This document shows, in pieces, positions 1 to 64,000 of a stretch of DNA of 64,000 bases. The position numbers and the translations under genes were made by a program. Origin of the DNA: Halomarina litorea. GTDB lineage: Archaea; Halobacteriota; Halobacteria; Halobacteriales; Haloarculaceae. The stretch covers positions 310,001 through 374,000 of the forward strand of contig NZ_CP100448.1 of the NCBI RefSeq assembly GCF_024227715.1, written 5' to 3'. The notes beneath the pieces were generated by a model. It was not told where the DNA came from. It made no database searches and saw nothing but the letters and a program-made list of their open reading frames with translations. Position 1 is the stretch's first letter; each line of letters starts with the position of its first letter.

Positions 1-15
1 GTTCGTCGCAGAAGC

Positions 16-95
16 GCCGGGACAGGGATTTGAACCCTGGATCCCAGAGGGAACACGCTTTCCAGGCGTGCGCCTTACCACTCGGCCATCCCGGC
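16..95 (-). tRNA. tRNA-Ser (GGA)
   Basis: Read on the minus strand, the acceptor GCCGGGA pairs with TCCCGGC, the T arm is GGTTCAAATCC and the anticodon loop CTGGAAA gives anticodon GGA. A variable arm (GTTCCCTCTGGGA) fits the class II shape of tRNA-Ser. No CCA is encoded. The sequence just 3' of the gene (positions 1-15) resembles the stretch 3' of the tRNA-Lys gene at 56212-56285. Confidence 0.95.
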
Positions 96-182
96 TCGGT
101 TGTCACTAACTGAATCGAACGGATAAGTCCTTCTTTCCGGCTCCGGCCGAGGTGTTATCCCGCTCCCGGAGAGCGTGACGTC

Positions 183-422
183 ATGACGACACTGACCGAC
201 GGCGACGAGGGCAAGATTCTGGTCGACGCGAACGGCGAGGACATCGGCATCGTCACCGCCGTCCGCAGGGACGTGGCATTCGTCGACCCCGAACCGGGGT
301 TCGTCGAGGGACTGCTCGCGGCGTTCGGCCGGACCGACGAGGACAGCGACGACATCGAGGTGCCACAGGACGCCGTCGAGACGGTGACCGACCGCGAGGT
401 CCGACTCCGCGACGCCATCTGA
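183..422 (+). CDS. Conserved small protein, PRC-barrel-like
   Basis: 79-residue acidic protein. The first 35 residues (KILVDANGEDIGIVTAV) look like the start of a PRC-barrel-type beta domain, in which a short strand carries a G-x-x-I-G turn. There is no signal peptide or membrane segment. The ATG lies about 27 nt after a TTATCC stretch that may be the promoter, which suits a leaderless transcript. It sits alone between a tRNA and a convergent operon. The function is unknown; the PRC-barrel assignment is by eye. Confidence 0.7.
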   Translation: MTTLTDGDEGKILVDANGEDIGIVTAVRRDVAFVDPEPGFVEGLLAAFGRTDEDSDDIEVPQDAVETVTDREVRLRDAI

Positions 423-436
423 CGGGGCCTCGGTTC

Positions 437-616
437 TCAGAGGCCGACCAGATAGGTCAGGAGCGCCGCCCCCGCGAACACGACGACGGTCCCGATGGCG
501 ACCCCGGCGAGGGGGAGGCGACCGACGTCGAACAACTGGTAGCCCTGCGCGAGGACGAGGAAGGACAGCGCGCTCACGAGCCCCCACAGCAGACTGGATT
601 TCGTCCGCGGGTTCAC
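437..616 (-). CDS. Small two-helix membrane protein coupled to RidA
   Basis: 59 codons from GTG to TGA. The product starts VNPRTKSSLLWGLVSALSFL and ends AALLTYLVGL, with two hydrophobic segments (about residues 9-25 and 37-58) around a short polar loop. The GTG overlaps the TGA stop of the RidA gene in a GTGA junction, which suggests translational coupling in one transcript. The frame is open, with strong G/C bias at third positions. I recognise no family; it resembles the many small double-spanning membrane proteins of haloarchaea. Confidence 0.65.
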   Translation of the reverse strand: MNPRTKSSLLWGLVSALSFLVLAQGYQLFDVGRLPLAGVAIGTVVVFAGAALLTYLVGL

Positions 617-993
617 TCCAGCGTCGCGATGGCCTCGATTTCGACGCCGACGCCCTTGGGGAGCGCCCCGGCCTCGAAGGCGCTCCGCGCCGGGGGTTCC
701 TCGTCGAAGTACGTCGCGTACGTCTCGTTCATCTCCTCGAAGTCGTCGATGTCGTCGAGGAGGACGGTCACCTTCAGCACGTCGCTCATCTCCGCGCCGG
801 CCTCAGCGAGGACGGCCTGCACGTTGTCGAGTGCGAGCGCCGTCTGCTCGGCGATGGGGGCGTCAGCCTTCGACTCGCCGTCGGGCGTGAACGGGATCTG
901 GCCCGCCGTGAACACGACGCTCCCGTTGGTCGTCGCCTGACTGTACGCGCCCACCGCGGCCGGTGCCTCGTCGGTGCTGACGATGTCTTTCAC
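613..993 (-). CDS. RidA family enamine/imine deaminase
   Basis: 126 residues, the usual length for the YjgF/YER057c/UK114 (RidA) family. Family features are visible: the N-terminal block APAAVGAYSQAT, the GQIP segment, the Q(T/A)ALDNVQAVLAEAGA helix and a conserved Arg in PPARSAFEAGALPKG. RidA proteins hydrolyse reactive enamines and imines released by PLP enzymes such as threonine ammonia-lyase, a gene for which lies 2 kb away. It is the first gene of a two-gene unit with the small membrane protein at 437-616. A TATA-like box lies about 27 nt upstream of the ATG. Confidence 0.92.
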   Translation of the reverse strand: MKDIVSTDEAPAAVGAYSQATTNGSVVFTAGQIPFTPDGESKADAPIAEQTALALDNVQAVLAEAGAEMSDVLKVTVLLDDIDDFEEMNETYATYFDEEPPARSAFEAGALPKGVGVEIEAIATLE

Positions 994-1015
994 ACCCGGT
1001 GGTACTCCCCCCGTC

Positions 1016-1025
1016 CCATAAATCC
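1016..1025 (-). promoter_or_regulatory. TATA-like promoter of the RidA gene
   Basis: Minus-strand GATTTATGG is centred about 27 nt before the RidA ATG. That is the spacing expected for a leaderless haloarchaeal transcript. Confidence 0.55.
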
Positions 1026-1144
1026 CGGTCCAGTGTCGTGGCGGTCTACAAGTGAGAGAAGGGGTAAACGAACCGCGGAATTCACTTTCAGTCTACACAT
1101 CAATAAAATACATTCTCGGATTCTAATTGTAGTCTGTACTGCTC

Positions 1145-1783
1145 ATGAGAGACAGGAACTCGGGGGCCCGAGCTTGGAGGAAGACGCTATCAGGAACCTT
1201 CGAAGACATATACGGCTTCTTCGACATTTATAATCAAATTTTTGTCGTCTTCTCAGCTGCGGTGGTGGCGCTAGTGGTGGTATACAACGTCTCGATATCG
1301 ACGGCAGTCGCCGTCTTCACAGCCCTCTACGCACTAATTGCGTTCAATCAGATGCGGAATGGGGGACCAGTTCAGACGACAGGATTGGCTGTCAGACCGG
1401 CTTACGATTCGAATGACGCCGCTGAGTGCGATTTCGGGCTGAAGAATCTGGGAGAAGGACCTGCGCTCTACCTGCGAGCATACGTGAGAATCGAAGACGA
1501 AGCCGAATACCTTCTAAAAAAGATGGACCGCCCAATCCATCTGGACGAGGAGGAGTTCGTATCACTCACAGAGGGTGACTTTTCGAACGAATCGCTGGAC
1601 GATATCTCGGCAGAGGACGACGCTAAGTTGGAGTTCTACTACACGTTTACCTCCCCGTCTGGCATCCAATATCCGAGAGGCAAGACGAAGCCGTTAGAGA
1701 TGTCTCCGAAGGAGCTTGTAGAAGCTACCGACGAACCCCGATCGTTGCGTCTAGGAGACGTTCGAGAGAACTGCGCTAGGTAA
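1145..1783 (+). CDS. AT-rich orphan membrane protein
   Basis: 212 residues. Two adjacent hydrophobic helices (about residues 32-68: IFVVFSAAVVALVVVYNV, then AVAVFTALYALIAF) are followed by a soluble domain of about 140 residues rich in Asp and Glu. Base composition falls sharply here: codons such as AAT, ATA, TTT and AAA are common, and the upstream 100 bp contains AATAAAATAC as a possible TATA box. This contrasts with the GC-rich codons on both sides and suggests acquisition by transfer. The architecture recalls small membrane proteins of haloarchaeal accessory regions. I recognise no family. Confidence 0.7.
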   Translation: MRDRNSGARAWRKTLSGTFEDIYGFFDIYNQIFVVFSAAVVALVVVYNVSISTAVAVFTALYALIAFNQMRNGGPVQTTGLAVRPAYDSNDAAECDFGLKNLGEGPALYLRAYVRIEDEAEYLLKKMDRPIHLDEEEFVSLTEGDFSNESLDDISAEDDAKLEFYYTFTSPSGIQYPRGKTKPLEMSPKELVEATDEPRSLRLGDVRENCAR

Positions 1784-1859
1784 GCTCAATTACAGGGGAT
1801 AAGATACTCAGGGTACCAGACGGCGAATCGCTTACACGCCCGCCGGGAGAGGGGACGGT

Positions 1860-2858
1860 ATGAGCACGAACGTCGCCATCGCCTGCCAGGGCGGCGGCAG
1901 TCACACCGCGTTCACCGCGGGTGCGCTCCGCCGCCTCCTCCCCGCTCTCGTCGAGAGCGAGGAGTACGACCTCGTGGGCCTCTCGGGCACCTCCGGCGGG
2001 GCGTTCTCGGCGGCCGCCGCGTGGTACGGCCTGCTCGACGGCGGGAGCGAGGCCGCGCTCCGCGCGTTGCGGGGCGTCTGGATGGAGATGTGCGCGGAGA
2101 CCGTCGCCGAGGAGGCGCTCGTCAACTGGACCGTCGCCCTGACGCGCGTCGCCAACAGCGGCGTCCCCATCGCGGAGGTCAGCCCCTACTTCAACCCGCT
2201 GGCGGACTGGGGGCAGGAACGCCTCCGGGCAGCGCTGGAGGCCCACATCGACTTCGAGGCCATCCCGGACCTCGTGGGGCCAGACCGACCGCGACTCGTC
2301 GTGGGCACCGTCGACATCAACGCCGGGAAGTTCGAGACGTTCGCGAACGAGGCGGTGACCCCCGAGGTGTTGCTGTCTTCGTCCGCCGTCCCCGAGCTAT
2401 TCGAGGCGGTGGAGATGGACGGCCACTACCACTGGGACGGCCTGTTCTCCCAGAACCCGCCCATCCACGAACTGATGGACGTGCCGCGCGAGCGCAAACC
2501 CGAAGAGCTGTGGGTCGTCCAGATAAACCCGCAGGGCCGCGAGGACGTGCCGAAGTCGCTCGTGGAGATCGCCGACCGGCGCAACGAACTCTCGGGGAAC
2601 CTCTCGCTCAACCAGGAGTTGCGGTTCATCGAACGGGTCAACGACTGGGTCGAACGGGGACTGCTCCCCGAGGAGGACTTCGCACACACCGAGGTACGGC
2701 GCATCGAACTGGGCTGGTCGCTCGGGGCGGCCTCGAAACTCAACCGCAGCAGGCGGTTCATCCGCGAACTGATGGACCGCGGCGAGCAGAGGGCCGAGGC
2801 GTTTCTCGACGAACACCACCCGGCACTCGCCCGCGAACCGACGCCGGCCCTCGACTGA
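1860..2858 (+). CDS. Patatin-like phospholipase
   Basis: 332 residues. The N-terminal glycine-rich oxyanion motif is QGGGSHTAF (residues 10-18). The nucleophile elbow is GTSGG, with Ser45. The Asp of the catalytic dyad is in HWDGLFSQNPP near residue 192. Together these define a patatin-family serine lipid hydrolase. There is no signal peptide, so it probably acts in the cytoplasm or on the inner face of the membrane. A basic, Arg-rich C-terminal helix (RRFIRELMDRGEQR) could touch the membrane. It converges with the threonine ammonia-lyase gene, whose stop is 2 nt away. The substrate is unknown. Confidence 0.9.
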   Translation: MSTNVAIACQGGGSHTAFTAGALRRLLPALVESEEYDLVGLSGTSGGAFSAAAAWYGLLDGGSEAALRALRGVWMEMCAETVAEEALVNWTVALTRVANSGVPIAEVSPYFNPLADWGQERLRAALEAHIDFEAIPDLVGPDRPRLVVGTVDINAGKFETFANEAVTPEVLLSSSAVPELFEAVEMDGHYHWDGLFSQNPPIHELMDVPRERKPEELWVVQINPQGREDVPKSLVEIADRRNELSGNLSLNQELRFIERVNDWVERGLLPEEDFAHTEVRRIELGWSLGAASKLNRSRRFIRELMDRGEQRAEAFLDEHHPALAREPTPALD

Positions 2859-2859
2859 C

Positions 2860-4071
2860 TCAGACCAGCACTTCCACGGGGTAGCCGTGGGCCTCCATGG
2901 CCTCGATAACCGCCTCGACGTGGTCGTGGCCCCGCGTCTCGAGGTCGAGTTCCACCTCGGCGCTCCCCATCCCGATGTCCCTCGCGGTCCGGTCGTGCTG
3001 GATGGCGTAGATGTTCGCCCGGTTCGACGCGATGACGTCCGTGAGTTCCAGCAGGGTCCCGGGGCGGTCCTTCAGGACGGTGCGGATGCGGAGGTACCGT
3101 CCGCTCCGGATGAGGCCGCGCATCAGGACGGTGGTGAGGACGTTCGGGTCGATGTTCCCCCCGCAAACCAGCGGGACGATACACTCGCCCTCGCCCACCT
3201 CGAACTTCCCCTCCAGCGTCGCGGCGAGGGCCGCCGCGCCCGCCCCCTCCGCGAGCATCTTCGAGCGTTCGAGCAGGTAGGTGATGGCCATCGCGATCTC
3301 GGGGTCCGAGACGGTGACCACCTCGTCGACTCGCTCCCTGATGACCGGGAAGGTGCGCTCGCCGACGCGACTCACCGCGATGCCGTCCGCGATGGTGTCG
3401 ACGCCCTCGCGTTCGACGATTTCGCCCTTCTTCAGCGAGTCCGCCACGCTGGAGGCCCCCTCGGCCTGCACGCCGACGACGCGCACGTCTGGGTCGAGAC
3501 CCTTCACCGCCGTCGCGATGCCGGAGATGAGGCCCCCGCCGCCGATGGGCACTACCACCGTATCGACGTCGGGAACGTCCTCGACGATTTCGAGGCCGAT
3601 GGTCCCCTGCCCGGCCATCACGTCCTCGTCGTCGAAGGCGTGGAGGTAGAACCGGCCCTCCTCGCGTTCGAGTTCGTGGGCGCGGGCCTGCGCCTCGCTG
3701 TAGTCCGCGCCGTGGAGGACGACCCGTCCGCCGTACCCCTCGGTGGCTTTCACCTTCGAGATGGGGGCGTGTTCGGGCATGACGATGGTGGCGTCCACGC
3801 CCGCCCGCGTCGCCGCCAGCGCAACGCCCTGCGCGTGGTTGCCGGCGCTGGCGGTGACGACGCCCGCCTCGCGGTCAGCCTCGGGGAGCGTGGCGATGCG
3901 GTTGGTCGCCCCGCGGATCTTGAACGCGCCGGTGCGCTGGAACTGCTCGCACTTCAGGTACACCTCCGCGCCGGTGAACTCGGAGAAGGTGTGCGAGTAC
4001 TCGATGGGCGTCCTGACCGCCGAGTCGCCGATGCGGTCGCGGGCCGCCCGCACGTCGGAGAGGGAGAGCAT
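2860..4071 (-). CDS. ilvA: Threonine ammonia-lyase with C-terminal ACT domain
   Basis: 403 residues from the ATG at 4069-4071 (MLSLSDVRAARDRI). PLP lysine 51 is in GAFKIRGA. Also present are the SAGNHAQG substrate loop, the GGGGLISG phosphate cradle, and after about residue 325 an ACT-type regulatory domain (RIRTVLKDRPGTLLELTDVI). It converts threonine to 2-oxobutyrate plus ammonia, the first step of isoleucine synthesis or a step in threonine breakdown. The single ACT domain is the arrangement of TdcB/biosynthetic-type archaeal enzymes. Longer in-frame extensions upstream have no conserved sequence and were not used. Confidence 0.94.
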   Translation of the reverse strand: MLSLSDVRAARDRIGDSAVRTPIEYSHTFSEFTGAEVYLKCEQFQRTGAFKIRGATNRIATLPEADREAGVVTASAGNHAQGVALAATRAGVDATIVMPEHAPISKVKATEGYGGRVVLHGADYSEAQARAHELEREEGRFYLHAFDDEDVMAGQGTIGLEIVEDVPDVDTVVVPIGGGGLISGIATAVKGLDPDVRVVGVQAEGASSVADSLKKGEIVEREGVDTIADGIAVSRVGERTFPVIRERVDEVVTVSDPEIAMAITYLLERSKMLAEGAGAAALAATLEGKFEVGEGECIVPLVCGGNIDPNVLTTVLMRGLIRSGRYLRIRTVLKDRPGTLLELTDVIASNRANIYAIQHDRTARDIGMGSAEVELDLETRGHDHVEAVIEAMEAHGYPVEVLV

Positions 4072-4283
4072 ACGCGGAGATTGCCCGGACGGGGAGGTAG
4101 GTGTTTCCCACACGCGTCGCTGGCGGGCGTGGGGGAACGCTCCAGACGAATGTGGCAGGTCCGGAGCGTGTGACAGCACCTGCTTTCGCCGGATCGACCA
4201 TAAAGCCCGCCCAAGCGCGGCGAAAGTGTAATCGGCAGACTGCGGCCCGATTTCCACCGCGTCAGACGGGTGGCGAACGCCCG

Positions 4284-4682
4284 TCAGTCGCGCTCGACCC
4301 GGACGTCGTTCTCGCGGAGGAATCGGTCGACTCGCTCCTCGAACGACCCGTCGCAGGGCCACTCTCCGGGTGCGTCGAGGCGGGCGGGGTCGCCGACGTA
4401 GAGCGCCACCGGTCCGCGCGGACTGGGGACCGTCACGCGACGGTACAGCCCCCGTTCGACGCCCTCGTAGACGTCGAGCGACCCGACGTCGGCGGTCCGG
4501 AGGATGCGCCCCTCGACGGCGCCCGCCGCGTCGGCACCGTCCCCCGGGGGGACCAGCGTCGGGTACGCCCCGTCGACGCGCCGGAGGCCGTACAGCGTGG
4601 CGTCCCCGGCGAAGGAGGCGTCCGCGACGACGGACCGGGCACGGTCCGGGTCGGTCAGCGTCCCGTAGACGAACACGTCCAT
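4284..4682 (-). CDS. Gamma-glutamylcyclotransferase (AIG2-like) family protein
   Basis: 132 residues beginning MDVFVYGTLTDP, the family hallmark (an YGTL loop binding the gamma-glutamyl group). The conserved acidic residue lies in DVYEGVERGLYRR, and a beta-barrel region VPSPRGPVALYVGD follows. Family enzymes release 5-oxoproline from gamma-glutamyl peptides or amines. Haloarchaea use gamma-glutamylcysteine as a thiol, so that compound is one possible substrate, but this is inference. It is monocistronic and divergent from the MATE gene, 87 nt away. Confidence 0.85.
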   Translation of the reverse strand: MDVFVYGTLTDPDRARSVVADASFAGDATLYGLRRVDGAYPTLVPPGDGADAAGAVEGRILRTADVGSLDVYEGVERGLYRRVTVPSPRGPVALYVGDPARLDAPGEWPCDGSFEERVDRFLRENDVRVERD

Positions 4683-4769
4683 GGCGACGACTCGCGGGCG
4701 GGGACGAAAAGCGGTCGGGATGGGAGAGAACGCCACGCTGAAAGCGCCTCCAGGAGAACGAGGGGTCAC

Positions 4770-6185
4770 GTGACCGCCACCCTCCGCGCCCGGACGTTCG
4801 CCGTCTGGAAGCACGTGCTGGGGCTGGCGTGGCCGGTGATGGCCGAACAGACCTTCCGGACGCTGATGCGGACCACCGACATCCTCGTCACCGCGAGCAT
4901 CTCGCCCGTCGCGGTGGCGGCCATCGGCCTCGCAGACCTCTACGCCCGGTTCCCCCTCTGGATCGGACTCGGCTTCGGCGGCGGGGCCATCTCGCTGTCG
5001 AGTCAGGACACCGGCGCGGCGGTGCCCGGCGGGGGTGGGACCGAGGAGGCGGCGAGGGCGGCGTCGGCCAACCGCGACCAGGCAATCAGCGTCGCACTCG
5101 TAGTGGGGGCGCTCCTCGGCCTGCCGTTCGTCGCCTTCGGCCTCCTGTTCGGCCGGGAGGCCATCGCCGTCCTCGGCGCACCCGCCGAAGTCGCGACGGT
5201 CGGCGGGGCCTACCTCGCCGTCGTCTTCCTCACCGCGCCCGCGAGACACGTCGGCCTCGTCGCCGCCCGGTCGCTGCAGGGAACCGGCGACACCCGCACC
5301 CCGATGTACGTCAACGTCGTCGCCAATCTCCTCAACATCTCGGGGTCGCTCGTGCTGGGGTGGGGGCTATTCGGCGCGCCCGAACTGGGCGTCGTCGGCG
5401 TCGGTGTCGCCACCTCCGCCGCGAACGTCCTCACGGCGGGCGCGTTGCTGGGTGCGCTCTGGGGGCCGTGGGCCGCCGCGGACCTCGTCCGACCGAGCGA
5501 CCCCGTCGTCGCCCGCCAACTCGTGGAGGTGAGCCTTCCCGCCGTCGCGGAGGGACTGGCCTCCACGCTCGCCGAGTTCCCGTTCAATGCAGTCCTGCTC
5601 GGGTTTGGCACCGCCGTCAACGCCGCCTTTCAGGTGGGTCGGCGGATGTACCAGCAGGTGACCGGGCCGCTCGGTCGCGGGTACAACGTCGCCGTCAGCG
5701 TCGTCGTCGGGCAGGCCCTCGGACGGGGCGACCCGGCGGCGGCCCGCTTCGACGGGTGGGCGAGCGCCGCCCTCGGCGTCGTGAGCGTGGGGGGTGTCGG
5801 CCTCCTGCTGGCGGCGGGTGCGCCCCTGTTCGTCGGCGTGTTCACCACCGACTCCGAGACGGTTCGCTACGCGGTGGACTTCGCGCGCGTCTACGGCCTC
5901 TCCGCGCCCTTTCTCGCGACGTTCACCGTCCTTCAGGGGGCGCTCCGGGGGGCGGGGGAGACGCGCGTCCCGTTCGTCGCCCGTACCACGGGCACCTACG
6001 GCTTCCTCGTCGCGTTCACCTACCTCGCGGGCGTCGTCGGGGGACTCGGCGTCCTCGGGGCGTACCTCGGCATCGCGCTCTCGTACGTCTGGATGGCGCT
6101 GGTCGTCGGCGTGAGTTTCGGGCGCGGCGACTGGGCGGGACGGGCCGCCCGACTCCTGAGCGAGCGCGGGTCGCTCACGGAGTGA
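4770..6185 (+). CDS. MATE family efflux transporter
   Basis: 471 residues from a GTG start (VTATLRARTFAVWKH). There are about 12 hydrophobic segments in two similar halves. The N-terminal half shows LAWPVMAEQTFRTLMRTTDI and the second half begins LVEVSLPAVAEGLASTL. Loops contain the conserved AARSLQGTGDTRTPM and LQGALRGAGETRVP repeats of MATE carriers. It should export cationic compounds using a sodium or proton gradient. The frame is open for 223 codons upstream, but that stretch crosses the antisense GGCT gene and has no helices, so the GTG near the palindrome TCACGTGA is preferred. Confidence 0.9.
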   Translation: MTATLRARTFAVWKHVLGLAWPVMAEQTFRTLMRTTDILVTASISPVAVAAIGLADLYARFPLWIGLGFGGGAISLSSQDTGAAVPGGGGTEEAARAASANRDQAISVALVVGALLGLPFVAFGLLFGREAIAVLGAPAEVATVGGAYLAVVFLTAPARHVGLVAARSLQGTGDTRTPMYVNVVANLLNISGSLVLGWGLFGAPELGVVGVGVATSAANVLTAGALLGALWGPWAAADLVRPSDPVVARQLVEVSLPAVAEGLASTLAEFPFNAVLLGFGTAVNAAFQVGRRMYQQVTGPLGRGYNVAVSVVVGQALGRGDPAAARFDGWASAALGVVSVGGVGLLLAAGAPLFVGVFTTDSETVRYAVDFARVYGLSAPFLATFTVLQGALRGAGETRVPFVARTTGTYGFLVAFTYLAGVVGGLGVLGAYLGIALSYVWMALVVGVSFGRGDWAGRAARLLSERGSLTE

Positions 6186-6211
6186 GCGTGGATGGTGAGT
6201 CGTCCGGGAGG

Positions 6212-6775
6212 TCAGGTGACCGCGAGCGCACTGTTGACCAGTCCGGCCACCGTGACGAGACGGGCGGCCGTCCCGACGAACGCCGCGACGGCGAACTTCA
6301 CGTAGTTCGTCTCGACGACGCTGAACGCGTAGATGAGCGCCGTGTCGGGCATCAGCGGGATGGCGAGACCGACCGCGAGACCGAGGTAGCCGTACTCCTT
6401 GATGCGGTCGACGAACGCGCGTTCGCCGGCCGCGAGCGCCGGAAACTGGCCGACGATGCGGGCGAACAGCGGGGAGCGGGAGGCGCCGTTGCCGAGGCGG
6501 AGGGCGATGAGACTCCCCATCGCCTTCCCGAAGGCGCTGGTCGCGATGAGCAGGGCGAGTTCCGCCTGCGGGTGGAGGCCCAGGTCGAGGGGCATCGCGA
6601 GGACCACCTCCCCCGGGAACGGGAGGGCGATGGCGACCAGGAAGGAGTACACCAACACGACTGCCAGCCCCAGCGGTCCCGACGTCGACTGGATGAGCGC
6701 CTGCAGCGCGGGTGGGGCTGTGCCGTACACGTCCGTCACGCCGGGCAGTACCGCCCTAAGCCGACGGGCTAACAT
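6212..6775 (-). CDS. VTT/SNARE-associated (DedA/YqaA-like) membrane protein
   Basis: 187 residues with four or five hydrophobic helices. The first long segment VVLVYSFLVAIALPFPGEVV contains the LPFPGE signature of VTT-domain proteins. A second re-entrant-like stretch is YGYLGLAVGLAIPLMPDTAL. DedA-superfamily proteins act in lipid scrambling or membrane energetics. The conserved Glu and the Pro-rich re-entrant loop are present. It is monocistronic and convergent with the MATE gene, with 26 nt between stops. Confidence 0.8.
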   Translation of the reverse strand: MLARRLRAVLPGVTDVYGTAPPALQALIQSTSGPLGLAVVLVYSFLVAIALPFPGEVVLAMPLDLGLHPQAELALLIATSAFGKAMGSLIALRLGNGASRSPLFARIVGQFPALAAGERAFVDRIKEYGYLGLAVGLAIPLMPDTALIYAFSVVETNYVKFAVAAFVGTAARLVTVAGLVNSALAVT

Positions 6776-6944
6776 GTGAACCGACGGACGGCGGAGGGGC
6801 TATCGACGTTCGGACAGGTCCGTAAAGCGGACGCAATTGCCGAGAAGTGCGTGTCGGGCGCGGGCCGGTTCCGCGCGCGAGGGTCGGGGCCGCGGGGGTG
6901 AGAGCGCCGCCGAGCGGCGCCGGTATCCGGCGGGGGGGTGGGGT

Positions 6945-8081
6945 CTACCGCTCGTCGAGGGGGACGAACTCGAGGTCCTTCTCGCCGACGTAGCGGGCGC
7001 GGGGCCGGATGAGGCGGTTGTCCTCGTACTGTTCGAGGACGTGGGCCGTCCACCCGGAGACGCGGCTGATGGCGAAGATGGGCGTGTAGATGTCGATGGG
7101 GATGCCCATCTGGTAGTACGTCGAGGCGGAGTAGAAGTCCACGTTGGGCGCGAGGCCCTTCTCCTCGCCGACGTACTCCTCGATGGTGCGGCTCATCTCG
7201 AACCACTTGGTGTCGCCGGCGGCCTCGCCGAGTTCCTCGCTCTTCTCGCCGAGGATGACCGCGCGGGGGTCCTTCACGTTGTAGACGCGGTGGCCGAAGC
7301 CGGCGACCCGGCGGCCCTCGTCGAGGGCGTCCGTGATCCACTGTTCGGGGTCCTTCCCGCTCGACTCGATCTCCTTCAGCATCCGCATGACGTTGGCGTT
7401 CGCGCCCCCGTGGAGGCTCCCCGAGAGGGTGCCGACGGCGGCGGTGACGGCGGAGTGTATGTCCGCGAGGGTGCTCGCGGTGACCATCGCGGAGAACGTC
7501 GAGGCGTTGAGACCGTGGTCCGCGTGGAGGACGAGGGCCATGTCGAACGTCTCGGCCAGCACGTCGTTAGGCTCCTCGCCGTTGAGCATGTAGAGGAAGT
7601 TCGCGGCGTGCGGGAGGTCCTCGTCGGGTTCGACGGGGTCCTCGCCGTTGCGCAGGCGGGTGTACGCCGCGAGCGCCGTCGGGAGTTTGGCAGTGAGTCG
7701 GCGGGCCTTCCGGAGGTTCGCCTCGCGGTCGGCAGGGTCGGCGTCAGCGTCCGGGTCGTGCGCCGAGAGGTGCGAGGCCACGGTGCGGAGGGCGGCCATC
7801 GGGTCCTCCTCGGCGTCCGCGAGGTCACGGACGGCGCTGTGGACGCTCTCGTCGACGGTGCGCTCCTCGGCCATCGACGCCGCGAAGGCGTCGAGTTCCT
7901 CCCGGTCGGGCAGGTGGCCGTTCCAGAGGAGGTAGACGACCTCCTCGAAGCTCGCCTCCCGGGCCAGGTCGTCGATGGAGTAGCCGCGGTAGACCAGTTG
8001 TCCCGCGTCCCCGTCGATGAAGCTCAGTTCGGATTCGGCGACCAACACGCCCTCAAGGCCCTTCTTGAGTTCATCTGCCAT
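6945..8081 (-). CDS. Citrate synthase
   Basis: 378 residues from the ATG at 8079-8081 (MADELKKGLEGVLVAES), the size of archaeal and Gram-positive citrate synthases. Catalytic regions are LHADHGLNAS (His), GFGHRVYNVKDPRA (His) and the Asp in LAPNVDFYSA. It condenses acetyl-CoA and oxaloacetate at entry to the TCA cycle. Upstream on the minus strand lies TATAACAATCC, a plausible TATA region about 30 nt before the ATG. An in-frame extension to 8144 exists but is not conserved in character. Confidence 0.95.
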   Translation of the reverse strand: MADELKKGLEGVLVAESELSFIDGDAGQLVYRGYSIDDLAREASFEEVVYLLWNGHLPDREELDAFAASMAEERTVDESVHSAVRDLADAEEDPMAALRTVASHLSAHDPDADADPADREANLRKARRLTAKLPTALAAYTRLRNGEDPVEPDEDLPHAANFLYMLNGEEPNDVLAETFDMALVLHADHGLNASTFSAMVTASTLADIHSAVTAAVGTLSGSLHGGANANVMRMLKEIESSGKDPEQWITDALDEGRRVAGFGHRVYNVKDPRAVILGEKSEELGEAAGDTKWFEMSRTIEEYVGEEKGLAPNVDFYSASTYYQMGIPIDIYTPIFAISRVSGWTAHVLEQYEDNRLIRPRARYVGEKDLEFVPLDER

Positions 8082-8214
8082 ACGAGTGCTTCCGAAGGCG
8101 AGTCTAAAAGGATTGTTATACGAAGAATGGGGATCCATCCACACAGACCTCTCTCGTCGTCAGATACGTCCACTGGTACTGGAACTCACGCTATAGCTGA
8201 TTTCGAGAGCGAGA

Positions 8215-8231
8215 GTTCATTACGAATGAAC
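8215..8231. repeat. Perfect inverted repeat upstream of the Tat-exported protein
   Basis: GTTCATT-ACG-AATGAAC has 7-bp arms and a 3-nt centre. It lies about 25 nt after a CTATAG box (8191-8196) and 26 nt before the ATG at 8257, so it would span the predicted transcription start. The position suits an operator, but no regulator is known. Confidence 0.5.
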
Positions 8232-8256
8232 ACTGAGACTGATAGTTGGTGAGACA

Positions 8257-9147
8257 ATGTCATCAAATCAGTATGTCGGCACGGGTGCGGGTCGCGCGTT
8301 CACTCGGCGCACCGCACTGAGGGGAGCGGGGGCACTCGTCGCCGGAGCGGCGGTCCTCTCCGGCCCGGCGGCCGCCTATCCGCGGGGGACGGTGCTGTGG
8401 GGCGACCCCGAAGCGGTCGGGAACGGATACGCGAGGACCTTCGCCGAGTACAGCCCGAGCGGCCACCCTCAAGCCGTCGGGTTCCTGCTGCGCAGGGACG
8501 TGTTCGACGGGCTCCCCGCGGAGACGGCCGAGTACCACCTCCACCTGCCGGCGGGGGTGGACGACGCGGGGCGCACCCCGATTCCGTTCACGTTCGCCGG
8601 ACTGGACTGGAACCCGCAGGGTCACGACCCCATCCCCATCTACGGCGGGCCGCACTTCGACTTCCACCTCTACATCTCCAGCGAGGAGACCACCGAGTCG
8701 ATTCCCTTCGGCATCGCCGACTACGAGATTCCCCCCGACCAGATGCCCGAGGGCGTCGTCACGGCGGCCGCACTGGGCGCGGACCGGGTCGTCGTCCCCG
8801 CGATGGGCGAACACCTCGTGGACCCGCGCGCCCCCGAGTTCAACGGTCAGCCGTTCACCCACACGTTCATCTGGGGGGCGTGGGAACCAGACGGGAGGGG
8901 CGTCCCGGACGGCGAGGGGCCGCACTACACCGGCGACGGCGTCGGCGAGCTGACGTTCATGGAACCGATGGCGACGGTGGCGTTCCTCCGAGACCTCGAC
9001 GGTACCGTCGGGGCGGACATCCCGATGCCGGCGGTGTTCGACCGGGCGGGGTACTACCCGACGCGGTACGTCATCCGACGCTGGCCGGGGCGTGACGCCT
9101 ACACGGTGGCGCTCACCCGGTTCCGGTGGTTCGACGGCGCACACTGA
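8257..9147 (+). CDS. Tat-exported TTHB210/DUF5602-like protein
   Basis: 296 residues. The N-terminus has a twin-arginine signal (FTRRTALRGAGALVAGAAVL, cleavage near GPAAA). The mature part contains the GPHFDFHLYI region and PIPFTFAGLDWNPQGH, typical of DUF5602/TTHB210-like secreted proteins, with several His and Asp residues that could bind metal. It is probably folded before export and lies outside the membrane. It is divergent from citrate synthase. The function is unknown. Confidence 0.75.
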   Translation: MSSNQYVGTGAGRAFTRRTALRGAGALVAGAAVLSGPAAAYPRGTVLWGDPEAVGNGYARTFAEYSPSGHPQAVGFLLRRDVFDGLPAETAEYHLHLPAGVDDAGRTPIPFTFAGLDWNPQGHDPIPIYGGPHFDFHLYISSEETTESIPFGIADYEIPPDQMPEGVVTAAALGADRVVVPAMGEHLVDPRAPEFNGQPFTHTFIWGAWEPDGRGVPDGEGPHYTGDGVGELTFMEPMATVAFLRDLDGTVGADIPMPAVFDRAGYYPTRYVIRRWPGRDAYTVALTRFRWFDGAH

Positions 9148-9225
9148 CCGGGCCACGGGTCCGTCCGCGACGTCGCCTCGTCGCCCCCGACAACTCTTTC
9201 ACCCGAGGCGGGAAACGGGCGGTGT

Positions 9226-10458
9226 ATGGGTGAGGTCGAGTACGAACCGGTCTCCGTGAAGGTGGTGCTGGCGGAGATGAAAGACACCGCCGAACTGCTC
9301 ATCGACCTCTCGTACTCCGCCGTCCTCCTCGGCAGCGACGACATCGCCGAGGAGGTCCTCGACCTCGAAGACCGCATGGACATCCTCCAGATGAAAGCGC
9401 GGATGAGCCTCCTCATGGCCGCGCGCAACCCCGAGGACGCCGAGGCCCTCGCGCCCGTCCTCGGGGTCGTCGGGGCCGCGGAGAAGATTTCGGACGCCGC
9501 CGGCGACATCGCGAAGGTCGTCATCGAGGAAATCGGCCTGCCGGAGGCGATGCGGGCCGCCCTCCCCGAGGCCGTCGAGATGCTCGTCCGCGTGCGACTC
9601 GACCCCGACTCGCCGCTGGTCGGACAGAGCCTCGCGGGGTGTGACCTCGAGACCGAGACGGGCGTGCGCGTCATCGCCATCCGCCGCGAGGGGGAGTGGC
9701 TCATCGACCCCGACTCCGACGCCGTCCTCCGGGGGAAGGACGTCCTCCTCCTCCGGGGGACCGAAGAGGGCATCGCGGAGGTGTACGAGGAGAGCGTCGG
9801 CGACGAGTACGTCCACATGGAGGCGCCCGAACCGGCCATCGACGACCTGGAACGCGCCGTCGACTCTATCGTCCTGATGAAGAACATGAGCGAACTCGCC
9901 GTCGACCTCGCCTACGGCGCGGTGCTGTACGACAGCGAGGCCGTCGCCGAGGAGGTACTGGAACTCGAAGCCGAGGTGGACGCCCTCCAGTCGCGCTTCG
10001 AGGCGTGGACCCTGCAGGCCGCCTCCCGCATCGACGACCCCGTCTCCCTCCGCGGACTGGTCCACCTCGCCCGCGCGACGGAGGTCATCTCCGACGCCGC
10101 CCTCGAAATCAGCGAGGGCGTCCTCCGGGGACTGGGCACGCACCCGGTCGTCGCGGAGGCCGTCCGCGAGTCCGACCAGATGATCGTCCGCCTCACCGTC
10201 GGGCCGGAGAGCGCCCTCGACGGGGCCACCCTGCGCGACGAGATGGTCAGCACCCAGACGGGCATGCGCGTCATCGCCGTCCGGCGGGGGAGCGTCGCGG
10301 GCACCACCGCCCAGTCCCGGTTCGGACGTTCGCGCGGGGAGTGGGTCGTCTCGCCGCGTGGGGAGACGGAACTCCACGCCGAGGACGTCATCATCGCCAA
10401 GGGGACCCCCGAGGGGGCGGACCGACTGGCGGCGCTGGCGGGCCAGGAGTTGGAGTAG
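9226..10458 (+). CDS. Tandem PhoU/TrkA_C (RCK_C) regulator protein
   Basis: 410 residues, an internal duplication. A PhoU-like helical domain (about 1-110) and a TrkA_C domain (about 115-195: LVRVRLDPDSPLVGQSLAG) are followed by a second PhoU-like domain (about 205-310) and a second TrkA_C domain (about 320-405: IVRLTVGPESALDGATLRD). Both TrkA_C units share the TGxRVIA(I/V)RR strand. RCK_C domains bind small ligands such as c-di-AMP in ion-channel regulators. No membrane segment is present, so it probably acts as the cytosolic partner of a potassium or magnesium channel encoded elsewhere. Confidence 0.85.
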   Translation: MGEVEYEPVSVKVVLAEMKDTAELLIDLSYSAVLLGSDDIAEEVLDLEDRMDILQMKARMSLLMAARNPEDAEALAPVLGVVGAAEKISDAAGDIAKVVIEEIGLPEAMRAALPEAVEMLVRVRLDPDSPLVGQSLAGCDLETETGVRVIAIRREGEWLIDPDSDAVLRGKDVLLLRGTEEGIAEVYEESVGDEYVHMEAPEPAIDDLERAVDSIVLMKNMSELAVDLAYGAVLYDSEAVAEEVLELEAEVDALQSRFEAWTLQAASRIDDPVSLRGLVHLARATEVISDAALEISEGVLRGLGTHPVVAEAVRESDQMIVRLTVGPESALDGATLRDEMVSTQTGMRVIAVRRGSVAGTTAQSRFGRSRGEWVVSPRGETELHAEDVIIAKGTPEGADRLAALAGQELE

Positions 10459-10472
10459 TCGTCGACCCGGCG

Positions 10473-10787
10473 TCAGAGTTCCTTCGCACGACGGTACGCA
10501 CTGACGAGCGTCAGCGCTACCGTCGTCAGCAGGGCCGTTCCCACCGCGAGGACGAACGCCAGTGCGAGAAAGAGCACCGGGCCGGCGGCGTCCTGCGGGG
10601 CGGGACCGAGCAGTTCGAGGAAGCGGACGGCGTAGACGAACGCCGCGAGGACGACGCCCACCACCACCCCCCGTCTCGCGTTGCGTTCGACGCCGAGGTC
10701 GACGAGCAACCCGCCGAGTCCGCCGGGGCGTTCGGGGACCGACTCGCCGGACGTCCCCGGTGCGGGGTCGTCGTCTCGCTGGGACAC
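10473..10787 (-). CDS. Small haloarchaeal membrane protein
   Basis: 104 residues. A polar N-terminal tail of about 35 residues is followed by two hydrophobic helices (GVVVGVVLAAFVYAVRFL and VLFLALAFVLAVGTALLTTV) and a short basic end (AYRRAKEL). It is convergent with the PhoU/TrkA_C gene, the stops being 14 nt apart. I recognise no function. The hydrophobic profile and codon use support a real gene. Confidence 0.75.
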   Translation of the reverse strand: MSQRDDDPAPGTSGESVPERPGGLGGLLVDLGVERNARRGVVVGVVLAAFVYAVRFLELLGPAPQDAAGPVLFLALAFVLAVGTALLTTVALTLVSAYRRAKEL

Positions 10788-10899
10788 ACTTCGGCTACGG
10801 CTGTACGGGACAAAGCCCCTTCGAGAGGCGGCCAGCGACCCGCGTAGCCCTTTCCGATACCGAACTGCCTAAGGGAGTGTGGGGTGGGTTCTAGGCGTA

Positions 10900-11856
10900 A
10901 TGACCACGCTCGGAACCGCGACTGCCGCGCCCGGGGAGTTCGCCACCGGGCGCCTGACCGTCGGGGAGGCCCGCGACGGCAGCGAGGTGGCACTCCCGGT
11001 CGCGGTCGTGAACGGGGCCCGCGAGGGCAAGACCCTCTACATCCAAGCGGTCAGCGACGGCGACGAACTGAACGGCGTCGGCGTCGTCCAGCGACTCGTC
11101 CCGCAGTTGGACCCCGACGAACTCGCCGGGGAGGTCCTCGTCGTCGGCATCGTCAACGTCCACGCCTTCCACGTCGCCGAACACCGCAACCCCATCGACG
11201 ACACGAAGATGAACCGGGCGTACCCCGGCGACGCCAACGGCACCTCCTCCGAGCGTATCGCCCACGCCACCTTCGAAGCCGCCTCCCGTGCGGACCTCGT
11301 CCTCGACCTGCACCAGGGGTCGACCAGCCGGATGATAAACGAGACGCGCGTTCGCTGTGGTCCCCGCCACCGCCTGCACAAGGAGTGTCTCGAACTGGCG
11401 AAGGTGTTCGACGCCGGCTACGTCCTCGACCAGAAGGGACCGGAGGGGCAACTGGCCCGGGCGGCCCCCGACAGCGGCGTCCCCACCATCGACCCCGAAC
11501 TCGGCGGCTGCGTCGGCTGGGACCGCGAGAGCATCGACATCGGCGTCCGCGGCGTGAAGAACGTCCTCGTCCACTACGGCTTCCTCGACGGCGAGGTGAG
11601 CGCCGGCACACAGACCCGCGCCAGCGGCTTCGAGCAGTACGGCGCGCCCGCCGGCGGCCTCGTCACCTTCCGACAGGACCTCGGCGACGAGGTCCAGCGC
11701 GGCGACCCCCTGTTCGACGTGACCACCGTCTTCGGCGAGGTGAAGTCGACGGTGACCGCCGACTCCCCCGGCGTCTTCTGGCGCACCCGCCGCCTGCCGC
11801 AGGTCGCCACCGGCGAGTACGTCTGCTCGGTCGGGACGGACGTCGACGAGGTCTGA
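10900..11856 (+). CDS. Succinylglutamate desuccinylase/aspartoacylase family protein
   Basis: 318 residues from the ATG at 10900 (MTTLGTATAAPGEFATG). It has the M14-like zinc-carboxypeptidase fold of the AstE/AspA family: INxNxF-type GIVNVHAFHVAEHRNPI, the KMNRAYPGD substrate loop, the LDLHQGS His ligand and a C-terminal beta domain resembling a biotinyl/lipoyl barrel. The family's first zinc motif, usually HGDE, reads SDGDELNG here (near residue 50), so His is replaced by Asp. It is followed 3 nt later by the small ORF at 11860. The substrate is unknown; it may be a deacylase of an acylated amino acid. Confidence 0.85.
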   Translation: MTTLGTATAAPGEFATGRLTVGEARDGSEVALPVAVVNGAREGKTLYIQAVSDGDELNGVGVVQRLVPQLDPDELAGEVLVVGIVNVHAFHVAEHRNPIDDTKMNRAYPGDANGTSSERIAHATFEAASRADLVLDLHQGSTSRMINETRVRCGPRHRLHKECLELAKVFDAGYVLDQKGPEGQLARAAPDSGVPTIDPELGGCVGWDRESIDIGVRGVKNVLVHYGFLDGEVSAGTQTRASGFEQYGAPAGGLVTFRQDLGDEVQRGDPLFDVTTVFGEVKSTVTADSPGVFWRTRRLPQVATGEYVCSVGTDVDEV

Positions 11857-11859
11857 ATC

Positions 11860-12015
11860 GTGGAATCGGACGAGGTAGTCCATCGAATCGCCGCGCTCCG
11901 CGAGCGAGTGCTGAACGCCGACACCCCGGAGGAACGTCGCGAGGCGGTTCGCGAACTCGGGCGACTCGACCGGGAGCGGAAGGCCGAGACCTACGCGCGG
12001 CTCGAAGACGAGTAG
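11860..12015 (+). CDS. Small charged helical protein
   Basis: 51 codons from GTG, 3 nt after the AspA-like gene, so probably co-transcribed. The sequence (VESDEVVHRIAALRERVLNA, then REAVRELGRLDRERKAETYA) is almost entirely amphipathic helix with heptad-like spacing, so a helical hairpin or coiled coil is likely. Third-position GC is high. The family is unknown to me. Confidence 0.6.
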   Translation: MESDEVVHRIAALRERVLNADTPEERREAVRELGRLDRERKAETYARLEDE

Positions 12016-12095
12016 CGTCTTCCCCTCCTTCGCGAACGAGGACCCCCTCCTTCCAGAAGGGAACGAACTATCGACCAGCCACCGGTACCCCGACC

Positions 12096-13166
12096 ATGCC
12101 CATCGCCCTCGTCTGCCCCGACTGCGGGACCGAGTACGTCGACCGCTGGCGCTGTTCCTGCGGCCACCCGCTGGAGTTCGCCGACCAGCCACACCCGGAC
12201 CCGTTCGGCCCCGACGCCCGCGAGGGCCTGTGGGCGTTCGCCCCCTTCCTTCCCGTGGAGCGGCGCGTCTCGCTGGGCGAGGGGTACACCCCGCTCGTAG
12301 AAGCCCCCGAGTGGGACGCGGCGTTCAAACTGGAGTACGTCTTCCCGTCGGGGAGTTTCAAGGACCGCGGGGCGACGGCGACCCTCTCGCGGGGCGCCGA
12401 ACTGGGCGTCGACCGGGTCGTCGAGGACTCCTCGGGGAACGCGGGAGCGGCCATCGCCACCTACGCCGCCCGCGCGGGTGTCGACTGCTCCATCTACGTC
12501 CCCGCCGCGGTGAAGGCGAGCAAGGTGCGGGCCATCGAACGCGCCGGCGGCGAGGTGGTCCGCGTCGAGGGGAGTCGGGAGGCCGTCACCGACGCCTGCG
12601 TCGCGGCCGTCGAGGACGGCGAGGGGTGGTACGCGAGTCACGCGTGGAACCCCGCCTTCTTCGCCGGGACGGCCACGTTCGCCTACGAACTCGCCCACCA
12701 GCGCGACTGGTCGGTGCCCGACGCCGTCGTCCTCCCCGTCGGCCACGGGACGCTCTTCCTCGGGGCCTACCGCGGCTTCCGGCACCTCTTCGACTCCGGG
12801 TGGACCGACGGGATGCCGCGCCTCCTCGGGGCGCAGGCGGCGGGGTACGACCCGATAGCTAGCGAGTTGCACACGAAACGAAGGGGTTCGAGTGGTCGAA
12901 ACGACCTCGCGGACGGCATCCAGATACGCGAACCCGTCCGGAAGGCGGGGATTCTGGAGGCAATCGAGGTCACGGGGGGCGACTGCCTCTCGATTTCCGC
13001 CGAGGCGACCGACCGCGCCCTCGACGGACTCCACGAACGGGGGTTCTACACGGAACCGACCTGCGCCGTCGCGCCCGCTGCCCTGCGCGAGTACCGCGAG
13101 CGAGGCGTCCTGACCGAGGACGACGACGTGGTGGTCCCGCTCACGGGAAGCGGGCTGAAGACCTGA
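12096..13166 (+). CDS. Threonine synthase-like PLP enzyme with N-terminal zinc ribbon
   Basis: 356 residues from the ATG at 12096. Four cysteines in CPDCGTEY and WRCSCGHP form a zinc ribbon like that at the N-terminus of archaeal threonine synthases. The PLP lysine is in PSGSFKDRGA and the SSGNAGAA loop follows. It is likely a threonine synthase (O-phosphohomoserine to threonine) or a close fold-type II paralogue. It is shorter than canonical ThrC. A 14-bp stretch identical to the core of the origin boxes (12874-12887) lies inside the gene, encoding part of HTKRRGSS. Confidence 0.85.
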   Translation: MPIALVCPDCGTEYVDRWRCSCGHPLEFADQPHPDPFGPDAREGLWAFAPFLPVERRVSLGEGYTPLVEAPEWDAAFKLEYVFPSGSFKDRGATATLSRGAELGVDRVVEDSSGNAGAAIATYAARAGVDCSIYVPAAVKASKVRAIERAGGEVVRVEGSREAVTDACVAAVEDGEGWYASHAWNPAFFAGTATFAYELAHQRDWSVPDAVVLPVGHGTLFLGAYRGFRHLFDSGWTDGMPRLLGAQAAGYDPIASELHTKRRGSSGRNDLADGIQIREPVRKAGILEAIEVTGGDCLSISAEATDRALDGLHERGFYTEPTCAVAPAALREYRERGVLTEDDDVVVPLTGSGLKT

Positions 13167-13217
13167 GGTCGGAGGACCGATGGCGAGGGTCGTCGTGGGA
13201 GTCGGGCAGTCAGGCGG

Positions 13218-13961
13218 TCAGATACCGACGTGGGCGCGCGTCGTCGCTGCGTCCGGGACGCTCGCCCCGACGCTGCCGGAGACGTTCGACTCGCCCGACC
13301 CGTTCGACCCGTTCGACGCCGAGGCGTTCAGGTTCTCGAACTCCACCTGCGTGCCGGGGCCGATACCCGTCTCGTTGGCGAACCCGCGGTTCACCTCGAC
13401 GACGTACTGCGCGGGGGCATCACTCCGGTAGCGCTCCAGTTCCGAGTTCGACGCGTTGGGCTGGACGTGGGCGTGTTCGACGTTGATGACGGTGCCGTTC
13501 TCCGAGACGAATATCATGTCCAGCGGGATGAGCGTGTCCTTCATCCAGAAGACGCGGTCCCCGGCGGACTCGAAGACGAACACCATCCCGTGGTCGGCGG
13601 CGAGCGACTCGCGGCCCATCAGGCCCCGCCGGTGTTCGGCGTCGGTTCGAGCGACTTCGAGGCTGATGGTCGCCAGTTCGCTGCCGTCCGAGCGGAACGT
13701 CGCCGTCGGGCCGTCGCCCGGTCCGGTCGTGTCGGAGGCCGTCGGTTCCGCCCCCGAGTCGCCCGCCTCGGTCGTCCCCGTCGCGTCGTTGCGAGTCGTC
13801 TCGGCCGTCGATGCGTTACCGTCCGTCGTCCCGGCCGCCGTGGTCCCGTCGGCAGCCGTCGCGGTCGTCCCGTCGTCGCCCGGTCCGGAGGGGGAAGCAC
13901 AGCCCGCGAGGGCGGCGAGGGCGAGGAGCGCGACGACGACCGTCGTGGTTGCGCGGCTCAT
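13218..13961 (-). CDS. DUF192 lipoprotein
   Basis: 247 residues from the ATG at 13959-13961. The signal segment TVVVALLALAALAGC ends in an LAGC lipobox, so the protein is probably lipid-anchored outside the cell. A Thr/Ala/Gly/Asp linker of about 65 residues follows. The DUF192 domain then spans about 95-210: RRGLMGRESLAADHGMVFVF, FWMKDTLIPLDMIFV, and a C-terminal YVVEVNRGFANETGI strand. A low-complexity Asn/Ser tail adds potential N-glycosylation sites. DUF192 function is poorly known. An upstream ATG at 13986-13988 is possible but would spoil the signal peptide. Confidence 0.88.
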   Translation of the reverse strand: MSRATTTVVVALLALAALAGCASPSGPGDDGTTATAADGTTAAGTTDGNASTAETTRNDATGTTEAGDSGAEPTASDTTGPGDGPTATFRSDGSELATISLEVARTDAEHRRGLMGRESLAADHGMVFVFESAGDRVFWMKDTLIPLDMIFVSENGTVINVEHAHVQPNASNSELERYRSDAPAQYVVEVNRGFANETGIGPGTQVEFENLNASASNGSNGSGESNVSGSVGASVPDAATTRAHVGI

Positions 13962-14005
13962 GTACAGGGGAGTGTTCTCCAGTGGCATCGGTCTTCTGCC
14001 GGTGA

Positions 14006-15328
14006 CTACCGCTCGGGGTGGGTCGGCGCGTCGAAGCCGCCCCGGACGAGGGGGCGCGCGACGTGCCGGCGGGCGCGCGGCGGCACCTCGTACCAGCCCG
14101 GTTCGATGGCCCGGTCGACCGCACGCTCGACCTTCCCGTCCGCGCTGGTCCCGCAGTCCCGGCAGCGATAGCCCTGCCCGCGCCCGGCGCTCTCCATCCG
14201 GCGGTCGCAGTCGGGGCACGTCGGCGTCACCCGTTCGGTGGTGTCGAGCGACCGCACCGCGAACTTCTCCAGTTTGAGCGTGCCGCGGAGGGAGTCGGCG
14301 TCCGCCCCAGCGTCAGCCCCCGCGGTCGACGCCGAGAACTCCCCGCAGGCGGTCACTCGGTCGCCGGGACGGAGCGCGCGCACCCGGTCGCGGAAGCGCT
14401 TGGTCGGTTCGAAGGCAGCCAACTGGAGCGTGGCGCCCTCGCCCGCGAGGGGGACGAACACGTGGCCGCCGCGGCGCGTCTCGGGCGGGGCGACCACCTC
14501 GCCCGTCACCCGGTAGGCCCGGCCGTCGAGGACCCCCTCGACGGTCCCGTCGCCAAGGTGGACGTCGGTCCCCTGGTTGGTGACGAACGTCTCGCTCGCG
14601 GCGACGGGTTCGGCGTCGATTGCGGCGGCGACCCGTTCGACCGCCGCCCGGTCGTCGCCGCGAATCCCGAACAGGACGGGACCGGGCGTGTGGGGGACGG
14701 CCACCGTCTCGCCGGTCCCGCGGTCGACGGTGTCCCAGACGGTCGGGTACGCCGAGTCGGCGGCCTCGAACAGCGAGTCGGCATCCACCTCGCGCGGGGT
14801 TCCCCACCGCGATGGCTCGCGGTAGGCGATGTGCTCGTAGGTCCACTCGTCGAAGGCGGCCCACGCGCCGACCGCCGCGATCGCCCCGATGCGCCCCCGC
14901 CCGTTCCCCCACCCCTCGGACTCGCCGCCGGTCAGCGCGAGGAGCGCCTCGGCGTCGGCGACGGTCAACTGCTCGCGGACGGCCGCGCGGGCGAACCGGG
15001 CGAGGGCGTCCCGCGGGCCGACCGTCGCGTCAGGGTCGTCGGGGAGGACGACGAGGCCGGGGTTCGTCCGCTCGTCGTCGGTCTCGGCGTGTTCCTCGAC
15101 GACTGCGCGGGCGGCGGCGAACGCCGTCGCGACGGGGGCGTCGGTGTGGACCGCGAGCGCGGCGTTCCCGCGCGTCTTGTGTTCGACCGCGGGGTTGAGG
15201 CGCACGAGGAGGAGTCGCTCGACGGCCGCCCCCGCCTCGCGGAGGCGTTCGGCGACGAGGTGGGCGGCGTAGGTCGTACACATCCCCGTCTCGCGGGAGT
15301 CGGTGTCGTCGAGGCCGATGACGGTCAC
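14006..15328 (-). CDS. tiaS: tRNA(Ile2) 2-agmatinylcytidine synthetase TiaS
   Basis: 440 residues from GTG (VTVIGLDDTDSRETGMCTTY). The GLDDTDS motif is the N-terminal catalytic signature. The middle has the HTPGPVLFGIRGD region of the kinase-like TCKD domain, then an OB-fold (RAYRVTGEVVAPPETRRGGH), and a C-terminal zinc ribbon CPDCDRRM...YRCRDCG. The enzyme attaches agmatine to C34 of tRNA-Ile2 so that it reads AUA, and is essential in archaea. The GTG is the only start that preserves the motif position. Confidence 0.95.
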   Translation of the reverse strand: MTVIGLDDTDSRETGMCTTYAAHLVAERLREAGAAVERLLLVRLNPAVEHKTRGNAALAVHTDAPVATAFAAARAVVEEHAETDDERTNPGLVVLPDDPDATVGPRDALARFARAAVREQLTVADAEALLALTGGESEGWGNGRGRIGAIAAVGAWAAFDEWTYEHIAYREPSRWGTPREVDADSLFEAADSAYPTVWDTVDRGTGETVAVPHTPGPVLFGIRGDDRAAVERVAAAIDAEPVAASETFVTNQGTDVHLGDGTVEGVLDGRAYRVTGEVVAPPETRRGGHVFVPLAGEGATLQLAAFEPTKRFRDRVRALRPGDRVTACGEFSASTAGADAGADADSLRGTLKLEKFAVRSLDTTERVTPTCPDCDRRMESAGRGQGYRCRDCGTSADGKVERAVDRAIEPGWYEVPPRARRHVARPLVRGGFDAPTHPER

Positions 15329-15469
15329 ACCCGCGCTCGGCGGGCGACGGGGTAAGCGCTTTCGTCCGGCGCCGTCCGCCAGCGCGAGCGGCGCCGTCCA
15401 GGGCGAGCAGGTACTTAAACAGGCCGAACGGCCGGTAAGAATCGCCGGACGCGAGGCTCGACAGGGGCA

Positions 15470-15481
15470 CAATACATATAC
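15470..15481 (+). promoter_or_regulatory. TATA box of the HTH regulator gene
   Basis: AATACATATAC is centred about 29 nt before the ATG at 15506, giving a near-leaderless transcript. It is one of the clearest TATA boxes in the window. Confidence 0.65.
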
Positions 15482-15505
15482 GTGGCGAACGGCTTATGAG
15501 CGACT

Positions 15506-16477
15506 ATGTCACGGTCCGCACTCGTCGGGAACGTGACCGCGATGCTCGCCGACGCGGGCTTCCTCGTGAGCGACCGCTGTGCCGTCCGGCCGAAGAGCTT
15601 CGACATCGCCGCCCGCCGGGGGAAGGACGTCATCCTCCTGAAGATACTGGGCAACGTCGACTCCTTCGACGCCGCGACGGGCGCGGAAATGCGCCGCCTC
15701 GGCACCTACCTGAACGCCACGCCCCTCGTGGTGGGCCTCCGGACCCGCGACGAGGACCTGAAACCGGGCGTCGTCTACTTCCGCCACGGCGTGCCCGTCC
15801 TCTCGCCGGACACCGCGATGGACCTGTTCATCGAGGGGGTTCCGCCGCTCATCTACGCCGCCCCCGGCGGCCTGTACGTCAGCCTCGACGGGAGCGTGCT
15901 GGCGGACGCCCGGGAACAGCGCGACTGGTCGCTCGGGCGACTGGCGAAGGAACTCGGGGTGTCGCGGCGCACCGTCTCGAAGTACGAGGGCGGCATGAAC
16001 GCCTCCGTCGAGGTGGCCGCGAAACTCGAAGAACTGTTCGAGGAACCGCTGACCAGCCCCGTCGACGTGTTCGACACCGACGACCTGCGGGACGCCGACC
16101 CGACGCCCGAGGACCCGCAGGCCGACCCGGACGACGAGCAACTGGTCACCGTCCTCACGCGCGTCGGCTTCGACGTCCACCCGACGCTCCGGTCGCCGTT
16201 CAAGGCCGTCAGCGAGGACGAGGCGAAGGCGACGGAGACGCTCCTGACGGGCCACTCCGCGTTCGACCGCACCGCAGAGAAGCGCGCGCGAATCATGAGT
16301 TCCGTCGGGGAGGTCACCCGGACCGCCTCCATCTACGTCGTCGACGAGGCGAAACGCGACGCCGTCGACCGGACGGTCCTCATCGAACGCGAGGAGATGG
16401 GCCGCATCGAGGACGCCGACGACCTGATGGCGCTCATCTACGACCGCATCGAGGACGTCGACCCCGACGCCACCTGA
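15506..16477 (+). CDS. Archaeal HTH-type transcriptional regulator
   Basis: 323 residues. The N-terminal domain (about 1-125) has an endonuclease-like alpha/beta pattern ([20 protein letters not shown]). An XRE/Cro-type helix-turn-helix follows (about 135-175: [20 protein letters not shown]), then an acidic linker and a C-terminal domain of about 110 residues. This matches the widespread archaeal family of putative HTH regulators with an XRE HTH in the middle. It has its own promoter. Targets are unknown. Confidence 0.88.
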
Positions 16478-16508
16478 AGACCCGTCCCCCGGTCCGCTTC
16501 GCCTCCTC

Positions 16509-16563
16509 CCCGTCGTCGTTCGCGTTTCGGTCACCGCCCCCTTCCCGTCGTCGTTCGCGTTTC
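16509..16563. repeat. Short direct repeat, 20 bp x 2
   Basis: CCCGTCGTCGTTCGCGTTTC occurs at 16509-16528 and 16544-16563 in the 183-bp gap after the regulator gene. Nothing else is visible in that gap. Confidence 0.6.
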
Positions 16564-16660
16564 AGCGTCGCTCTCCGGTCTCGCCAGCGTCGCGTCCGTC
16601 GGCAGGGCGCTCCCCCCGAGCGCCGACGAGGTTATCTCGCCGACCGGCGATGAGTAGGGC

Positions 16661-17017
16661 ATGTCACTCAGTCCGGGACCCGCCCGGACCCGGTACGACG
16701 ACCGTCGCGCCGGGCCACTCCGTACCGCCGTCGACCACGTCGTCTCGACGTGGGAGGGGGTCGAACGGACCACCGTCGCCGACTGCCCCGCCTACACCGT
16801 CCGCGGCCGCCCGTTCGCCGTCGTCACGAACCACGGCGTCGCCGTGACCGGTCTCCGGGACCGGGCGCGCGCGGACCTGCGCCGACGCTACGGCGTCGCG
16901 CCCGTCGCCCTGTCCGACCCCACCGGCGAGCAGTGGGAGGTGACGCCCGTCGGGTCCGAGGACCTCCACGGCCTCGTCTCGTACCTCCGGCGGAGCTACG
17001 ACCGCACGGGGACCTGA
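16661..17017 (+). CDS. Conserved hypothetical protein
   Basis: 118 residues, basic for a haloarchaeal protein (Arg-rich). The central block YTVRGRPFAVVTNHGVAVTG has the strand pattern of YjbR/MmcQ- or luciferase-like small domains, but no active-site motif is evident. The function is unknown. The start at 16661 is the first ATG, and GC-rich third positions support coding. Confidence 0.65.
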   Translation: MSLSPGPARTRYDDRRAGPLRTAVDHVVSTWEGVERTTVADCPAYTVRGRPFAVVTNHGVAVTGLRDRARADLRRRYGVAPVALSDPTGEQWEVTPVGSEDLHGLVSYLRRSYDRTGT

Positions 17018-17088
17018 CGGCGAGACCCGACCGTTGGGGTCCCGACCGGACGACCCGCGGTCGCGGGACCCCGACCGGAGTCGGGACT

Positions 17089-17148
17089 GGAGCCGTGAGG
17101 GGTGCCGTAAGTGGTGCCGTGAGCGGTGCCGTAAGTGGTGCCGTGACT
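17089..17148 (+). repeat. 12-bp tandem repeat (five copies)
   Basis: Units are GGAGCCGTGAGG, GGTGCCGTAAGT, GGTGCCGTGAGC, GGTGCCGTAAGT and GGTGCCGTGACT. Alternate units match more closely, so the original duplication was probably 24 bp. It lies in the gap between the hypothetical gene and the convergent glutaredoxin gene. Confidence 0.75.
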
Positions 17149-17203
17149 GACGGGTCGGCGTGACGAAAAACCGGGACGGCGCGTCGGGAGTGCGTCGACC
17201 GCG

Positions 17204-17464
17204 TCAGGCGCTCGCGCCCTGACCGTAGGTCTCCTCGAGGTACTGGACGATGTCGTCGGACTCGGCCATCCCGTCGACCCCGTGGTCCCTATCGACGAGG
17301 ACGGGCACGCCTGTCTGACCGCTGACCTCCTTCACCTCGGTCCGGTCGCCGTGTGAGCGCGGGACCTCGTGCGAGTCGTACTCGAGGTTCAGTTCGTCGA
17401 GCTTGTTCTTGACCTTCGCACAGTACGGGCAGCCTTTGAGTTCGTAGAGTTCGAGGTTCGCCAT
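17204..17464 (-). CDS. Glutaredoxin
   Basis: 86 residues from the ATG at 17462-17464. The CPYC redox motif is at residues 12-15 and the cis-proline is in TGVPVLVD. The C-terminal GMAESDDIVQYLEETYG helix is typical of the GST-N/glutaredoxin fold. It probably reduces disulfides using the low-molecular-weight thiol gamma-glutamylcysteine; the partner is inferred. It is monocistronic. Confidence 0.93.
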   Translation of the reverse strand: MANLELYELKGCPYCAKVKNKLDELNLEYDSHEVPRSHGDRTEVKEVSGQTGVPVLVDRDHGVDGMAESDDIVQYLEETYGQGASA

Positions 17465-17578
17465 CGACGGTCGATACGTCCGTCGCCGGTAAGAAGGGTG
17501 TGTCCCTGTGCGGTCCCGGTGCAATCGCGTGACTGTGAGCGTATCTATCGGTGACGCCCACCGCGAGAGTGCGGTGGG

Positions 17579-18370
17579 TCAGTCCTCGGCCAACCGCTCG
17601 AAGGTCTTTCGCGCCCACGTGACCGCGTACTCGGCCCCGGCGTCGCGGTAGGCCTCGGTGTCGAGTGCGCCGAACGGCGTCGGGAGGTCGAGGTCGTGTT
17701 TCACGCCGCTACAGGCCAGTTCGGCGGCGGCGGCGAACTCGGTCCGGCCTGTCGCCACCTCGCGCGAGAGGCCGTCCAGTCGGGGCTGGAGTCGCTCGCC
17801 CGCGTCGACCCACGCCGCGTGCAAGCGCGGCCGGTCGGTCTCCCACTCGCGGAACGTCTCACGGGTGTGCAAGCCGAGGTAGGCGTCGTACAGCGCGACG
17901 GCGAGCTGGTAGGTGTCGGCCGGCGAGAGCGGCGTCGCGTCCGCGAGGTCCGGGTACGACTCGCCGAAGAACCCGAGGAAGTGCTCCGGGAGGCCGAGTC
18001 CCGCCTCGACGAGCGCCTCCGCGACGAGGAAGTCGAGAAAGTCGTCCGGACTCCCGCGGGTGCGCGCCTTGACGAACACGGTGGGTGGGGTCGTCTGGCG
18101 GGTCCAGGTGACGCCGCCGTCGCCCGGCATCCCGACGGTGAACTCCCCACCAGCAAACCGACGCAACTGGTCGGGCGCGTCGACGGGGAGCCACGCCTCG
18201 GGGTACGACACCGGATCGAGCGACTCGACGAGGACGCCGAGGCTCTCGGCCTGTGCCGGCGGTATCGTCTCGAAGTCCCGCTCACAGTCGAGGACGACCG
18301 CGTCGGAGACGTGCGTCTCGCGGACCGCCGCGAGGTCGTCGGGCAGGTCCCGTGGGGCGAACAGCGACAT
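17579..18370 (-). CDS. Conserved haloarchaeal protein of unknown function
   Basis: 263 residues, mostly soluble and acidic. Features are an N-terminal MSLFAPRDLPDDLAAVRETH, a beta-rich middle (TPPTVFVKARTRGSPDDFLD) and a helical C-terminal half with conserved-looking LPEHFLGFFGESYPDLADAT and LACSGVKHDLDLPTPFG. There is no catalytic signature I can name. The end LDTEAYRDAGAEYAVTWARK is strongly amphipathic. Upstream, 5 nt from its start, ends the 28-codon membrane peptide gene at 18376, so the two may be co-transcribed. Confidence 0.75.
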   Translation of the reverse strand: MSLFAPRDLPDDLAAVRETHVSDAVVLDCERDFETIPPAQAESLGVLVESLDPVSYPEAWLPVDAPDQLRRFAGGEFTVGMPGDGGVTWTRQTTPPTVFVKARTRGSPDDFLDFLVAEALVEAGLGLPEHFLGFFGESYPDLADATPLSPADTYQLAVALYDAYLGLHTRETFREWETDRPRLHAAWVDAGERLQPRLDGLSREVATGRTEFAAAAELACSGVKHDLDLPTPFGALDTEAYRDAGAEYAVTWARKTFERLAED

Positions 18371-18375
18371 CGTGG

Positions 18376-18462
18376 CTAGACGACGAGACTCGCGACCAGT
18401 ACCAGCGCGAGCACGGCCGAGACGACGACCGTCCCCACGACGACTTTCGTTGCTTCGCTCAT
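18376..18462 (-). CDS. 28-residue single-helix membrane peptide
   Basis: ATG to TAG encodes a peptide starting MSEATKVVVGTVVVSAVLAL: a short charged head, then one uninterrupted hydrophobic helix to the C-terminus. It sits directly upstream of the 263-residue gene on the same strand, with 5 nt between. Haloarchaea commonly carry such single-pass mini-proteins. The function is unknown, but the open frame with an intact helix and operon position supports coding. Confidence 0.6.
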   Translation of the reverse strand: MSEATKVVVGTVVVSAVLALVLVASLVV

Positions 18463-18510
18463 GTCCCCGCGTTCGCCCCCGACCGCTTAAGTCCTGCCGG
18501 GTTCCGGCGA

Positions 18511-18573
18511 CGGTCGCCGGTCGATGGGTGGACGACGAGGACAGTCACCGGTCGACGAGTGGACGACGAGGAC
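18511..18573 (+). repeat. 31-bp tandem repeat (two copies)
   Basis: The two units share GTGGACGACGAGGAC and CCGGTCGA, each with a few mismatches. They lie upstream of the 28-residue peptide gene's ATG. Confidence 0.6.
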
Positions 18574-18739
18574 GCTCGCGCGGTGGTGGTGGCACGACGC
18601 GACAGGTGACGTCGGTTCGACCGGAACCGGAGGGTCCGAGACGTTAAATAGAGTTGACATCAACGAGTAGGGAGGTGAAATCAGTCGATTCGGACCCTGT
18701 GCCGTCCGAATCTCCCGATACGGAGACTCGAGCTACAAA

Positions 18740-18759
18740 ACCCCTTCGTTTCGACTGGA
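18740..18759 (-). other. ORB-like box (type 2)
   Basis: ACCCCTTCGTTTCGACTGGA matches the reverse of the origin box core (AAACGAAGGGGT) but has CCAGTCG where the origin boxes have CCACCCG. The GGGG end points away from the origin, as in the two left-hand oriC boxes. Confidence 0.6.
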
Positions 18760-18987
18760 GACGGAGCTGGCCAGCGACGCTCGACGGGGTGAGGAGGCGG
18801 TGGGGAACGGACCCACGAAGCGGTCCCGAACGGGGGCGGCGGGGGGTCGAAGCGGTGCGGAGCGAGCGTGTGCGAACCGGACGGTACCGAACGGGAGCGT
18901 GTGAGAGGAGAGTTGTAGGCTGGAGGGAGGTGGCGTTGCAGAGGAAGGTGGGATGGGTCGGGTGGCGCGGGAGAGCGGACGGCGGGA

Positions 18988-19701
18988 CTATCTGGCGTCG
19001 GCGTCGCGACCGATCCAGTTCTCGGGCATCTGGATGACGTACCGGCCGTTCTCGCGGAGCGCGATGATGTACTCCTCGCGGTCGTACAGTTCCATCAGGT
19101 TGAGTTCGTACTGGCCGGGTTCGAGTATCTTGATGGACTCGAACTGGTCGTTGAGCTCCTCGCGGAGCTGGGACATGTCCGGCCGCTCGCCGGTCGGTTC
19201 GCGGACCACGCGGCCCTCGCCGGGCGGGACGTCGCGCTCGCTCGGGTCGGGGAGTTCGTCCGGGGAGGCGACCTCGCTGCGGGCGGATGCCTGCGCGCGG
19301 TCCTCGCCAGCCGGCGGTTCGTCGTCCGCGACGATGATGTCGTCCTCGGACGACTGTTCGTCGGTTCCAGACGAAACGGAGGGGTCGTCGGGCCACGGGC
19401 GGGGGTCGGCGTCCCCCTGGGAGTCCCCGTCCCGGTCACCGCGGACGGGCCGGTCGGACCCGGCGTCGGGGTCGGACCCGTCGCCGACCCAGTCGCGGAC
19501 CGTCGTGGTCGCCCGTCCCACCGTCTCGGCGACGCTCCCACCCTCTCGCTCGGGCGGGGAGTCGCCGGTGGGTTCCTCGGGGATGTCCGCCCCCTTCGGG
19601 TGGAACTGGAACTTGGCACCGCCACACTCCGGACAGCCGCCGAGCATCTCCTTCGAGCCGTCGGCGAAGACGTGTCCGCAGGTGGTACACTGGTGGGGCA
19701 T
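18988..19701 (-). CDS. arvC: Zinc-ribbon protein ArvC/OapC
   Basis: 237 residues. The N-terminal zinc ribbon is CTTCGHVF...GCPECGGAKF (residues 5-30). A long acidic, Ser/Asp/Pro-rich disordered linker (about 40-165) follows, then a conserved C-terminal helical/strand domain (LREELNDQFESIKILEPGQY, YIIALRENGRYVIQMPENWI). It is the third gene of the arvA-arvB-arvC operon, its ATG overlapping the arvB stop by one base. The family is linked to extracellular vesicle formation by the ArvA GTPase, and earlier was named origin-associated protein. It is strictly placed beside an origin here. Confidence 0.9.
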   Translation of the reverse strand: MPHQCTTCGHVFADGSKEMLGGCPECGGAKFQFHPKGADIPEEPTGDSPPEREGGSVAETVGRATTTVRDWVGDGSDPDAGSDRPVRGDRDGDSQGDADPRPWPDDPSVSSGTDEQSSEDDIIVADDEPPAGEDRAQASARSEVASPDELPDPSERDVPPGEGRVVREPTGERPDMSQLREELNDQFESIKILEPGQYELNLMELYDREEYIIALRENGRYVIQMPENWIGRDADAR

Positions 19702-20102
19702 TATCGACGAGTGACCAGCGCGCTGATGAGGTTCTCGTCCTTGTGGAGCGTCTCGATTCGGTTGGCGGGACCGATGACGGTGAGTTTGTTGCCGCCGTCG
19801 GAGTCCCGCCCCATCAGGCGGTTGAACAGGCCGCCGTCGTTCGAGCTGGGCCGCGGGTAGGTCTCGATTTCGATACCGGTGAACTCGTCGGGGCTGATCT
19901 CGCTCATCGTCACCTCGATGAGTTTCGACTCCTCGTCGGGCGAGAGGCCCTCTTCTAAGATGACGATGTTGTCGTCGTGGACGCTGTCGAGGATCATCCG
20001 GATCTTCTCCATCGTCCGGAGTTTCGACATCCGCTCCCCGCTGATGAGGTCGATCTGGACGCCCTCGGGCACGCCACCGTCGTCCGCTTGGATTCCCGGC
20101 AT
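19701..20102 (-). CDS. arvB: ArvB/OapB family protein (DUF2073)
   Basis: 133 residues. Conserved blocks are QIDLISGERMSKLRTMEKIR near the N-terminus, DNIVILEEGLSPDEESKLIE, and the C-terminal VIGPANRIETLHKDENLISA. This is DUF2073, found next to ArvA in euryarchaea. It lies 4 nt downstream of arvA and overlaps arvC by one base, so the three are translated from one message. It probably assists the ArvA GTPase; the mechanism is unknown. Confidence 0.92.
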   Translation of the reverse strand: MPGIQADDGGVPEGVQIDLISGERMSKLRTMEKIRMILDSVHDDNIVILEEGLSPDEESKLIEVTMSEISPDEFTGIEIETYPRPSSNDGGLFNRLMGRDSDGGNKLTVIGPANRIETLHKDENLISALVTRR

Positions 20103-20106
20103 GGTG

Positions 20107-20754
20107 TTACCCGAAGTACTCCGCGATCTTGTCGTACACTTCGTCCATGTTCTCGCCTTCGAGCGCCGACAGCGGCACCGTCTCGTGTTGCGGGAACGCG
20201 TTGGCGATCTGCTGGACGCTCGACTCCTCGAGGTCGATCTTGTTCGCGAAGATGAGCACCGGCAGGTCCTTCGACTCGATGATGCCGATGAGCATGGTGT
20301 TGACCTGCGTGAAGGGGTCCTCGGTGCTGTCGAGGACGTAGATGACGCCGTCGACGTCCTCGCGGAGCCAGTGCATCGCCTCGGCGACGCCCTCGGTGGC
20401 CTCGCGGGAACGACGCACGGCGTCTTCCTTCTCGATGTCGTGTTCGAGGAACTCCTTGTAGTCGACCTTCGTCGTCACGCCCGGCGTGTCCACGATGTCG
20501 ATGCTGACGCTCTTGCCGTTGCGCTTGATCTCGACGTTCTCCTTCCTGCGCGCGCGGCGCGTCTCGTGGGGCACGTGACTCTCCGGGCCGACGGCGTCGC
20601 CGGTCCAGTCACGCGCGATACGGTTCGCGAGCGTCGTCTTCCCGGCGTTGGGCGGCCCGTAGATGCCGATGCGTCTCGGTTCCTGGTCCGGGCCGGCGAA
20701 CAGTTTCGCCGTGACCTGCGCGATACTCGACCTGAGTTCCGTGAGTAGTCCCAT
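20107..20754 (-). CDS. arvA: Era-like small GTPase ArvA/OapA
   Basis: 215 residues. The N-terminal amphipathic helix (MGLLTELRSSIAQVTAKLFA) could bind membrane. The P-loop is GPPNAGKTT (33-41), the G3 motif is VDTPGVTT, and the G4 motif is FANKIDLEE. The family was described first as origin-associated and later as the driver of euryarchaeal vesicle budding. The gene faces away from orc1 across oriC. A TATA-like TTTAAGTC lies about 65 nt upstream of its start. Confidence 0.93.
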   Translation of the reverse strand: MGLLTELRSSIAQVTAKLFAGPDQEPRRIGIYGPPNAGKTTLANRIARDWTGDAVGPESHVPHETRRARRKENVEIKRNGKSVSIDIVDTPGVTTKVDYKEFLEHDIEKEDAVRRSREATEGVAEAMHWLREDVDGVIYVLDSTEDPFTQVNTMLIGIIESKDLPVLIFANKIDLEESSVQQIANAFPQHETVPLSALEGENMDEVYDKIAEYFG

Positions 20755-20831
20755 CCTGAATAATCCTCCCCGCGCCCCGCACGGGGGCGCGTCTACCCGC
20801 TATAGCCGACCCGATTGACTTAAACGTGCGT

Positions 20832-20856
20832 CAGACAAATGTCAGAAATTTGTCTG
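20832..20856. repeat. Inverted repeat between arvA and the first ORB
   Basis: CAGACAAAT and ATTTGTCTG are perfect 9-bp arms with a 7-nt centre, AT-rich against the background. It is 17 nt from the left-most ORB and just upstream of the arvA TATA box, so it may be an operator or a cruciform element of the origin. Confidence 0.6.
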
Positions 20857-20873
20857 CTTTGACGGGTCGCCGT

Positions 20874-20896
20874 ACCCCTTCATTTCGCATGGAAAC
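20874..20896 (-). other. Origin recognition box A
   Basis: ACCCCTTCATTTCGCATGG followed by AAAC. It differs from the core at two or three positions, so it is probably a weaker Orc1 site. Confidence 0.65.
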
Positions 20897-21220
20897 CGAC
20901 GTACGAGCCGGTGAGTGGTGAGATTCCGGACCCCCGACGCGGACCTGTCGACGACCCTCTCTCGGTGGAGTGCACTCGAAGTGGTGCCCTCGAACGTCGA
21001 GGCGAAACGAGACGATACGAGGCGAAACGAGACAGACTAGAGGACCCGGACGGGACGGGTCCCGACCGGAGTGAGGTCGGAACAGTGCCGCGGTCGAACG
21101 GTGGGGAGGCCGAAGCCGATCGAAGCGGGACCGCCGGGGCGGGACTGTCGAGACGGAGAAGGGGTCCAGGGTGTGTGCCAACCTCAGGGGTATGTGCTAG
21201 AATGTCGTGTCGACACCCCC

Positions 21221-21242
21221 ACCCCTTCGTTTCGGGTGGAAC
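21221..21242 (-). other. Origin recognition box B (left of unwinding region)
   Basis: ACCCCTTCGTTTCGGGTGGA, flanked on the left by CCCCC and on the right by GGGGTGGGGTGGGGG. It is identical in its 20-bp core to box C in inverted orientation. Confidence 0.88.
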
Positions 21243-21299
21243 CGGTCGAAGGGGTGGGGTGGGGGAGTGGCGGCGGTCGGAATCGCGGGTCGACGAGAC

Positions 21300-21450
21300 G
21301 CGGTTCGTCACTAGAACTAGAAACGAATCGGGCAGAGTCGCTTCCTTACACTAGAAGACACTAGAAATGAAGAAGAATCTGCCCGTTGTTTCTAGTGCGG
21401 GTCCGGTTCGCCTGACGAACGTATGAAGGTTTCCCTTCTAGTAGCCGCCG
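21300..21450. other. Putative DNA unwinding element with CTAGAA repeats
   Basis: Between boxes B and C the sequence is AT-richer. It carries CACTAGAACTAGAAAC (from 21309), ACACTAGAAGACACTAGAAA (from 21348) and the inverse forms TTTCTAGTG (about 21390) and TTCTAGTAG (about 21436). Repeats flanked by inverted ORBs are the expected layout of a haloarchaeal unwinding element. Confidence 0.75.
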
Positions 21451-21485
21451 CCGACTCTCGACACCCCCCACCCGCCTTCGGGCCG

Positions 21486-21506
21486 TTCCACCCGAAACGA
21501 AGGGGT
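21486..21506 (+). other. Origin recognition box C (right of unwinding region)
   Basis: TTCCACCCGAAACGAAGGGG plus T, followed by GGGGGGG. With box B it forms an inverted pair about 243 bp apart. The G-run next to the box matches the G-string described in haloarchaeal origins. Confidence 0.88.
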
Positions 21507-21628
21507 GGGGGGGTTCGACGCCTCCTCACTCACTCACGCGTCTCTCGGAACCGCTTGCCGCCGGACCCGTCACGTCCCCTGCCCCCCGTTTCCGGTCCAC
21601 AGCCCTCTCGACCGTGGCCGAACTGCCG

Positions 21629-21648
21629 TCGAGTGGAAACGAAGGGGT
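21629..21648 (+). other. Origin recognition box D
   Basis: TCGAGTGGAAACGAAGGGGT, same orientation as box C, 122 bp further right. The GTGGAAACGAAGGGGT part is the closest match here to the general archaeal ORB. Confidence 0.8.
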
Positions 21649-22061
21649 GTCCGACGAACGACGACGAGTGCTGAACGAACGACAATATGTGCTAGCAATC
21701 AACGCCACCACGTTCGAGGGGTAACCCCTCCCCTCGAGGGTGCTGTCCATTCGGGCAACCGTCGCCGTCCTCGCGCCCGCAGCAGTCGCCACCCACCGCG
21801 CCCCATCTCGTCACCTCCTACCACACCCCATCACGCCACCTCGACACCAACCCCCTCGGTCCACTCCCTCCACCCCACCCGCAGAACCCGCATCGTCACC
21901 ATCGCGGGTCGCGCCGCCGACTTCGAGGCGGTCCGCGGTGGGTGATGCGCCCCTCGTCTGTCGACTGGACGTGTCGGACTCTCCGGGAACCCCCGTCGGG
22001 TTGCTGGGGGTCGGAGCGGCGACCCGTCCGCTCCCGCGGGGCCCAATTCGTCACCGACCAG

Positions 22062-22073
22062 AATATTTAATTA
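22062..22073 (+). promoter_or_regulatory. Likely TATA box of orc1
   Basis: AATATTTAATTA is the most AT-rich stretch upstream of orc1. Initiation about 27 nt later would give a 5' leader of about 125 nt that contains ORB E, which would allow self-regulation by Orc1. Confidence 0.45.
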
Positions 22074-22187
22074 CTCGACCGACTACGTGTTCTTCTGCAT
22101 CAACTGGACGTGCCCCTGCAGGAGCAAATACGCGAGAGGCCGTTTCGTCTGTATCTACGGCCGTCTCGAGGGGTGCGCCACTATCGA

Positions 22188-22208
22188 TTCCACCCGAAAC
22201 GGAGGGGT
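22188..22208 (+). other. Origin recognition box E in the orc1 leader
   Basis: TTCCACCCGAAACGGAGGGG plus T differs from box C by one base. It ends 13 nt before the orc1 ATG, a position where bound Orc1 could repress its own gene. Confidence 0.82.
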
Positions 22209-22221
22209 GAGGGGTACTTAA

Positions 22222-23781
22222 ATGACGGACGCGAACTCTGAACCGGAACGGACGACGGCGGCGGGGTCCTCCGCCGACCCCGCCGACCGCACCGAAGAGG
22301 CATCGTTCGAAGAACTCGACGTCGACGAGGGAAGCGAGGACGGAACCGGGAGCACCGACGCGGCGGAGGACGGGTCGGGCGACGCGGACGAAGCCGCCCC
22401 GGGGCTGTTCGACGACCTGCTGAGCGGCGAGCCCATCTTCGAGAACAAGGAGGTCCTTCGACCCTCCTACACGCCGCGGCGGCTGCCCCACCGCGAGGAG
22501 CAGATCAACAACATGGCGACTATCCTCGTCACCGCGCTGCGCGGGGACACGCCGTCGAACATCCTCATCTACGGGAAGACGGGGACGGGCAAGACGGCCA
22601 GCGCGAAGTTCGTCAGCGAGGAACTCGAATCGACGTCCCAGAAATACGAGGTCCCCTGCGAGGTCCAGTACATCAACTGTGAGGTGACCGACACGCAGTA
22701 CCGCGTGCTCGCACAGCTCGCGAACAAGTTCATCGAGGAGAACATCGCGTTCATCGACGAGTCGCTGGACCGGCTTCGGGACCTCCACGAGCGAGTGGAG
22801 GCGCGCGGCCCGGTGGCCCTCGAGGACACCTCCTTCGAGGAGCCCGCCGCCCTCGAATCGCGCATCGAGGATTTGGAGGCCGACCGCGAGGAGTTCGAGC
22901 CCGTCCCCATGACGGGGTGGCCGACCGACCGCGTCTACTCGACGTTCTTCGAGGCCGTCGACTACCGCGAGCGGGTCGTCGTCATCATGCTCGACGAGAT
23001 CGACAAACTCGTCGAGAAGTCCGGCGACGACACCCTCTACAACCTCTCGCGGATGAACTCCGAACTCGACAACTCGCGGGTGTCCATCATGGGCATCTCG
23101 AACGACCTGAAGTTCACCGACTTCCTCGACCCGCGCGTGAAGTCGAGCCTCGGCGAGGAGGAGATCGTCTTTCCCCCGTACGACGCCACCCAACTCAAGG
23201 ACATCCTCCAGCACCGCTCTGACATCGCGTTCAAGGACGACACCCTCTCGGAGGACGTCATCCCGCTGTGTGCCGCCTTCGCCGCACAGGAACACGGGGA
23301 CGCCCGACGCGCCCTCGACCTCCTGCGGACGGCGGGCGAACTCGCCGAACGCGACCGGACCGAACACATCAACGAGGAACACGTCCGGCGCGCACAGGAG
23401 AAGATCGAACTCGACCGCGTGGTCGAGGTGGTCCGGACGCTCCCGACGCAGTCGAAACTCGTCCTCTACGCGGTCATCCTCTTAGAGGAGAACGGGGTCC
23501 ACAACATCAACACCGGCGAGGTGTTCAACATCTACAAGCGCCTCTGTAACGAGATCGACATGGACGTCCTCACCCAGCGTCGGGTGACGGACCTCATCTC
23601 CGAACTCGACATGCTCGGCATCGTCAACGCCGTCGTCGTCTCGAAGGGGCGCTACGGCCGCACGAAGGAGATGAGCCTCTCGGTCCCGTTGACCGAGACC
23701 AAACGCGTCCTGCTGGCGGACTCCCGACTCGCGGACGTCGAGGAGGCACAACCGTTCGTGCAGGCGCGTTTCGACGAGTAG
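22222..23781 (+). CDS. orc1: Orc1/Cdc6 replication initiator
   Basis: 519 residues. An acidic disordered N-terminal region of about 75 residues precedes the AAA+ domain: Walker A GKTGTGKT near 117-124, Walker B VIMLDEIDK near 254, and sensor region SIMGISNDLKF. A lid follows with AAQEHGDARRALDLLRTAGE (sensor 2 Arg), then a C-terminal winged helix (VLTQRRVTDLISELDMLGIV). It binds ORBs, opens the adjacent DNA and loads MCM. The AAA+ domain holds an insert of about 40 residues after FIDESLDRLRDLHERVEARG, typical of haloarchaeal origin-linked Orc1. The ATG lies just after TACTTAA. Confidence 0.96.
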   Translation: MTDANSEPERTTAAGSSADPADRTEEASFEELDVDEGSEDGTGSTDAAEDGSGDADEAAPGLFDDLLSGEPIFENKEVLRPSYTPRRLPHREEQINNMATILVTALRGDTPSNILIYGKTGTGKTASAKFVSEELESTSQKYEVPCEVQYINCEVTDTQYRVLAQLANKFIEENIAFIDESLDRLRDLHERVEARGPVALEDTSFEEPAALESRIEDLEADREEFEPVPMTGWPTDRVYSTFFEAVDYRERVVVIMLDEIDKLVEKSGDDTLYNLSRMNSELDNSRVSIMGISNDLKFTDFLDPRVKSSLGEEEIVFPPYDATQLKDILQHRSDIAFKDDTLSEDVIPLCAAFAAQEHGDARRALDLLRTAGELAERDRTEHINEEHVRRAQEKIELDRVVEVVRTLPTQSKLVLYAVILLEENGVHNINTGEVFNIYKRLCNEIDMDVLTQRRVTDLISELDMLGIVNAVVVSKGRYGRTKEMSLSVPLTETKRVLLADSRLADVEEAQPFVQARFDE

Positions 23782-23795
23782 CCTCGACTCCCGCC

Positions 23796-23890
23796 CACAC
23801 GGTTCTCACCACACCACACGGTTCTCACCACACCGCACGGCTCTCATCACACCACGCGGTCCTCACCCCATCACACCGTACGGTTCTCAG
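23796..23890. repeat. 19-bp tandem repeats between orc1 and sec11
   Basis: Two exact copies of CACACGGTTCTCACCACAC (23796-23814, 23815-23833) are followed by a diverged copy (23834-23852), one of 24 bp (23853-23876) and a partial one that enters the sec11 stop. They fill the whole gap between the two convergent genes. Confidence 0.85.
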
Positions 23891-24645
23891 TCCCGCCGTC
23901 CCGACAGCGACAGGACCGCCAGTCCGCCGAGGCCGCTGACCGCACCGACGTAGACGACGCCCTCGCCGTAGAAGGTGCTCAGGAGGAGACGGATGTTGCC
24001 GAGCAGCGGGATGCGGAACTCGGCAGTGCCGACGACCCACCCCGGCTTGACGGGGTCGTCGGTGATCTGAGCCACCTGGTCGTACTGCGGATTGGTGCGC
24101 TCGTTGTCACCCTTCGTGATGAACCCCGCGTTGGGGGCGGGGCAGGCGGGCAGTTCCCGGCAGTCGTCGTAGCGACCGAGGTACGCGGGGTCCGCCCGGT
24201 CGTACCAGTTCTCCCCCTCCTCGACCCAGAAGTGCGCCCGGTGGATGATGGGCGTCGCGCCGGGGTCGCCGTCCGGTCGGTAAACGATGACGTCGCCGGC
24301 CATCCCGAACTTGTCGTAGCCGGTCTCCAGACCGGTCCGGTAGGTCACCACCCCCGTCGACTCGCCGTCGGCGACGGTCGCGCTCCCGTCGGCGAAGCGG
24401 TGTTCCTCCGTCACGAAGACGAGGTCGCCCTTCTGGATGTGTGGTTCCATGCTCTCGCTCTCGATGGCGACCATCGGCGGCCAGACGCCGCTGACGGCGA
24501 ACAGGAGTGCGCCGACGAGCATCACGGCGGCGACGCTCACGCCGATTTCGCGGACGTACGCCACCGCCTCGTGGTCCGTGGTGAGAAGCCAGCGAACCCA
24601 GCCGACGCCGGACGGTCGTTCGCGGTCCTCACCGGGGTCTCTCAT
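23887..24645 (-). CDS. sec11: Signal peptidase I (Sec11-type)
   Basis: 252 residues. The N-terminal cytoplasmic head is about 35 residues, followed by a membrane helix (VSVAAVMLVGALLFAVSGVW). The catalytic Ser is in ESESMEPHI. The His replacing bacterial Lys is in PIIHRAHFW and the Asp is in TKGDNERTNP, so this is the archaeal/ER Ser-His-Asp class. A C-terminal hydrophobic helix (VVYVGAVSGLGGLAVLSL) gives a second anchor. It cleaves Sec and possibly Tat signal peptides outside the membrane. It is divergent from polD1 by 126 bp and keeps the conserved place between orc1 and polD1. Confidence 0.93.
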   Translation of the reverse strand: MRDPGEDRERPSGVGWVRWLLTTDHEAVAYVREIGVSVAAVMLVGALLFAVSGVWPPMVAIESESMEPHIQKGDLVFVTEEHRFADGSATVADGESTGVVTYRTGLETGYDKFGMAGDVIVYRPDGDPGATPIIHRAHFWVEEGENWYDRADPAYLGRYDDCRELPACPAPNAGFITKGDNERTNPQYDQVAQITDDPVKPGWVVGTAEFRIPLLGNIRLLLSTFYGEGVVYVGAVSGLGGLAVLSLSGRRD

Positions 24646-24740
24646 TGAGTGGAGTACCTCTGCGTGCGGTTTCAACCTTCTGTCTCTGTCGGGTGTCCCC
24701 ACGACCCGTCGGTGGGCGGACCGGTCCCGACGAGACGCTA

Positions 24741-24750
24741 CGCTTTTGCC
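24741..24750 (+). promoter_or_regulatory. TATA-like promoter of polD1
   Basis: CGCTTTTGCC is centred 27 nt before the GTG at 24772. This supports that GTG as both transcription and translation start. Confidence 0.6.
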
Positions 24751-24771
24751 GCCCCTCTCCCACCCTCCCCT

Positions 24772-26316
24772 GTGCCACTGGAGACGCCGCGGCGCATCGT
24801 GACCGAACTCGCGAGCCGCGGCTATAACGCCGAGCGAGAGGCCGTGACGCTCCTCGCCGGTGCGCCGGACTCCCAGCGCGCACTGGAGGCGGCCCTCGAC
24901 TCCGTCCCCGACGACGCGCTGAAACTCTCGGCGGCCCACGTCCGGGCCACCCTCGACACCCGCGCGCCCGCTTCCGACCCGGCCGAAGCGGCAACGGGTA
25001 CCACGGACCCCCCCGTTTCGACTGGAAACGGGACCGCTGCCCCCTCGAACGGGGCCGGGGGTGCTCCAGTCGAAACGAGGGATGGGCGAACACCCCAGGA
25101 CCCGCCACCCGCGGTCATCGCCGGCGACATCACGGGAGCGAGCACCGGGACCGGCGAGTACGACGACTTCGTCCGCGTGTTCCGCGATCGGTACGAACGG
25201 CTCTCGAAACTCCTCCGCGGGCGGGTCAACCACCGACCCACGACGGCCGTCTCCGCGATGCCCGGCGGCGAGGACGCCGCCGTCATCGGGATGGTCTCGG
25301 ACGTGCGCTCGACGGCCAGCGGTCACTGGCTGGTCGAACTGGAGGACACCAACGGCGTGTTCCCCTGCCTCGTCATGAAGGACAAGCCCATCGCGGACCT
25401 CGTCGGCGAACTCCTCCTCGACGAGGTCGTCGCCGTCGAGGGTGCCCTGAGCGGCGACGGCAACATCCTGTTCGTCGACTCGCTGTACTTCCCCGACGTC
25501 CCCCGCACCCACCGGCCCAACACCGCCGACCGCCACGTGCAGGCGGCGCTCATCTCGGACGTCCACGTCGGCAGTCAGGAGTTCATGGGCGAGGCGTGGT
25601 CGCGCTTCGCCGACTGGCTCCACACCGCCGAGGCCGACCCCGTCGAGTACCTCCTCATCGCCGGGGACATGGTCGAGGGCGTCGGCGTCTACCCGAATCA
25701 GGACGAGGAACTCGACGTCGTGGACATCTACGAACAGTACGAGCGCTTCTCGGAGTACCTGAAGGAGGTCCCCGGCGACATGGAGATCGTGATGATTCCG
25801 GGAAACCACGACGCCGTGCGCCTCGCCGAACCCCAACCCGGGTTCGACGAGGAACTCAGGAGCATCATGTCCGCCCACGACGCCCGCATCACGGGCAATC
25901 CCTCCACCGTCACCATCGAGGGGGTGTCGGTGCTGATGTATCACGGCGTCTCGCTGGACGAGGTCATCGCGGAACTCCCCGAGGAGAAGGCCTCCTACGA
26001 CGAACCCCACCTCGCGATGTACCAACTCCTGAAGAAGCGCCACGTCGCCCCGCAGTACGGCGGCCACACCCGCCTCGCGCCAGAGGAGAAGGACTACCTC
26101 GTCATCGACGACGTCCCCGACATCTTCCACACGGGCCACGTCCACAAACTCGGCTACGGGAAGTACCACAACGTGCTCGCCATCAACTCCGGGTGCTGGC
26201 AGTCACAGACCGACTTCCAGAAGAGCGTCAACATCAACCCCGACTGCGCGTACGCCCCCATCGTGGACCTCGATACGCTGAACCTGACGATTCGGGACTT
26301 CAACTCCAGCTTTTAG
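24772..26316 (+). CDS. polD1: DNA polymerase D small subunit (DP1)
   Basis: 514 residues from GTG (VPLETPRRIVTELASRGYNA). It has an N-terminal helical domain, a Gly/Thr/Pro-rich linker (about 65-120), an OB-fold (VSAMPGGEDAAVIGMVSDVR onward), then a calcineurin-like phosphoesterase domain with motifs ISDVHVGS, IAGDMVEG, PGNHDAVR (near 343) and HTGHVHKLG. It forms the replicative PolD with the large DP2 subunit and supplies 3'-5' proofreading. The metal ligands are intact. The linker DNA carries two ORB-like boxes in inverted orientation. The ORF is open upstream to 24649, but the promoter supports the GTG. Confidence 0.95.
   Translation: MPLETPRRIVTELASRGYNAEREAVTLLAGAPDSQRALEAALDSVPDDALKLSAAHVRATLDTRAPASDPAEAATGTTDPPVSTGNGTAAPSNGAGGAPVETRDGRTPQDPPPAVIAGDITGASTGTGEYDDFVRVFRDRYERLSKLLRGRVNHRPTTAVSAMPGGEDAAVIGMVSDVRSTASGHWLVELEDTNGVFPCLVMKDKPIADLVGELLLDEVVAVEGALSGDGNILFVDSLYFPDVPRTHRPNTADRHVQAALISDVHVGSQEFMGEAWSRFADWLHTAEADPVEYLLIAGDMVEGVGVYPNQDEELDVVDIYEQYERFSEYLKEVPGDMEIVMIPGNHDAVRLAEPQPGFDEELRSIMSAHDARITGNPSTVTIEGVSVLMYHGVSLDEVIAELPEEKASYDEPHLAMYQLLKKRHVAPQYGGHTRLAPEEKDYLVIDDVPDIFHTGHVHKLGYGKYHNVLAINSGCWQSQTDFQKSVNINPDCAYAPIVDLDTLNLTIRDFNSSF
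25008..25083. other. Inverted pair of ORB-like boxes inside polD1
   Basis: CCCCCGTTTCGACTGGAAAC (ending 25029) and TCCAGTCGAAACGAGGGATG (from 25065) are type 2 boxes facing each other, with 35 bp between them. They fall exactly in the unstructured linker of DP1, where amino-acid constraint is low. Confidence 0.6.
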
Positions 26317-26322
26317 CCACGC

Positions 26323-26343
26323 GCGGGGGCCTCCGGCCCCCGC
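26323..26343 (+). terminator. Hairpin after polD1
   Basis: GCGGGGGCC and GGCCCCCGC form a perfect 9-bp stem with a TCC loop, 7 nt after the polD1 stop. It may mark the transcript end. No U-run follows. Confidence 0.55.
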
Positions 26344-26466
26344 AGTGTAAAACCTGGACCAAAAGCCCTGCGCGCTCCCGTTGGTCGCGCTTGCGCTCGC
26401 TCGCTGGCGCTCACTCACTCGCGGCACAGTGTGACGCGAGAACCGAACCGCCACCGTGTCACCCCG

Positions 26467-26489
26467 TTTTCCAGTCGAAACGATACCCT
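26467..26489 (+). other. ORB-like box (type 2) after polD1
   Basis: TTTTCCAGTCGAAACGATAC followed by CCT. The left half matches the boxes in polD1 fully; the right half has lost the GGGG run. Confidence 0.5.
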
Positions 26490-26490
26490 T

Positions 26491-26604
26491 CTACGGCGTG
26501 GTGGACAGTACCTCTATCGTCCACTGGGACCGGAAGACGACCGGGGCGAGGGCGACCAGAGCCGTCGCGGCGATGACTATGCTCCTGTCGTCGAGCGTGA
26601 ACAA
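26491..26604 (-). CDS. 37-residue membrane peptide (TTG start)
   Basis: From TTG at 26602-26604 to TAG, the product has a short acidic head (FTLDDRS), a helix ([16 protein letters not shown]) and a polar tail ([13 protein letters not shown]). It is divergent from the OPRT gene by 53 bp. The ORF ends 1 nt from an ORB-like box. The helix and third-position GC favour coding. The unusual start codon and short length keep confidence moderate. Confidence 0.45.
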
Positions 26605-26657
26605 AGCGCTTCCCCTGCTTCGGGCCGCTTAACACCCCGCCCGACTCACTCCCGGCC

Positions 26658-27194
26658 ATGTCGACCGACATCGACCGACTCATCGCGGCGCTCAGGGAGG
26701 CGGACGCCGTCAAGTTCGGCGAGTTCGAACTCTCCCACGGCGGGACGAGCGAGTACTACGTCGACAAGTACCTCTTCGAGACGGACCCGACGTGCCTCTC
26801 GCTCATCAGCGAGGCGTTCGCGGAGCGAGTCGAGGGTGTGGAGAAACTCGCGGGCGTCGCTCTCGGTGCCGTCCCTCTCGTCGCCGCGACGAGCGTCCAG
26901 ACCGGGACGCCGTACGTCATCGCCCGGAAGAAGGCAAAGGAGTACGGCACGAGCAACCGCATCGAGGGCCGTCTCTCGGCGGGCGAAGAGGTCGTCGTGC
27001 TGGAGGACATCGCCACCACCGGACAGAGCGCCGTCGACGCCGTCGAGGCACTGCGCGAGGCGGGCGCGGAGGTGTCGCGCGTCCTCGTCGTCGTGGACCG
27101 CGAGGAGGGCGCACGCGAACTGCTCCACGAACACGGCGTGGAACTGGAGGCGCTCGTGACCGCCTCGGACCTCCTCGAGGACGCCCAGCGGTAG
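26658..27194 (+). CDS. pyrE: Orotate phosphoribosyltransferase
   Basis: 178 residues. The PRPP-binding motif is [18 protein letters not shown] (about 114-131). The conserved Lys/Tyr region [17 protein letters not shown] and the N-terminal [18 protein letters not shown] are typical of archaeal OPRTs. It makes OMP from orotate in pyrimidine synthesis, downstream of the dihydroorotate dehydrogenase encoded at 46236-47288. It is monocistronic, right of the origin cluster. Confidence 0.93.
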
Positions 27195-27217
27195 TCGGCT
27201 CACGCCCGGGCGAAGGC

Positions 27218-27238
27218 CACCGTTTCGACTGGAAAACC
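27218..27238 (-). other. ORB-like box (type 2) between pyrE and pdhC
   Basis: CCACCGTTTCGACTGGAAAA plus C matches the type 2 core in reverse. It lies in the 76-bp gap between two convergent genes. Confidence 0.5.
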
Positions 27239-27270
27239 GGCCGACGACGAGCGAGTTCTGTCGACCCGGA

Positions 27271-28806
27271 CTACTCCAGCAGGAGCAGCTTCGGGTTCTC
27301 GAGATACTCCATCACGCGGTTCGTGAACTGGGCGGCCTGCGCGCCGTCGATGACGCGGTGGTCGATGGACAGCGAGAGCGTCATGACGTGGCGCGGAACC
27401 ACCTCACCATCGACGACGCGTGGCTTCTCCTTGATGGCGCCCAGTCCGAGGATGGCCGTCTCGGGGTAGTTGATGATGGGCGTGGCGTACTCGCCGCCGA
27501 TGGCCCCGAAGTTGGTGATGGTGAAGGTGCCGCCCTGCATCTCCTCGCGGGAGATGGAGCGCTCGTGGGCCTTCTGGACGAGTTCGTTCATCTCCGAGGA
27601 GAGCTGGAGCATCCCCTTGCGGTCTGCCCCCCGCACGACGGGGACCATCAGGCCGGCATCGGTGCCGACGGCGACGCCGACGTTGTAGTCCTTCTTGAGG
27701 AGTATCTCCTCAGCCTCCTCGTCGAGTTGCGAGTTGAGGTACGGGAACTCCTTCAGCCCGGCGACGACGGCCTTGATGACGAACGGCATGTACGTCAGTT
27801 TGATGCCGCGGTCCTCGGCAGTGGCCTTGAGTTCGCCGCGCGTCGCGACGAGTTCGGTCACGTCCACCTCGTCGTGGTGGGTGACGTGCGGCGCGGTGTA
27901 CTTCGAGCGCTCCATCTGCTTGCCGATGGTGCGCCGGATGCCCCGGTAGGGGACGCGCTCGTCCTCCGCGGCCTCGCCGACGGCGGCCGAGACGGCCTCG
28001 GTGTCTGCCTGCTGGGCCTGATGCTGGGCCTCGGCGTACGCGGTGACCTGCTCGGGCGTGACGAACGCCTGCCCGTCACGCTCCTCGTCGGTCGGGACGC
28101 TGTTCAGGTCGACGCCCTCCTCCTCGGCCAGCTTTCGGGTCGCCGGCGCGGCGAGCGTCCGGTCCCTGTCGGCCGACTCGACGCTCGTAGTCGTGGCCGA
28201 ACTCGCGGTTCCGCTGTCCGACTCGTCCCCGCCACTCACGCGCCGGGTGGCGGACTTCGTGCCCTCGGCCTCGACGCTCGGGGCCTCGGGTCCGTCCTCG
28301 TCCTCGCCACCGCTCTCGGCGTGGGCGCGGACGTCCGCGTCGCTGACTCGTCCGCCGGGACCGGAGCCCTCGACGGCGGCGATGTCGACGCCCATCTCGC
28401 GGGCGAGTCGCCGTGCGCTCGGCGCGGCGAACACCCGTCCGGAGGGCGTCTCGGGTTCGGCCTCGCTTCCCTCGGGTTCGGTCCCGGCGGGTTCGGCGGC
28501 CGTCCCCTCGCCCTCCGTCTCGGGTTCCGCCCCGGAGTCGGCACTCGCGGCCCCGCCCTCGTCGCCCTCCGTCTCGAAGACGATGATGACCTCGCCGACG
28601 GGCACCATCTCGCCCGCCTCGACGCGAATCTCCTTGACCGTCCCGTTGACGGGGGAGGGGACCTCCACGACGGCCTTGTCAGTCTCTGCCTCCGCGACGG
28701 GTTGGTCCTCGCTGACGGTGTCGCCTTCTTCGACCAGCCAGCCGACGATCTCGGCCTCCGTCAGCCCTTCTCCCACGTCCGGGAGTTTGAACTCGCGGAT
28801 GCCCAT
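27271..28806 (-). CDS. pdhC: 2-oxoacid dehydrogenase E2 (dihydrolipoyl acyltransferase)
   Basis: 511 residues. The lipoyl domain (1-80) has the lipoylated Lys in AETDKAVVEVPSP. After acidic linkers come two peripheral-subunit-binding domains: AAPSARRLAREMGVDIAAVE and AAPATRKLAEEEGVDLNSVP. The C-terminal catalytic domain ends with DHRVIDGAQ, the His/Asp active site. It transfers the acyl group to CoA. It is third in the pdhA-pdhB-pdhC operon, 1 nt after pdhB. No E3 (dihydrolipoamide dehydrogenase) gene follows; pyrE lies there instead. The acyl substrate in haloarchaea is uncertain. Confidence 0.93.
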   Translation of the reverse strand: MGIREFKLPDVGEGLTEAEIVGWLVEEGDTVSEDQPVAEAETDKAVVEVPSPVNGTVKEIRVEAGEMVPVGEVIIVFETEGDEGGAASADSGAEPETEGEGTAAEPAGTEPEGSEAEPETPSGRVFAAPSARRLAREMGVDIAAVEGSGPGGRVSDADVRAHAESGGEDEDGPEAPSVEAEGTKSATRRVSGGDESDSGTASSATTTSVESADRDRTLAAPATRKLAEEEGVDLNSVPTDEERDGQAFVTPEQVTAYAEAQHQAQQADTEAVSAAVGEAAEDERVPYRGIRRTIGKQMERSKYTAPHVTHHDEVDVTELVATRGELKATAEDRGIKLTYMPFVIKAVVAGLKEFPYLNSQLDEEAEEILLKKDYNVGVAVGTDAGLMVPVVRGADRKGMLQLSSEMNELVQKAHERSISREEMQGGTFTITNFGAIGGEYATPIINYPETAILGLGAIKEKPRVVDGEVVPRHVMTLSLSIDHRVIDGAQAAQFTNRVMEYLENPKLLLLE

Positions 28807-28807
28807 C

Positions 28808-29809
28808 TCAGAACGCCACCGTCTCGCGGAGTTCGTCCTCGATGCGCGCCGACTCGGGGAGGTAGTAGTCCTCCAGCGCGTACAGCGGGAAGGGCACGTC
28901 GAAGCCCGTGATGCGTTTCACGGGGGCCTCCTGATAGAGGAGCGCCTCCTCCTGGATCGTGGCCGTAATCTCGCCCGCGAGGCCGCCCGTCTTGGGTGCC
29001 TCGTGGACCACCGCGGCCCGACCCGTCTTCTTGAACGACTCGACGATGGTGTCGATGTCCAGCGGGGAGAGCGTCCGGAGGTCGACGACCTCGCAGTCGA
29101 TATCCTCCTCGGCGAGGGTCTCGGCGGCTTCGAGCGTCGGGCGGGTCATCGCTCCCCACGTGAACACCGAGACGTCGGTGCCCTCGCGGCGAACGGCGGC
29201 CTCACCGAGCGGGACGGTGTACGTCTCGTCGGGGACCTCCTCGCGGAATGCCCGGTAGATGAGCTTCGGTTCGAGGAAGATGACCGGGTCCGGGTCGCGA
29301 ATCGCGCTTGCGAGCAGCCCCTTCGTGTCGTACGGCGTCGAGGGGATGACGACCTTCAGGCCGGCCTCGTGGGCGTAGAACGCCTCCTTCGACTCCGAGT
29401 GGTGCTCCGGCGCGCGGATGCCGCCGCCGTAGGGCGCGCGGACGACCATCGGGCAGGAGAAGCGGCCGCGCGAGCGGTTGCGCAGGCGGGCGGCGTGGCT
29501 CACTATCTGGTCGAAGGCGGGGTACATGAACCCCGAGAACTGCATCTCGGGGACGGGCTTCAGGCCGTAGGCGGCCATGCCGATGGCGGTGCCCACGATG
29601 CCAGACTCGGCGAGGGGGGTGTCGATGACCCGGTCGTCGCCGAAATCGTCCCAGAGGCCCTCGGTGGCCCGGAAGACGCCGCCGTTCTTGCCGACGTCCT
29701 CGCCCATCACGATGACGTCCTCGTCGCGCTCCATCTCGCCGTGCAGGCCGTCGCGGACCGCCTGCACGAGCGTCAGGTTCTGTGTCGATTGGGATTCCTG
29801 TGTGCTCAT
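28808..29809 (-). CDS. pdhB: 2-oxoacid dehydrogenase E1 beta subunit
   Basis: 333 residues, full length. It starts [20 protein letters not shown]. It contains the ThDP site segment [20 protein letters not shown], the [20 protein letters not shown] block and the C-terminal [20 protein letters not shown]. It forms the alpha2beta2 decarboxylase with PdhA. Its ATG overlaps the pdhA stop (ATGA), so the subunits are probably translationally coupled. Confidence 0.94.
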
Positions 29810-30909
29810 TCGAGTAGCTCCTCGTCGCCGTGGCGTTCACGTAGCTGTTCGAGGTACTCCAGCTGCTCCTGTAGTCGTTTGGGCATCTCCGCGTAGACGG
29901 AGGCGAACATCTCGGCGGGGTCGGGGCGCTCGATGGACTCGGCGGCGGTGATGGCCTCGGCCACCTCGTCTTCCACGTCGCTCGTGATGGCGTCGACGCG
30001 CTCGTCGTCGAGCAGCCCCTCGTTTCGCAGGTAGTTCTCCAGTCGCGGGATGGGGTCCTTGCGCTTCCACTCCTCGACCTCGTCGTCCTCGCGATACACC
30101 GAGGGGTCGTCGGCGGTGGTGTGCGCGCCGAAGCGGTACTGAACCGCCTCGATGAGGGTCGGTCGGCGCTGGCCCTCGCCGGGGTTCTTCGCCTTCTCGA
30201 CGGCCTCGCGGGTGACCTTGTACACCGCGAGGGGGTCCATCCCGTCGACCTGCACGCCCTCCATGCCGTAGGCGGTGGCCTTCTGGGCGATGGTCTCGCT
30301 CGCCGTCTGGCGCTCGCGGGGGACCGAGATGGCCCACTGGTTGTTGTTACAGAAGAATATCGCGGGGACGTCGAAGACGCCCGCGAAGTTCAGCCCCTCG
30401 TGGAAGTCGCCCTCGCTCGTCGCGCCGTCCCCGAAGTAGGTGAGGAAGGCTCGCTCGTCGTCTTTCAGCTTCGCGGCCCACGCCATGCCCGCGCCGTGGA
30501 GCACCTGCGTGGCGATGGGGACGGCGATGGTGAAGACGTTCTGCTCGCTCATCCGGTTGCCCCGTTCGTCGCCCATCCAGTAGCGAAGCGACTGGTCCCA
30601 GCCGACGCCGCGGACGGCGACGGCGGCGTGTTCGCGGTAGCTCGGGATGATCCAGTCGTCGACGTCGAGGGCCCACGCGCTCCCGACCTGTGCGCCCTCC
30701 TGTCCCGAGAGCGGGGGGTACGTCCCCATCCGGCCCTGACGCTGGAGGCTGACCGCGCGCTGGTCGAAGTGGCGCGCCGCGCGCATCTGCCGGTACATGT
30801 CGACCAGTTCCTCGTCGGCGAGGTCCGGTACTTCCGCCCCGTCGCGCACCCGGCCCTCCTCGTCGAGAACCTGGACACGGTCGTGGGGGTCGCGCTGTAA
30901 CGTACTCAT
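29806..30909 (-). CDS. pdhA: 2-oxoacid dehydrogenase E1 alpha subunit
   Basis: 367 residues from the ATG at 30907-30909 ([20 protein letters not shown]). The ThDP-binding motif is [20 protein letters not shown] through [13 protein letters not shown] (GDG...NN). The phosphorylation-loop region [15 protein letters not shown] is present. The first enzyme of the complex decarboxylates a 2-oxoacid. Haloarchaea oxidise pyruvate mainly by a ferredoxin enzyme, so branched-chain or other oxoacids are possible substrates. An in-frame extension upstream to 31020 crosses the promoter and was rejected. Confidence 0.94.
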
Positions 30910-30948
30910 ACCGCCCTCCGTGACATAGTGGCGAGTCCCTCGCCCGGC

Positions 30949-30961
30949 ACAATAGTATTTT
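30949..30961 (-). promoter_or_regulatory. TATA box of the pdhABC operon
   Basis: Minus-strand AAAATACTATTG lies about 45 nt before the pdhA ATG, which predicts a leader of roughly 20 nt. A T-rich ACGTTTTTAC lies just upstream of it. Confidence 0.6.
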
Positions 30962-31087
30962 CGTAAAAACGTTTCTCTCGTGCTCATTCTTGCCACATCG
31001 CGGCGGAAACCCGACCGCACTCCCGACGGCCTCGGGAAGAATCGGGTGAACGTCCAACATTAGTTCGACTTCGGGGGAAACGTCAGG

Positions 31088-31125
31088 AACGTTCGTCGTT
31101 ATCGTGGCGGTTCCGAACGAACGTT
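31088..31125. terminator. Inverted repeat at the end of lipA
   Basis: AACGTTCGT (31088-31096) and ACGAACGTT (31117-31125) are 9-bp arms. The right arm reaches the lipA stop, so a hairpin would form at the 3' end of its message. Confidence 0.45.
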
Positions 31126-32057
31126 CATCGGGTTCCCGCCCGCGCCGCCCGTCGAGCCGACTCGACGGACTGCCCCTCGCGGAGGACGGCGTCGACGAAC
31201 AGTTCGCCCGCCTTGTACGACGAACGGACCATCGGGCCGGAGGCACAGTAGAGGAAGTCGAACTCCCTCTCTGCGACCTGTCCCCACGTGTCGAACTTGT
31301 CGGGGTGGACGAACTCGCTGACCTCCAGGTGCGACCGGGAGGGCTGAAGGTACTGGCCGAAGGTGAGGACGTCCACGTCCACCTCCCGCAGGTCGCTCAT
31401 CGTCTGGTACACCTCGTGGTCGTACTCGCCGACGCCGAGCATGAGCGACGTCTTCGTGAACACGTCCGACTCGCGGGACACCTGGTCGAGCACCCCGAGG
31501 GACTGCTCGTAGCCCGCCCGCCGGTCCCGGACCGGCCACTGGAGGCGTTCGACCGTCTCGACGTTGTGCGCGATGACGTCCGGAGCCGCCTCGATAATCT
31601 CGCGGACGCACGCGGGGTCGCCCCGGAAGTCTGGGACGAGCACCTCCACGAGGATGTCCTCGTCCCGGCGTTTTATCTCCCGGATGGTTTCGGCGAAGTG
31701 GCCCGCCCCCTGGTCGGACAGGTCGTCGCGGTCCACGCTCGTCAGGACGACGTAGTCCAGACCGATTTCGGCGACGGCGCTCGCGACGTTCGCGGGTTCG
31801 TCGCGGTCGAGCGGCTCCATCCCACCCGTCTGGACGTCACAGAAGTTGCAGCCACGCGAGCACCGGTCGCCCATCAGCATGAACGTCGCCGTGCCGGGGC
31901 CGTCCTGTCCGGACCAGCACTCCCCGAGGTTCGGACAGTTGGCCTCCTCGCACACCGTGTGGAGGTCACGCTCCCGGAGGGTCTCCTTGATGTGGGTGTA
32001 GCGCTGGCCCGAGGGTGGCCGCATCTTCAGCCAATCGGGCTTGCGCGTGCGACTCAT
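31125..32057 (-). CDS. lipA: Lipoyl synthase
   Basis: 310 residues from the ATG at 32055-32057. The auxiliary-cluster motif CEEANCPNLGEC precedes the radical SAM motif RCSRGCNFCDV (C-x3-C-x2-C). The C-terminal RSSYKAGELFV supplies the terminal conserved RSSY serine. It inserts two sulfurs into octanoylated E2, here PdhC encoded next door. This proximity supports a functional link with the pdh operon. It is separately transcribed from the same strand. Confidence 0.95.
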   Translation of the reverse strand: MSRTRKPDWLKMRPPSGQRYTHIKETLRERDLHTVCEEANCPNLGECWSGQDGPGTATFMLMGDRCSRGCNFCDVQTGGMEPLDRDEPANVASAVAEIGLDYVVLTSVDRDDLSDQGAGHFAETIREIKRRDEDILVEVLVPDFRGDPACVREIIEAAPDVIAHNVETVERLQWPVRDRRAGYEQSLGVLDQVSRESDVFTKTSLMLGVGEYDHEVYQTMSDLREVDVDVLTFGQYLQPSRSHLEVSEFVHPDKFDTWGQVAEREFDFLYCASGPMVRSSYKAGELFVDAVLREGQSVESARRAARAGTR

Positions 32058-32122
32058 ACACTCAGGTGGGTCGGCCGTGACAAAAGCCTGCGGTTCCCCT
32101 CCCAGTTCATGGCCGAAATTGC

Positions 32123-32136
32123 AAAAATTAATAACG
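32123..32136 (+). promoter_or_regulatory. TATA box of the second MATE gene
   Basis: AAAATTAATAACG is centred about 29 nt upstream of the ATG at 32159. The 60-bp gap is strikingly AT-rich. Confidence 0.65.
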
Positions 32137-32158
32137 TAATTGGTAATAGTCACCACAG

Positions 32159-33586
32159 ATGTTCGACCTCTCGTCGGACGACATCACCGAGGGGCCGGTC
32201 GTGCGGGCGATGCTCGTGCTGGCAGCGCCGCTCTTGGCCCAGAACGTCGTCCAGGTCCTCCAGACGGTCATCGACCTCTTCTGGCTGGGCCGGCTCGATC
32301 CCGACGCCGTCGCCGCCGTCGGCCTGGTCGCCACCCTGCAGAGTCTCGTCTTCGCCGTCGCCATCTGGGCCCCCCTCGTCGGCACGCAGGTCCTCGTCGC
32401 CCAGCGCATCGGGGCCGACGACATCCCCGGCGCGCGGAATCGCGTGTTCGTGGGGCTGGTCACTGCCATCCTCCTCGCCGTCGTCCTCGGTGTCGTCGGC
32501 GTCGTCGGTGCCCGCCCGGTCATCGACCTGCTGACCAGCACCCGTCCCGAGAGCGTCGCCGGCGCGGTGCCCGACTACGCGGTGGCCTACTTCACCGTCA
32601 CGATGGTCGGCCTGCCGGTCCTCGTCCTCGCGGACACGACCGAGGCGGCCTACGTCGGGTGGGGTGACTCCCGGATGGCTCTCTACATGAACCTGCTCGC
32701 GGTGGGCGTCAACCTCGTCCTCGACCCCCTGCTCATCTTCGGCTACTTCGGCTTCCCGGAACTGGGCGTGCAGGGCGCGGCGCTCGCGACGGTCGCCGGC
32801 TACGGACTCGGCGGCGTCCTCGGCCTCTGGTTCGCCCTCGCCGGGCGCAACGGCGGGATGCTCACGCGCGCGGCCGCCCGGTTCGACCTCCCGACGGCCC
32901 GCGAACTGCTGGCCGTCGGCCTCCCCATCTCCGGTCAGCAACTCGCCAAGCAGAGCGCCGACCTCCTGCTCGTCCTCGTCGCGTTCACCCTCGGCGGCCC
33001 CGCGGGGCTGGTAGCGTACACGGTCGGCCACCGGGTCGCCACGCTCGCCGTCATCCCCTCCGGCAGCCTCCAGCAGGCCGCCCAGAGCATCATCGGGCAG
33101 AACCTCGGCGCGGGGTTCGTCGGGCGTGCCCACCGGGCGACCTGGCTCGGAGCCATCCTCGCGGGCGGCGTCCTCGGCGTCGTCGGTCTCGTCCAGTGGC
33201 TGATTCCCTCGACGCTGACGACGCTGTTCGTCCCGACGCTCGGCGAGGAGGCCCTCTCGCTGTCCATCGAGTACCTCCGCGTCCTCGCGTACAGCTACCC
33301 CGCCATCGGGGTGGCCTACCTCTTCCAGGCGGGGTTCAACGCCGCCGGGCGGACCACGACGAGTTTCGTCGCCAGCCTCCTCCAGTACTGGGGCATCCGC
33401 CTGCCCGTCGCCGTCGTCGGCGGGGGCCTCGTCGCGGCCGGTCTCGGCCTCTCGATGGGCGTCTCGGCGGTGTTCTGGGCGGTTACCGGCTCGAACCTGC
33501 TGGCGGCCGTCGGCCTCGGCGCGTACTACAACTACTCGGCCGAGAACGGGATGCTCGACCGCGCGGCCGAGGCGGCCGCCGCCTGA
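32159..33586 (+). CDS. MATE family efflux transporter
   Basis: 475 residues, 12 predicted helices. The N-terminal half is MLVLAAPLLAQNVVQVLQTV with DLFWLGRL, and the second half starts LLAVGLPISGQQLAKQSADL. Loops EAAYVGWGDSRMALYMN and LFQAGFNAAGRTTTSFV are the paired MATE signatures. It differs from the MATE carrier at 4770 and belongs to the haloarchaeal NorM/DinF-like group. It exports toxic cations with an ion gradient. It is leaderless from a strong TATA box and divergent from lipA. Confidence 0.92.
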   Translation: MFDLSSDDITEGPVVRAMLVLAAPLLAQNVVQVLQTVIDLFWLGRLDPDAVAAVGLVATLQSLVFAVAIWAPLVGTQVLVAQRIGADDIPGARNRVFVGLVTAILLAVVLGVVGVVGARPVIDLLTSTRPESVAGAVPDYAVAYFTVTMVGLPVLVLADTTEAAYVGWGDSRMALYMNLLAVGVNLVLDPLLIFGYFGFPELGVQGAALATVAGYGLGGVLGLWFALAGRNGGMLTRAAARFDLPTARELLAVGLPISGQQLAKQSADLLLVLVAFTLGGPAGLVAYTVGHRVATLAVIPSGSLQQAAQSIIGQNLGAGFVGRAHRATWLGAILAGGVLGVVGLVQWLIPSTLTTLFVPTLGEEALSLSIEYLRVLAYSYPAIGVAYLFQAGFNAAGRTTTSFVASLLQYWGIRLPVAVVGGGLVAAGLGLSMGVSAVFWAVTGSNLLAAVGLGAYYNYSAENGMLDRAAEAAAA

Positions 33587-33658
33587 GTCCCGGTCCGACC
33601 GGGGAACGCGAACACCCGGAACCGCTAGTCATTTCTCCGCCCGCCACCGCCTCGGGGT

Positions 33659-35998
33659 GTGAACGTTGCCGAGCGCCTCCCGGAGTTCGCCGACGCGTTT
33701 CCCTTCGAGTCGTTCAACCGGATGCAGGCGGAGGCGCTGTCGGCCATCCTCGACCGCGAGGAGAACGTCGTCGTCAGCGCCCCCACCGCCTCCGGGAAGA
33801 CGGCGCTCGCGGAACTCGCCATCTGCAAGACCCTCGAACGTGAGGGGACCGCCCTCTTCCTCGCGCCCCTGCGCGCGCTGACCAACGAGAAGGAGAGCGA
33901 GTGGGAGCGCTTCGAGGACATGGGGTACTCGGTGTACGTCGTCACGGGCGAACGCGACCTCGACCCGCGCCGGGCCGAACGCGCGGACATCCTCGTGATG
34001 ACGCCCGAGAAGGCCGACTCGGCCACCCGCAAGCACGACTCGACGCGCTACGGGTTCATCCGCGACGTGGACTGCTGTGTCATCGACGAGGTCCACCTGC
34101 TCGACTCCGACAGGCGGGGTGCCGTCCTCGAAGTGACCGTCTCGCGCCTGCGTCGGCTCTGTGACCCGCGGGTCGTCGCACTCTCGGCGACCATGCCGAA
34201 CGTGGACGACGTGGCCCGGTGGCTGGACGCCGTCCCCGCGACCACCTTCGAGTTCGGCGACGACTACCGACCGGTCCCCCTCGAAGCCGACGTGCGCACC
34301 TACACGCACGGGGACAACCCCTTCGCGGACAAGTACCGCCGCCTGTACCGGGCGCTGGACCTCGCGGAACCGCACATCCGCGAGTCGGGACAGGCGCTCG
34401 TGTTCGTCGCCTCACGGCAGGACACCGTCCGTGCCGCCGAGAAGGCCCGCGACGTGCTGGCCTCCCGGGACGTCCCGATGGGCGCGCGTGGTGATTACGA
34501 CTTCCACACGGAGACGCAGGTCCTCCAGAACCAGACGCTCCGGAAGTCGGTCCTCGACGGCGTGGGCTTCCACCACGCCGGCCTCTCGCGGGAGGACAAG
34601 AACAACGTCGAGAAGTGGTTCAAGCGCGGGGACGTCCAGTTGCTGTTCTCCACGTCGACGCTCGCGTGGGGCGTCAACCTCCCCGCGCGCTGTGTCGTCA
34701 TCCGCGACACCAAACTCCACGACCCGCTGGAGGGGGAGGTGGACATGAGTCCCCTCGACGTCCTCCAGATGCTCGGGCGGGCCGGGCGGCCGGGCTACGA
34801 CGACGCGGGCTACGCCTACGTCGTCTGTGACGCCGCGGACGCCGACAGGTACCGTCGGCTCCTCCACGAGGGCAAGGAGATAGAGTCCCGACTGGCGGAG
34901 GACCTCGACGCGCACCTCAACGCCGAAATCGCGCTGGGGACCATCCGCGCGCTGGACGACGTGATGGACTGGCTGGAGACCACCTTCTACTCCGTGCGCG
35001 CCGAGAGCGCCCCCGACCGCTACGACTACGGGGGTCGGTTGCGCGAACGGGTGCGCGGGACGCTCTCGGACCTCGTCGGGGGCGGCTTCGTCGAGACGGG
35101 CGAGGACCTCGGCGTCGAGGGGACGGCACTGGGTCGCCTGACCTCGCGGTACTACCTCCGACTGGACACGGCCGAGGGGTTCCACCACCTCGCCCGACGC
35201 GAGGACCTCACCGAGGCGGACGTCCTCCGGGCCGTCGCGGACGCCGCCGAGTTCGACAGCGTCTCCTGTCGGCAGTCGGAACGCGAGGCGGTGAGCGCCG
35301 TCCTCTCCGGGCGCGGGTCGGGCCTCGACGACGGCAACCGGAAGGTGCTCGCCATCCTCCGGTCGTCGATGACCGGGTCCACGCCGGGCGAACTCCAGAG
35401 CGACGCGTGGGTCATCAGACAGAACGCGCTCCGACTGCTCGCCGCCCTCCGTGAGTTCCTCGACCGCTTCGCCGGACCCGCCGCGGCGAACCTCGCCCGG
35501 CGCACCGAGGCGCGCGTCGAACACGCCATCAGCGCGGGCGCGGTGGGTCTGACGGCCATCGACGGCGTCGGGTCGGGCCGGGCGAAGAAACTCGCGGGCG
35601 ACGGCATCGCCACCCCGGCGGACGTGGTCGATGCGGGCGTCGACGGCCTCGTCGCCGCCGGCCTCTCGGCGGGCGTCGCCGAACGCGTCGTCGAGAGCGC
35701 CCGCGACCTGCCGGTCGTCGCGGTGGACTGGGGTGACTTCCCCGACGCCATCGCGAGCGGGACGAACGACATGCGCGAGGTGGGCGTCCGGTCGACGACG
35801 GGCGGCGCGCGCGCACACGTAGACGTGACGGTCAACGGCGTCGATATGACCGACCGAACGGCGTTCCTCGGCGAGACCACCGTCCCCGTGGGCGTCTTCG
35901 GCGGGAGCGTCGACGAGATGGAGTACACCGTCACCGTCTCGTTCCCCGACCTGCCGCTCGTCCCGGTCGAGGAGTCGCGGACCGTCCGCGTGGAGTAG
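33659..35998 (+). CDS. Hel308/Ski2-type ATP-dependent helicase
   Basis: 779 residues from GTG. Helicase motifs are Q/I SAPTASGKTALAEL, Ia LAPLRALTNEK, II DEVH (CCVIDEVHLL), III ALSATMPN, IV-VI VFVASRQDTV, FHHAGLS and QMLGRAGRPGYD. A winged-helix/ratchet region follows (about 430-620), then helix-hairpin-helix motifs (GLTAIDGVGSGRAKKLAGDG) and a C-terminal Ig-like Sec63 domain (HVDVTVNGVD...SFPDLPLVPVEE). That extra beta domain is absent from classical Hel308, so this is the second haloarchaeal Ski2-like paralogue. It probably acts in DNA repair or fork restart. Confidence 0.9.
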   Translation: MNVAERLPEFADAFPFESFNRMQAEALSAILDREENVVVSAPTASGKTALAELAICKTLEREGTALFLAPLRALTNEKESEWERFEDMGYSVYVVTGERDLDPRRAERADILVMTPEKADSATRKHDSTRYGFIRDVDCCVIDEVHLLDSDRRGAVLEVTVSRLRRLCDPRVVALSATMPNVDDVARWLDAVPATTFEFGDDYRPVPLEADVRTYTHGDNPFADKYRRLYRALDLAEPHIRESGQALVFVASRQDTVRAAEKARDVLASRDVPMGARGDYDFHTETQVLQNQTLRKSVLDGVGFHHAGLSREDKNNVEKWFKRGDVQLLFSTSTLAWGVNLPARCVVIRDTKLHDPLEGEVDMSPLDVLQMLGRAGRPGYDDAGYAYVVCDAADADRYRRLLHEGKEIESRLAEDLDAHLNAEIALGTIRALDDVMDWLETTFYSVRAESAPDRYDYGGRLRERVRGTLSDLVGGGFVETGEDLGVEGTALGRLTSRYYLRLDTAEGFHHLARREDLTEADVLRAVADAAEFDSVSCRQSEREAVSAVLSGRGSGLDDGNRKVLAILRSSMTGSTPGELQSDAWVIRQNALRLLAALREFLDRFAGPAAANLARRTEARVEHAISAGAVGLTAIDGVGSGRAKKLAGDGIATPADVVDAGVDGLVAAGLSAGVAERVVESARDLPVVAVDWGDFPDAIASGTNDMREVGVRSTTGGARAHVDVTVNGVDMTDRTAFLGETTVPVGVFGGSVDEMEYTVTVSFPDLPLVPVEESRTVRVE

Positions 35999-36055
35999 TT
36001 CTCGGAGTCCCATCCGTCCGAGCGTTCAAGTACGAGGACGGGACCACCCGCACCC

Positions 36056-36820
36056 ATGTCCGACAGCATGCGCGTCGTCGCCGGCGAGTGTACGACCGAG
36101 TTTACGGGGTCACGCGAACGAGCGCAGCGCGGGCACGTCGTCTGTCTCTGCAAGCCCGACAACACCGTCCTCGTCCACGACGTCGACGGCTACCAGCCCG
36201 TGGCGTGGCTCACCCGCCCCGAGAGCCTCTCGGTCGGCGGGGACCCTCTCGTCGTCGAGGCGCGGGACGGCGACCAGCACCTCCGGGTGACGGTCCACCG
36301 CGAACACGGCATGGCGTCCTACCCCGCGAGCGTCGCGGGCGTCCCCGTCGGGACGTGTCCGGAGTGTGCCGGTGCCGGCACGGCCCCGGAACGGGGGGGA
36401 ACGCTCGTCCGGTCGCGCGGCGCGGTCGAGTGCCTCGACTGCGGGGCGCGCCACGGCATCCCCACCGACGCGACGGTGCTCGACTCGACGTGTGAGGACT
36501 GCGGCCTGCCGACCATGCGCGTCGAACGGGGGGCGGCCTTCGAGGTCTGTCTCGACCGCTCGTGTGAGTCGCTGGACGACGCCGTCGCCGAGGCGTTCGA
36601 CCGGGCGTGGGACTGCCCCGACTGTGGGAGCAGTCTCAGAATCCTCCGGCGCGGCGGCCTCATCGCCGGCTGTGACGCCTACCCGGACTGCGAGACGGCG
36701 TTCGCCGTCCCCGAGGGCGTCGTCGCGGGAACGTGTGACTGCGGCCTGCCGGCCCTCCGCACCTCGCGGGGCGTGCGCTGTCTCGATTCGGCGTGCGAGG
36801 CGAGTGCCGACGCCCCGTAG
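36056..36820 (+). CDS. NucS N-terminal domain fused to topoisomerase-type C4 zinc fingers
   Basis: 254 residues. Residues 5-80 (VVAGECTTEFTG, NTVLVHDVDGYQPVAWLTRP) match the N-terminal dimerisation/DNA-binding domain of NucS (EndoMS). The RecB-like nuclease half with its EIKRR motif is missing. Instead come four Cys-pair modules: CPECAGAG...CLDCGARH, CEDCGLPTMR...C, CPDCGSSLRI...CDAYPDCETAF (a topoisomerase I zinc finger) and CDCGLPAL...C. It is likely a single-stranded DNA or RNA binding protein rather than a nuclease. It lies between a helicase and EndA, all on one strand. Confidence 0.85.
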   Translation: MSDSMRVVAGECTTEFTGSRERAQRGHVVCLCKPDNTVLVHDVDGYQPVAWLTRPESLSVGGDPLVVEARDGDQHLRVTVHREHGMASYPASVAGVPVGTCPECAGAGTAPERGGTLVRSRGAVECLDCGARHGIPTDATVLDSTCEDCGLPTMRVERGAAFEVCLDRSCESLDDAVAEAFDRAWDCPDCGSSLRILRRGGLIAGCDAYPDCETAFAVPEGVVAGTCDCGLPALRTSRGVRCLDSACEASADAP

Positions 36821-36875
36821 CCCCGCCACTCCCGCGAGGGGAAGGGTCTTGTCCCCGGCCCGGGGACGGGTGGAC

Positions 36876-37883
36876 ATGAACGCGACACTCGACGGGGACG
36901 TGGTCCGCCTCTCGGAGCCGGGTCGAGAGCGGTACTACGACTCGCGGGGGTACGGCCGCCCGGACGGTGGCGGCCTCGACCTCGCACCGGTCGAGGCGGC
37001 CCACCTCCTCTTTCGCGGCGACCTGGACGGGGTGGAGGGGATGGGATTTCGCGCCTTCCTCGCCAGCACGGACTGTATGCTCGCCTTCCTCGTCTACAAG
37101 GACCTCCGGGACCGCGGGTTCTACCTCTCGCCCGCGCTCGACGGGTGGGTCGACGACCCGGTGGACGCCGACCTCGTGGTCTACCCGCGGGGGTCCGGCC
37201 CGTGGGACGGCGACGTCGCCTACCGGGTGCGCGTCCTCGGGGAGCGAGAGTCCGTCCCGGCGGACGCGCTCTCGGGGACGCTCGCGGTGGTCGACGAGGA
37301 GTCCGAGATAACCTACCTCGACGTCTCGACCCCGGACCTCCACGGGACGAGCGAGTCGGACCTGCCGGGGAACGTCCCCGGGTCGCTGCTCGCCGACCGG
37401 GTGGTGCTGTGGGACCCGCCGACCGACCTCTACCGCCACGGCTTCTTCGGCCAGCCGCTTGACGGCCGGGAGGCCTCGGGGCCCCTCCAGTGCTCGCTGG
37501 TCGAGGCAGCCTACCTCGCCGACCGGGGTGCCATCCGCGTCGACGCGGGCCACGACGCCGTCATCGACCGGGGGCGCGAGGTGGAAGGCGACCGGTTCGA
37601 CCGCCGTCTCTCCGTCTACCGCGCGCTCCGCGAGCGCGGAATCGTCCCCAAGACGGGCTTCAAGTTCGGGGCCGACTTCCGGACCTACGCCGACGTCGAG
37701 AGCGTCGACGATCTGGGACACTCGGAGTTCCTCGTGCGCGTGGTCCCGACCGACCACGCCTTCTCCCCGCGTGACCTCGCCCTCGACGTGCGACTCGCCC
37801 ACGGCGTCCGGAAGACGATGACCTTCGCGCTGACCGACGGCGAGGACGTGACCTGGCGGGCTGTCTCGCGGCTGACGCCCTGA
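36876..37883 (+). CDS. endA: tRNA-splicing endonuclease EndA
   Basis: 335 residues from the ATG at 36876, the long two-domain (homodimer) archaeal form. The N-terminal half is a degenerate copy. The C-terminal half has the catalytic triad region: Tyr in GFKFGADFRTYA (about 260-271), His in LGHSEFLV (about 281) and Lys in VRKTMTFAL (about 313). It cuts bulge-helix-bulge sites in tRNA introns and in the 16S and 23S processing stems, which are visible in the rRNA operon of this window. It is 55 nt after the NucS-like gene. Confidence 0.95.
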   Translation: MNATLDGDVVRLSEPGRERYYDSRGYGRPDGGGLDLAPVEAAHLLFRGDLDGVEGMGFRAFLASTDCMLAFLVYKDLRDRGFYLSPALDGWVDDPVDADLVVYPRGSGPWDGDVAYRVRVLGERESVPADALSGTLAVVDEESEITYLDVSTPDLHGTSESDLPGNVPGSLLADRVVLWDPPTDLYRHGFFGQPLDGREASGPLQCSLVEAAYLADRGAIRVDAGHDAVIDRGREVEGDRFDRRLSVYRALRERGIVPKTGFKFGADFRTYADVESVDDLGHSEFLVRVVPTDHAFSPRDLALDVRLAHGVRKTMTFALTDGEDVTWRAVSRLTP

Positions 37884-37953
37884 GTGCGAGGCGCGAACAC
37901 GAACCGTTTTGCCGCTGTCCGTCCGCATGAGAGACAACGACCGTTCTCACGCC

Positions 37954-39519
37954 ATGGCAGACCACGACGACTCAGACCCACCGACGGACGCAGGGACCGA
38001 TGCGGAACAGCCGACGGCCACGGACGGCGGTGCCGCCGGCGCAGATGATGTCGTCCTCGACCCGTGGGGTTCCTCGACCGTCGAGGACTACCGCAAACTG
38101 TTCGACCAGTTCGGCATCGAGGAGTTCGACGAACTCCTCGACGAGGTGCCGAACCCCCACTACCTGATGCGCCGCGGGGTCATCTTCGGCCACCGGGAGT
38201 ACCGCCGGGTGCTGGAGGCGATGCGGAACGACGAACCCGCCGCCGTCCTCTCGGGGTTCATGCCGACCGGCGACCCGCACATCGGCCACAAGCTGGTGTT
38301 CGACGAGATAATCTGGCACCAGCAACAGGGGCTGGACGCCTACGCCCTCATCGCCGACCTCGAAGCGCACGCCGCCCGCGGGATGACGTGGGCGGAGATA
38401 GACGACCACGCCCGCGACTACCTGCTCTCTCTGCTGGCGCTCGGGTTCGACCCCGAGGAAGGCGAACTCTACCGACAGTCGGAGAACCGCGTCCTGCAGG
38501 ACCTCGGGTTCGAACTGGGCGCGAAGGCGAACTACTCGGAACTGCAGGCCATCTACGGCTTCGACGGCGAGACGGACGTCTCGCACATGCAGTCGGTCGT
38601 CACGCAGATGGCGGACATCCTCTACCCGCAACTGGACGAACCCAAGCCCACCGTCATCCCCGTCGGTCCCGACCAGGACCCGCACGTCCGACTGGCGCGG
38701 GACCTCGCCACCCGGATGCGCTTCTTCAAGGTGACTGAGGCGTACGCGAGTTTCGAGACGGACGCCGGAGAACGCGCGCTCCTCGCGGAAGCCTACGACT
38801 CGCTGCGCGAGGACGCCGGCGACGAACCGGTCCGGTGTGAGGACGCAGCCGAGTACGTCGCGGAGCACCACCACGCGCCTGACCTCGTCACGAGTCTGGA
38901 GAACGCGGGGATGGAACCGCTCCGCCCCCGCGTCCGGTTCCTCGACCGCAACGCGACCGAGGGGGCGTTCGAGGCGCTCATCGAGGCCGTCGAGGGCGAG
39001 AAGCGCGTCTACGAGGGGCACGTCGACTCCTTCGACCTCTCGGTCGAGGACGCGGAGGACCTCGCCCGCGAGGTGGAGGTCCAGCAGGGCGGCTACGGCT
39101 TCCTGCCGCCCTCCTCCATCTACCATCGGTTCATGACCGGCCTCACGGGCGGGAAGATGTCCTCCTCGGTCCCGGCGAGCCACATCAGCCTGCTCGACGA
39201 CCCCGAGGTCGGCTACGACAAGGTGAAATCCGCCACCACTGGCGGGAGAGAGACGGCCGAACTCCAGCGGGAACTCGGCGGCGAGGCCGACAAGTGCCCC
39301 GTCTACGAACTGTACGCCTACCTGCTCGCGGCGGACGACGACGCGTTCGCGAAGGAGGTGTACGACGAGTGCGTCGGCGGCGAGCGACTCTGTGGCGACT
39401 GCAAGGAGCAGGCCGCCACCCTGATGCGCGAGTTCCTCGAAGACCACCAGGAGAAACGCGAGGAGTGCGAGGAACTGCTGGAGGAGGCGGGTATCATGCT
39501 GGAGAGCACGCGGCGCTGA
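37954..39519 (+). CDS. trpS: Tryptophanyl-tRNA synthetase
   Basis: 521 residues from the ATG at 37954 (MADHDDSDPPTDAG). The HIGH-type motif is DPHIGHKL (about 109-116) and the KMSKS motif is GGKMSSSVP (about 397-405). An acidic N-terminal tail and a C-terminal CVGGERLCGDCKEQ block are features of euryarchaeal TrpRS. A TATA-like CCGTTTTGCC at about 37907 predicts initiation near 37938, so the earlier ATG at 37927 is less likely. It closes the helicase-NucS-EndA-TrpS gene run. Confidence 0.94.
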   Translation: MADHDDSDPPTDAGTDAEQPTATDGGAAGADDVVLDPWGSSTVEDYRKLFDQFGIEEFDELLDEVPNPHYLMRRGVIFGHREYRRVLEAMRNDEPAAVLSGFMPTGDPHIGHKLVFDEIIWHQQQGLDAYALIADLEAHAARGMTWAEIDDHARDYLLSLLALGFDPEEGELYRQSENRVLQDLGFELGAKANYSELQAIYGFDGETDVSHMQSVVTQMADILYPQLDEPKPTVIPVGPDQDPHVRLARDLATRMRFFKVTEAYASFETDAGERALLAEAYDSLREDAGDEPVRCEDAAEYVAEHHHAPDLVTSLENAGMEPLRPRVRFLDRNATEGAFEALIEAVEGEKRVYEGHVDSFDLSVEDAEDLAREVEVQQGGYGFLPPSSIYHRFMTGLTGGKMSSSVPASHISLLDDPEVGYDKVKSATTGGRETAELQRELGGEADKCPVYELYAYLLAADDDAFAKEVYDECVGGERLCGDCKEQAATLMREFLEDHQEKREECEELLEEAGIMLESTRR

Positions 39520-39546
39520 GTCCCGTCCGGACGGGGTTTTCCGATA

Positions 39547-39563
39547 CAGGTAACGTTAACCCT
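39547..39563. promoter_or_regulatory. Palindromic promoter element of capC
   Basis: CAGGTAACGTTAACCCTG has the self-complementary core TAACGTTA with near-symmetric flanks, 26-42 nt before the capC ATG. It could combine a TATA-like element with an operator. Confidence 0.4.
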
Positions 39564-39588
39564 GTTTGACAACACGAGTTGACAAGAC

Positions 39589-40761
39589 ATGCTCGTCGCC
39601 TCGCTGGTCCTCGCGGTCGGCCTCTTCGCGGTCGCAGCCGTCACGCAGCTTCGAGGCCTCCGCCTCGGTGGCACCATCGTCGCCGGCGTGCTCGCGATGT
39701 ACTCGCTGAAGAACTTCGTGATGCTCCCGCTATTCGTCGGGAGCGCGACGCTCGCCGCCGGCGTCCTCTGGTTCGTCCGGGAGCACACCCTGCTGTACGG
39801 GCGCGACGAGTTCGTCGTCACCCTGCTCGCCGGGTCGGGCATCCCGATGCTCCTGCTGGCGGTCGAGTTCGCCCTGCCGGGGCCGCTCTCGCGGGCGCTC
39901 GTGCGGGCGTCGTTCATCGGGAGCGTACTCCCCGGGCTGGCGGCGTACAACTTCATGCAGGTCAAACCGGAACACCGCCGGGAGGACCTGCTCGCGTCGG
40001 TCGGGCTGCTGTCCGTGCTGCTGGTGGTCGGCGGCCTGCTCGTCGGCCCGGAAACGCGCTTTCTCGCCGACTACGCGCCGCTCGTCCTGTTCGCCGAGAC
40101 GTCCGACATCGCGCTGCTCCGGGGCGCGGTGGTCGACGGGCCGGCAGACCCGGTCATCGTCGCCCGCGAGGTGGTCGTGGCCGCCTTCGGCGTCGGACTC
40201 GTCCTCTCGGAACTCGCTCGGCGGACGGTCGGGCTGCGCGTCGGCATCGTCTCGCTGGCCATCCTCGCGGTCTACACGCTGTCGAGCGTCCGACTGGTCG
40301 GCCTCTTCCTCGTCGAACTCGTCGTCCTCGTCGCGTTCGTCGAGGCGGTCAACCGGACGACGCTCCTCTACGGCCGGGTCCTCATCGGGCTGGCGACGGG
40401 GACGGGGGTGGTGCTCGGGGTGGCCCTGACCCCGCTGCTGGGCGTCGAACTGGGGCTGTCGGCGCTCGTCGTCGGCCTCCTCGCGGGCATCGACGCCTAC
40501 AACGTCCACGTCACGCCCCCGGCCGAGCGCGTCCAGTGGCTCGCGGTGGTGCTCGCGATGTACGCCGCGCTGTTGCTCGTCCTCCGCCTCGTCGTCCAGC
40601 CCCTCCCGGACGGTGCGCCCCAGTCGCTCGGGCTCCCGACCGTCGTGGGGGGCGTCCTCCTCGTCGTCGGCTGCCTCGCGCTGGCACTCGCGCTCGGCGC
40701 GCGGAAACCCGACGACCGGTCGGTGCTCTCGGCGTCGGTCCTCAGCGGGGGTGACGGCTGA
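39589..40761 (+). CDS. capC: Duplicated CapC/PgsC poly-gamma-glutamate synthesis membrane protein
   Basis: 390 residues, about ten helices. CapC is normally about 150 residues. Here two similar halves are fused: HTLLYGRDEFVVTLLAGSG...AAYNFMQVKPEHRRED in the first and TTLLYGRVLIGLATGTGVVL...DAYNVHVTPPAERVQW in the second. It forms the membrane part of the poly-gamma-glutamate polymerase with CapB, whose ATG overlaps its stop by one base. The expected export/anchoring gene capA (pgsA) is not adjacent. The polymer probably protects against desiccation and salt shifts (inference). Confidence 0.85.
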   Translation: MLVASLVLAVGLFAVAAVTQLRGLRLGGTIVAGVLAMYSLKNFVMLPLFVGSATLAAGVLWFVREHTLLYGRDEFVVTLLAGSGIPMLLLAVEFALPGPLSRALVRASFIGSVLPGLAAYNFMQVKPEHRREDLLASVGLLSVLLVVGGLLVGPETRFLADYAPLVLFAETSDIALLRGAVVDGPADPVIVAREVVVAAFGVGLVLSELARRTVGLRVGIVSLAILAVYTLSSVRLVGLFLVELVVLVAFVEAVNRTTLLYGRVLIGLATGTGVVLGVALTPLLGVELGLSALVVGLLAGIDAYNVHVTPPAERVQWLAVVLAMYAALLLVLRLVVQPLPDGAPQSLGLPTVVGGVLLVVGCLALALALGARKPDDRSVLSASVLSGGDG

Positions 40762-41894
40762 TGGGGCCGTTCGGGCGCGGTCGCAGGCACCGCCGCCTGC
40801 TCGAGGGCGTCGACCTCCGCATCGCCGTCTCCGGCATCCGTGGGAAGTCCTCGACGACCCGCCGACTCCACGACGTCTTCTACGAGCGCGGCTACGACAC
40901 GCTGGCGAAGATAACCGGCGACTTCCCGCTGACGGTCCACAACGGGGTCGAAGAACCCATCGCCCGGGACGGCCGGCGGGTCACGCTCTACGAGAACGAG
41001 CGCGTCCTCGGAGAGTTCCTCCCTCGCCTGTTCGCCGAGGAGCCGAAGGACGTCCTCGTCGCCGAGAACCAGGCCATCACTGAGTACACGATGCGCATGG
41101 TCAACGAGCGGTTCGTCCGGCCACACGTCATCCTCCTCACGAACATCCGGCAGGACCACAACGACACGCTCGGGAAGGACCGTCAGACCATCGCGCGGTC
41201 GTTCGCCCGCTCGATTCCCGCGGGGACCCACGTCGTCAGCGGGGAGCAACACCCCGTCATCCACGACTACCTCGCGGCGGAACTGGAGCGGCGCGACGCG
41301 ACGCTGACGCAGGTCGAGGTTCCCGAAGAGCACCGGTCGTACACGGGCGCCGAGACGGTGTACGCGATAGACGAGATACTCCGCTTCGCGGACGAACCGC
41401 CGCTCGACGAGGAGCGCAGACTGTCGCTCCTGGGCGGGTTCCGGCCCGACTGGCTGGACCTCGGCGACGGCTTGCTGTTCAACGCGGCGAAGGTCAACGA
41501 GATAGAGAGCACGGAGCTGTTCCGCCGGCACCTCGCCGGGGACGCCCCCGACGCCCGGGTGGTCTGCCCGTTCGTCTTCCTCAGGCGGGACCGACGCGGG
41601 CGCAGCGCCTCCTTCGCCGAGTACGCCGACATCCTCCACGACCGGGGGCTCATCGACCGGGTACACGTCGCGGGCGCGGGGACGGGCGCGTTCGCCCGCG
41701 CGGTCGACCCTCCGGCGACGGAACACGACATCGAGACGACGGCTCCCGAGACGGTCCTCGACCGCCTGCTGGCGACCGGACAGCCGGTGGTGCTGATGGC
41801 GAACACCGTCCACCCGTTCATGCGCCGGATGCGCGAAGTCGTCGACGCGCGGACCGTGGGGACGGTCCCCGGGCGGATGGACGGCGGGGACTGA
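40761..41894 (+). CDS. capB: CapB/PgsB poly-gamma-glutamate synthase
   Basis: 377 residues. The Mur-ligase-type P-loop is AVSGIRGKSSTTRRL (about 23-37). CapB motifs LLTNIRQDHNDTLGKD and GLLFNAAKVNEIESTELF follow. It activates and polymerises glutamate with ATP at the inner membrane face together with CapC. Start and stop of the pair overlap (ATGG after TGA context), indicating one operon. The C-terminal half keeps the VLMANTVHPFMRRMREVV block. Confidence 0.88.
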   Translation: MGPFGRGRRHRRLLEGVDLRIAVSGIRGKSSTTRRLHDVFYERGYDTLAKITGDFPLTVHNGVEEPIARDGRRVTLYENERVLGEFLPRLFAEEPKDVLVAENQAITEYTMRMVNERFVRPHVILLTNIRQDHNDTLGKDRQTIARSFARSIPAGTHVVSGEQHPVIHDYLAAELERRDATLTQVEVPEEHRSYTGAETVYAIDEILRFADEPPLDEERRLSLLGGFRPDWLDLGDGLLFNAAKVNEIESTELFRRHLAGDAPDARVVCPFVFLRRDRRGRSASFAEYADILHDRGLIDRVHVAGAGTGAFARAVDPPATEHDIETTAPETVLDRLLATGQPVVLMANTVHPFMRRMREVVDARTVGTVPGRMDGGD

Positions 41895-41900
41895 CGCGAC

Positions 41901-42548
41901 TCACGCCCGCTTCGGGACGAACACGGCGGGCGCGCGCCGCGAGGCGTACTCCTCGTCTCGCGCGTCCACCAACGTCCAGTAGCTTCGCGGGCGCGTTCCA
42001 AGCACGTCCTCGAGGTCGTCGTAGGTCAGCAGGTTCTCCCCCGCCTCGACCAGCGAGAACGCTTCACGTTTCTGCCCCTCGGGCAGGTCGCGAACCCACG
42101 CCCGGAGGTAGCTGTTCGGGTAGGTGAACACGAGGTGGCCGCCGGGCGCGACGCGGTCGTACAGCGCCCGGAGGGCGTCCTCGACGTCCTCGACGAAGTA
42201 GAGGACGGCCACGCAGTAGACGAGGTCGAACTCGTCGTCGACGGCGAGGTCCGGCAGGGAGTCGACGGCGAAGTGGACGTTGCCGAGACCCTCCTCGCGT
42301 GCTTTCTCGCGGTTGGCGGCGACGACGCTGGGCGCGATGTCGTAGCAGTGGAACTCGGTGTCGGGGTACGCCTCGGCGACGGCGAACTCGGCGGCGGCCG
42401 GGCCACAGCCGACCGACCCCACGGAGTCGGGAACGCCGACCCGGTCGAAGAACGTCGCGAGGTGGTCGGCCATGTCCTCGCCACCGACGTACGCGCCGCG
42501 CTCCCAGTCGGTGGCGGCGTAGAACTCCGCCTCCCAGTCCATCGGCAT
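41901..42548 (-). CDS. Class I SAM-dependent methyltransferase
   Basis: 215 residues from the ATG at 42546-42548. Motif I is degenerate, GSVGCGPAAAEFAVAEAYPD (GCGP in place of GxGxG). Motif II is EFHCYDIAPSVV, and motif IV with the post-I region is DEFDLVYCVAVLYFVEDVED, then APGGHLVFTYPN. It is a 7-beta-strand Rossmann methyltransferase of unknown substrate. It converges with capB, the stops being 7 nt apart. Confidence 0.85.
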   Translation of the reverse strand: MPMDWEAEFYAATDWERGAYVGGEDMADHLATFFDRVGVPDSVGSVGCGPAAAEFAVAEAYPDTEFHCYDIAPSVVAANREKAREEGLGNVHFAVDSLPDLAVDDEFDLVYCVAVLYFVEDVEDALRALYDRVAPGGHLVFTYPNSYLRAWVRDLPEGQKREAFSLVEAGENLLTYDDLEDVLGTRPRSYWTLVDARDEEYASRRAPAVFVPKRA

Positions 42549-42616
42549 GGTGAGGAGGTGGGACGGCGACCCCGAAGCCGTTGCGGTCACGCGGGAGTGT
42601 CCCCGAACCCCGGAAC

Positions 42617-42625
42617 GCTTTTGCC
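42617..42625 (+). promoter_or_regulatory. TATA-like promoter of the pheST leader
   Basis: GCTTTTGCC is centred 27 nt before the ATG at 42648, the same sequence and spacing as at polD1. It predicts a leaderless transcript beginning at the mini-ORF, with about 240 nt before pheS. Confidence 0.6.
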
Positions 42626-42647
42626 CGTACCACCGCCACGACCACCC

Positions 42648-42728
42648 ATGGCACCCGAACTCCGCCGTGTCCGCGCCGTCCGCGAGCGACCCGTCAGCCG
42701 GGAGTTCGGGTTCTTTTTCGCGGCCTGA
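42648..42728 (+). CDS. Putative Phe-rich leader peptide of pheST
   Basis: 26 codons, ATG to TGA: MAPELRRVRAVRERPVSREF then GFFFAA. Four of five consecutive codons are Phe (TTC GGG TTC TTT TTC), including TTT, which is uncommon in this GC-rich genome. The ORF begins where the promoter predicts transcription starts, 161 nt before pheS, and its stop is followed 14 nt later by a strong hairpin. This is the arrangement of the bacterial pheM leader. It fits attenuation of pheST by charged tRNA-Phe supply; this is inference without archaeal proof. Confidence 0.5.
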   Translation: MAPELRRVRAVRERPVSREFGFFFAA

Positions 42729-42742
42729 GTGGGCGGCGGACT

Positions 42743-42772
42743 CCCCGTCTCGCGGACTCGACCGCGAGGGGG
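42743..42772 (+). terminator. Hairpin after the Phe leader (putative attenuator)
   Basis: CTCGCGG (42749-42755) and CCGCGAG (42762-42768) pair around a 6-nt loop. Outer CCCC (42743-42746) pairs with GGGG (42769-42772) across a 2-nt bulge. An upstream TCGCGG at 42718-42723, inside the last Phe codons, could pair with the same right arm, so two exclusive folds are possible. No long U-run follows. Confidence 0.5.
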
Positions 42773-42888
42773 ACGAAATCGCCCCGGCCGCGTCGTCCGA
42801 AAACACCTAACCCGTCCACCGGAGAGGACGAACTAACGAACGCCGACCAGCGAACCGGCGACCCGCAGTACACCGACACAGACACACC

Positions 42889-44397
42889 ATGCAACTCCCA
42901 CAGGCGCAGGTCGCGGTCCTCGAGGCCGCGAGCGCGAACGAACCGAGAACCGTCGAGGCCATCGCAAGCGAGACCGGCGAGTCAGAGACCGCGGTCACGC
43001 GCGCAGCCTTCGAACTACAGGACGCGGGCCTTCTCACCGTCGAGGAGTCCGTCGAGGAGTCCGCCACCATCACCGAGGAAGGCGAGACGTACCGCGAATC
43101 GGGCCTTCCCGAACTCCGCCTGTTCCGGGCCGCCGTCGACGCGGGCGCGGGTGACGAGGCCGTCTCGATGGGGCGACTCATCGGCGCGTCGGGACTGGAG
43201 GGAGGGGAGGTGGACATCGCGCTGTCGAACTTCGCCCGGAAGGGGTACGGCGAAATCGACAGCGGGGCCGTCCACGCCGCCGAGGCCGACCCCGACACAG
43301 ACGAGGAGGCCGCCGCCCTCGACGCCCTCGCGGCGGGCGAGGCGGTGGCGGAGGAGGTCCTCGCGTCCCTCGAACGGCGGAACCTCGTCGCGCGCGAGGA
43401 GCGCACCGTCCGAACCGTCGAACTCACCGACGAGGGGGTCACCGCCCTGATGGAGGGCGTCGAGGCCGCAGACACCGTCGGGCAGGTCACGCCGGAACTG
43501 CTCACCAGCGGCGAGTGGCGCGACGTGACGTTCAGCGAGTACAACGTCGAGGCGGACGCCGAGACGGTCACGGGAGGGCGCGAGCACATCCTCCGACAGA
43601 CCGCCAACCGCGTGAAGGACGTCCTCGTCGGGATGGGCTTCTCGGAGATGGACGGCCCACACGTGGACTCGGAGTTCTGGATCAACGACTGCCTGTTCAT
43701 GCCGCAGGACCACCCCGCGCGCACCCACTGGGACCAGTTCGTCCTCTCGGCACCCGAACGGGTGGACGAGGACGCCCTGCCCGCCGACCTCGTCGAACGG
43801 GTCGCGTCGGCCCACCGCGAGGGCGTCGGCGACGACGGCGAGGGCTACCACTCGCCGTGGAGCGCGGACGTCGCCCGAGGACTGGACCTGCGCGGGCACA
43901 CCACCTCGCTGTCGATGCGCTACCTCTCGGGGTACGCGGAGGGCGAACTCGAACCCCCACAGCGGTGGTTCTCCGTCGAGAAGGTGTACCGCAACGACAC
44001 GCTGGACGCGACGCACCTGCTGGAGTTCTTCCAGATCGAGGGGTGGGTGATGGCCGAGGACCTCTCCGTGCGCGACCTGATGGGGACGTTCACCGAGTTC
44101 TACGAGCAGTTCGGCATCACGGACGTGGAGTTCAAGCCCCACTACAACCCCTACACTGAGCCGAGCTTCGAACTGTTCGGCCGGCACCCGGAGACGGGTG
44201 AGGTGGTCGAAATCGGCAACTCGGGCGTCTTCCGACCCGAAGTACTGGAACCCCTCGGCGTCGACTGCGACGTGATGGCGTGGGGCCTCTCGCTCGAACG
44301 ACTGCTCATGCTCATGTACGGCTTCGAGGACATCCGCGACGTGCACGGGACGCTGTGTGACTTAGACCTCCTGCGGACCGTGGAGGTGGTTCACTGA
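42889..44397 (+). CDS. pheS: Phenylalanyl-tRNA synthetase alpha subunit
   Basis: 502 residues, the long archaeal/eukaryal type. N-terminal winged-helix repeats (about 1-190: QVAVLEAASANEPRTVEAIA, LEGGEVDIALSNFARKGYGE) precede the class II core. Core blocks are NDCLFMPQDHPARTHWDQF (motif 2 area), YLSGYAEGELEPPQRWFSVEK, FQIEGWVMAEDLSV and motif 3 AWGLSLERLLMLMYG. The TGA overlaps the pheT ATG (TGATG). Its leader region carries the mini-ORF and hairpin described separately. Confidence 0.96.
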   Translation: MQLPQAQVAVLEAASANEPRTVEAIASETGESETAVTRAAFELQDAGLLTVEESVEESATITEEGETYRESGLPELRLFRAAVDAGAGDEAVSMGRLIGASGLEGGEVDIALSNFARKGYGEIDSGAVHAAEADPDTDEEAAALDALAAGEAVAEEVLASLERRNLVAREERTVRTVELTDEGVTALMEGVEAADTVGQVTPELLTSGEWRDVTFSEYNVEADAETVTGGREHILRQTANRVKDVLVGMGFSEMDGPHVDSEFWINDCLFMPQDHPARTHWDQFVLSAPERVDEDALPADLVERVASAHREGVGDDGEGYHSPWSADVARGLDLRGHTTSLSMRYLSGYAEGELEPPQRWFSVEKVYRNDTLDATHLLEFFQIEGWVMAEDLSVRDLMGTFTEFYEQFGITDVEFKPHYNPYTEPSFELFGRHPETGEVVEIGNSGVFRPEVLEPLGVDCDVMAWGLSLERLLMLMYGFEDIRDVHGTLCDLDLLRTVEVVH

Positions 44398-46148
44398 TGC
44401 CCGTCGTCGACGTGGACCCCGACGAACTGCGCCGGCTGGCATCGACCGAGAAGGACGACGAGGAGCTCAAATCCGACCTGTTCGCCCTCGGGCTGGAGTA
44501 CGAGGGGGAGACGGAGGACGGCGAGTTCCAGCTAGAGTTCGCCCCGGACCGACTGGACAGGCTCTCCGTGGAGGGGGTCGCCCGCTCCCTGCGGTACCAG
44601 TACGGGACCGACAGGGGCGTGTACGTCCCGAAGACCAACAGCGCGGAGTGGGTCATCGAGGTGGAGGAGTCGGTGCCCGCAGAACGCCCGTACGTCACGG
44701 GGGCTATCGTCCGCGGACTGGACATGAGCGAGGCCGGCCTGGAGTCGCTCATCCAGTTGCAGGAGAAACTCCACGCGACGATGGGCCGCAAGCGCGCGAA
44801 GGGAGCCATCGGCGTCCACGACCTGACGATGCTGAAGGGTCGCTCGGCGCGCGACGACGCCCCGAAGTCCATCACCTACCGGGGCGTGGAACCCGACGGC
44901 GACACGTTCGTCGCCCTCGACAGCGACGAGGAACTGACGCCCGGGGAGGTCCTCGAAGAACACCAGACGGGACAGCAGTACGCCGATCTGGTGGAGGGCT
45001 ACGAGCGCTACCCGGCCATCTACGACGACATCGGCCTGTTCTCGTTCCCGCCGGTCATCAACGGCCGGCGGACGGAGGTCACGGAGGACTCCCGGGACCT
45101 GTTCATCGAGATGACGGGCACCGACCAGTGGACCGTCGACAGGATGCTCGCCATCGTCTGCTACGCGCTCGACGCCCGCGGTGGGCGCGTCGAGGAGGTG
45201 CGCGTCGAGTACCCCGAGGGCGAGGCGTACGACCAGCCGGCGCTCACGCGCCCCGACTTCGAGGTGGAGCGAAAGTCCGTCACCCACGAACGCGTCGAGT
45301 CGTTGCTGGGCCTCGATTTGGCGGAGGAGACGGTCGTGGACTGTCTGGAGCGTTCGGGACTGGACGCCGAGACGGCGGAGGTGGGAGACGACGAACTCGC
45401 GTACGACGTGAGCGTCCCGCCCTACCGGGTGGACGTCCTCCACGCCGTCGACGTCGTGGACGACGTGGGCCGTGCCTACGGGTTCAACGACCTCGCGCCG
45501 CGCTACCCGGACGTGAACACCATCGGGGGCCGCCACGAGCGCACCCGACTGGAGGACGCCGCCCGGGACGTCCTCGTGGGCCTCGGCTTCGAGGACATGC
45601 TGAACTTCCACCTCGCGAGCGAACGCGACTGCTTCGAGCGACTGGGCCTCGACGTGCCCGAGGGTGACGCGCCCGCACTCGACGCGCCACTCGGTGAGGC
45701 CCCGCCGGTGACCATCGCGGAACCGTACAGCGAGGACTACACGCTCGTGCGCACGTGGGCGCTCCCGTCGCTCATGATGGTGCTGGAGAACAACACCCAC
45801 CGGTCGTACCCGCAGGACCTCGCGGAGATCGGCCTCGCGGCGCACGTCGACACGAGCGAGGAGACGAAGACCGCCGAGCGCCGGACCGTCGCGGGCGTCC
45901 TCGCGCGCACCGACGCGGGCTACGAGGCGGCGAAGGGTCGCCTGCAGGCGCTCGCTCGGGCGTTCGACGTGGGACTGGAGACGCCCCCGACGAGTCACCC
46001 GACGTTCATCGAGGGACGCTGTGCGAGCGTCGTCCTCGACGGCGAGGCGGTGGGCGTCGTCGGTGAAATCCACCCGCGCGTGCTGGTGGAACACGACCTC
46101 GAAGTGCCCGTCGCGGCCTTCGAGTTCGACCTCGCGGCACTGAACTGA
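44397..46148 (+). CDS. pheT: Phenylalanyl-tRNA synthetase beta subunit
   Basis: 583 residues, short archaeal form without the tRNA-binding OB extension of bacterial PheT. It starts MPVVDVDPDELRRLASTEKD. A B3/B4-like editing domain (about 90-230: GAIVRGLDMSEAGLESLIQL), a B5 domain (YRVDVLHAVDVVDDVGRAYG) and a catalytic-like C-terminal domain (LGFEDMLNFHLASERDCFER, SHPTFIEGRCASVVLDGEAV) are present. It forms an alpha2beta2 enzyme with PheS and edits Tyr-tRNA-Phe. Coupled translation is indicated by the 1-nt overlap. Confidence 0.96.
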   Translation: MPVVDVDPDELRRLASTEKDDEELKSDLFALGLEYEGETEDGEFQLEFAPDRLDRLSVEGVARSLRYQYGTDRGVYVPKTNSAEWVIEVEESVPAERPYVTGAIVRGLDMSEAGLESLIQLQEKLHATMGRKRAKGAIGVHDLTMLKGRSARDDAPKSITYRGVEPDGDTFVALDSDEELTPGEVLEEHQTGQQYADLVEGYERYPAIYDDIGLFSFPPVINGRRTEVTEDSRDLFIEMTGTDQWTVDRMLAIVCYALDARGGRVEEVRVEYPEGEAYDQPALTRPDFEVERKSVTHERVESLLGLDLAEETVVDCLERSGLDAETAEVGDDELAYDVSVPPYRVDVLHAVDVVDDVGRAYGFNDLAPRYPDVNTIGGRHERTRLEDAARDVLVGLGFEDMLNFHLASERDCFERLGLDVPEGDAPALDAPLGEAPPVTIAEPYSEDYTLVRTWALPSLMMVLENNTHRSYPQDLAEIGLAAHVDTSEETKTAERRTVAGVLARTDAGYEAAKGRLQALARAFDVGLETPPTSHPTFIEGRCASVVLDGEAVGVVGEIHPRVLVEHDLEVPVAAFEFDLAALN

Positions 46149-46235
46149 CTGACCACGCGCACGCTTTTCTCGCGGTTCGTCCGTCTCACGGGTCGCCAAG
46201 CGTGGCGTCGAGCGTACGACTGGACAGCGGGCGGA

Positions 46236-47288
46236 CTACAGGTCGGCGCCGACGGCCTCCTCGACGGAGTCGAAGCCGTCCCGGTCGAGGCGTTCGAGGA
46301 GGCCGCGGTTGACGTCGCGCGCGAGCGCTGGTCCCTCGTAGACGAGTGCGGTGTACAGCTGGACGAGCGAGGCACCCGCCCGAATCTTCGCGTACGCGCC
46401 CGCGGCGTCCGAGACGCCTCCGACGCCGATTACGGGGACGTCGGTCCGTTCGGCGACGAAGCGCACCATGCGGGTTGCGCGCTCTTCGATGGGTTCTCCC
46501 GAGAGGCCGCCGGTCTCCGCGCGGTTGTGGTTCCGGAGGGTGTCGGGACGCTCCGTGGTCGTGTTGGTGGCGATGACGCCGTCGAGTCCGTGGTCGTCGA
46601 CGACCGAGAGCGCCTCCTCGATGGCGGGGTCGGTGAGGTCCGGCGAGAGCTTGACGAGGAGGGGCGCGGCGCCCGCGTCCTGAAGCGCACCGATGATGCG
46701 TTCGAGGTGCTCGCGGTTCTGGAGGTCACGCAGTCCCGGCGTGTTGGGGCTGGAGACGTTGACGACGAAGTAGTCGCCGCCCGCGGCGGTTCGCTCGTAG
46801 CTGTAGCGGTAGTCGTCCGGGGCGTCCTCCAGTGGGGTGACCTTCGACTTGCCGATATTCACCCCGAGGGGGACGGGGACGTCCGCGCGTGCGAGGCGTG
46901 GTCCGACGACGTCGGCACCCTCGTTGTTGAAGCCCATCCGGTTGACGAGCGCCCGGTCCTCGGGAAGGCGGAAAAGGCGCGGGCGCGGGTTGCCCGCCTG
47001 ACCCTCCGCGGTGACTGCGCCCACCTCGACGTGACCGAACCCGAGTGCGGCCAGCGCACCGGGTATCTCGGCGTTCTTGTCGAAGCCGGCGGCGACGCCG
47101 ACCGGGGTGGGGAAGTCGAGGCCGAAGACGCTCGTCGAGAGACGGTCGTCCTCGACGGCGTAGCGGTCGGCGAGCACTCCCCGGAGGGGTGTCGCCTGCA
47201 CGCCGCGGAGAAGGGCCTTGGTCGATTCGTGAGCGGTCTCTGCCGGAAGCCGGAACAGGAGGGGCTTCGCGGCGTCGTAGAGGTGCAC
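46236..47288 (-). CDS. pyrD: Dihydroorotate dehydrogenase (quinone), class 2
   Basis: 350 residues, membrane-associated class 2 form. The N-terminal amphipathic helix is YDAAKPLLFRLPAETAHEST. FMN-site segments are TPVGVAAGFDKNAEIPGAL and VGAVTAEGQAGNPRPRLFRL. The catalytic base Ser lies in VNVSSPNTPGLRDLQ, and the C-terminal phosphate loop is VIGVGGVSDAAGAYAKIRAG. It oxidises dihydroorotate with quinone. It lies 3 nt downstream of the AbrB-like gene and is probably co-transcribed with it. Confidence 0.95.
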   Translation of the reverse strand: MHLYDAAKPLLFRLPAETAHESTKALLRGVQATPLRGVLADRYAVEDDRLSTSVFGLDFPTPVGVAAGFDKNAEIPGALAALGFGHVEVGAVTAEGQAGNPRPRLFRLPEDRALVNRMGFNNEGADVVGPRLARADVPVPLGVNIGKSKVTPLEDAPDDYRYSYERTAAGGDYFVVNVSSPNTPGLRDLQNREHLERIIGALQDAGAAPLLVKLSPDLTDPAIEEALSVVDDHGLDGVIATNTTTERPDTLRNHNRAETGGLSGEPIEERATRMVRFVAERTDVPVIGVGGVSDAAGAYAKIRAGASLVQLYTALVYEGPALARDVNRGLLERLDRDGFDSVEEAVGADL

Positions 47289-47291
47289 GGT

Positions 47292-47492
47292 TCAGAACTC
47301 GTGTTCGATGTCCTCGTCTGGGTCGGCCTTCTGGATGATTATCTTGTTGTCGCGCACGCGCACGAACACCTCGTCACCGATCTCCATGCCAGCGACCGTG
47401 AGCTCGTCCTCGTGCAGGTTGAGGTGCACGTTGTGGTACTCGCCGTTCTCGTCTTTGGCACCACTGGGACTGAGCTTCTTCTTTCGCACCAT
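47292..47492 (-). CDS. Small AbrB/SpoVT-like protein
   Basis: 66 residues, MVRKKKLSPSGAKDENGEYH then NLHEDELTVAGMEIGDEVFV and RVRDNKIIIQKADPDE. The strand pattern (swapped-hairpin: exxL..xGLxxGDxVxVxxxxxxIII.) is that of AbrB/MazE-type DNA-binding domains. It may be a regulator or an antitoxin-like protein; no toxin partner is adjacent. A TATA-like CTTAAGTAT lies 35-43 nt upstream. It precedes pyrD in an operon. Confidence 0.75.
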   Translation of the reverse strand: MVRKKKLSPSGAKDENGEYHNVHLNLHEDELTVAGMEIGDEVFVRVRDNKIIIQKADPDEDIEHEF

Positions 47493-47624
47493 CGCGATAT
47501 CTTACTTCGCCCTTCGCCGTACGTGATACTTAAGTTTGGCGTGCCTCCGGTGAGAGTGGGTCGGCGAGCGGCGACGGGCGGAGTATATAAAGAAACGGTC
47601 AGCATCGGGTGGTTTTGAGGGATA

Positions 47625-47664
47625 TAGTTAAATAGAGTCATGTTTCACATTGACATGGAGGTGC
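47625..47664 (+). promoter_or_regulatory. Promoter and Shine-Dalgarno site of the MC1 gene
   Basis: TAGTTAAATAG (47625-47635) is a clear TATA box. GGAGGTG (47657-47663) lies 7 nt before the ATG at 47671 and is a strong anti-16S match, uncommon in this mostly leaderless gene set. Confidence 0.65.
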
Positions 47665-47670
47665 AAAACC

Positions 47671-47985
47671 ATGGCACGTAACGACGATGGCAAGCGCAAC
47701 TTCGCGCTGCGAGAAGCGAGTGGAACCGAATCGAGCGTGTTCTCCGGACGGACGCCCCGACAGGCCGCACTGAAGGCGGCCCGCCGCCTTGACCCGGCGG
47801 ACTCCGAGGACGCGGCACAACGAACCGAACTTCGCCTCCGGGAGAAGGGGACGAAGAAGGTCCACCACTACGAGGGGTGGGCGTGGGTCGAGGAGGCCCC
47901 GGACGACAAACCCGACTGGATGCCCGGACGCATCACGAAGGCCAACGTCTCCAAGCAGGGTATCGAACACCTCGAAGAGATCTGA
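47671..47985 (+). CDS. MC1 family chromatin protein
   Basis: 104 residues. The MC1 fold signature is GKRNFALREASGTESSVFSG, TPRQAALKAARRL and KKVHHYEGWAWVEEAPDD, ending WMPGRITKANVSKQG. MC1 is a monomeric DNA-bending protein of methanosarcinas and haloarchaea that binds and sharply bends DNA and four-way junctions. The preceding Shine-Dalgarno and TATA box suggest strong expression. It lies just upstream of the rRNA operon promoters. Confidence 0.93.
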   Translation: MARNDDGKRNFALREASGTESSVFSGRTPRQAALKAARRLDPADSEDAAQRTELRLREKGTKKVHHYEGWAWVEEAPDDKPDWMPGRITKANVSKQGIEHLEEI

Positions 47986-48093
47986 GGGCCTCGAGACACG
48001 GTTCTTTGCCGACTGCTCGCGAGCCACCGCTGGCGCTCTACGGCGACTGCGTCGTCGGAGGCGCACGACGCCGTACCCCCACCTACTTAGTAC

Positions 48094-48123
48094 GGCCGCG
48101 CGCGTACGTGTACACGCGCGGCC
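48094..48123 (+). terminator. GC hairpin between MC1 and the rRNA promoters
   Basis: GGCCGCGCG and CGCGCGGCC form a 9-bp stem with a 12-nt loop. It could end the MC1 message. Apart from this, the stretch 47986-48340 holds nothing I can identify. Confidence 0.45.
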
Positions 48124-48339
48124 CTCATCCGGCCCGACCGACCGTGAGCGCGGGGGATGACCTGCCGGCCTCCAGCCGCGCGACAGTTCTTACTCCCGAG
48201 CGGCCGGTGTCCCGTGGGCTGTACTACTCGCATCCGCCGGGGACTCGTAGGGAGCGCTTGGGATGTCACCAGCTGTCTTTGTGACTAACTTCCCATGGGA
48301 CTCTATTCTCATGAAACCGCATGACGGGGCGGCGATGGA

Positions 48340-48810
48340 ACGACGGCCTTTTACGTAACCCTCCACTCGGATAGGATGCGAAGAAGCGCGGGACGCTCCC
48401 ACCGGGGTCACCACGGTGACGCCGGCCGGGACGGCCGTGCGAGTCCGATGCCCTTATACGTGTGGGGGCGCTCGGATGGAATGCGAAGAACCGCACGACG
48501 GCGGCGCGATGCCCCGTCGAGCGGGGTTCGAAGCCCTTAAGTGGTTAAGGGCGCTCGAACTGAATACACGAAGCCCCGAACGCCTCCGGGTCGGCCGGAA
48601 CGGGCGTTCGGAGCGGTCCGATGCCCTTAAGTGTATGAGGGCGCTCGGATACGATGTGAAGAACGCGTGACGGCGGCGCGATGCCCCGTCGAACGCGGTC
48701 CGAAGCCCTTAAGTGGTTAAGGGCGTTCGGTTGTGATACACAGCGGGCGGGGGCAAGGACCCCTGCCCGGGACCGACGGCGGTTCGATGGGTTTATAGCC
48801 CCGAATGGCC
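48340..48810 (+). promoter_or_regulatory. Tandem rRNA operon promoters
   Basis: Repeated promoter cassettes are visible: around 48345 (CCTTTTACGTAACC), 48449 (GATGCCCTTATACGTGTG), 48530 (GAAGCCCTTAAGTGGTTAAG), 48619 (GATGCCCTTAAGTGTATGAG), 48701 (GAAGCCCTTAAGTGGTTAAG) and a likely last one near 48787 (GGGTTTATAGCC). Most are followed by GGGCG(C/T)TCG and an AT-richer start region such as GAATACACGAAG. Spacing is about 80-100 bp. Multiple tandem promoters before 16S are known in haloarchaea and allow growth-rate control. Confidence 0.85.
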
Positions 48811-48875
48811 TACGATTCGGTCCGAAGGAAATGAGGATTCCACCCCTGCGGTCCGCCGTCAAGATGGGATCTGAT

Positions 48876-48891
48876 GTTAGCCTTGATAGTT
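48876..48891 (+). ncRNA. 16S pre-rRNA processing stem, left arm
   Basis: GTTAGCCTTGATAGTT is perfectly complementary to 50551-50566, after the 16S gene. Further pairing (CTCGGTCGG and CGACGTCCGA with the downstream CCGACCGAG and TCGGACGTCG) extends the stem. It should form the bulge-helix-bulge cut by EndA. Confidence 0.85.
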
Positions 48892-48990
48892 CGGTGATAC
48901 TCGGTCGGTCGAGTATCTCCGACGTCCGATAGGTGCACAGTACATATCTGTACTGTGTTACCCGCCAACCCTCCCCCTTGTGGGGAGAAC

Positions 48991-50460
<1,470 letters not shown>

Positions 50461-50550
50461 ACAGACCCGGGATCAGGCTGTACGCCTGACCCACCTTGGC
50501 TCGGACGTCGGAACACGGGTTCGCCCGTGACGGCCGACCGAGCACTTCAG

Positions 50551-50566
50551 AACTATCAAGGCTAAC
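50551..50566 (+). ncRNA. 16S pre-rRNA processing stem, right arm
   Basis: AACTATCAAGGCTAAC, the exact complement of 48876-48891, ends 6 nt before tRNA-Ala. Cutting here would also free the 5' side of the tRNA. Confidence 0.85.
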
Positions 50567-50571
50567 AGGTA

Positions 50572-50643
50572 GGGCCCATAGCTCAGTGGGAGAGTGCCTC
50601 CTTTGCAAGGAGGATGCCCTGGGTTCGAATCCCAGTGGGTCCA
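50572..50643 (+). tRNA. tRNA-Ala (TGC)
   Basis: The acceptor GGGCCCA pairs with TGGGTCC followed by discriminator A. The anticodon loop CTTTGCAAG gives TGC and the T arm is GGTTCGAATCC. It sits in the 16S-23S spacer, the usual haloarchaeal place. It decodes GCA and GCG. Confidence 0.97.
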
Positions 50644-50784
50644 TGTTCACGGAGCGAGACCGGGTGCCTTAAGTGGCATCGGGCACTCGTTCCGATGAAG
50701 ACAGATGCACCATCCCGTGCAAGCGAGGATGGGAAGGGTCGACGCAGGTCCGTTTAGTCTCCGGACGTGTGTATGAAACCGTGT

Positions 50785-50820
50785 GTACGTGCGATCCAGG
50801 CGCTCACTGGACCCGTTCAT
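50785..50820 (+). ncRNA. 23S pre-rRNA processing stem, left arm
   Basis: GTACGTGCGATCCAG pairs with CTGGATCGCACGTAC (53795-53809), and TGGACCCGTTCAT pairs with ATGAACGGGTCCA (53774-53786). The unpaired bases between the two helices form the bulge-helix-bulge. Confidence 0.85.
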
Positions 50821-50848
50821 CGTGGTCCAGAGCATTATATTATCATCG

Positions 50849-53754
<2,906 letters not shown>

Positions 53755-53773
53755 TCATACTGCACTGTGACCC

Positions 53774-53809
53774 ATGAACGGGTCCAGGCGTTAACTGGAT
53801 CGCACGTAC
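53774..53809 (+). ncRNA. 23S pre-rRNA processing stem, right arm
   Basis: Complement of 50785-50820 as described there. It ends 53 nt before the 5S gene. Confidence 0.85.
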
Positions 53810-53861
53810 TCTGACCGACAGTGGTCCTTGACAAGACGCGGTTCGATTCCGCGCGTCGGCG

Positions 53862-54092
53862 TTAAGGCGGCCACAGCGGTGGGGTTCCTCCCGTACCCAT
53901 CCCGAACACGGAAGATAAGCCCACCTGCGTTCCAGCGAGTACTGGAGTGCGCGAGCCTCTGGGAAAACTGACCCGCAAGGGTGGCCAAGCACGGGCCGAG
54001 GATCGTGATCCGCAGTAGACCAGGGTTCGCCCCAGTCGACACGGAGATCGGTCTGTAGACGCCCGCAGCTGGTGGTTCGCCGCCATCCATTC
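53862..54092 (+). rRNA. rrf: 5S ribosomal RNA with large internal insertion
   Basis: It begins TTAAGGCGGCCACAGCGGTG, and normal 5S sequence runs through GCGAGCCTCTGGGAAAACT (to about 53968). About 105 extra bases then intervene before the expected GGTTCGCCGCCAT end. The total is about 231 nt instead of about 122. The insertion has its own helices (ACCCGCAAGGGT, CAGGGTTCGCCCCAG). Halococcus morrhuae has a 231-nt 5S RNA with a 108-nt insertion at this region, so this strongly suggests a related organism. The exact 3' end is uncertain by a few bases. Confidence 0.9.
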
Positions 54093-54109
54093 ATACCTTA
54101 TCCAATCAT

Positions 54110-54140
54110 CCGAGAGCGGCCGCACTGGTCGCTCTCTCGG
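54110..54140 (+). terminator. Hairpin between 5S and tRNA-Cys
   Basis: CCGAGAGCG and CGCTCTCTCGG form a near-perfect stem with an 11-nt loop, about 18 nt after 5S. It may be a terminator or a processing site. Confidence 0.5.
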
Positions 54141-54210
54141 TTGTCACACACGAGGAGCGGTCGCTGTAGACCGCTACCCTTATTCGCATCCTTCCAGTAG
54201 AGACATCTGC

Positions 54211-54285
54211 GCCAAGGTGGCAGAGTCCGGTTTACGCGGCCGCCTGCAGAGCGGCTACACGCCGGTTCAAATCCGGCCCTTGGCT
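54211..54285 (+). tRNA. tRNA-Cys (GCA)
   Basis: The acceptor GCCAAGG pairs with CCTTGGC, discriminator T. The anticodon stem GCCGC/GCGGC encloses CTGCAGA (GCA), and the T arm is GCCGGTTCAAATCCGGC. It is the usual last gene of the haloarchaeal rRNA operon. It is followed by TCTTCTTTCGAACC. Confidence 0.95.
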
Positions 54286-54596
54286 TCTTCTTTCGAACCC
54301 TCCACGAACAGCAGACGACGACGGAGGCGTTCGACCCACGAGTGAGTACCGGTCCACACTCGAGTTCGGTTCCCTTCGACGGGTCCTCGACGAGTGTCGG
54401 TCACCGTGAGAGGCGTCACTCCCCGCACCCCGGTCGACGCCCGTTACCGGGTGGCGTCCACCCCTGTGGAGGCCCGCTTGCCGACCACGAGTCCCGGGTG
54501 TGGACCGTATGCTCCGGTGTCCGTCCCGGTGAGCCGTGCGAGTCGTCCGCGCGCGGGAACGCAACCGATATACGCGGCGCTTTCGTCGCCTCATGT
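54286..54596. other. Gene-free gap after the rRNA operon
   Basis: 311 bp with no ORF of coding character on either strand. Only a TATA-like GATATACGC at 54567-54575, about 26 nt before the next ATG, stands out. Confidence 0.5.
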
Positions 54597-55778
54597 ATGC
54601 AGCGACGAGCGGCCGCGGCCCTGTTCGTCTTCTTCCTCGTCATGGGAGCGAGCGCGTACTCCGTCATCGCGCTCGCGGACGCTCCCGAGATCAACCTGCA
54701 GGAGGAAGAAACGTATTCGCAGGGCGACAACTTCGTCATCGACGGCCAACGATACAACGTCAGTGAACTGGGCATCGAGGAGTCGTCGGGCGGTGGCGGC
54801 CACGGCGGCGGCGGTGGGGCACACCCCGCCGGCGCTATCACGTGGACCGTCCAGAACGCCTCCTTCAACGAGACGCTCCAGAACGGGTCCTCGTTGGAGT
54901 ACAACAACGGCTCGTACCTCGTGACGGTCGGCGCCGCGCCGAACACGAGTGCGGTTCCGACGACCGGTGGCTCCGGCAACGCGTCGGGAAACCAGTCCGG
55001 AAACCAGTCCGGCAACGCGACCGACTCCGGTAACGGCACGGCTGCCCCGAGCAACGGTTCGGGGTCGGGGAACGCCTCGGGCAACGCTTCCGCCGGTGCC
55101 AACGCGACGAGCGCGTCCGCCGCACAGACCGGCAACCAGTCTGGCAACGCCTCAGGCAACCAGTCTGGCAACGCTTCGGGTTCCCAGAGCGGCAACCAGT
55201 CCGGGAACGCCTCCAACGGGTCGTCGAGTAGCGCGCTCGAACCCGCCCCCGGCGCGCTCGTGCTGACCGAACAGCAGGACGTTGAGTCCATCCTCCAGTC
55301 GGACCCCGCGGTGTACAACTCGACGGTCACCTCGGAGGGCGAGCAGTTCGTCCGCTACCGCTCGAACGGGACGTTCGTCCCGCTGTCGGAGTACCTCTCG
55401 ACGCCCGACCAGCAGCGGTTCACCGAGGGTGACACCTTCACCTACCAGAACCGGACGGTGCAGGTGGCGAACGTCACGAACACCACGGCGACCATCGCGT
55501 GGACGGCCCCGCGCGAGGGTGACGCCGACCTGGAACAGGGTGGCAACGTCACGCTCGCCAACGGCGAGACGTACATCGCGAACTTCATCACGGAGGGCCA
55601 CGGCAACAACACCTCCGTCGAGGTCCAACTCTCCCAGAACTTCGAGGAGTACAACCGACAGAACCAGTTGAAGAACTCCTTCAACACCCGGATGAACGGC
55701 ATGTGGGGCATCATCATCATCTCCGGCCTCGCCGGCTTCCTCGTCCTCATGTTGGCGTACATCCCCGTCCGCGGCTGA
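54597..55778 (+). CDS. Sequon-rich, C-terminally anchored surface glycoprotein
   Basis: 393 residues from the ATG at 54597. It has a signal/anchor (AAAALFVFFLVMGASAYSVI) and a His/Gly-rich patch (SSGGGGHGGGGGAHPAG, about 63-79). A low-complexity region (about 125-220) repeats GNQSGNASGNQSGN-like units, each an N-x-S/T site. A soluble domain (LTEQQDVESILQSDPAVYNS onward) follows, with a final membrane helix GIIIISGLAGFLVLMLAYI. I count by eye nearly 30 sequons. It is probably a densely N-glycosylated cell-surface stalk. The repeat DNA is itself repetitive and prone to expansion. The family is unknown. Confidence 0.8.
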   Translation: MQRRAAAALFVFFLVMGASAYSVIALADAPEINLQEEETYSQGDNFVIDGQRYNVSELGIEESSGGGGHGGGGGAHPAGAITWTVQNASFNETLQNGSSLEYNNGSYLVTVGAAPNTSAVPTTGGSGNASGNQSGNQSGNATDSGNGTAAPSNGSGSGNASGNASAGANATSASAAQTGNQSGNASGNQSGNASGSQSGNQSGNASNGSSSSALEPAPGALVLTEQQDVESILQSDPAVYNSTVTSEGEQFVRYRSNGTFVPLSEYLSTPDQQRFTEGDTFTYQNRTVQVANVTNTTATIAWTAPREGDADLEQGGNVTLANGETYIANFITEGHGNNTSVEVQLSQNFEEYNRQNQLKNSFNTRMNGMWGIIIISGLAGFLVLMLAYIPVRG

Positions 55779-55929
55779 CTCCGGGCCGCCTCTCTTTCGA
55801 CGGCTCCCTGCTCGTCGAGCGACGCGTCCCCGGTGTCCCGGTCGACTCTCGGGACGACGAGCGATTCGCAGTTCGTTCGCCACCGACCCGATCGGCTCCG
55901 ACGTGGTTCGGACCCTGCCCGTCGGTTCA

Positions 55930-56235
55930 AACGCCGTCTGTAGCGTTTTCACTGCTCACTGCCGTTCGCAGGAAAACGGGGTGGGAGGAATTTGAACTCC
56001 GGTCGCTCGCCTCACGTCCGTTCGCCTCGCCCCCCAGTTCAAATCATCTGTAGCCGCTTCGCTCTCCACTGCCGTTCCTCGCAGAAGCGGGCTGGGAGGG
56101 ATTTGAACCCCACTCGCACGTGCTCGCTTCGCTGCGCGCGTGCTCGTTGTTCAAATCCCCCGTTACTGCTCCCGTTACCGCTCCACTCGTCGCGTCCGTT
56201 CCTCGCAGAAGCGGGCTGGGAGGGATTTGAACCCC
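55930..56235. repeat. Decayed tandem copies of the tRNA-Lys 3' region
   Basis: A 40-bp block ending GGGAGGGATTTGAACCCC occurs exactly at 56072-56111 and 56196-56235; the second copy includes the 3' end of tRNA-Lys. A degenerate copy is at 55961-56000. Each extra copy is a palindrome of T-arm sequence: ATTTGAACT/AGTTCAAAT (55990-55998, 56036-56044) and GGGATTTGAAC/GTTCAAATCCC (56098-56108, 56149-56159). Spacing is about 110-124 bp. This suggests attachment-site scars of repeated integration. Confidence 0.75.
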
Positions 56236-56285
56236 CGGCCGTCTGGTTAAAAGCCAGACGCTCTCCCTAACTGAGCTACCAGCCC
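56212..56285 (-). tRNA. tRNA-Lys (TTT)
   Basis: On the minus strand GGGCTGG pairs with CCAGCCC, discriminator G. The anticodon loop CTTTTAA gives TTT and the T arm is GGGGGTTCAAATCCCTC. It is followed by CTTCTGCGAGGAACGG, similar to the trailer of tRNA-Ser at the window start. Its 3' half is duplicated downstream. Confidence 0.96.
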
Positions 56286-56345
56286 TTCGCCCCAACGTTC
56301 CGAGGGACGGCGCTAAACCGTTACGATTGGCGCGCCGCCACCCTC

Positions 56346-57683
56346 ATGGTCGGGTCCGACCGACTCCGAGGTATGGCCGACTTCGCGACACGCTACGGCG
56401 CGGACTGCCGCGCGTTCGTCGAGCGACTGCTCTCGTTCGCGTCGACGCCCGGCGACGAGGCGGCGGTGCAGGCGTTCGTCCGCGGCCACCTCGACGCGCT
56501 GGGCTTCGAGACGTACGAGTGGACGGCCGACCCCGAACGACTCGCGGACCACGACTCCTTCCCCGACGACCCCGCCGAGATTTCGACGACGGACCGCCCG
56601 AGCGTCGCGGGCGTCCTCGAACTCGGCTCCGGAAAGGGGCGCACGCTGGTTCTGAACGGCCACGTGGACGTCGTCCCTGCGAGATACTCGAGCGGGGGCG
56701 AAGAGCGGGCGAGCGACGCAGTCCCCGCGAACGAGCGGCAGTGGGAGAGCGACCCGTTCACCCCGACGTGGGACGGCGAGGACCTCACGGCGCGCGGCGC
56801 GGCCGACATGAAGTCGGGGCTGGCGGCGTGCGTCTACGCCGCCCGCGCGCTCGGCGACCGGGCGGAGGCGGGCGAGGTCGACGTGGACGGGCGCGTCGTC
56901 GTCGAGAGCGTCGCGGGGGAGGAAGAGGGGGGTATCGGCGCAGCGGCCGCCGCACTCGACTCCCCGTACCCCTTCGGGCGCGACGCCGCGATAATCGCCG
57001 AACCGACCGAACTCACGCCCGTCGTGGCCAGCGAGGGGAGTCTCATGGTCGAACTGGAACTCACGGGTCGGTCGGCCCACGCCGCGACGCGCTGGCGCGG
57101 CGAGTCCGTCCTCCCGCACTTCGAGCGCGTCCGGGCGGCGCTGGACGACTTCGAGACCGAACGCGAGGAGTCGGTGACCCACCCGCTGTACGAGGCGTTT
57201 CCCGTCGCGTGGCCTGTCGTCGTCGGGACGGTGCGGGCGGGCGAGTGGGCGTCGACGGTCCCCGACCACCTCGTCGCGGAGGCGCGCGTCGGCGTCGCCC
57301 CGGGCGAGACGGTGGCGGAGGTGGAGACGGCGCTCCGCGAACACCTCGCGTCGCTCGCCGACGCGGACCCGTGGCTGGCCGACCACCTCTCGATGGACCG
57401 TTCCGGTATCCAGTTCGAAGCGAGCGAGATATCGCCGGACGAACCCGTCGTCCGGGCGGTTCAGGCGGGGATGGCGACCCACGGCCTCGCGGACGACGAG
57501 CCACGCGGGGTCACCTACGGCGCGGACGCGCGCCACTACGTCGAGGCGGGCGTCCCGACGGTGCTGTTCGGGCCGGGGAGCATCGAGGAGGCGCACTTCC
57601 CGGACGAGACGATTCACTGGCCGGACGTGGAACGGGCGGGCGCGGTGCTGTCCGCGGCGGCGGCGGTCTACCTCTCCTCGTGA
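56346..57683 (+). CDS. M20 family metallopeptidase (ArgE/DapE-like)
   Basis: 445 residues from the ATG at 56346; the ATG at 56373 (MADFATRYGAD) is an equal alternative. Di-zinc ligands are in LNGHVDVVPA, ARGAADMKSGLAAC, AGEEEGGIGA (general base EE) and IIAEPTEL, with the final His in EEAHFPDETI. The lid dimerisation domain is at about 205-320. It could be an N-acyl amino acid deacylase or a succinyl-diaminopimelate-type desuccinylase; the substrate cannot be told. Its end overlaps the convergent ParB-HTH-like gene by 16 bp. Confidence 0.9.
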   Translation: MVGSDRLRGMADFATRYGADCRAFVERLLSFASTPGDEAAVQAFVRGHLDALGFETYEWTADPERLADHDSFPDDPAEISTTDRPSVAGVLELGSGKGRTLVLNGHVDVVPARYSSGGEERASDAVPANERQWESDPFTPTWDGEDLTARGAADMKSGLAACVYAARALGDRAEAGEVDVDGRVVVESVAGEEEGGIGAAAAALDSPYPFGRDAAIIAEPTELTPVVASEGSLMVELELTGRSAHAATRWRGESVLPHFERVRAALDDFETEREESVTHPLYEAFPVAWPVVVGTVRAGEWASTVPDHLVAEARVGVAPGETVAEVETALREHLASLADADPWLADHLSMDRSGIQFEASEISPDEPVVRAVQAGMATHGLADDEPRGVTYGADARHYVEAGVPTVLFGPGSIEEAHFPDETIHWPDVERAGAVLSAAAAVYLSS

Positions 57684-58333
57684 GTCTCGGCCAGTGCCTC
57701 AGCGATGACCGCCTCGGGGTCGCTGTCGGCCACCGCGGCACGCCGTCGGAGTTCGCGGTACGTCGAGGGTTCGAGCGATAACGAGATATCGCCGACGCTC
57801 GCGCCCTGTCGGCGGAGCGCGCGTTCGACGCTCTCGCCGTCGTTGATGTCGCTGGCGGCGGCGCGGACCTGCCTGACGGTGAGGTCGTGGTCGAGGACGG
57901 CCCACGCCAACTGGTAGCGGGCGTCGCCGTGGACGCGCGCGATGTGCTTCGCGGCGGTGGGGGCGATGCGCCCGGTGGCGACGTACCGTCGCACGGACCG
58001 GGGCAGGTCGTGGACGCGCGCCCACTTGCGGATGAACGAGACGGTGACGTCCTCGCCCGCGCGTTCGGCGGCGGCCTTGTACGAGCCCTCGCCGCGGACG
58101 AGGGCGGCGCAGGCGGCGGCCCCGCGGAGCATGTAGACGTTGTCGTCGGCCCCGGCGGTGTTGTTCGCGAAGGCGGCCACCGTCTCGGCGGCGAGCGCGA
58201 GGCTCTCCGGGTCGCTCGGGTCGAACCCGACGGCCTGTCGGGCCCGCTCGCCCATGACCGCCGGGTCACCGCGGATGACTGGTTGGCCGACCGGTGACTC
58301 GCGGTCCGCGGGCGGCTCGTCGCCGTCACTCAT
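57668..58333 (-). CDS. Haloarchaeal protein with ParB/KorB-like HTH (DUF7119-like)
   Basis: 221 residues from the ATG at 58331-58333. The centre (about 85-165) reads SYKAAAERAGEDVTVSFIRK, HDLPRSVRRYVATGRIAPTA, AKHIARVHGD and LTVRQVRAAA. This is the helix order of the DNA-binding HTH of ParB/KorB proteins (a P-x-x-V-x-x-x-x-x-x-G-x-I stretch, then a vRqv recognition helix). The N-terminal CTP-binding ParB domain is absent. A C-terminal ribbon-helix-like tail (LEPSTYRELRRRAAVADSDP) follows. It may bind DNA; the role is unknown. Confidence 0.75.
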   Translation of the reverse strand: MSDGDEPPADRESPVGQPVIRGDPAVMGERARQAVGFDPSDPESLALAAETVAAFANNTAGADDNVYMLRGAAACAALVRGEGSYKAAAERAGEDVTVSFIRKWARVHDLPRSVRRYVATGRIAPTAAKHIARVHGDARYQLAWAVLDHDLTVRQVRAAASDINDGESVERALRRQGASVGDISLSLEPSTYRELRRRAAVADSDPEAVIAEALAETHEER

Positions 58334-58405
58334 TGGAGTGTTCACGAGGGGCGGGCGCAAAAACGTCTCGGGGGTGTGTCTGCCGGCCGTCAGTCAGCAT
58401 GGGGA

Positions 58406-58561
58406 TCAGTCGTCGCGGCCTTCGCTGAGGTGGTCCCACACTTCGGCACAGCCACACCCGTCCTCGATGTCGTCGAGGTGGCTCGTATCGACGTCCTCCT
58501 CCTCGTCGCGGGCGTCGGCTTGCTCCTCGTCGGTCGCCCCCTCGGGTCGGTCAGTCGCCAC
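58406..58561 (-). CDS. Small acidic CxC protein, copy 2
   Basis: 51 codons from GTG (VATDRPEGATDEEQADARDE). The C-terminal part DTSHLDDIEDGCGCAEVWDH plus LSE is nearly identical to copy 1 (58551-58670). Its start overlaps the stop of copy 1 by 11 nt, so it is translated from the same message. Two cysteines in a CGC motif and His/Asp residues could bind a metal. Confidence 0.7.
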   Translation of the reverse strand: MATDRPEGATDEEQADARDEEEDVDTSHLDDIEDGCGCAEVWDHLSEGRDD

Positions 58562-58670
58562 GCTGCTCGCTGAGGTGGTCCCACACTTCGGCACAGCCAC
58601 ACCCGTCCTCCACGTCCTCCAGGTGGCTCGTGTCGACCTCTTCGTCGGGCGTCTCGCTCGACTTACTCAT
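58551..58670 (-). CDS. Small acidic CxC protein, copy 1
   Basis: 39 codons, MSKSSETPDEEV then DTSHLEDVEDGCGCAEVWDH and LSEQRGD. Its DNA shares a 41-bp exact repeat with copy 2 (58427-58467 and 58570-58610, approximately), so the pair arose by recent tandem duplication. Its ATG overlaps the stop of the preceding mini-gene (ATGAGTAA). No family is known to me. Confidence 0.7.
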   Translation of the reverse strand: MSKSSETPDEEVDTSHLEDVEDGCGCAEVWDHLSEQRGD

Positions 58671-58752
58671 CGGTTCCCTCCTCGTAGAGTTCCGGCGCGA
58701 CGTCCGCCGAGACGTGCTGGCGGGTCCCCGCCGGTGACTCTCGTGCTATCAT
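58663..58752 (-). CDS. 29-residue protein heading the mini-protein operon
   Basis: ATG to TAA: MIARESPAGTRQHVSADVAP then ELYEEGTDE. It starts 28 nt after the TATA-like GGGCTTATGAG on the minus strand, as a leaderless gene should, and overlaps the next gene by 8 nt. The operon then holds three overlapping tiny acidic proteins. The function is unknown. Confidence 0.6.
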   Translation of the reverse strand: MIARESPAGTRQHVSADVAPELYEEGTDE

Positions 58753-58775
58753 CGACTCACCGTACGAACGCACCG

Positions 58776-58785
58776 CTCATAAGCC
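58776..58785 (-). promoter_or_regulatory. TATA-like promoter of the mini-protein operon
   Basis: Minus-strand GGCTTATGAG is centred about 28 nt before the ATG at 58752. Confidence 0.55.
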
Positions 58786-58979
58786 CGCTCTCGGCAGTAA
58801 CGCTGGCCAGTAGTTCGCCGTCCCAACAATCATTGCCGCTATCGGAGACGGCAGTGCGAGGGGGAAACCGACGGGGGGCGGCGGGTTCGACCGGATTTCC
58901 GGTGTCGTCGGATTCGATGACGCTCGGCAGTCGTTGCCGACGCGCGAGCGGGTATGTCCGCCGAGCCACAAGCGGGTGT

Positions 58980-59300
58980 GTGGCGACCGCTATCCACCAG
59001 TTGGACGACGGCGCGTGGGTGAGCGTCAACGACGAGCGTGTCATGAGCGTCAGCGACCTCTGGCGACTCGTCGACCACGACTTCTGCACCTGCGAGGTGG
59101 CCGACGTCCTCGCCGAGGGGTTCGTCGACGTGGGCGTCGAGCCCCCCACGGTGACCGTGCGATTCGCCGGCCAGTGCATCGCCTGCGGCGCGGAGGGCGT
59201 CACGGGCTGGATTCCCATCGGCCGGGCCGACCCGGAGACGGGGGCGTTCCGGGCCGTCGACCCCGACGCCGTCCACCGGCCCCGACCCGTCGCGGACTGA
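58980..59300 (+). CDS. Small Cys-containing haloarchaeal protein
   Basis: 106 residues from GTG (VATAIHQLDDGAWVSVNDER). Cysteines lie in DHDFCTCEVADVLAE and FAGQCIACGAEGVTGWIPIG, so a C-x-C plus C-x2-C metal site is possible. The frame is open far upstream over antisense genes, so the start is uncertain; the ATG at 58917 is the main alternative. It lies 161 bp before nitrite reductase on the same strand. The function is unknown. Confidence 0.6.
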   Translation: MATAIHQLDDGAWVSVNDERVMSVSDLWRLVDHDFCTCEVADVLAEGFVDVGVEPPTVTVRFAGQCIACGAEGVTGWIPIGRADPETGAFRAVDPDAVHRPRPVAD

Positions 59301-59461
59301 GAGACAGCCGGGCGGTCCGTCCGCGGCCCCCCGCCCTCCTGCCTCGTGCGTGCGGCCGCGGACGGACTGCGGGTGGCGGCAATATTCTCCGGAGGGGCGA
59401 AGTCCCCGCCAACCTTGACGCGACGCGGGGGGGTTTAGGTGCGGAACCCATCTCGCTTCAC

Positions 59462-61198
59462 ATGCCATCGAAGGTCGAGGGGTGGAAGGACGAGGTCTAC
59501 GGTCCCGAAATCCGGGACCATCTCTTCGAGTTCGCGGAGGAGGGGTGGGACGCCATCCCGGACGACGAGTACGACGCCTGGTTCGAGCGCTTCAAGTGGT
59601 GGGGGCTGTACCACCAGCGAGACGGACAGGACGGCAACTTCATGATGCGCATCGGGACGCCGATGGGCCGCATGACGCCCGAGCAACTGCGCGTCGTCGG
59701 GGAGATCGCCGACGAGTACGCCCGCGGTCCCGCCGACAACCCCATCTTCGGGGCGGCGTACGTGGACGTCACCACTCGGCAGTCGATTCAACTGCACTGG
59801 ATTCAACTGCAGGACGTCCCCGACATCTTCGAGAAACTGGAGGCCCACGGTCTCTCGACCATCCAGGCCTGCGGTGACTCCTGGCGTAACATCGTCGGGT
59901 CGCCTGTCGCCGGGCGGGACGCCGACGAACATCTCGACGTCTGGCCCATCGTGCAGGAACTCAACGAGGAGTTCAAGGGCAACCCCGCCTACGAGAACCT
60001 CCCCCGCAAGTGGAAGGTCTCTGTCACGGGCGACACCCGCGGCGCGGGCCAGGGCGACATCAACGACCTCGCGTTCGAACCCGCCGTCAAGGACGGCGAG
60101 CACGGCTTCAACGTCCGGGTCGGCGGCGGCCTCGCCCGCAAGGAGGAGCGTTTCGCCCGCGACATCGACGTGTTCTGCGCCCCCGAGGACGTCACGACGG
60201 TGTCGGCGGGCCTCTCCGCGCTCTTTCGCGACCACGGCGACCGCGACAACCGCTTCAACGCCCGCATCAAGTTCCTCGTCGACGAGTGGGGTCCCGAGAA
60301 GGTCCGCGACGTCCTCCAGGAGGAGTACATCGACTACGACCTCCCCACCGCGGGCGAGGACCTGCGCCACGAGTACGACTACAACGCCGGGCGCGCGGAC
60401 GCCCCCGGCGACTACGTCGGCGTCCACGAACAGAACGACGGGCAGCACTTCGTCGGCCTCTCGGTGCTCACGGGCCGGATGGGTGCACAGGACGTCATCG
60501 ACCTCGCCGACCTCGCCGAGGAGTACGGCTCCGAGATGATCGGTCTCACCCAGCGCCAGAACGTCATCGTCGCCGACATCGCCGAGGAGGACCTCGACGA
60601 CTTCCTCGCGGAGTCCGTCCTCGACGACTACTCGCCGGACCCTCACCCGTTCATGCGTGGCTCCATCGCCTGTACGGGCACCGAGTTCTGCTCGCTGTCC
60701 ATCGTCGAGACGAAAAACCGGATGGTCCGCTACGCCCGCTGGCTGAAGGAGAACGTCGACCTGCCTTCGGGCGTCGAGGACTTCCACATCCACCTCTCGG
60801 GCTGTACCGCCTCCTGCGCCCAGCCCCAGATAGCGGACATCTCCCTGCGCGGCATGAAGGCGCGCAAGGACGGCACGCCCGTCGAGGCGTTCGACATCGG
60901 CCTCGGCGGCGGCCTCGGGGAGAACCCGCAGTTCGCCGAGTGGGCGGAGATGCGCGTCCCGGCCGACGAGGTGCCCGGCTACGTCGACAACCTGCTCCGG
61001 GTGTACGAGGCCGAACGCGAGGACGAGTCCGAGAGCTTCCGCGACTTCATCGCCGCGACGGACCCCGACGATCTCGAAGGGCTCGCGGAACCGGAGGAGA
61101 CGTCCTACGAGGACCCGATGATGCACAACACGAAGCGCACGTGGTACCCCTACGCCGAGGACGACTCGATGGACGCCGCCCCGACGCGGGCGGACTGA
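59462..61198 (+). CDS. nirA: Ferredoxin-dependent assimilatory nitrite (or sulfite) reductase
   Basis: 578 residues. Two ferrodoxin-like half-domains (GNFMMRIGTPMGRMTPEQLR and HFVGLSVLTGRMGAQDVIDL) alternate with two sirohaem/4Fe4S domains. The cluster ligands are ACTGTEFCSL (C-x5-C) and SGCTASCAQPQ (C-x3-C). This is the NirA/Sir family; haloarchaeal homologues reduce nitrite to ammonium for assimilation. The N-terminus SKVEGWKDEVYGPEI is typical. No nitrate reductase or transporter is adjacent. The DUF6360-like gene follows convergently. Confidence 0.93.
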   Translation: MPSKVEGWKDEVYGPEIRDHLFEFAEEGWDAIPDDEYDAWFERFKWWGLYHQRDGQDGNFMMRIGTPMGRMTPEQLRVVGEIADEYARGPADNPIFGAAYVDVTTRQSIQLHWIQLQDVPDIFEKLEAHGLSTIQACGDSWRNIVGSPVAGRDADEHLDVWPIVQELNEEFKGNPAYENLPRKWKVSVTGDTRGAGQGDINDLAFEPAVKDGEHGFNVRVGGGLARKEERFARDIDVFCAPEDVTTVSAGLSALFRDHGDRDNRFNARIKFLVDEWGPEKVRDVLQEEYIDYDLPTAGEDLRHEYDYNAGRADAPGDYVGVHEQNDGQHFVGLSVLTGRMGAQDVIDLADLAEEYGSEMIGLTQRQNVIVADIAEEDLDDFLAESVLDDYSPDPHPFMRGSIACTGTEFCSLSIVETKNRMVRYARWLKENVDLPSGVEDFHIHLSGCTASCAQPQIADISLRGMKARKDGTPVEAFDIGLGGGLGENPQFAEWAEMRVPADEVPGYVDNLLRVYEAEREDESESFRDFIAATDPDDLEGLAEPEETSYEDPMMHNTKRTWYPYAEDDSMDAAPTRAD

Positions 61199-61231
61199 CC
61201 GGCGCGCTACTTCGGCTTCGCTCCGTTCTCC

Positions 61232-61516
61232 CTACTCTTCCTGTGCTTCCTCGACGCGAGCGGCGTGTTTCTCCAGGTCGGCTGCGATAGTCCGGGCCTG
61301 GTCGGGCGTCAGCGTCACGCTGTCGGCGTGGGCCGTCAGGTGGTCGAGGTCGGAGGGGTCGATTTCCAGTTGCAGGGTGACCTCGTCGGGGTGCTTTCGC
61401 GGCGAGGTGACGTTCAGGACGGCGAGGCCCTCGTCGGTGAAGTCGGCGCCCTCCGCTCGACCGTCCAGCAGGTCGAGGGTCGTGTAGGCGTTGACCTTCA
61501 TGATTCGGTCTGCCAT
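61232..61516 (-). CDS. DUF6360-like conserved haloarchaeal protein
   Basis: 94 residues from the ATG at 61514-61516 (MADRIMKVNAYTTLDLLDGR). It has a beta-rich first half (DEGLAVLNVTSPRKHPDEVT, LQLEIDPSDLDHL) and a helical tail (TPDQARTIAADLEKHAARVE). The family is haloarchaeal and of unknown function. It converges with nirA, 33 nt apart. Confidence 0.75.
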   Translation of the reverse strand: MADRIMKVNAYTTLDLLDGRAEGADFTDEGLAVLNVTSPRKHPDEVTLQLEIDPSDLDHLTAHADSVTLTPDQARTIAADLEKHAARVEEAQEE

Positions 61517-61588
61517 GGCTCGACGTGGGGCGACCGGGAGGTAAGGGTGGCGGGTCGGGGCGGACTCGACCGGGTGGTCGAGCATTCC

Positions 61589-61787
61589 TCACTCCGCCTC
61601 GTACGGACGCAGGTGGAGGACGTACAGGGCGTGGACCGTCACGCCGTGGTCGTGCGCGAGGCCGATGGCGTGGTCGGCGGCCGCCCGCGCGCAGTCGCTC
61701 CCGTCACCAGAACGCGTCGCGTTCTGGTTGGCTCACGAGAGCAGAGCTCTCGTGAACGTCCGTGAGGACGAGGATTCGGTCGGACAT
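61589..61787 (-). pseudogene. Universal stress protein remnant split by a small element
   Basis: The minus-strand frame begins MSDRILVLTD, the usual Usp N-terminus. It then runs into an unrelated stretch (VHESSALVSQPERDAFW) and stops. Removing 55 bp (the 51-bp element plus one CGTC copy) restores GSDCARAAADHAIGLAHDHG and VTVHALYVLHLRPYEAE before a TGA. Usp proteins are about 140 residues, so the C-terminal two thirds are also missing. It is therefore an inactivated, truncated usp gene. Confidence 0.75.
61706..61756. mobile_element. 51-bp double-hairpin element (MITE/REP-like)
   Basis: Two perfect palindromes with identical geometry, 10-bp arms and a 3-nt loop: ACCAGAACGC-GTC-GCGTTCTGGT parts at 61706-61728 and TCACGAGAGC-AGA-GCTCTCGTGA parts at 61733-61755, joined by TGGC. 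The element is flanked by a 4-bp direct repeat CGTC (61702-61705, 61757-61760), as left by insertion, and it interrupts a usp reading frame. Confidence 0.7.
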
Positions 61788-61832
61788 GACGCACACGCTT
61801 GGCGCTCCGACGACGGGACGTTGTCGTCGGGG

Positions 61833-61982
61833 TCACCTGCCGTCCGGACGGACCGTCCGCCCGCACTCCGAACAGCGGTAGGCGTGGACGCGCCACCCGC
61901 CGCCCGTCGTGTAGCGTTTCACGTAGGCGTCGACCGCCCCGCACCGGGGACAGACCCGCGGCGGGCCGTCGTCATCACTCAT
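61833..61982 (-). CDS. Small CPxCG-type zinc-finger protein
   Basis: 49 codons from ATG: MSDDDGPPRVCPRCGAVDAY, then a TTGGGWRVHAYRCSECGRTV core and RPDGR. The two knuckles CPRCG and CSECG make a four-cysteine zinc ribbon. Haloarchaea encode many such zinc mini-proteins, several tied to motility or stress. It lies between the usp remnant and the beta-CASP nuclease gene, whose stop is 38 nt away. Confidence 0.75.
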   Translation of the reverse strand: MSDDDGPPRVCPRCGAVDAYVKRYTTGGGWRVHAYRCSECGRTVRPDGR

Positions 61983-62019
61983 CGCTCGGACGTGGGTCGC
62001 GCGCCGGGAAAAGCCTGCA

Positions 62020-63288
62020 CTACACCGTCACCGTCTCACCCAGTTCGGGGGCGCTCGCGTCGTAGCCCGCTTCGCGCAGTTCCCCGGCGAACCACGCACA
62101 TCGGTCGCCGTGGTTGCAGAGCACCCGTGCGTCCTCGTAGTCCGCGAGGAACGACTCCAGCCCCGGGCGGTCGGCGTGCGCCGAGAACTCGAAGAGGTCG
62201 GTGCGGGCCGCGACGGGCATCACCCGCCCGTCGAGTTCGGCGCTCCCCGTCTCCAGCAACTCCCGACCGGGCGTCCCCTCCACCTGGTAGCCCACGAACG
62301 CGACGAGATTGGTCGGGTGGCCGCGAATCTCGGGGACGTACGTCATCGCCGGGCCGCCCGAGAGCATCCCGCTGGTGGTGACGACGACGGTGTTCTGGGC
62401 GGCGATTCGTTTGCGCTGTCCGTCGCGCCCCGTCACGAACCGGGCGCGCGAGGTGGCACGCTGGAGGGCGTCGGCGTCCCGGACGAACTCGGGATGGGAG
62501 TTCAGCATCCGGGTGACGCGCTTTCCCATCCCGTCGACGTAGCACTCCACGTCGTTGGCCGCACACGCCAGCAACACCTCCTGTGTCCGCCCGATGGCGA
62601 AGGCGGGGACGACGACGGTACCGCCTCCGACGACCGTCTCGCGCAGTGCCCGCGCGAACCGTTCTTCCGTCTCGGCGCGGTCCGCGTGGGTCACGTCGGC
62701 GTACGTCGACTCGCATATCACGACGTCCGCGTCGGGCCGCTCCGTACTCGGCGCGACGAGTCGCTGGCCGTTCTCCGGGGCGGGCGCGCGCGGTCGTTCG
62801 GGGTTCCCGACGTGGAAGTCGCCCGTGTAGAGCAGTCGGGCGTCTCCATCGTCCACGAGGACGTGCGCGCTCCCGGGGATGTGGCCTGCGTTGTAGAGGG
62901 TGATTTCGTAGCCGGCGGCCTCGAAGGACTCGCCGTAGCCGTGCGTCTCGGAGACCTGCGTGAGTCGCGCCACGTCCGTCTCGGTGAACGGGCAGTGCGG
63001 GGTGCCGCCGTGGAGTTTCAGCGTGTCGCGCGCGAGCGTCAGCGCGAACTCCCGCGTCGGCGGCGTCCAGTGGACGGGCGGTCTGGCCCGCCCCGAGAGG
63101 AGCGCCGGGAGCGCCCCCACGTGGTCGAGGTGACCGTGCGAGACGACGACCGCCTCCGGGTCGGGCGACCCGACGGGGTAGCTCGGCGGGTTCGTACTCG
63201 CCATCCCGTAGTCCAGGAGCAACGTGTCGTCGACGAGCACCGCGCTCCGGCCCACCTCGCGCGCGCCGCCCAGAAAGCGCAGTTCCAT
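62020..63288 (-). CDS. Beta-CASP metallo-beta-lactamase ribonuclease (CPSF-like)
   Basis: 422 residues. The MBL motif 2 is VSHGHLDHVGALP, motif 3 is NAGHIPGSAHVLVDD and motif 4 is LYTGDFHVGN. Beta-CASP motifs A (VICESTYAD), B (EFSAHADRPG) and C (VLCNHGDRCAWFA) follow. No N-terminal KH domains are present, so it is the short aCPSF2-type archaeal enzyme. It should cut or trim RNA as an endo/exonuclease. It is monocistronic. Confidence 0.92.
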   Translation of the reverse strand: MELRFLGGAREVGRSAVLVDDTLLLDYGMASTNPPSYPVGSPDPEAVVVSHGHLDHVGALPALLSGRARPPVHWTPPTREFALTLARDTLKLHGGTPHCPFTETDVARLTQVSETHGYGESFEAAGYEITLYNAGHIPGSAHVLVDDGDARLLYTGDFHVGNPERPRAPAPENGQRLVAPSTERPDADVVICESTYADVTHADRAETEERFARALRETVVGGGTVVVPAFAIGRTQEVLLACAANDVECYVDGMGKRVTRMLNSHPEFVRDADALQRATSRARFVTGRDGQRKRIAAQNTVVVTTSGMLSGGPAMTYVPEIRGHPTNLVAFVGYQVEGTPGRELLETGSAELDGRVMPVAARTDLFEFSAHADRPGLESFLADYEDARVLCNHGDRCAWFAGELREAGYDASAPELGETVTV

Positions 63289-63333
63289 TGCGCCTCGTTG
63301 CCCGCGCGGGCGCTTGTGTCCGTCGGGTTCGAC

Positions 63334-63645
63334 TCAGCGCTCGACGCGCCACACCTGGAACTCGGCGTAGCCCGCGTCGTCGTCCCCGCCCTCGCCGTAG
63401 GCGAGCGCGAGCGACCCGAGCCACCAGTTCCACTTCTCGGGCAGCCCCTCGTCGGGGGCGTCCCGGAGGTGCGAGACGACCGTCTCGGGAGTCAGGTCGT
63501 GGCCCGCGTCGCGGGCGTAGCGTCCCGAGTCGGCGAGGTCGGTCACCTCCCGGCTCACGGCCCGGAACTCGTCGGGCGACCCGTCGAACGCGGCCCGGAG
63601 CGCCCGCTCGAACCGCTCGCGGTTCGTGGGTTCCTCGCGGTCCAT
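63334..63645 (-). CDS. Conserved hypothetical protein
   Basis: 103 residues, acidic. It opens MDREEPTNRERFERALRAAF. The middle VSREVTDLADSGRYARDAGH and the Trp-rich LPEKWNWWLGSLALAYGEGG look conserved. There is no membrane segment and no known motif. It lies 45 nt upstream of the beta-CASP gene on the same strand, so the two may be co-transcribed. Confidence 0.65.
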   Translation of the reverse strand: MDREEPTNRERFERALRAAFDGSPDEFRAVSREVTDLADSGRYARDAGHDLTPETVVSHLRDAPDEGLPEKWNWWLGSLALAYGEGGDDDAGYAEFQVWRVER

Positions 63646-63695
63646 GGGTCCCGTCGGTGCCCGGCCGGGTTAGTCGCGGCGGCCGCCGTCCGGCG

Positions 63696-64000
63696 TCACT
63701 CGCGGGGGTCGCCGTCGCCCTCCGTCCCGGTACGGACGTCGAACCCGTCGGGGAGCATCGTCGTCCCCCGCACGGCGAGCACGTGCATCTCGCTGACGGT
63801 CGCGGCCATCCCGCGGAGGCGTCGCTGGATTCGCTCGGCGTCGGGCGTGGAGCGCTTCGTCGAGAGGACCACGTCGGTCGCCTGTCGGTGGAGCCGTTCG
63901 GTGAGGTGGGGGTACGGTGCAGTCTGGACGTCGTCGAGGGCCTCGCTGGCGTGGTGGGCGACGCGCTTCCACTCGGCGAGGCGAGCGTGGCGACGGGCCC
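63696..64000 (-). CDS. Hypothetical protein, 5' end outside the window
   Basis: The last 101 codons of a minus-strand gene, continuing beyond the window. The sequence (ARLAEWKRVAHHASEALDDV, ERLHRQATDVVLSTKRSTPD, RIQRRLRGMAATVSEMHVLA) is helical with a Pro/Gly/Asp-rich tail. It has a basic helical character unusual for this genome. No family is recognised. Confidence 0.6.
   Translation of the reverse strand, partial: ARRHARLAEWKRVAHHASEALDDVQTAPYPHLTERLHRQATDVVLSTKRSTPDAERIQRRLRGMAATVSEMHVLAVRGTTMLPDGFDVRTGTEGDGDPRE

Follow-up and report, generated by a model that had tools for sequence, protein, structure and literature searches.

In Halomarina litorea, the phenylalanine--tRNA ligase genes pheS and pheT are preceded by a conserved leaderless mini-ORF ending in phenylalanine codons, which we interpret as a leader-peptide ORF that probably controls pheST in cis according to the supply of Phe-tRNA (rough probability 0.78; the Phe response itself is inferred from sequence comparison). 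Textbooks describe leader-peptide attenuation as a bacterial mechanism, and to our knowledge a phenylalanine sensor of this type is known only from bacteria. In the pheM-pheST attenuator of E. coli, a Phe-rich leader ORF lies directly 5' of pheST, with a hairpin after its stop. A search limited to open-access literature found no report of leader-peptide attenuation in Archaea. If the interpretation is correct, haloarchaea tie tRNA charging to the transcription of aminoacyl-tRNA synthetase and amino-acid genes, by an attenuation built from archaeal parts: leaderless mRNA, U-tract termination and perhaps FttA. Table 1 collects the features identified in the window, that is, the whole stretch of 64,000 nucleotides that was analysed.

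Table 1. Features of the pheST leader region of H. litorea, in window coordinates
Feature	Position	Strand	Basis
Leader BRE/TATA promoter, CGGAACG C TTTT, -37 to -26 from ATG	42611..42622	+	Sequence and 101-locus profile
Putative leaderless leader-peptide ORF, 26 codons and stop, MAPELRRVRAVRERPVSREFGFFFAA	42648..42728	+	Sequence, frame conservation, locus profile
H1 5' arm, codons 2-6	42653..42663	+	Covariation, RNAalifold
H1 3' arm, Arg-Glu-Phe-Gly codons directly 5' of Phe run	42701..42711	+	Covariation, RNAalifold
Putative control codons Phe22-24, TTCTTTTTC, holding T5C	42711..42719	+	Sequence comparison; PMC7237163 for T5C
P1 stem 5' strand, 1 nt past stop; outermost pair mismatched in window	42730..42736	+	Covariation
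YGGA, 5' side of G.A-rich internal loop	42737..42740	+	Alignment anchor motif
P2 stem-loop, holding the 7+4-bp hairpin of the first-pass annotation	42742..42773	+	Covariation, RNAalifold
GAAA, 3' side of internal loop	42775..42778	+	Alignment
P1 stem 3' strand	42779..42785	+	Covariation
pheS-proximal promoter-like motif GAAAACACCTAACC, role uncertain	42799..42812	+	Motif comparison
pheS, phenylalanine--tRNA ligase alpha subunit, putative regulated gene	42889..44397	+	NF003210, 3.5e-176
pheT, phenylalanine--tRNA ligase beta subunit	44397..46148	+	TIGR00471, 2.5e-135

Conservation of the leader ORF and its promoter

The leader ORF is flanked by a divergent methyltransferase-like gene on one side and by pheS-pheT on the other, and its stop is separated from pheS by 160 nt. 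The TTTT box at 42619-42622 lies 26-29 nt 5' of the ATG, and the transcript is predicted to begin at the mini-ORF itself, i.e. to be leaderless; the ORF, its TATA-like box and its Phe tail are as the first-pass annotation had described them. A profile of 101 loci placed the promoter at a fixed position, with C at -37, AA at -34/-33, TTTT at -29 to -26 (T at -29/-28 in 99%) and a pyrimidine at -1. Elsewhere in the window, a PgsB-like gene of the Mur-ligase family (40761-41894; TIGR04012, below cut-off) adjoins a membrane-protein ORF (39589-40761), a pair that recalls poly-gamma-glutamate synthesis genes.

Conservation of the ORF and of its Phe codons in relatives had been set beforehand as a test, and it holds across the class. 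In a sample of 80 haloarchaeal pheS loci plus genus-mates, most carried a mini-ORF with a GFGFFFAA-like tail, whose end lay 35-245 nt from pheS in the wider locus set. Of 134 distinct sequences preceding haloarchaeal pheS, 101 passed a strict scan for a leaderless ORF with such an F-tail. A strict pattern matched in 135 of 292 Halobacteria genomes (46 of 77 genera), the reversed control pattern giving one match; among 30 of the matching loci that were fetched, four had no adjoining pheS and were chance matches. A covariance model built from 40 leaders (R2) matched the window at E 1.2e-24 and gave a single strong match in about 118 of 145 Halobacteria genomes, as counted manually from the E-value list after weak matches had been taken out; pheS was downstream in 30 of its 30 best matches. 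By this search the leader is absent from about a fifth of Halobacteria genomes. Outside Halobacteria, R2 had no match in any of 35 genomes, and a scan of the DNA preceding pheS there brought up nothing comparable; F-containing ORFs occurred at two of those loci but were of another kind. On these comparisons, the mini-ORF is confirmed as real and widely conserved.

A previous model, R1, was dropped because its H1 was offset by 3 nt. Weak second matches of R2 in several genomes were attributed to chance, most of them lying in an MCM-like coding region (several were examined), and so was a match preceding a cupredoxin-like gene (L161). Some leaders appear decayed or error-bearing: in L160 (G129) the ATG is replaced by ACG, in L065 part of the Phe codons are now Leu codons, and L026 has a likely homopolymer frameshift in an Ion Torrent assembly.

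Transcript starts of Haloferax volcanii were mapped by Babski et al. (2016). Table 2 of that paper (PMC4983044) lists for pheS (HVO_2948) a long 5'-UTR with a 26-aa uORF (No. 13; pI 5.9, mass 2772) and no additional TSS. In other members of the genus, to which H. larsenii belongs, most leaders are 26 aa long, and several have a pI of 5.94 and a mass of 2792-2850. As far as that table allows, uORF No. 13 is very probably the same leader element in Haloferax, the match being made through the congeners and not through the H. volcanii sequence. A pheS transcript starting downstream of the leader would have refuted the annotated proposal, and the tabulated H. volcanii entry speaks in the proposal's favour. 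In the accessible part of the paper the uORF is only catalogued, without discussion of its amino-acid content, conservation, structure, function or any role in attenuation.

Phe codons, U-runs and matching leaders at other genes

H1 is a helix between the start of the ORF and the codons that precede the Phe run. When both arms were located by a pattern blind to reading frame, 84 of 85 loci had a spacing between them divisible by 3, and all 85 had an ATG at a constant offset, 7 nt before the H1 arm. The TTN codons after the H1 arm comprised 227 TTY and 0 TTR, codon positions 1 and 2 being almost always T; as read from these alignments, the TTY-only pattern is a signature of Phe codons and not of a mere U-rich stretch. 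Both the frame and the TTY counts overstate independence, the loci being related by descent.

The Phe codons are also biased towards U-runs. In the tail, 33% of Phe codons are TTT, whereas pheS at these loci uses TTT for 4.2%; the tail share is 59% in leaders whose tail has at most two Phe and 20% in the others (no correction for relatedness). The bias usually yields TTCTTTTTC or a comparable T5C-containing run, the longest T-run reaching at least 5 in 39 of 66 leaders; over 101 leaders, 55 have a T-run of at least 5. In a Haloferax reporter, T5C terminated 95% of transcripts in H. volcanii (PMC7237163). The TTTTTC at 42714-42719 is this haloarchaeal T-stretch terminator motif (five T, then C), termination there being only inferred, and it differs from the terminators of that study in lying inside coding sequence, where it overlaps the putative sensor codons.

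This bias allows a different explanation, in which selection would act on H1 and on a U-rich terminating or pausing stretch, Phe being incidental to the U-runs, and the system would sense leader translation in general and not Phe. Such an RNA-level terminator is consistent with U-runs exceeding normal codon use, with T5C being a proven terminator, and with Val, Ser and Ala substitutions in the Phe run that still keep their Ts (GTT, TCT, GCT). However, 26 of 101 leaders keep their Phe codons with no T-run longer than 2, indicating that the U-run is favoured and not required; in addition, the third base is always a pyrimidine and the gene downstream is that of PheRS. We consider this explanation unlikely, and leaders at other genes argue further against it.

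Because Table 2 of PMC4983044 also lists a uORF, of 23 aa, before the H. volcanii tryptophan--tRNA ligase gene HVO_A0127, the regions upstream of trpS were examined. Throughout the class, leaderless mini-ORFs with Trp codons (WRW) preceded a second trpS gene (31 of 39 loci), for example MDAVRWRWHAPSPADSPVVAPVAA and stop at locus L169 (G000:C1:193988-194923, outside the window; relatives L166-L173 and L227-L255). These ORFs contain a near-invariant GCGGACAGT, and a conserved GCTCCCT(C)CG-TTCTC follows the stop; the two could pair with each other, which makes this a second candidate attenuator. Leaderless mini-ORFs ending in IIVG(A/V) were found before the acetolactate synthase gene ilvB in seven Halomarina genomes, and in 14 of 37 loci by a stricter scan (for example MTLTDAPGTPAASVALVIIVGAA and stop at locus L275, G000:C1 about 1637422-1637494; relatives L272-L279 and L290-L316), and are candidate branched-chain leader peptides. 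A scan of trpS, hisS, pheA and all loci with narrow criteria had missed the Trp leaders, which wider scans recovered; no leader appeared in the wider scans of hisS, pheA and trpE in Halomarina. The agreement between residue and gene in three cases makes the control-codon reading much stronger, being hard to explain without control codons, and the matching codons at trpS2 and ilvB are not U-runs, as an RNA-level terminator would have them. A general ribosome-mediated attenuation in haloarchaea, covering pheST (Phe), the second trpS (Trp) and ilvB (Ile/Val) and using the Phe codons as an archaeal terminator, falls only just short of an even chance in our estimation.

RNA structure of the leader

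The folding energy of the window region as a single sequence is ordinary (z -0.74), and for this reason the case for structure was built on covariation. In H1, 93% of cells were paired and 37 were double-changed, shuffles giving 10; P1 alone had 58 against 19; and H1, P1 and P2 together had 92.6% paired cells and 131 double-changed cells against 46.7 (0/500 shuffles). Unconstrained RNAalifold recovered the three helices alike. The first Phe codon of the window leader, codon 20, sits within H1, and H1 pairing is kept when the amino acids change, as in L013 (VGR/ASD) and L073 (PGL/ESG); Haloglomus has GTCGGACGC/GCGTCCGAC, and in L073 the stem Phe has become Ser and is compensated by a change from Glu to Gly.

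The 7+4-bp hairpin noticed initially after the stop is present at 42744-42770, but it is only the inner part of the conserved P1-P2 rod (42730-42785). TCGCGG, proposed to compete for its right arm, occurs at 42718-42723, but the pairing is absent in relatives such as L001 and is not conserved. In the loci inspected, P1-P2 is not immediately followed by a U-run. An Rfam search returned no family match (Phe leader and T-box included), only a chance one to sR10 at E 4.3. By inspection, the internal-loop motif is CAAA in one Halomarina subgroup. A kink-turn reading of the loop was abandoned, the P2 register not supporting a 3-nt bulge. Upstream of pheS in L056 and L073, long palindromic inserts, perhaps small mobile repeats, lie between the leader stop and the rod.

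P1 and P2 covary strongly around the YGGA/GAAA loop, like sites of RNA-binding proteins, and control could be exerted by PheRS or by a ribosomal or RNA-binding protein bound to the rod, with the mini-ORF only tuning access. This seems quite improbable to us: the loop motif served to anchor the placement of P1, its invariance thus being partly by construction; L201 and L202 have no P1-P2 rod, yet keep H1 and the Phe codons; and those codons would be left unexplained.

Proposed switch and promoter arrangement

The leader ORF, the promoter, H1, P1-P2, the Phe codons and the U-run bias are all established by sequence comparison; the exact switch is inferred. The leader was considered against the criteria for leader-peptide attenuation. 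A short ORF on the operon transcript is supported by the frame, by the leaderless promoter and by the tabulated H. volcanii TSS and uORF, its translation being inferred. The control codons match the amino acid of the operon, Phe at pheST and likewise at trpS2 and ilvB, and H1 provides a conserved helix over the ORF that is open to disturbance by a stalled ribosome. A further criterion, an antiterminator and an intrinsic terminator hairpin that exclude each other, with a U-run behind the hairpin, 3' of the ORF, fails at the pheS leader. The pheM-like control of pheST by Phe codons put forward in the first-pass annotation is supported by conservation, by the tabulated H. volcanii transcript and by the trpS2 and ilvB leaders, but not in its bacterial details: there is no U-run after the downstream hairpin, the TCGCGG competition is unconserved and the U-run lies inside the ORF, and for these reasons the leader was not classed with the classical attenuators of bacteria.

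Under a shortage of Phe-tRNA, the leading ribosome would stall on the Phe run, keeping H1 open and masking the U-rich codons there, and RNA polymerase would read on into pheST. With Phe-tRNA in ample supply, the ribosome would pass and depart, H1 would refold, and the U-rich stretch would be left bare between H1 and P1-P2, where the transcript would end through the U-tract, the termination nuclease aCPSF1/FttA or both. In this scheme the Phe codons serve as sensor and termination signal at once. RNA polymerase may clear the U-run before the ribosome reaches the Phe codons, in which case direct termination at the U-run alone would be blind to Phe. The U-tract/FttA part of the switch is tentative, and we would sooner doubt than assert it.

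The haloarchaeal leader resembles pheM-pheST of E. coli in its Phe-rich ORF before pheST, its post-stop hairpin and the likely stalling at Phe codons. It differs in being leaderless, in its archaeal transcription machinery, in having no Rfam match, in having its U-run among the Phe codons instead of behind the downstream hairpin, and in H1 joining the ORF start to the codons before the Phe run. In TnaC-Rho type attenuation of the E. coli tna operon, a stalled ribosome masks the loading site of a termination factor. The logic proposed here, of a ribosome covering such a site, is alike; the signal would be tRNA charging instead of the ligand-arrested nascent peptide of TnaC, and the factor aCPSF1/FttA instead of Rho. 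Coupling of transcription and translation is supported for Haloferax (PMC8576121), and according to a review aCPSF1/FttA may exclude ribosome coupling (PMC8116511).

A second promoter-like motif, GAACCGCTAACTGA, is strongly conserved in haloarchaea whether or not they carry the leader, and its distance to the pheS downstream is mostly 34-55 nt; as a BRE/TATA-like motif it is strong in 55 of 66 loci with the leader and in 16 of 18 without. In Halomarina relatives (L001, L002 and L087) it lies 34-35 nt before pheS, and the window copy is weak and about 90 nt upstream. Judged by its sequence it is probably a weak promoter, its function being unproven. Its presence in many clades means that pheS may have a leader-independent promoter there, and in some clades only a share of pheST transcription may be under leader control. 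This motif in many loci and the leader's own promoter would suit an independent micro-gene beside pheS, encoding a conserved 26-aa protein without control in cis, which is scarcely credible given the variable middle of the peptide, the explanation of its conserved N- and C-terminal residues by RNA pairing (residue-altering changes included), its single copy, at pheS in 30/30 best R2 matches, and, so far as Table 2 of PMC4983044 goes, a pheS 5'-UTR that contains the uORF and no separate pheS TSS. In L201 and L202 the pheS-proximal motif is also missing, and the leader promoter is the only one visible.

Follow-up and report, generated by a model that had tools for sequence, protein, structure and literature searches.

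A Halococcus-type expanded 5S rRNA in Halomarina litorea, altered at its best-conserved part in this species only

An expanded 5S rRNA in Halococcus morrhuae was reportedly described by Luehrsen et al. in 1981, and what a nearly doubled 5S RNA does is a question that dates from that year. The whole 5S RNA pool of H. morrhuae is 231 nt long with the insert inside the mature RNA (PMC7812874), and in cryo-EM of the large subunit the insert is seen to project from 5S (Tirumalai et al. 2020, PMC7530397); its distal part is flexible, and a faint trace of density possibly reaches towards helix 38 (PMC7530397). Carriers published earlier are Halococcus, Halalkalicoccus, Halomarina and Halodesulfurarchaeum (PMC7812874), the 5S expansion of Halomarina having already been reported by Stepanov & Fox (2021, PMC7812874). 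In that study, the distal stem-loop was named as the most conserved part of the insert and a candidate functional domain, and all sequenced archaeal carriers were noted to be mis-annotated in like manner, with the 3' end placed inside the insert (PMC7812874). The gene of Halomarina litorea is itself a further example of a known curiosity; it is the comparison with other carriers that could matter.

In Halomarina litorea, the expanded gene is part of a complete rRNA operon in the normal archaeal order (16S-tRNA-Ala-23S-5S-tRNA-Cys; Table 1), located in the 64-kb window, which is the whole stretch of DNA analysed. A preliminary description of this DNA had recognised a 5S gene with a large internal insertion, and this is confirmed by the start of the Rfam match, by the true 3' strand of helix I, which lies beyond the insert in the sequence (GGTTCGCCGCC, 54074-54084), and by the bimodal distribution of lengths. 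The Rfam 5S match (53863-53981, 71.6 bits) has its final stretch forced onto insert sequence; automatic annotation of this 5S will give a wrong 3' end and, since pipelines cut such genes off within the insert, the trait is under-reported. When the segment from the core start to GCCGCC was scanned identically in all loci, its length was 119 nt in normal haloarchaea and 223–231 nt in carriers, with nothing between; the sole odd value, 249 nt at L208, is a scanning artefact of two tandem 5S copies. The segment measures 223 nt in Halomarina litorea, giving an insert of 104 nt, and the earlier estimate of about 105 bases was right; in Halococcus it measures 227 nt, i.e. an insert of 108 nt, matching the published value, and across carriers the insert ranges from 104 to 112 nt. 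The total length first proposed, 231 nt, was 4 nt too long, as the mature RNA is predicted to be 227 nt when its ends are transferred from the 5S of H. morrhuae DSM 1307 (published at 66311-66541; PMC7812874). This calibration used a sampled genome (G271, contig C54) whose 5S start, 66311, equals the published DSM 1307 start, and which was therefore taken as that strain. Zero chance matches to the architecture pattern are expected from shuffled windows, and chance or an assembly artefact is ruled out as the source of the insert by up to 30 distinct homologues with compensatory changes.

Table 1. Coordinates of the expanded 5S rRNA gene of Halomarina litorea, its parts and the neighbouring operon features
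Feature	Coordinates	Strand	Basis
16S rRNA, same operon	48991..50461	+	
tRNA-Ala, same operon	50572-50643		
23S rRNA, same operon	50843..53756	+	
Upstream tRNA-like "t-element", acceptor-like CCGAC/GUCGG, T-arm GCGGUUCGAUUCCGC	53815..53861	+	Sequence
Expanded 5S rRNA gene, predicted mature RNA 227 nt	53862..54088	+	Rfam RF00001 match from 53863; sole 5S match in genome; ends calibrated on H. morrhuae DSM 1307
Canonical 5S core, 5' part: from the 5' strand of helix I through the 3' strand of helix V (CUG, 53968-53970)	53862..53970	+	Sequence; helix V covariation
Expansion segment, 104 nt	53971..54074	+	Length difference, 223 vs 119 nt; covariance model R1 match
Short arm: hairpin ACCC-GCAA-GGGU, GNRA-type loop	53971..53982	+	Pairs kept in 30/30 sequences
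Long arm, stacked helices: 53988-53990/54068-54070, 53992-53996/54061-54065, 54001-54005/54049-54053, 54010-54012/54042-54044	53988..54070	+	Covariation, fold
Distal tip: internal loop AGUA (54014-54017)/GAC (54038-54040), resembling the sarcin-ricin (bulged-G) motif, and hairpin GAC-CA-GGG-UUCG-CCC-CA-GUC	54014..54040	+	Comparison of 30 distinct sequences
5S core, 3' part: helix I 3' strand GUUCGCCGCC and tail	54075..54088	+	Near-identical string in carriers and non-carriers
tRNA-Cys, same operon	54211-54285		

A single 5S gene was found in the Halomarina litorea assembly by BLAST and by the Rfam model, each, and neither search returned a second, normal-length 5S; unless the assembly misses a copy, the expanded gene must therefore serve the ribosome. 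Extra BLAST matches had suggested a mixture of normal and expanded 5S genes in Halococcus, where the Rfam search gives one gene per genome, and an extra 5S copy in G255 is a scaffold duplication adjoining an N. Four assemblies that appeared to lack 5S (G069, G241, G070 and G077) are likewise missing 23S. By analogy with H. morrhuae, the insert is likely retained in the mature 5S RNA of Halomarina litorea. It could instead be an intron or intervening sequence that is excised from the precursor, leaving a normal 5S or two fragments, as the order generally has 5S of normal length and a published caution holds that species not yet tested might excise their insertions (PMC7812874). Such excision is highly improbable, however, since the insert of H. 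morrhuae stays in the mature RNA and is found on the ribosome, which makes splicing unlikely. Archaeal splicing requires a bulge-helix-bulge, and the covarying fold described below closes a hairpin at the 5' junction, with no sign of a bulge-helix-bulge across both junctions as judged from that fold.

The t-element directly upstream of the 5S gene is presumably a signal for tRNase Z processing of the 5S 5' end, as in Haloferax; 5' processing of 5S via a tRNA-like element is known from Haloferax volcanii (PMC4326828). The arrangement recurs upstream of 5S at two other loci (L033 and L049) with differing stem sequences, and the free fold of the element is not exceptional. Elsewhere in the sample (L024:8-330), two normal-length 5S genes stand in tandem, the second having its own tRNA-like element upstream. 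An open reading frame of 478 aa (54342-55778) lies between tRNA-Cys and tRNA-Lys; it is rich in Asn-Gly-Ser repeats, has hydrophobic stretches near its start and C terminus, and is possibly a surface protein, whose true start may be downstream.

The insertion had been likened in the preliminary description to that of H. morrhuae, and alignment to the 5S of strain DSM 1307 bears this out: 110 of 119 core positions (92%) and 73 of 108 aligned insert positions (68%) are identical, the insertion point is the same, and the part that follows the insert is the helix I strand of 5S. The insert separates helix I from the CUG that forms the 3' strand of helix V, leaves helices I-V and loop E intact, and begins right after CUG, consistent with the published site 104.1-105. 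The CAG/CUG pairing of helix V covaries in 30 sequences, including changes to CAA/UUG and CAU/AUG (score 0.202, reached in 0 of 500 shuffles). An alternative helix V formed with a distal CUGG was rejected, as its covariation is absent (166 of 500 shuffles).

Folding of the insert gave a two-armed structure like that of H. morrhuae, and a single such fold, a short hairpin and a long arm set as an asymmetric V, suits all inserts compared, at first 11 and then 30 distinct sequences. Among the 30 distinct inserts, 98.2% of pair cells are standard and double-change cells number 148 versus 45 ± 6 in shuffles, a contrast that is still large given that the sequences are related and the structure was partly derived from them; sliding the partners by one base brings pairing down to 47–55%. 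All four pairs of the short-arm hairpin are kept in each of the 30 sequences, both partners having changed in two of these pairs, and the loop is usually GNRA across carriers. The covariance model built for the insert (R1), whose seed includes the Halomarina litorea sequence, matches it with an E-value of 1.2e-28. The single-sequence folding energy is not exceptional (z -1.6), so the case for the fold rests on covariation. No known RNA family was found inside the insert, and the idea that it arose by partial duplication of the arm made up of loop E and helix IV (AGUA and GAA span 28 nt in each) was dropped, as identity outside the motif is chance-like by eye. The insert branches off beside helix V at the junction with helix I, and its short hairpin and long arm would stand out from the central protuberance of the 50S subunit, like their counterparts in H. 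morrhuae.

The covariance model is matched by 33 of 391 sampled genomes of the class, falling in family codes f1, f5, f9, f12 and f14; further searches added f2, bringing the trait to at least six families in the order, among them f1 with carriers in 3 of its 22 genera. No carriers were found outside the order with this model, the match in a genome of another class (G503, 25.8 bits) being a chance hit to a sequence without 5S. A genome-wide pattern scan was too loose and returned mostly chance matches, of which only the one in Actinoarchaeum (L033) was useful. Carriers beyond the published list are Actinoarchaeum and further genera in f1, f2, f5 and f9, some of which may be taxa described since 2021. 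Actinoarchaeum halophilum YIM 93972, a hyphae- and spore-forming haloarchaeon, has two 5S copies, both expanded (one at L033:3204-3426). The carriers of f2 (L014 / L239-L240) have genomes of about 1 Mb that lie inside the order and show a deviant base composition in the rRNA tree. In the host genus, all seven members with a detected gene carry the insert, Halomarina litorea included, and the eighth is an incomplete assembly. The genus is sister to Actinoarchaeum in the rRNA tree, in keeping with the published placement of Halomarina oriensis next to Actinoarchaeum/Halocatena (PMC10067837), and belongs to a family other than that of Halococcus. The expansion had initially been called a strong lineage marker; it is real, but with a host in another family and carriers across these family codes, it does not mark Halococcus specifically.

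On 16S and 23S rRNA trees, the carriers form at least five separate groups and need 5–6 changes: a single ancestral gain would entail 10 losses, whereas gains without loss would number 5. Horizontal transfer between genera, proposed in 2021 as the means by which the trait spread, would explain the separate groups with one origin and four transfers, which is cheaper than one gain and 10 losses, and one transfer fits Halococcus (f5) and f14, whose inserts are 4% apart and whose rRNAs are 10% apart. Most inserts from different families, however, differ by 19–50%, and inserts grow apart in line with the rRNAs of their hosts (Mantel r 0.78, p 0.0001; 0.80 for the 5S core), a correlation driven in part by near relatives, with a genus-level r of 0.57. 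In addition, f9, which together with the non-carrier f11 branches below all other sampled families when rooted with one outgroup, has an insert among the most diverged. Transfer as the route of spread is thus conceivable and rather doubtful.

A carrier on the deepest sampled branch suggests, if it does not prove, an origin older than the proposed transfer implied. It appears slightly more likely than not that the insert arose once, ahead of the deepest split of the order, and was then lost independently about ten times, perhaps with a single later transfer linking Halococcus and f14, as carriers fall on either side of the basal split, the divergence of inserts goes up with that of the rRNAs, and the insert is present in 15 of 18 genomes of f5 and 3 of 4 of f9, the misses being mostly incomplete assemblies. 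This reading has to accept ten losses, each restoring exactly 119 nt, a root placed by a single long-branch outgroup with weak backbone support, and a poorly resolved insert tree. We lean tentatively to an old origin with losses over transfer.

The part of the insert that has changed least is the distal tip, with the 28-nt consensus AGUA-CACGC(A/U)GGG(U/C)YYGUCCCGGUG-GAA. AGTA is present in 29 of the 30 distinct inserts, GAA in 24 and GAC or GAT in four, and the cap consensus GC[A/U]GGG[U/C]YYGUCCCGG in 29, with Halomarina litorea being the sole exception. Between genera, identity is 0.91 for the tip, 0.87 for the sampled core (helices IV and V, loop E and the 3' end) and 0.59 for the rest of the insert; between f9 and the other families, the values are 0.91, 0.77 and 0.47. 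The tip is thus conserved across genera more strictly than the sampled 5S core, Halomarina litorea excepted, and selection acts on it, which argues that the near-doubling of this rRNA does something. In f9 itself (L027 / L236-L238), the flanking insert helices are almost wholly rewritten and the cap is still consensus.

In Halomarina litorea, the cap reads GACCAGGGUUCGCCCCAGUC and the internal loop AGUA/GAC: the pairs CAC/GUG are replaced by compensated GAC/GUC, one base is lost and the loop is UUCG, such that the arm and the pairing of the distal stem-loop are kept and the cap sequence is off the consensus of the other 29. Relative to its closest congeners, Halomarina litorea has 6 changed positions out of 28 in the tip and 5 out of 87 elsewhere in the insert, a modest difference (Fisher p 0.02) that concerns one lineage chosen after the data were seen. 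The six congeners keep the consensus tip, and only Halomarina litorea deviates. No copy of the tip motif was found elsewhere in the window within 3 mismatches.

AGUA opposite GAA is the sequence signature of the sarcin-ricin (bulged-G) motif. An internal loop of this type, flanked by covarying helices, is present in the insert, and the tip may therefore hold a sarcin-ricin-like motif; the assignment is read from the sequence signature, which is broken in part in 3 of the 30 sequences (e.g. AGCC, GGA). The main texts of PMC7812874 and PMC7530397 make no mention of such a motif in the insert, and the motif itself occurs in archaeal 5S (PMC8450098). In bacterial H95, an A-C combination is usual at the trans-Hoogsteen pair of the motif (PMC8450098), and in our reading the AGUA/GAC of Halomarina litorea would involve that same pair.

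The tip, with its sarcin-ricin-like loop and invariant hairpin, is a candidate site at which an RNA or protein partner would dock, a contact that may have been altered or relaxed in Halomarina litorea. We consider it very probable that the gene encodes a functional sole 5S whose retained 104-nt Halococcus-type expansion would form a surface arm, with a tip that may dock a partner in a manner altered or relaxed in this species. The docking component is opposed by the flexibility of the distal insert in the H. morrhuae cryo-EM, which disfavours a fixed contact, and by the rRNA comparison, in which no 16S or 23S column convincingly tracked the presence of the insert (best 0.89) and no unusual set of 16S or 23S changes was seen to match the altered tip. 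That same flexibility is also compatible with an expansion that is tolerated, functionless and held by structure alone, its tip being conserved for folding stability. The precise absence of the expansion in most relatives points the same way, as does the swap of the Halomarina litorea tip for a generic UUCG-capped hairpin with compensating pairs. This is unlikely, though it deserves some weight: unpaired and invariably paired residues of the tip persist across the deepest split sampled in the order while the flanking helices change freely, and stability alone would permit compensated changes in the tip as it does elsewhere in the arm. A wider reading of these sequences, which we advance tentatively, would make the expansion an old haloarchaeal ribosome module, kept across the deepest split and lost many times, whose tip docks a specific RNA or protein, with Halomarina litorea as a natural mutant in which that contact was rewired or dropped. 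Actinoarchaeum, the other added lineages and the natural tip variant make the question of what the near-doubled 5S does a testable one.

Set against the known systems, the expanded 5S of Thermoanaerobacterales and other bacteria likewise has a large helical insert, but at other insertion sites and unrelated to the haloarchaeal one (PMC7812874). The loop at the tip resembles the sarcin-ricin motif of 23S H95 and of archaeal and eukaryotic 5S loop E (PMC8450098) in that AGUA stands opposite GAA between flanking helices in most of the 30 inserts, whereas, unlike those established motifs, it is recognised from sequence only. The congeners in Halomarina share the insert; the consensus tip is theirs and the deviant tip is that of Halomarina litorea alone. 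The closest system is that of Halococcus morrhuae, which has the same insertion point, two-armed fold, operon position and status as the sole 5S gene of the genome. It differs in that the insert of Halomarina litorea is 104 rather than 108 nt and 68% identical, that its tip departs in the hairpin and at the third base of GAA, and that the mature expanded RNA is documented for H. morrhuae and predicted for Halomarina litorea. The 5S of Halomarina litorea is a Halococcus-type expansion with a homologous insert, of a kind already known, whose best-conserved part has changed in this species alone.
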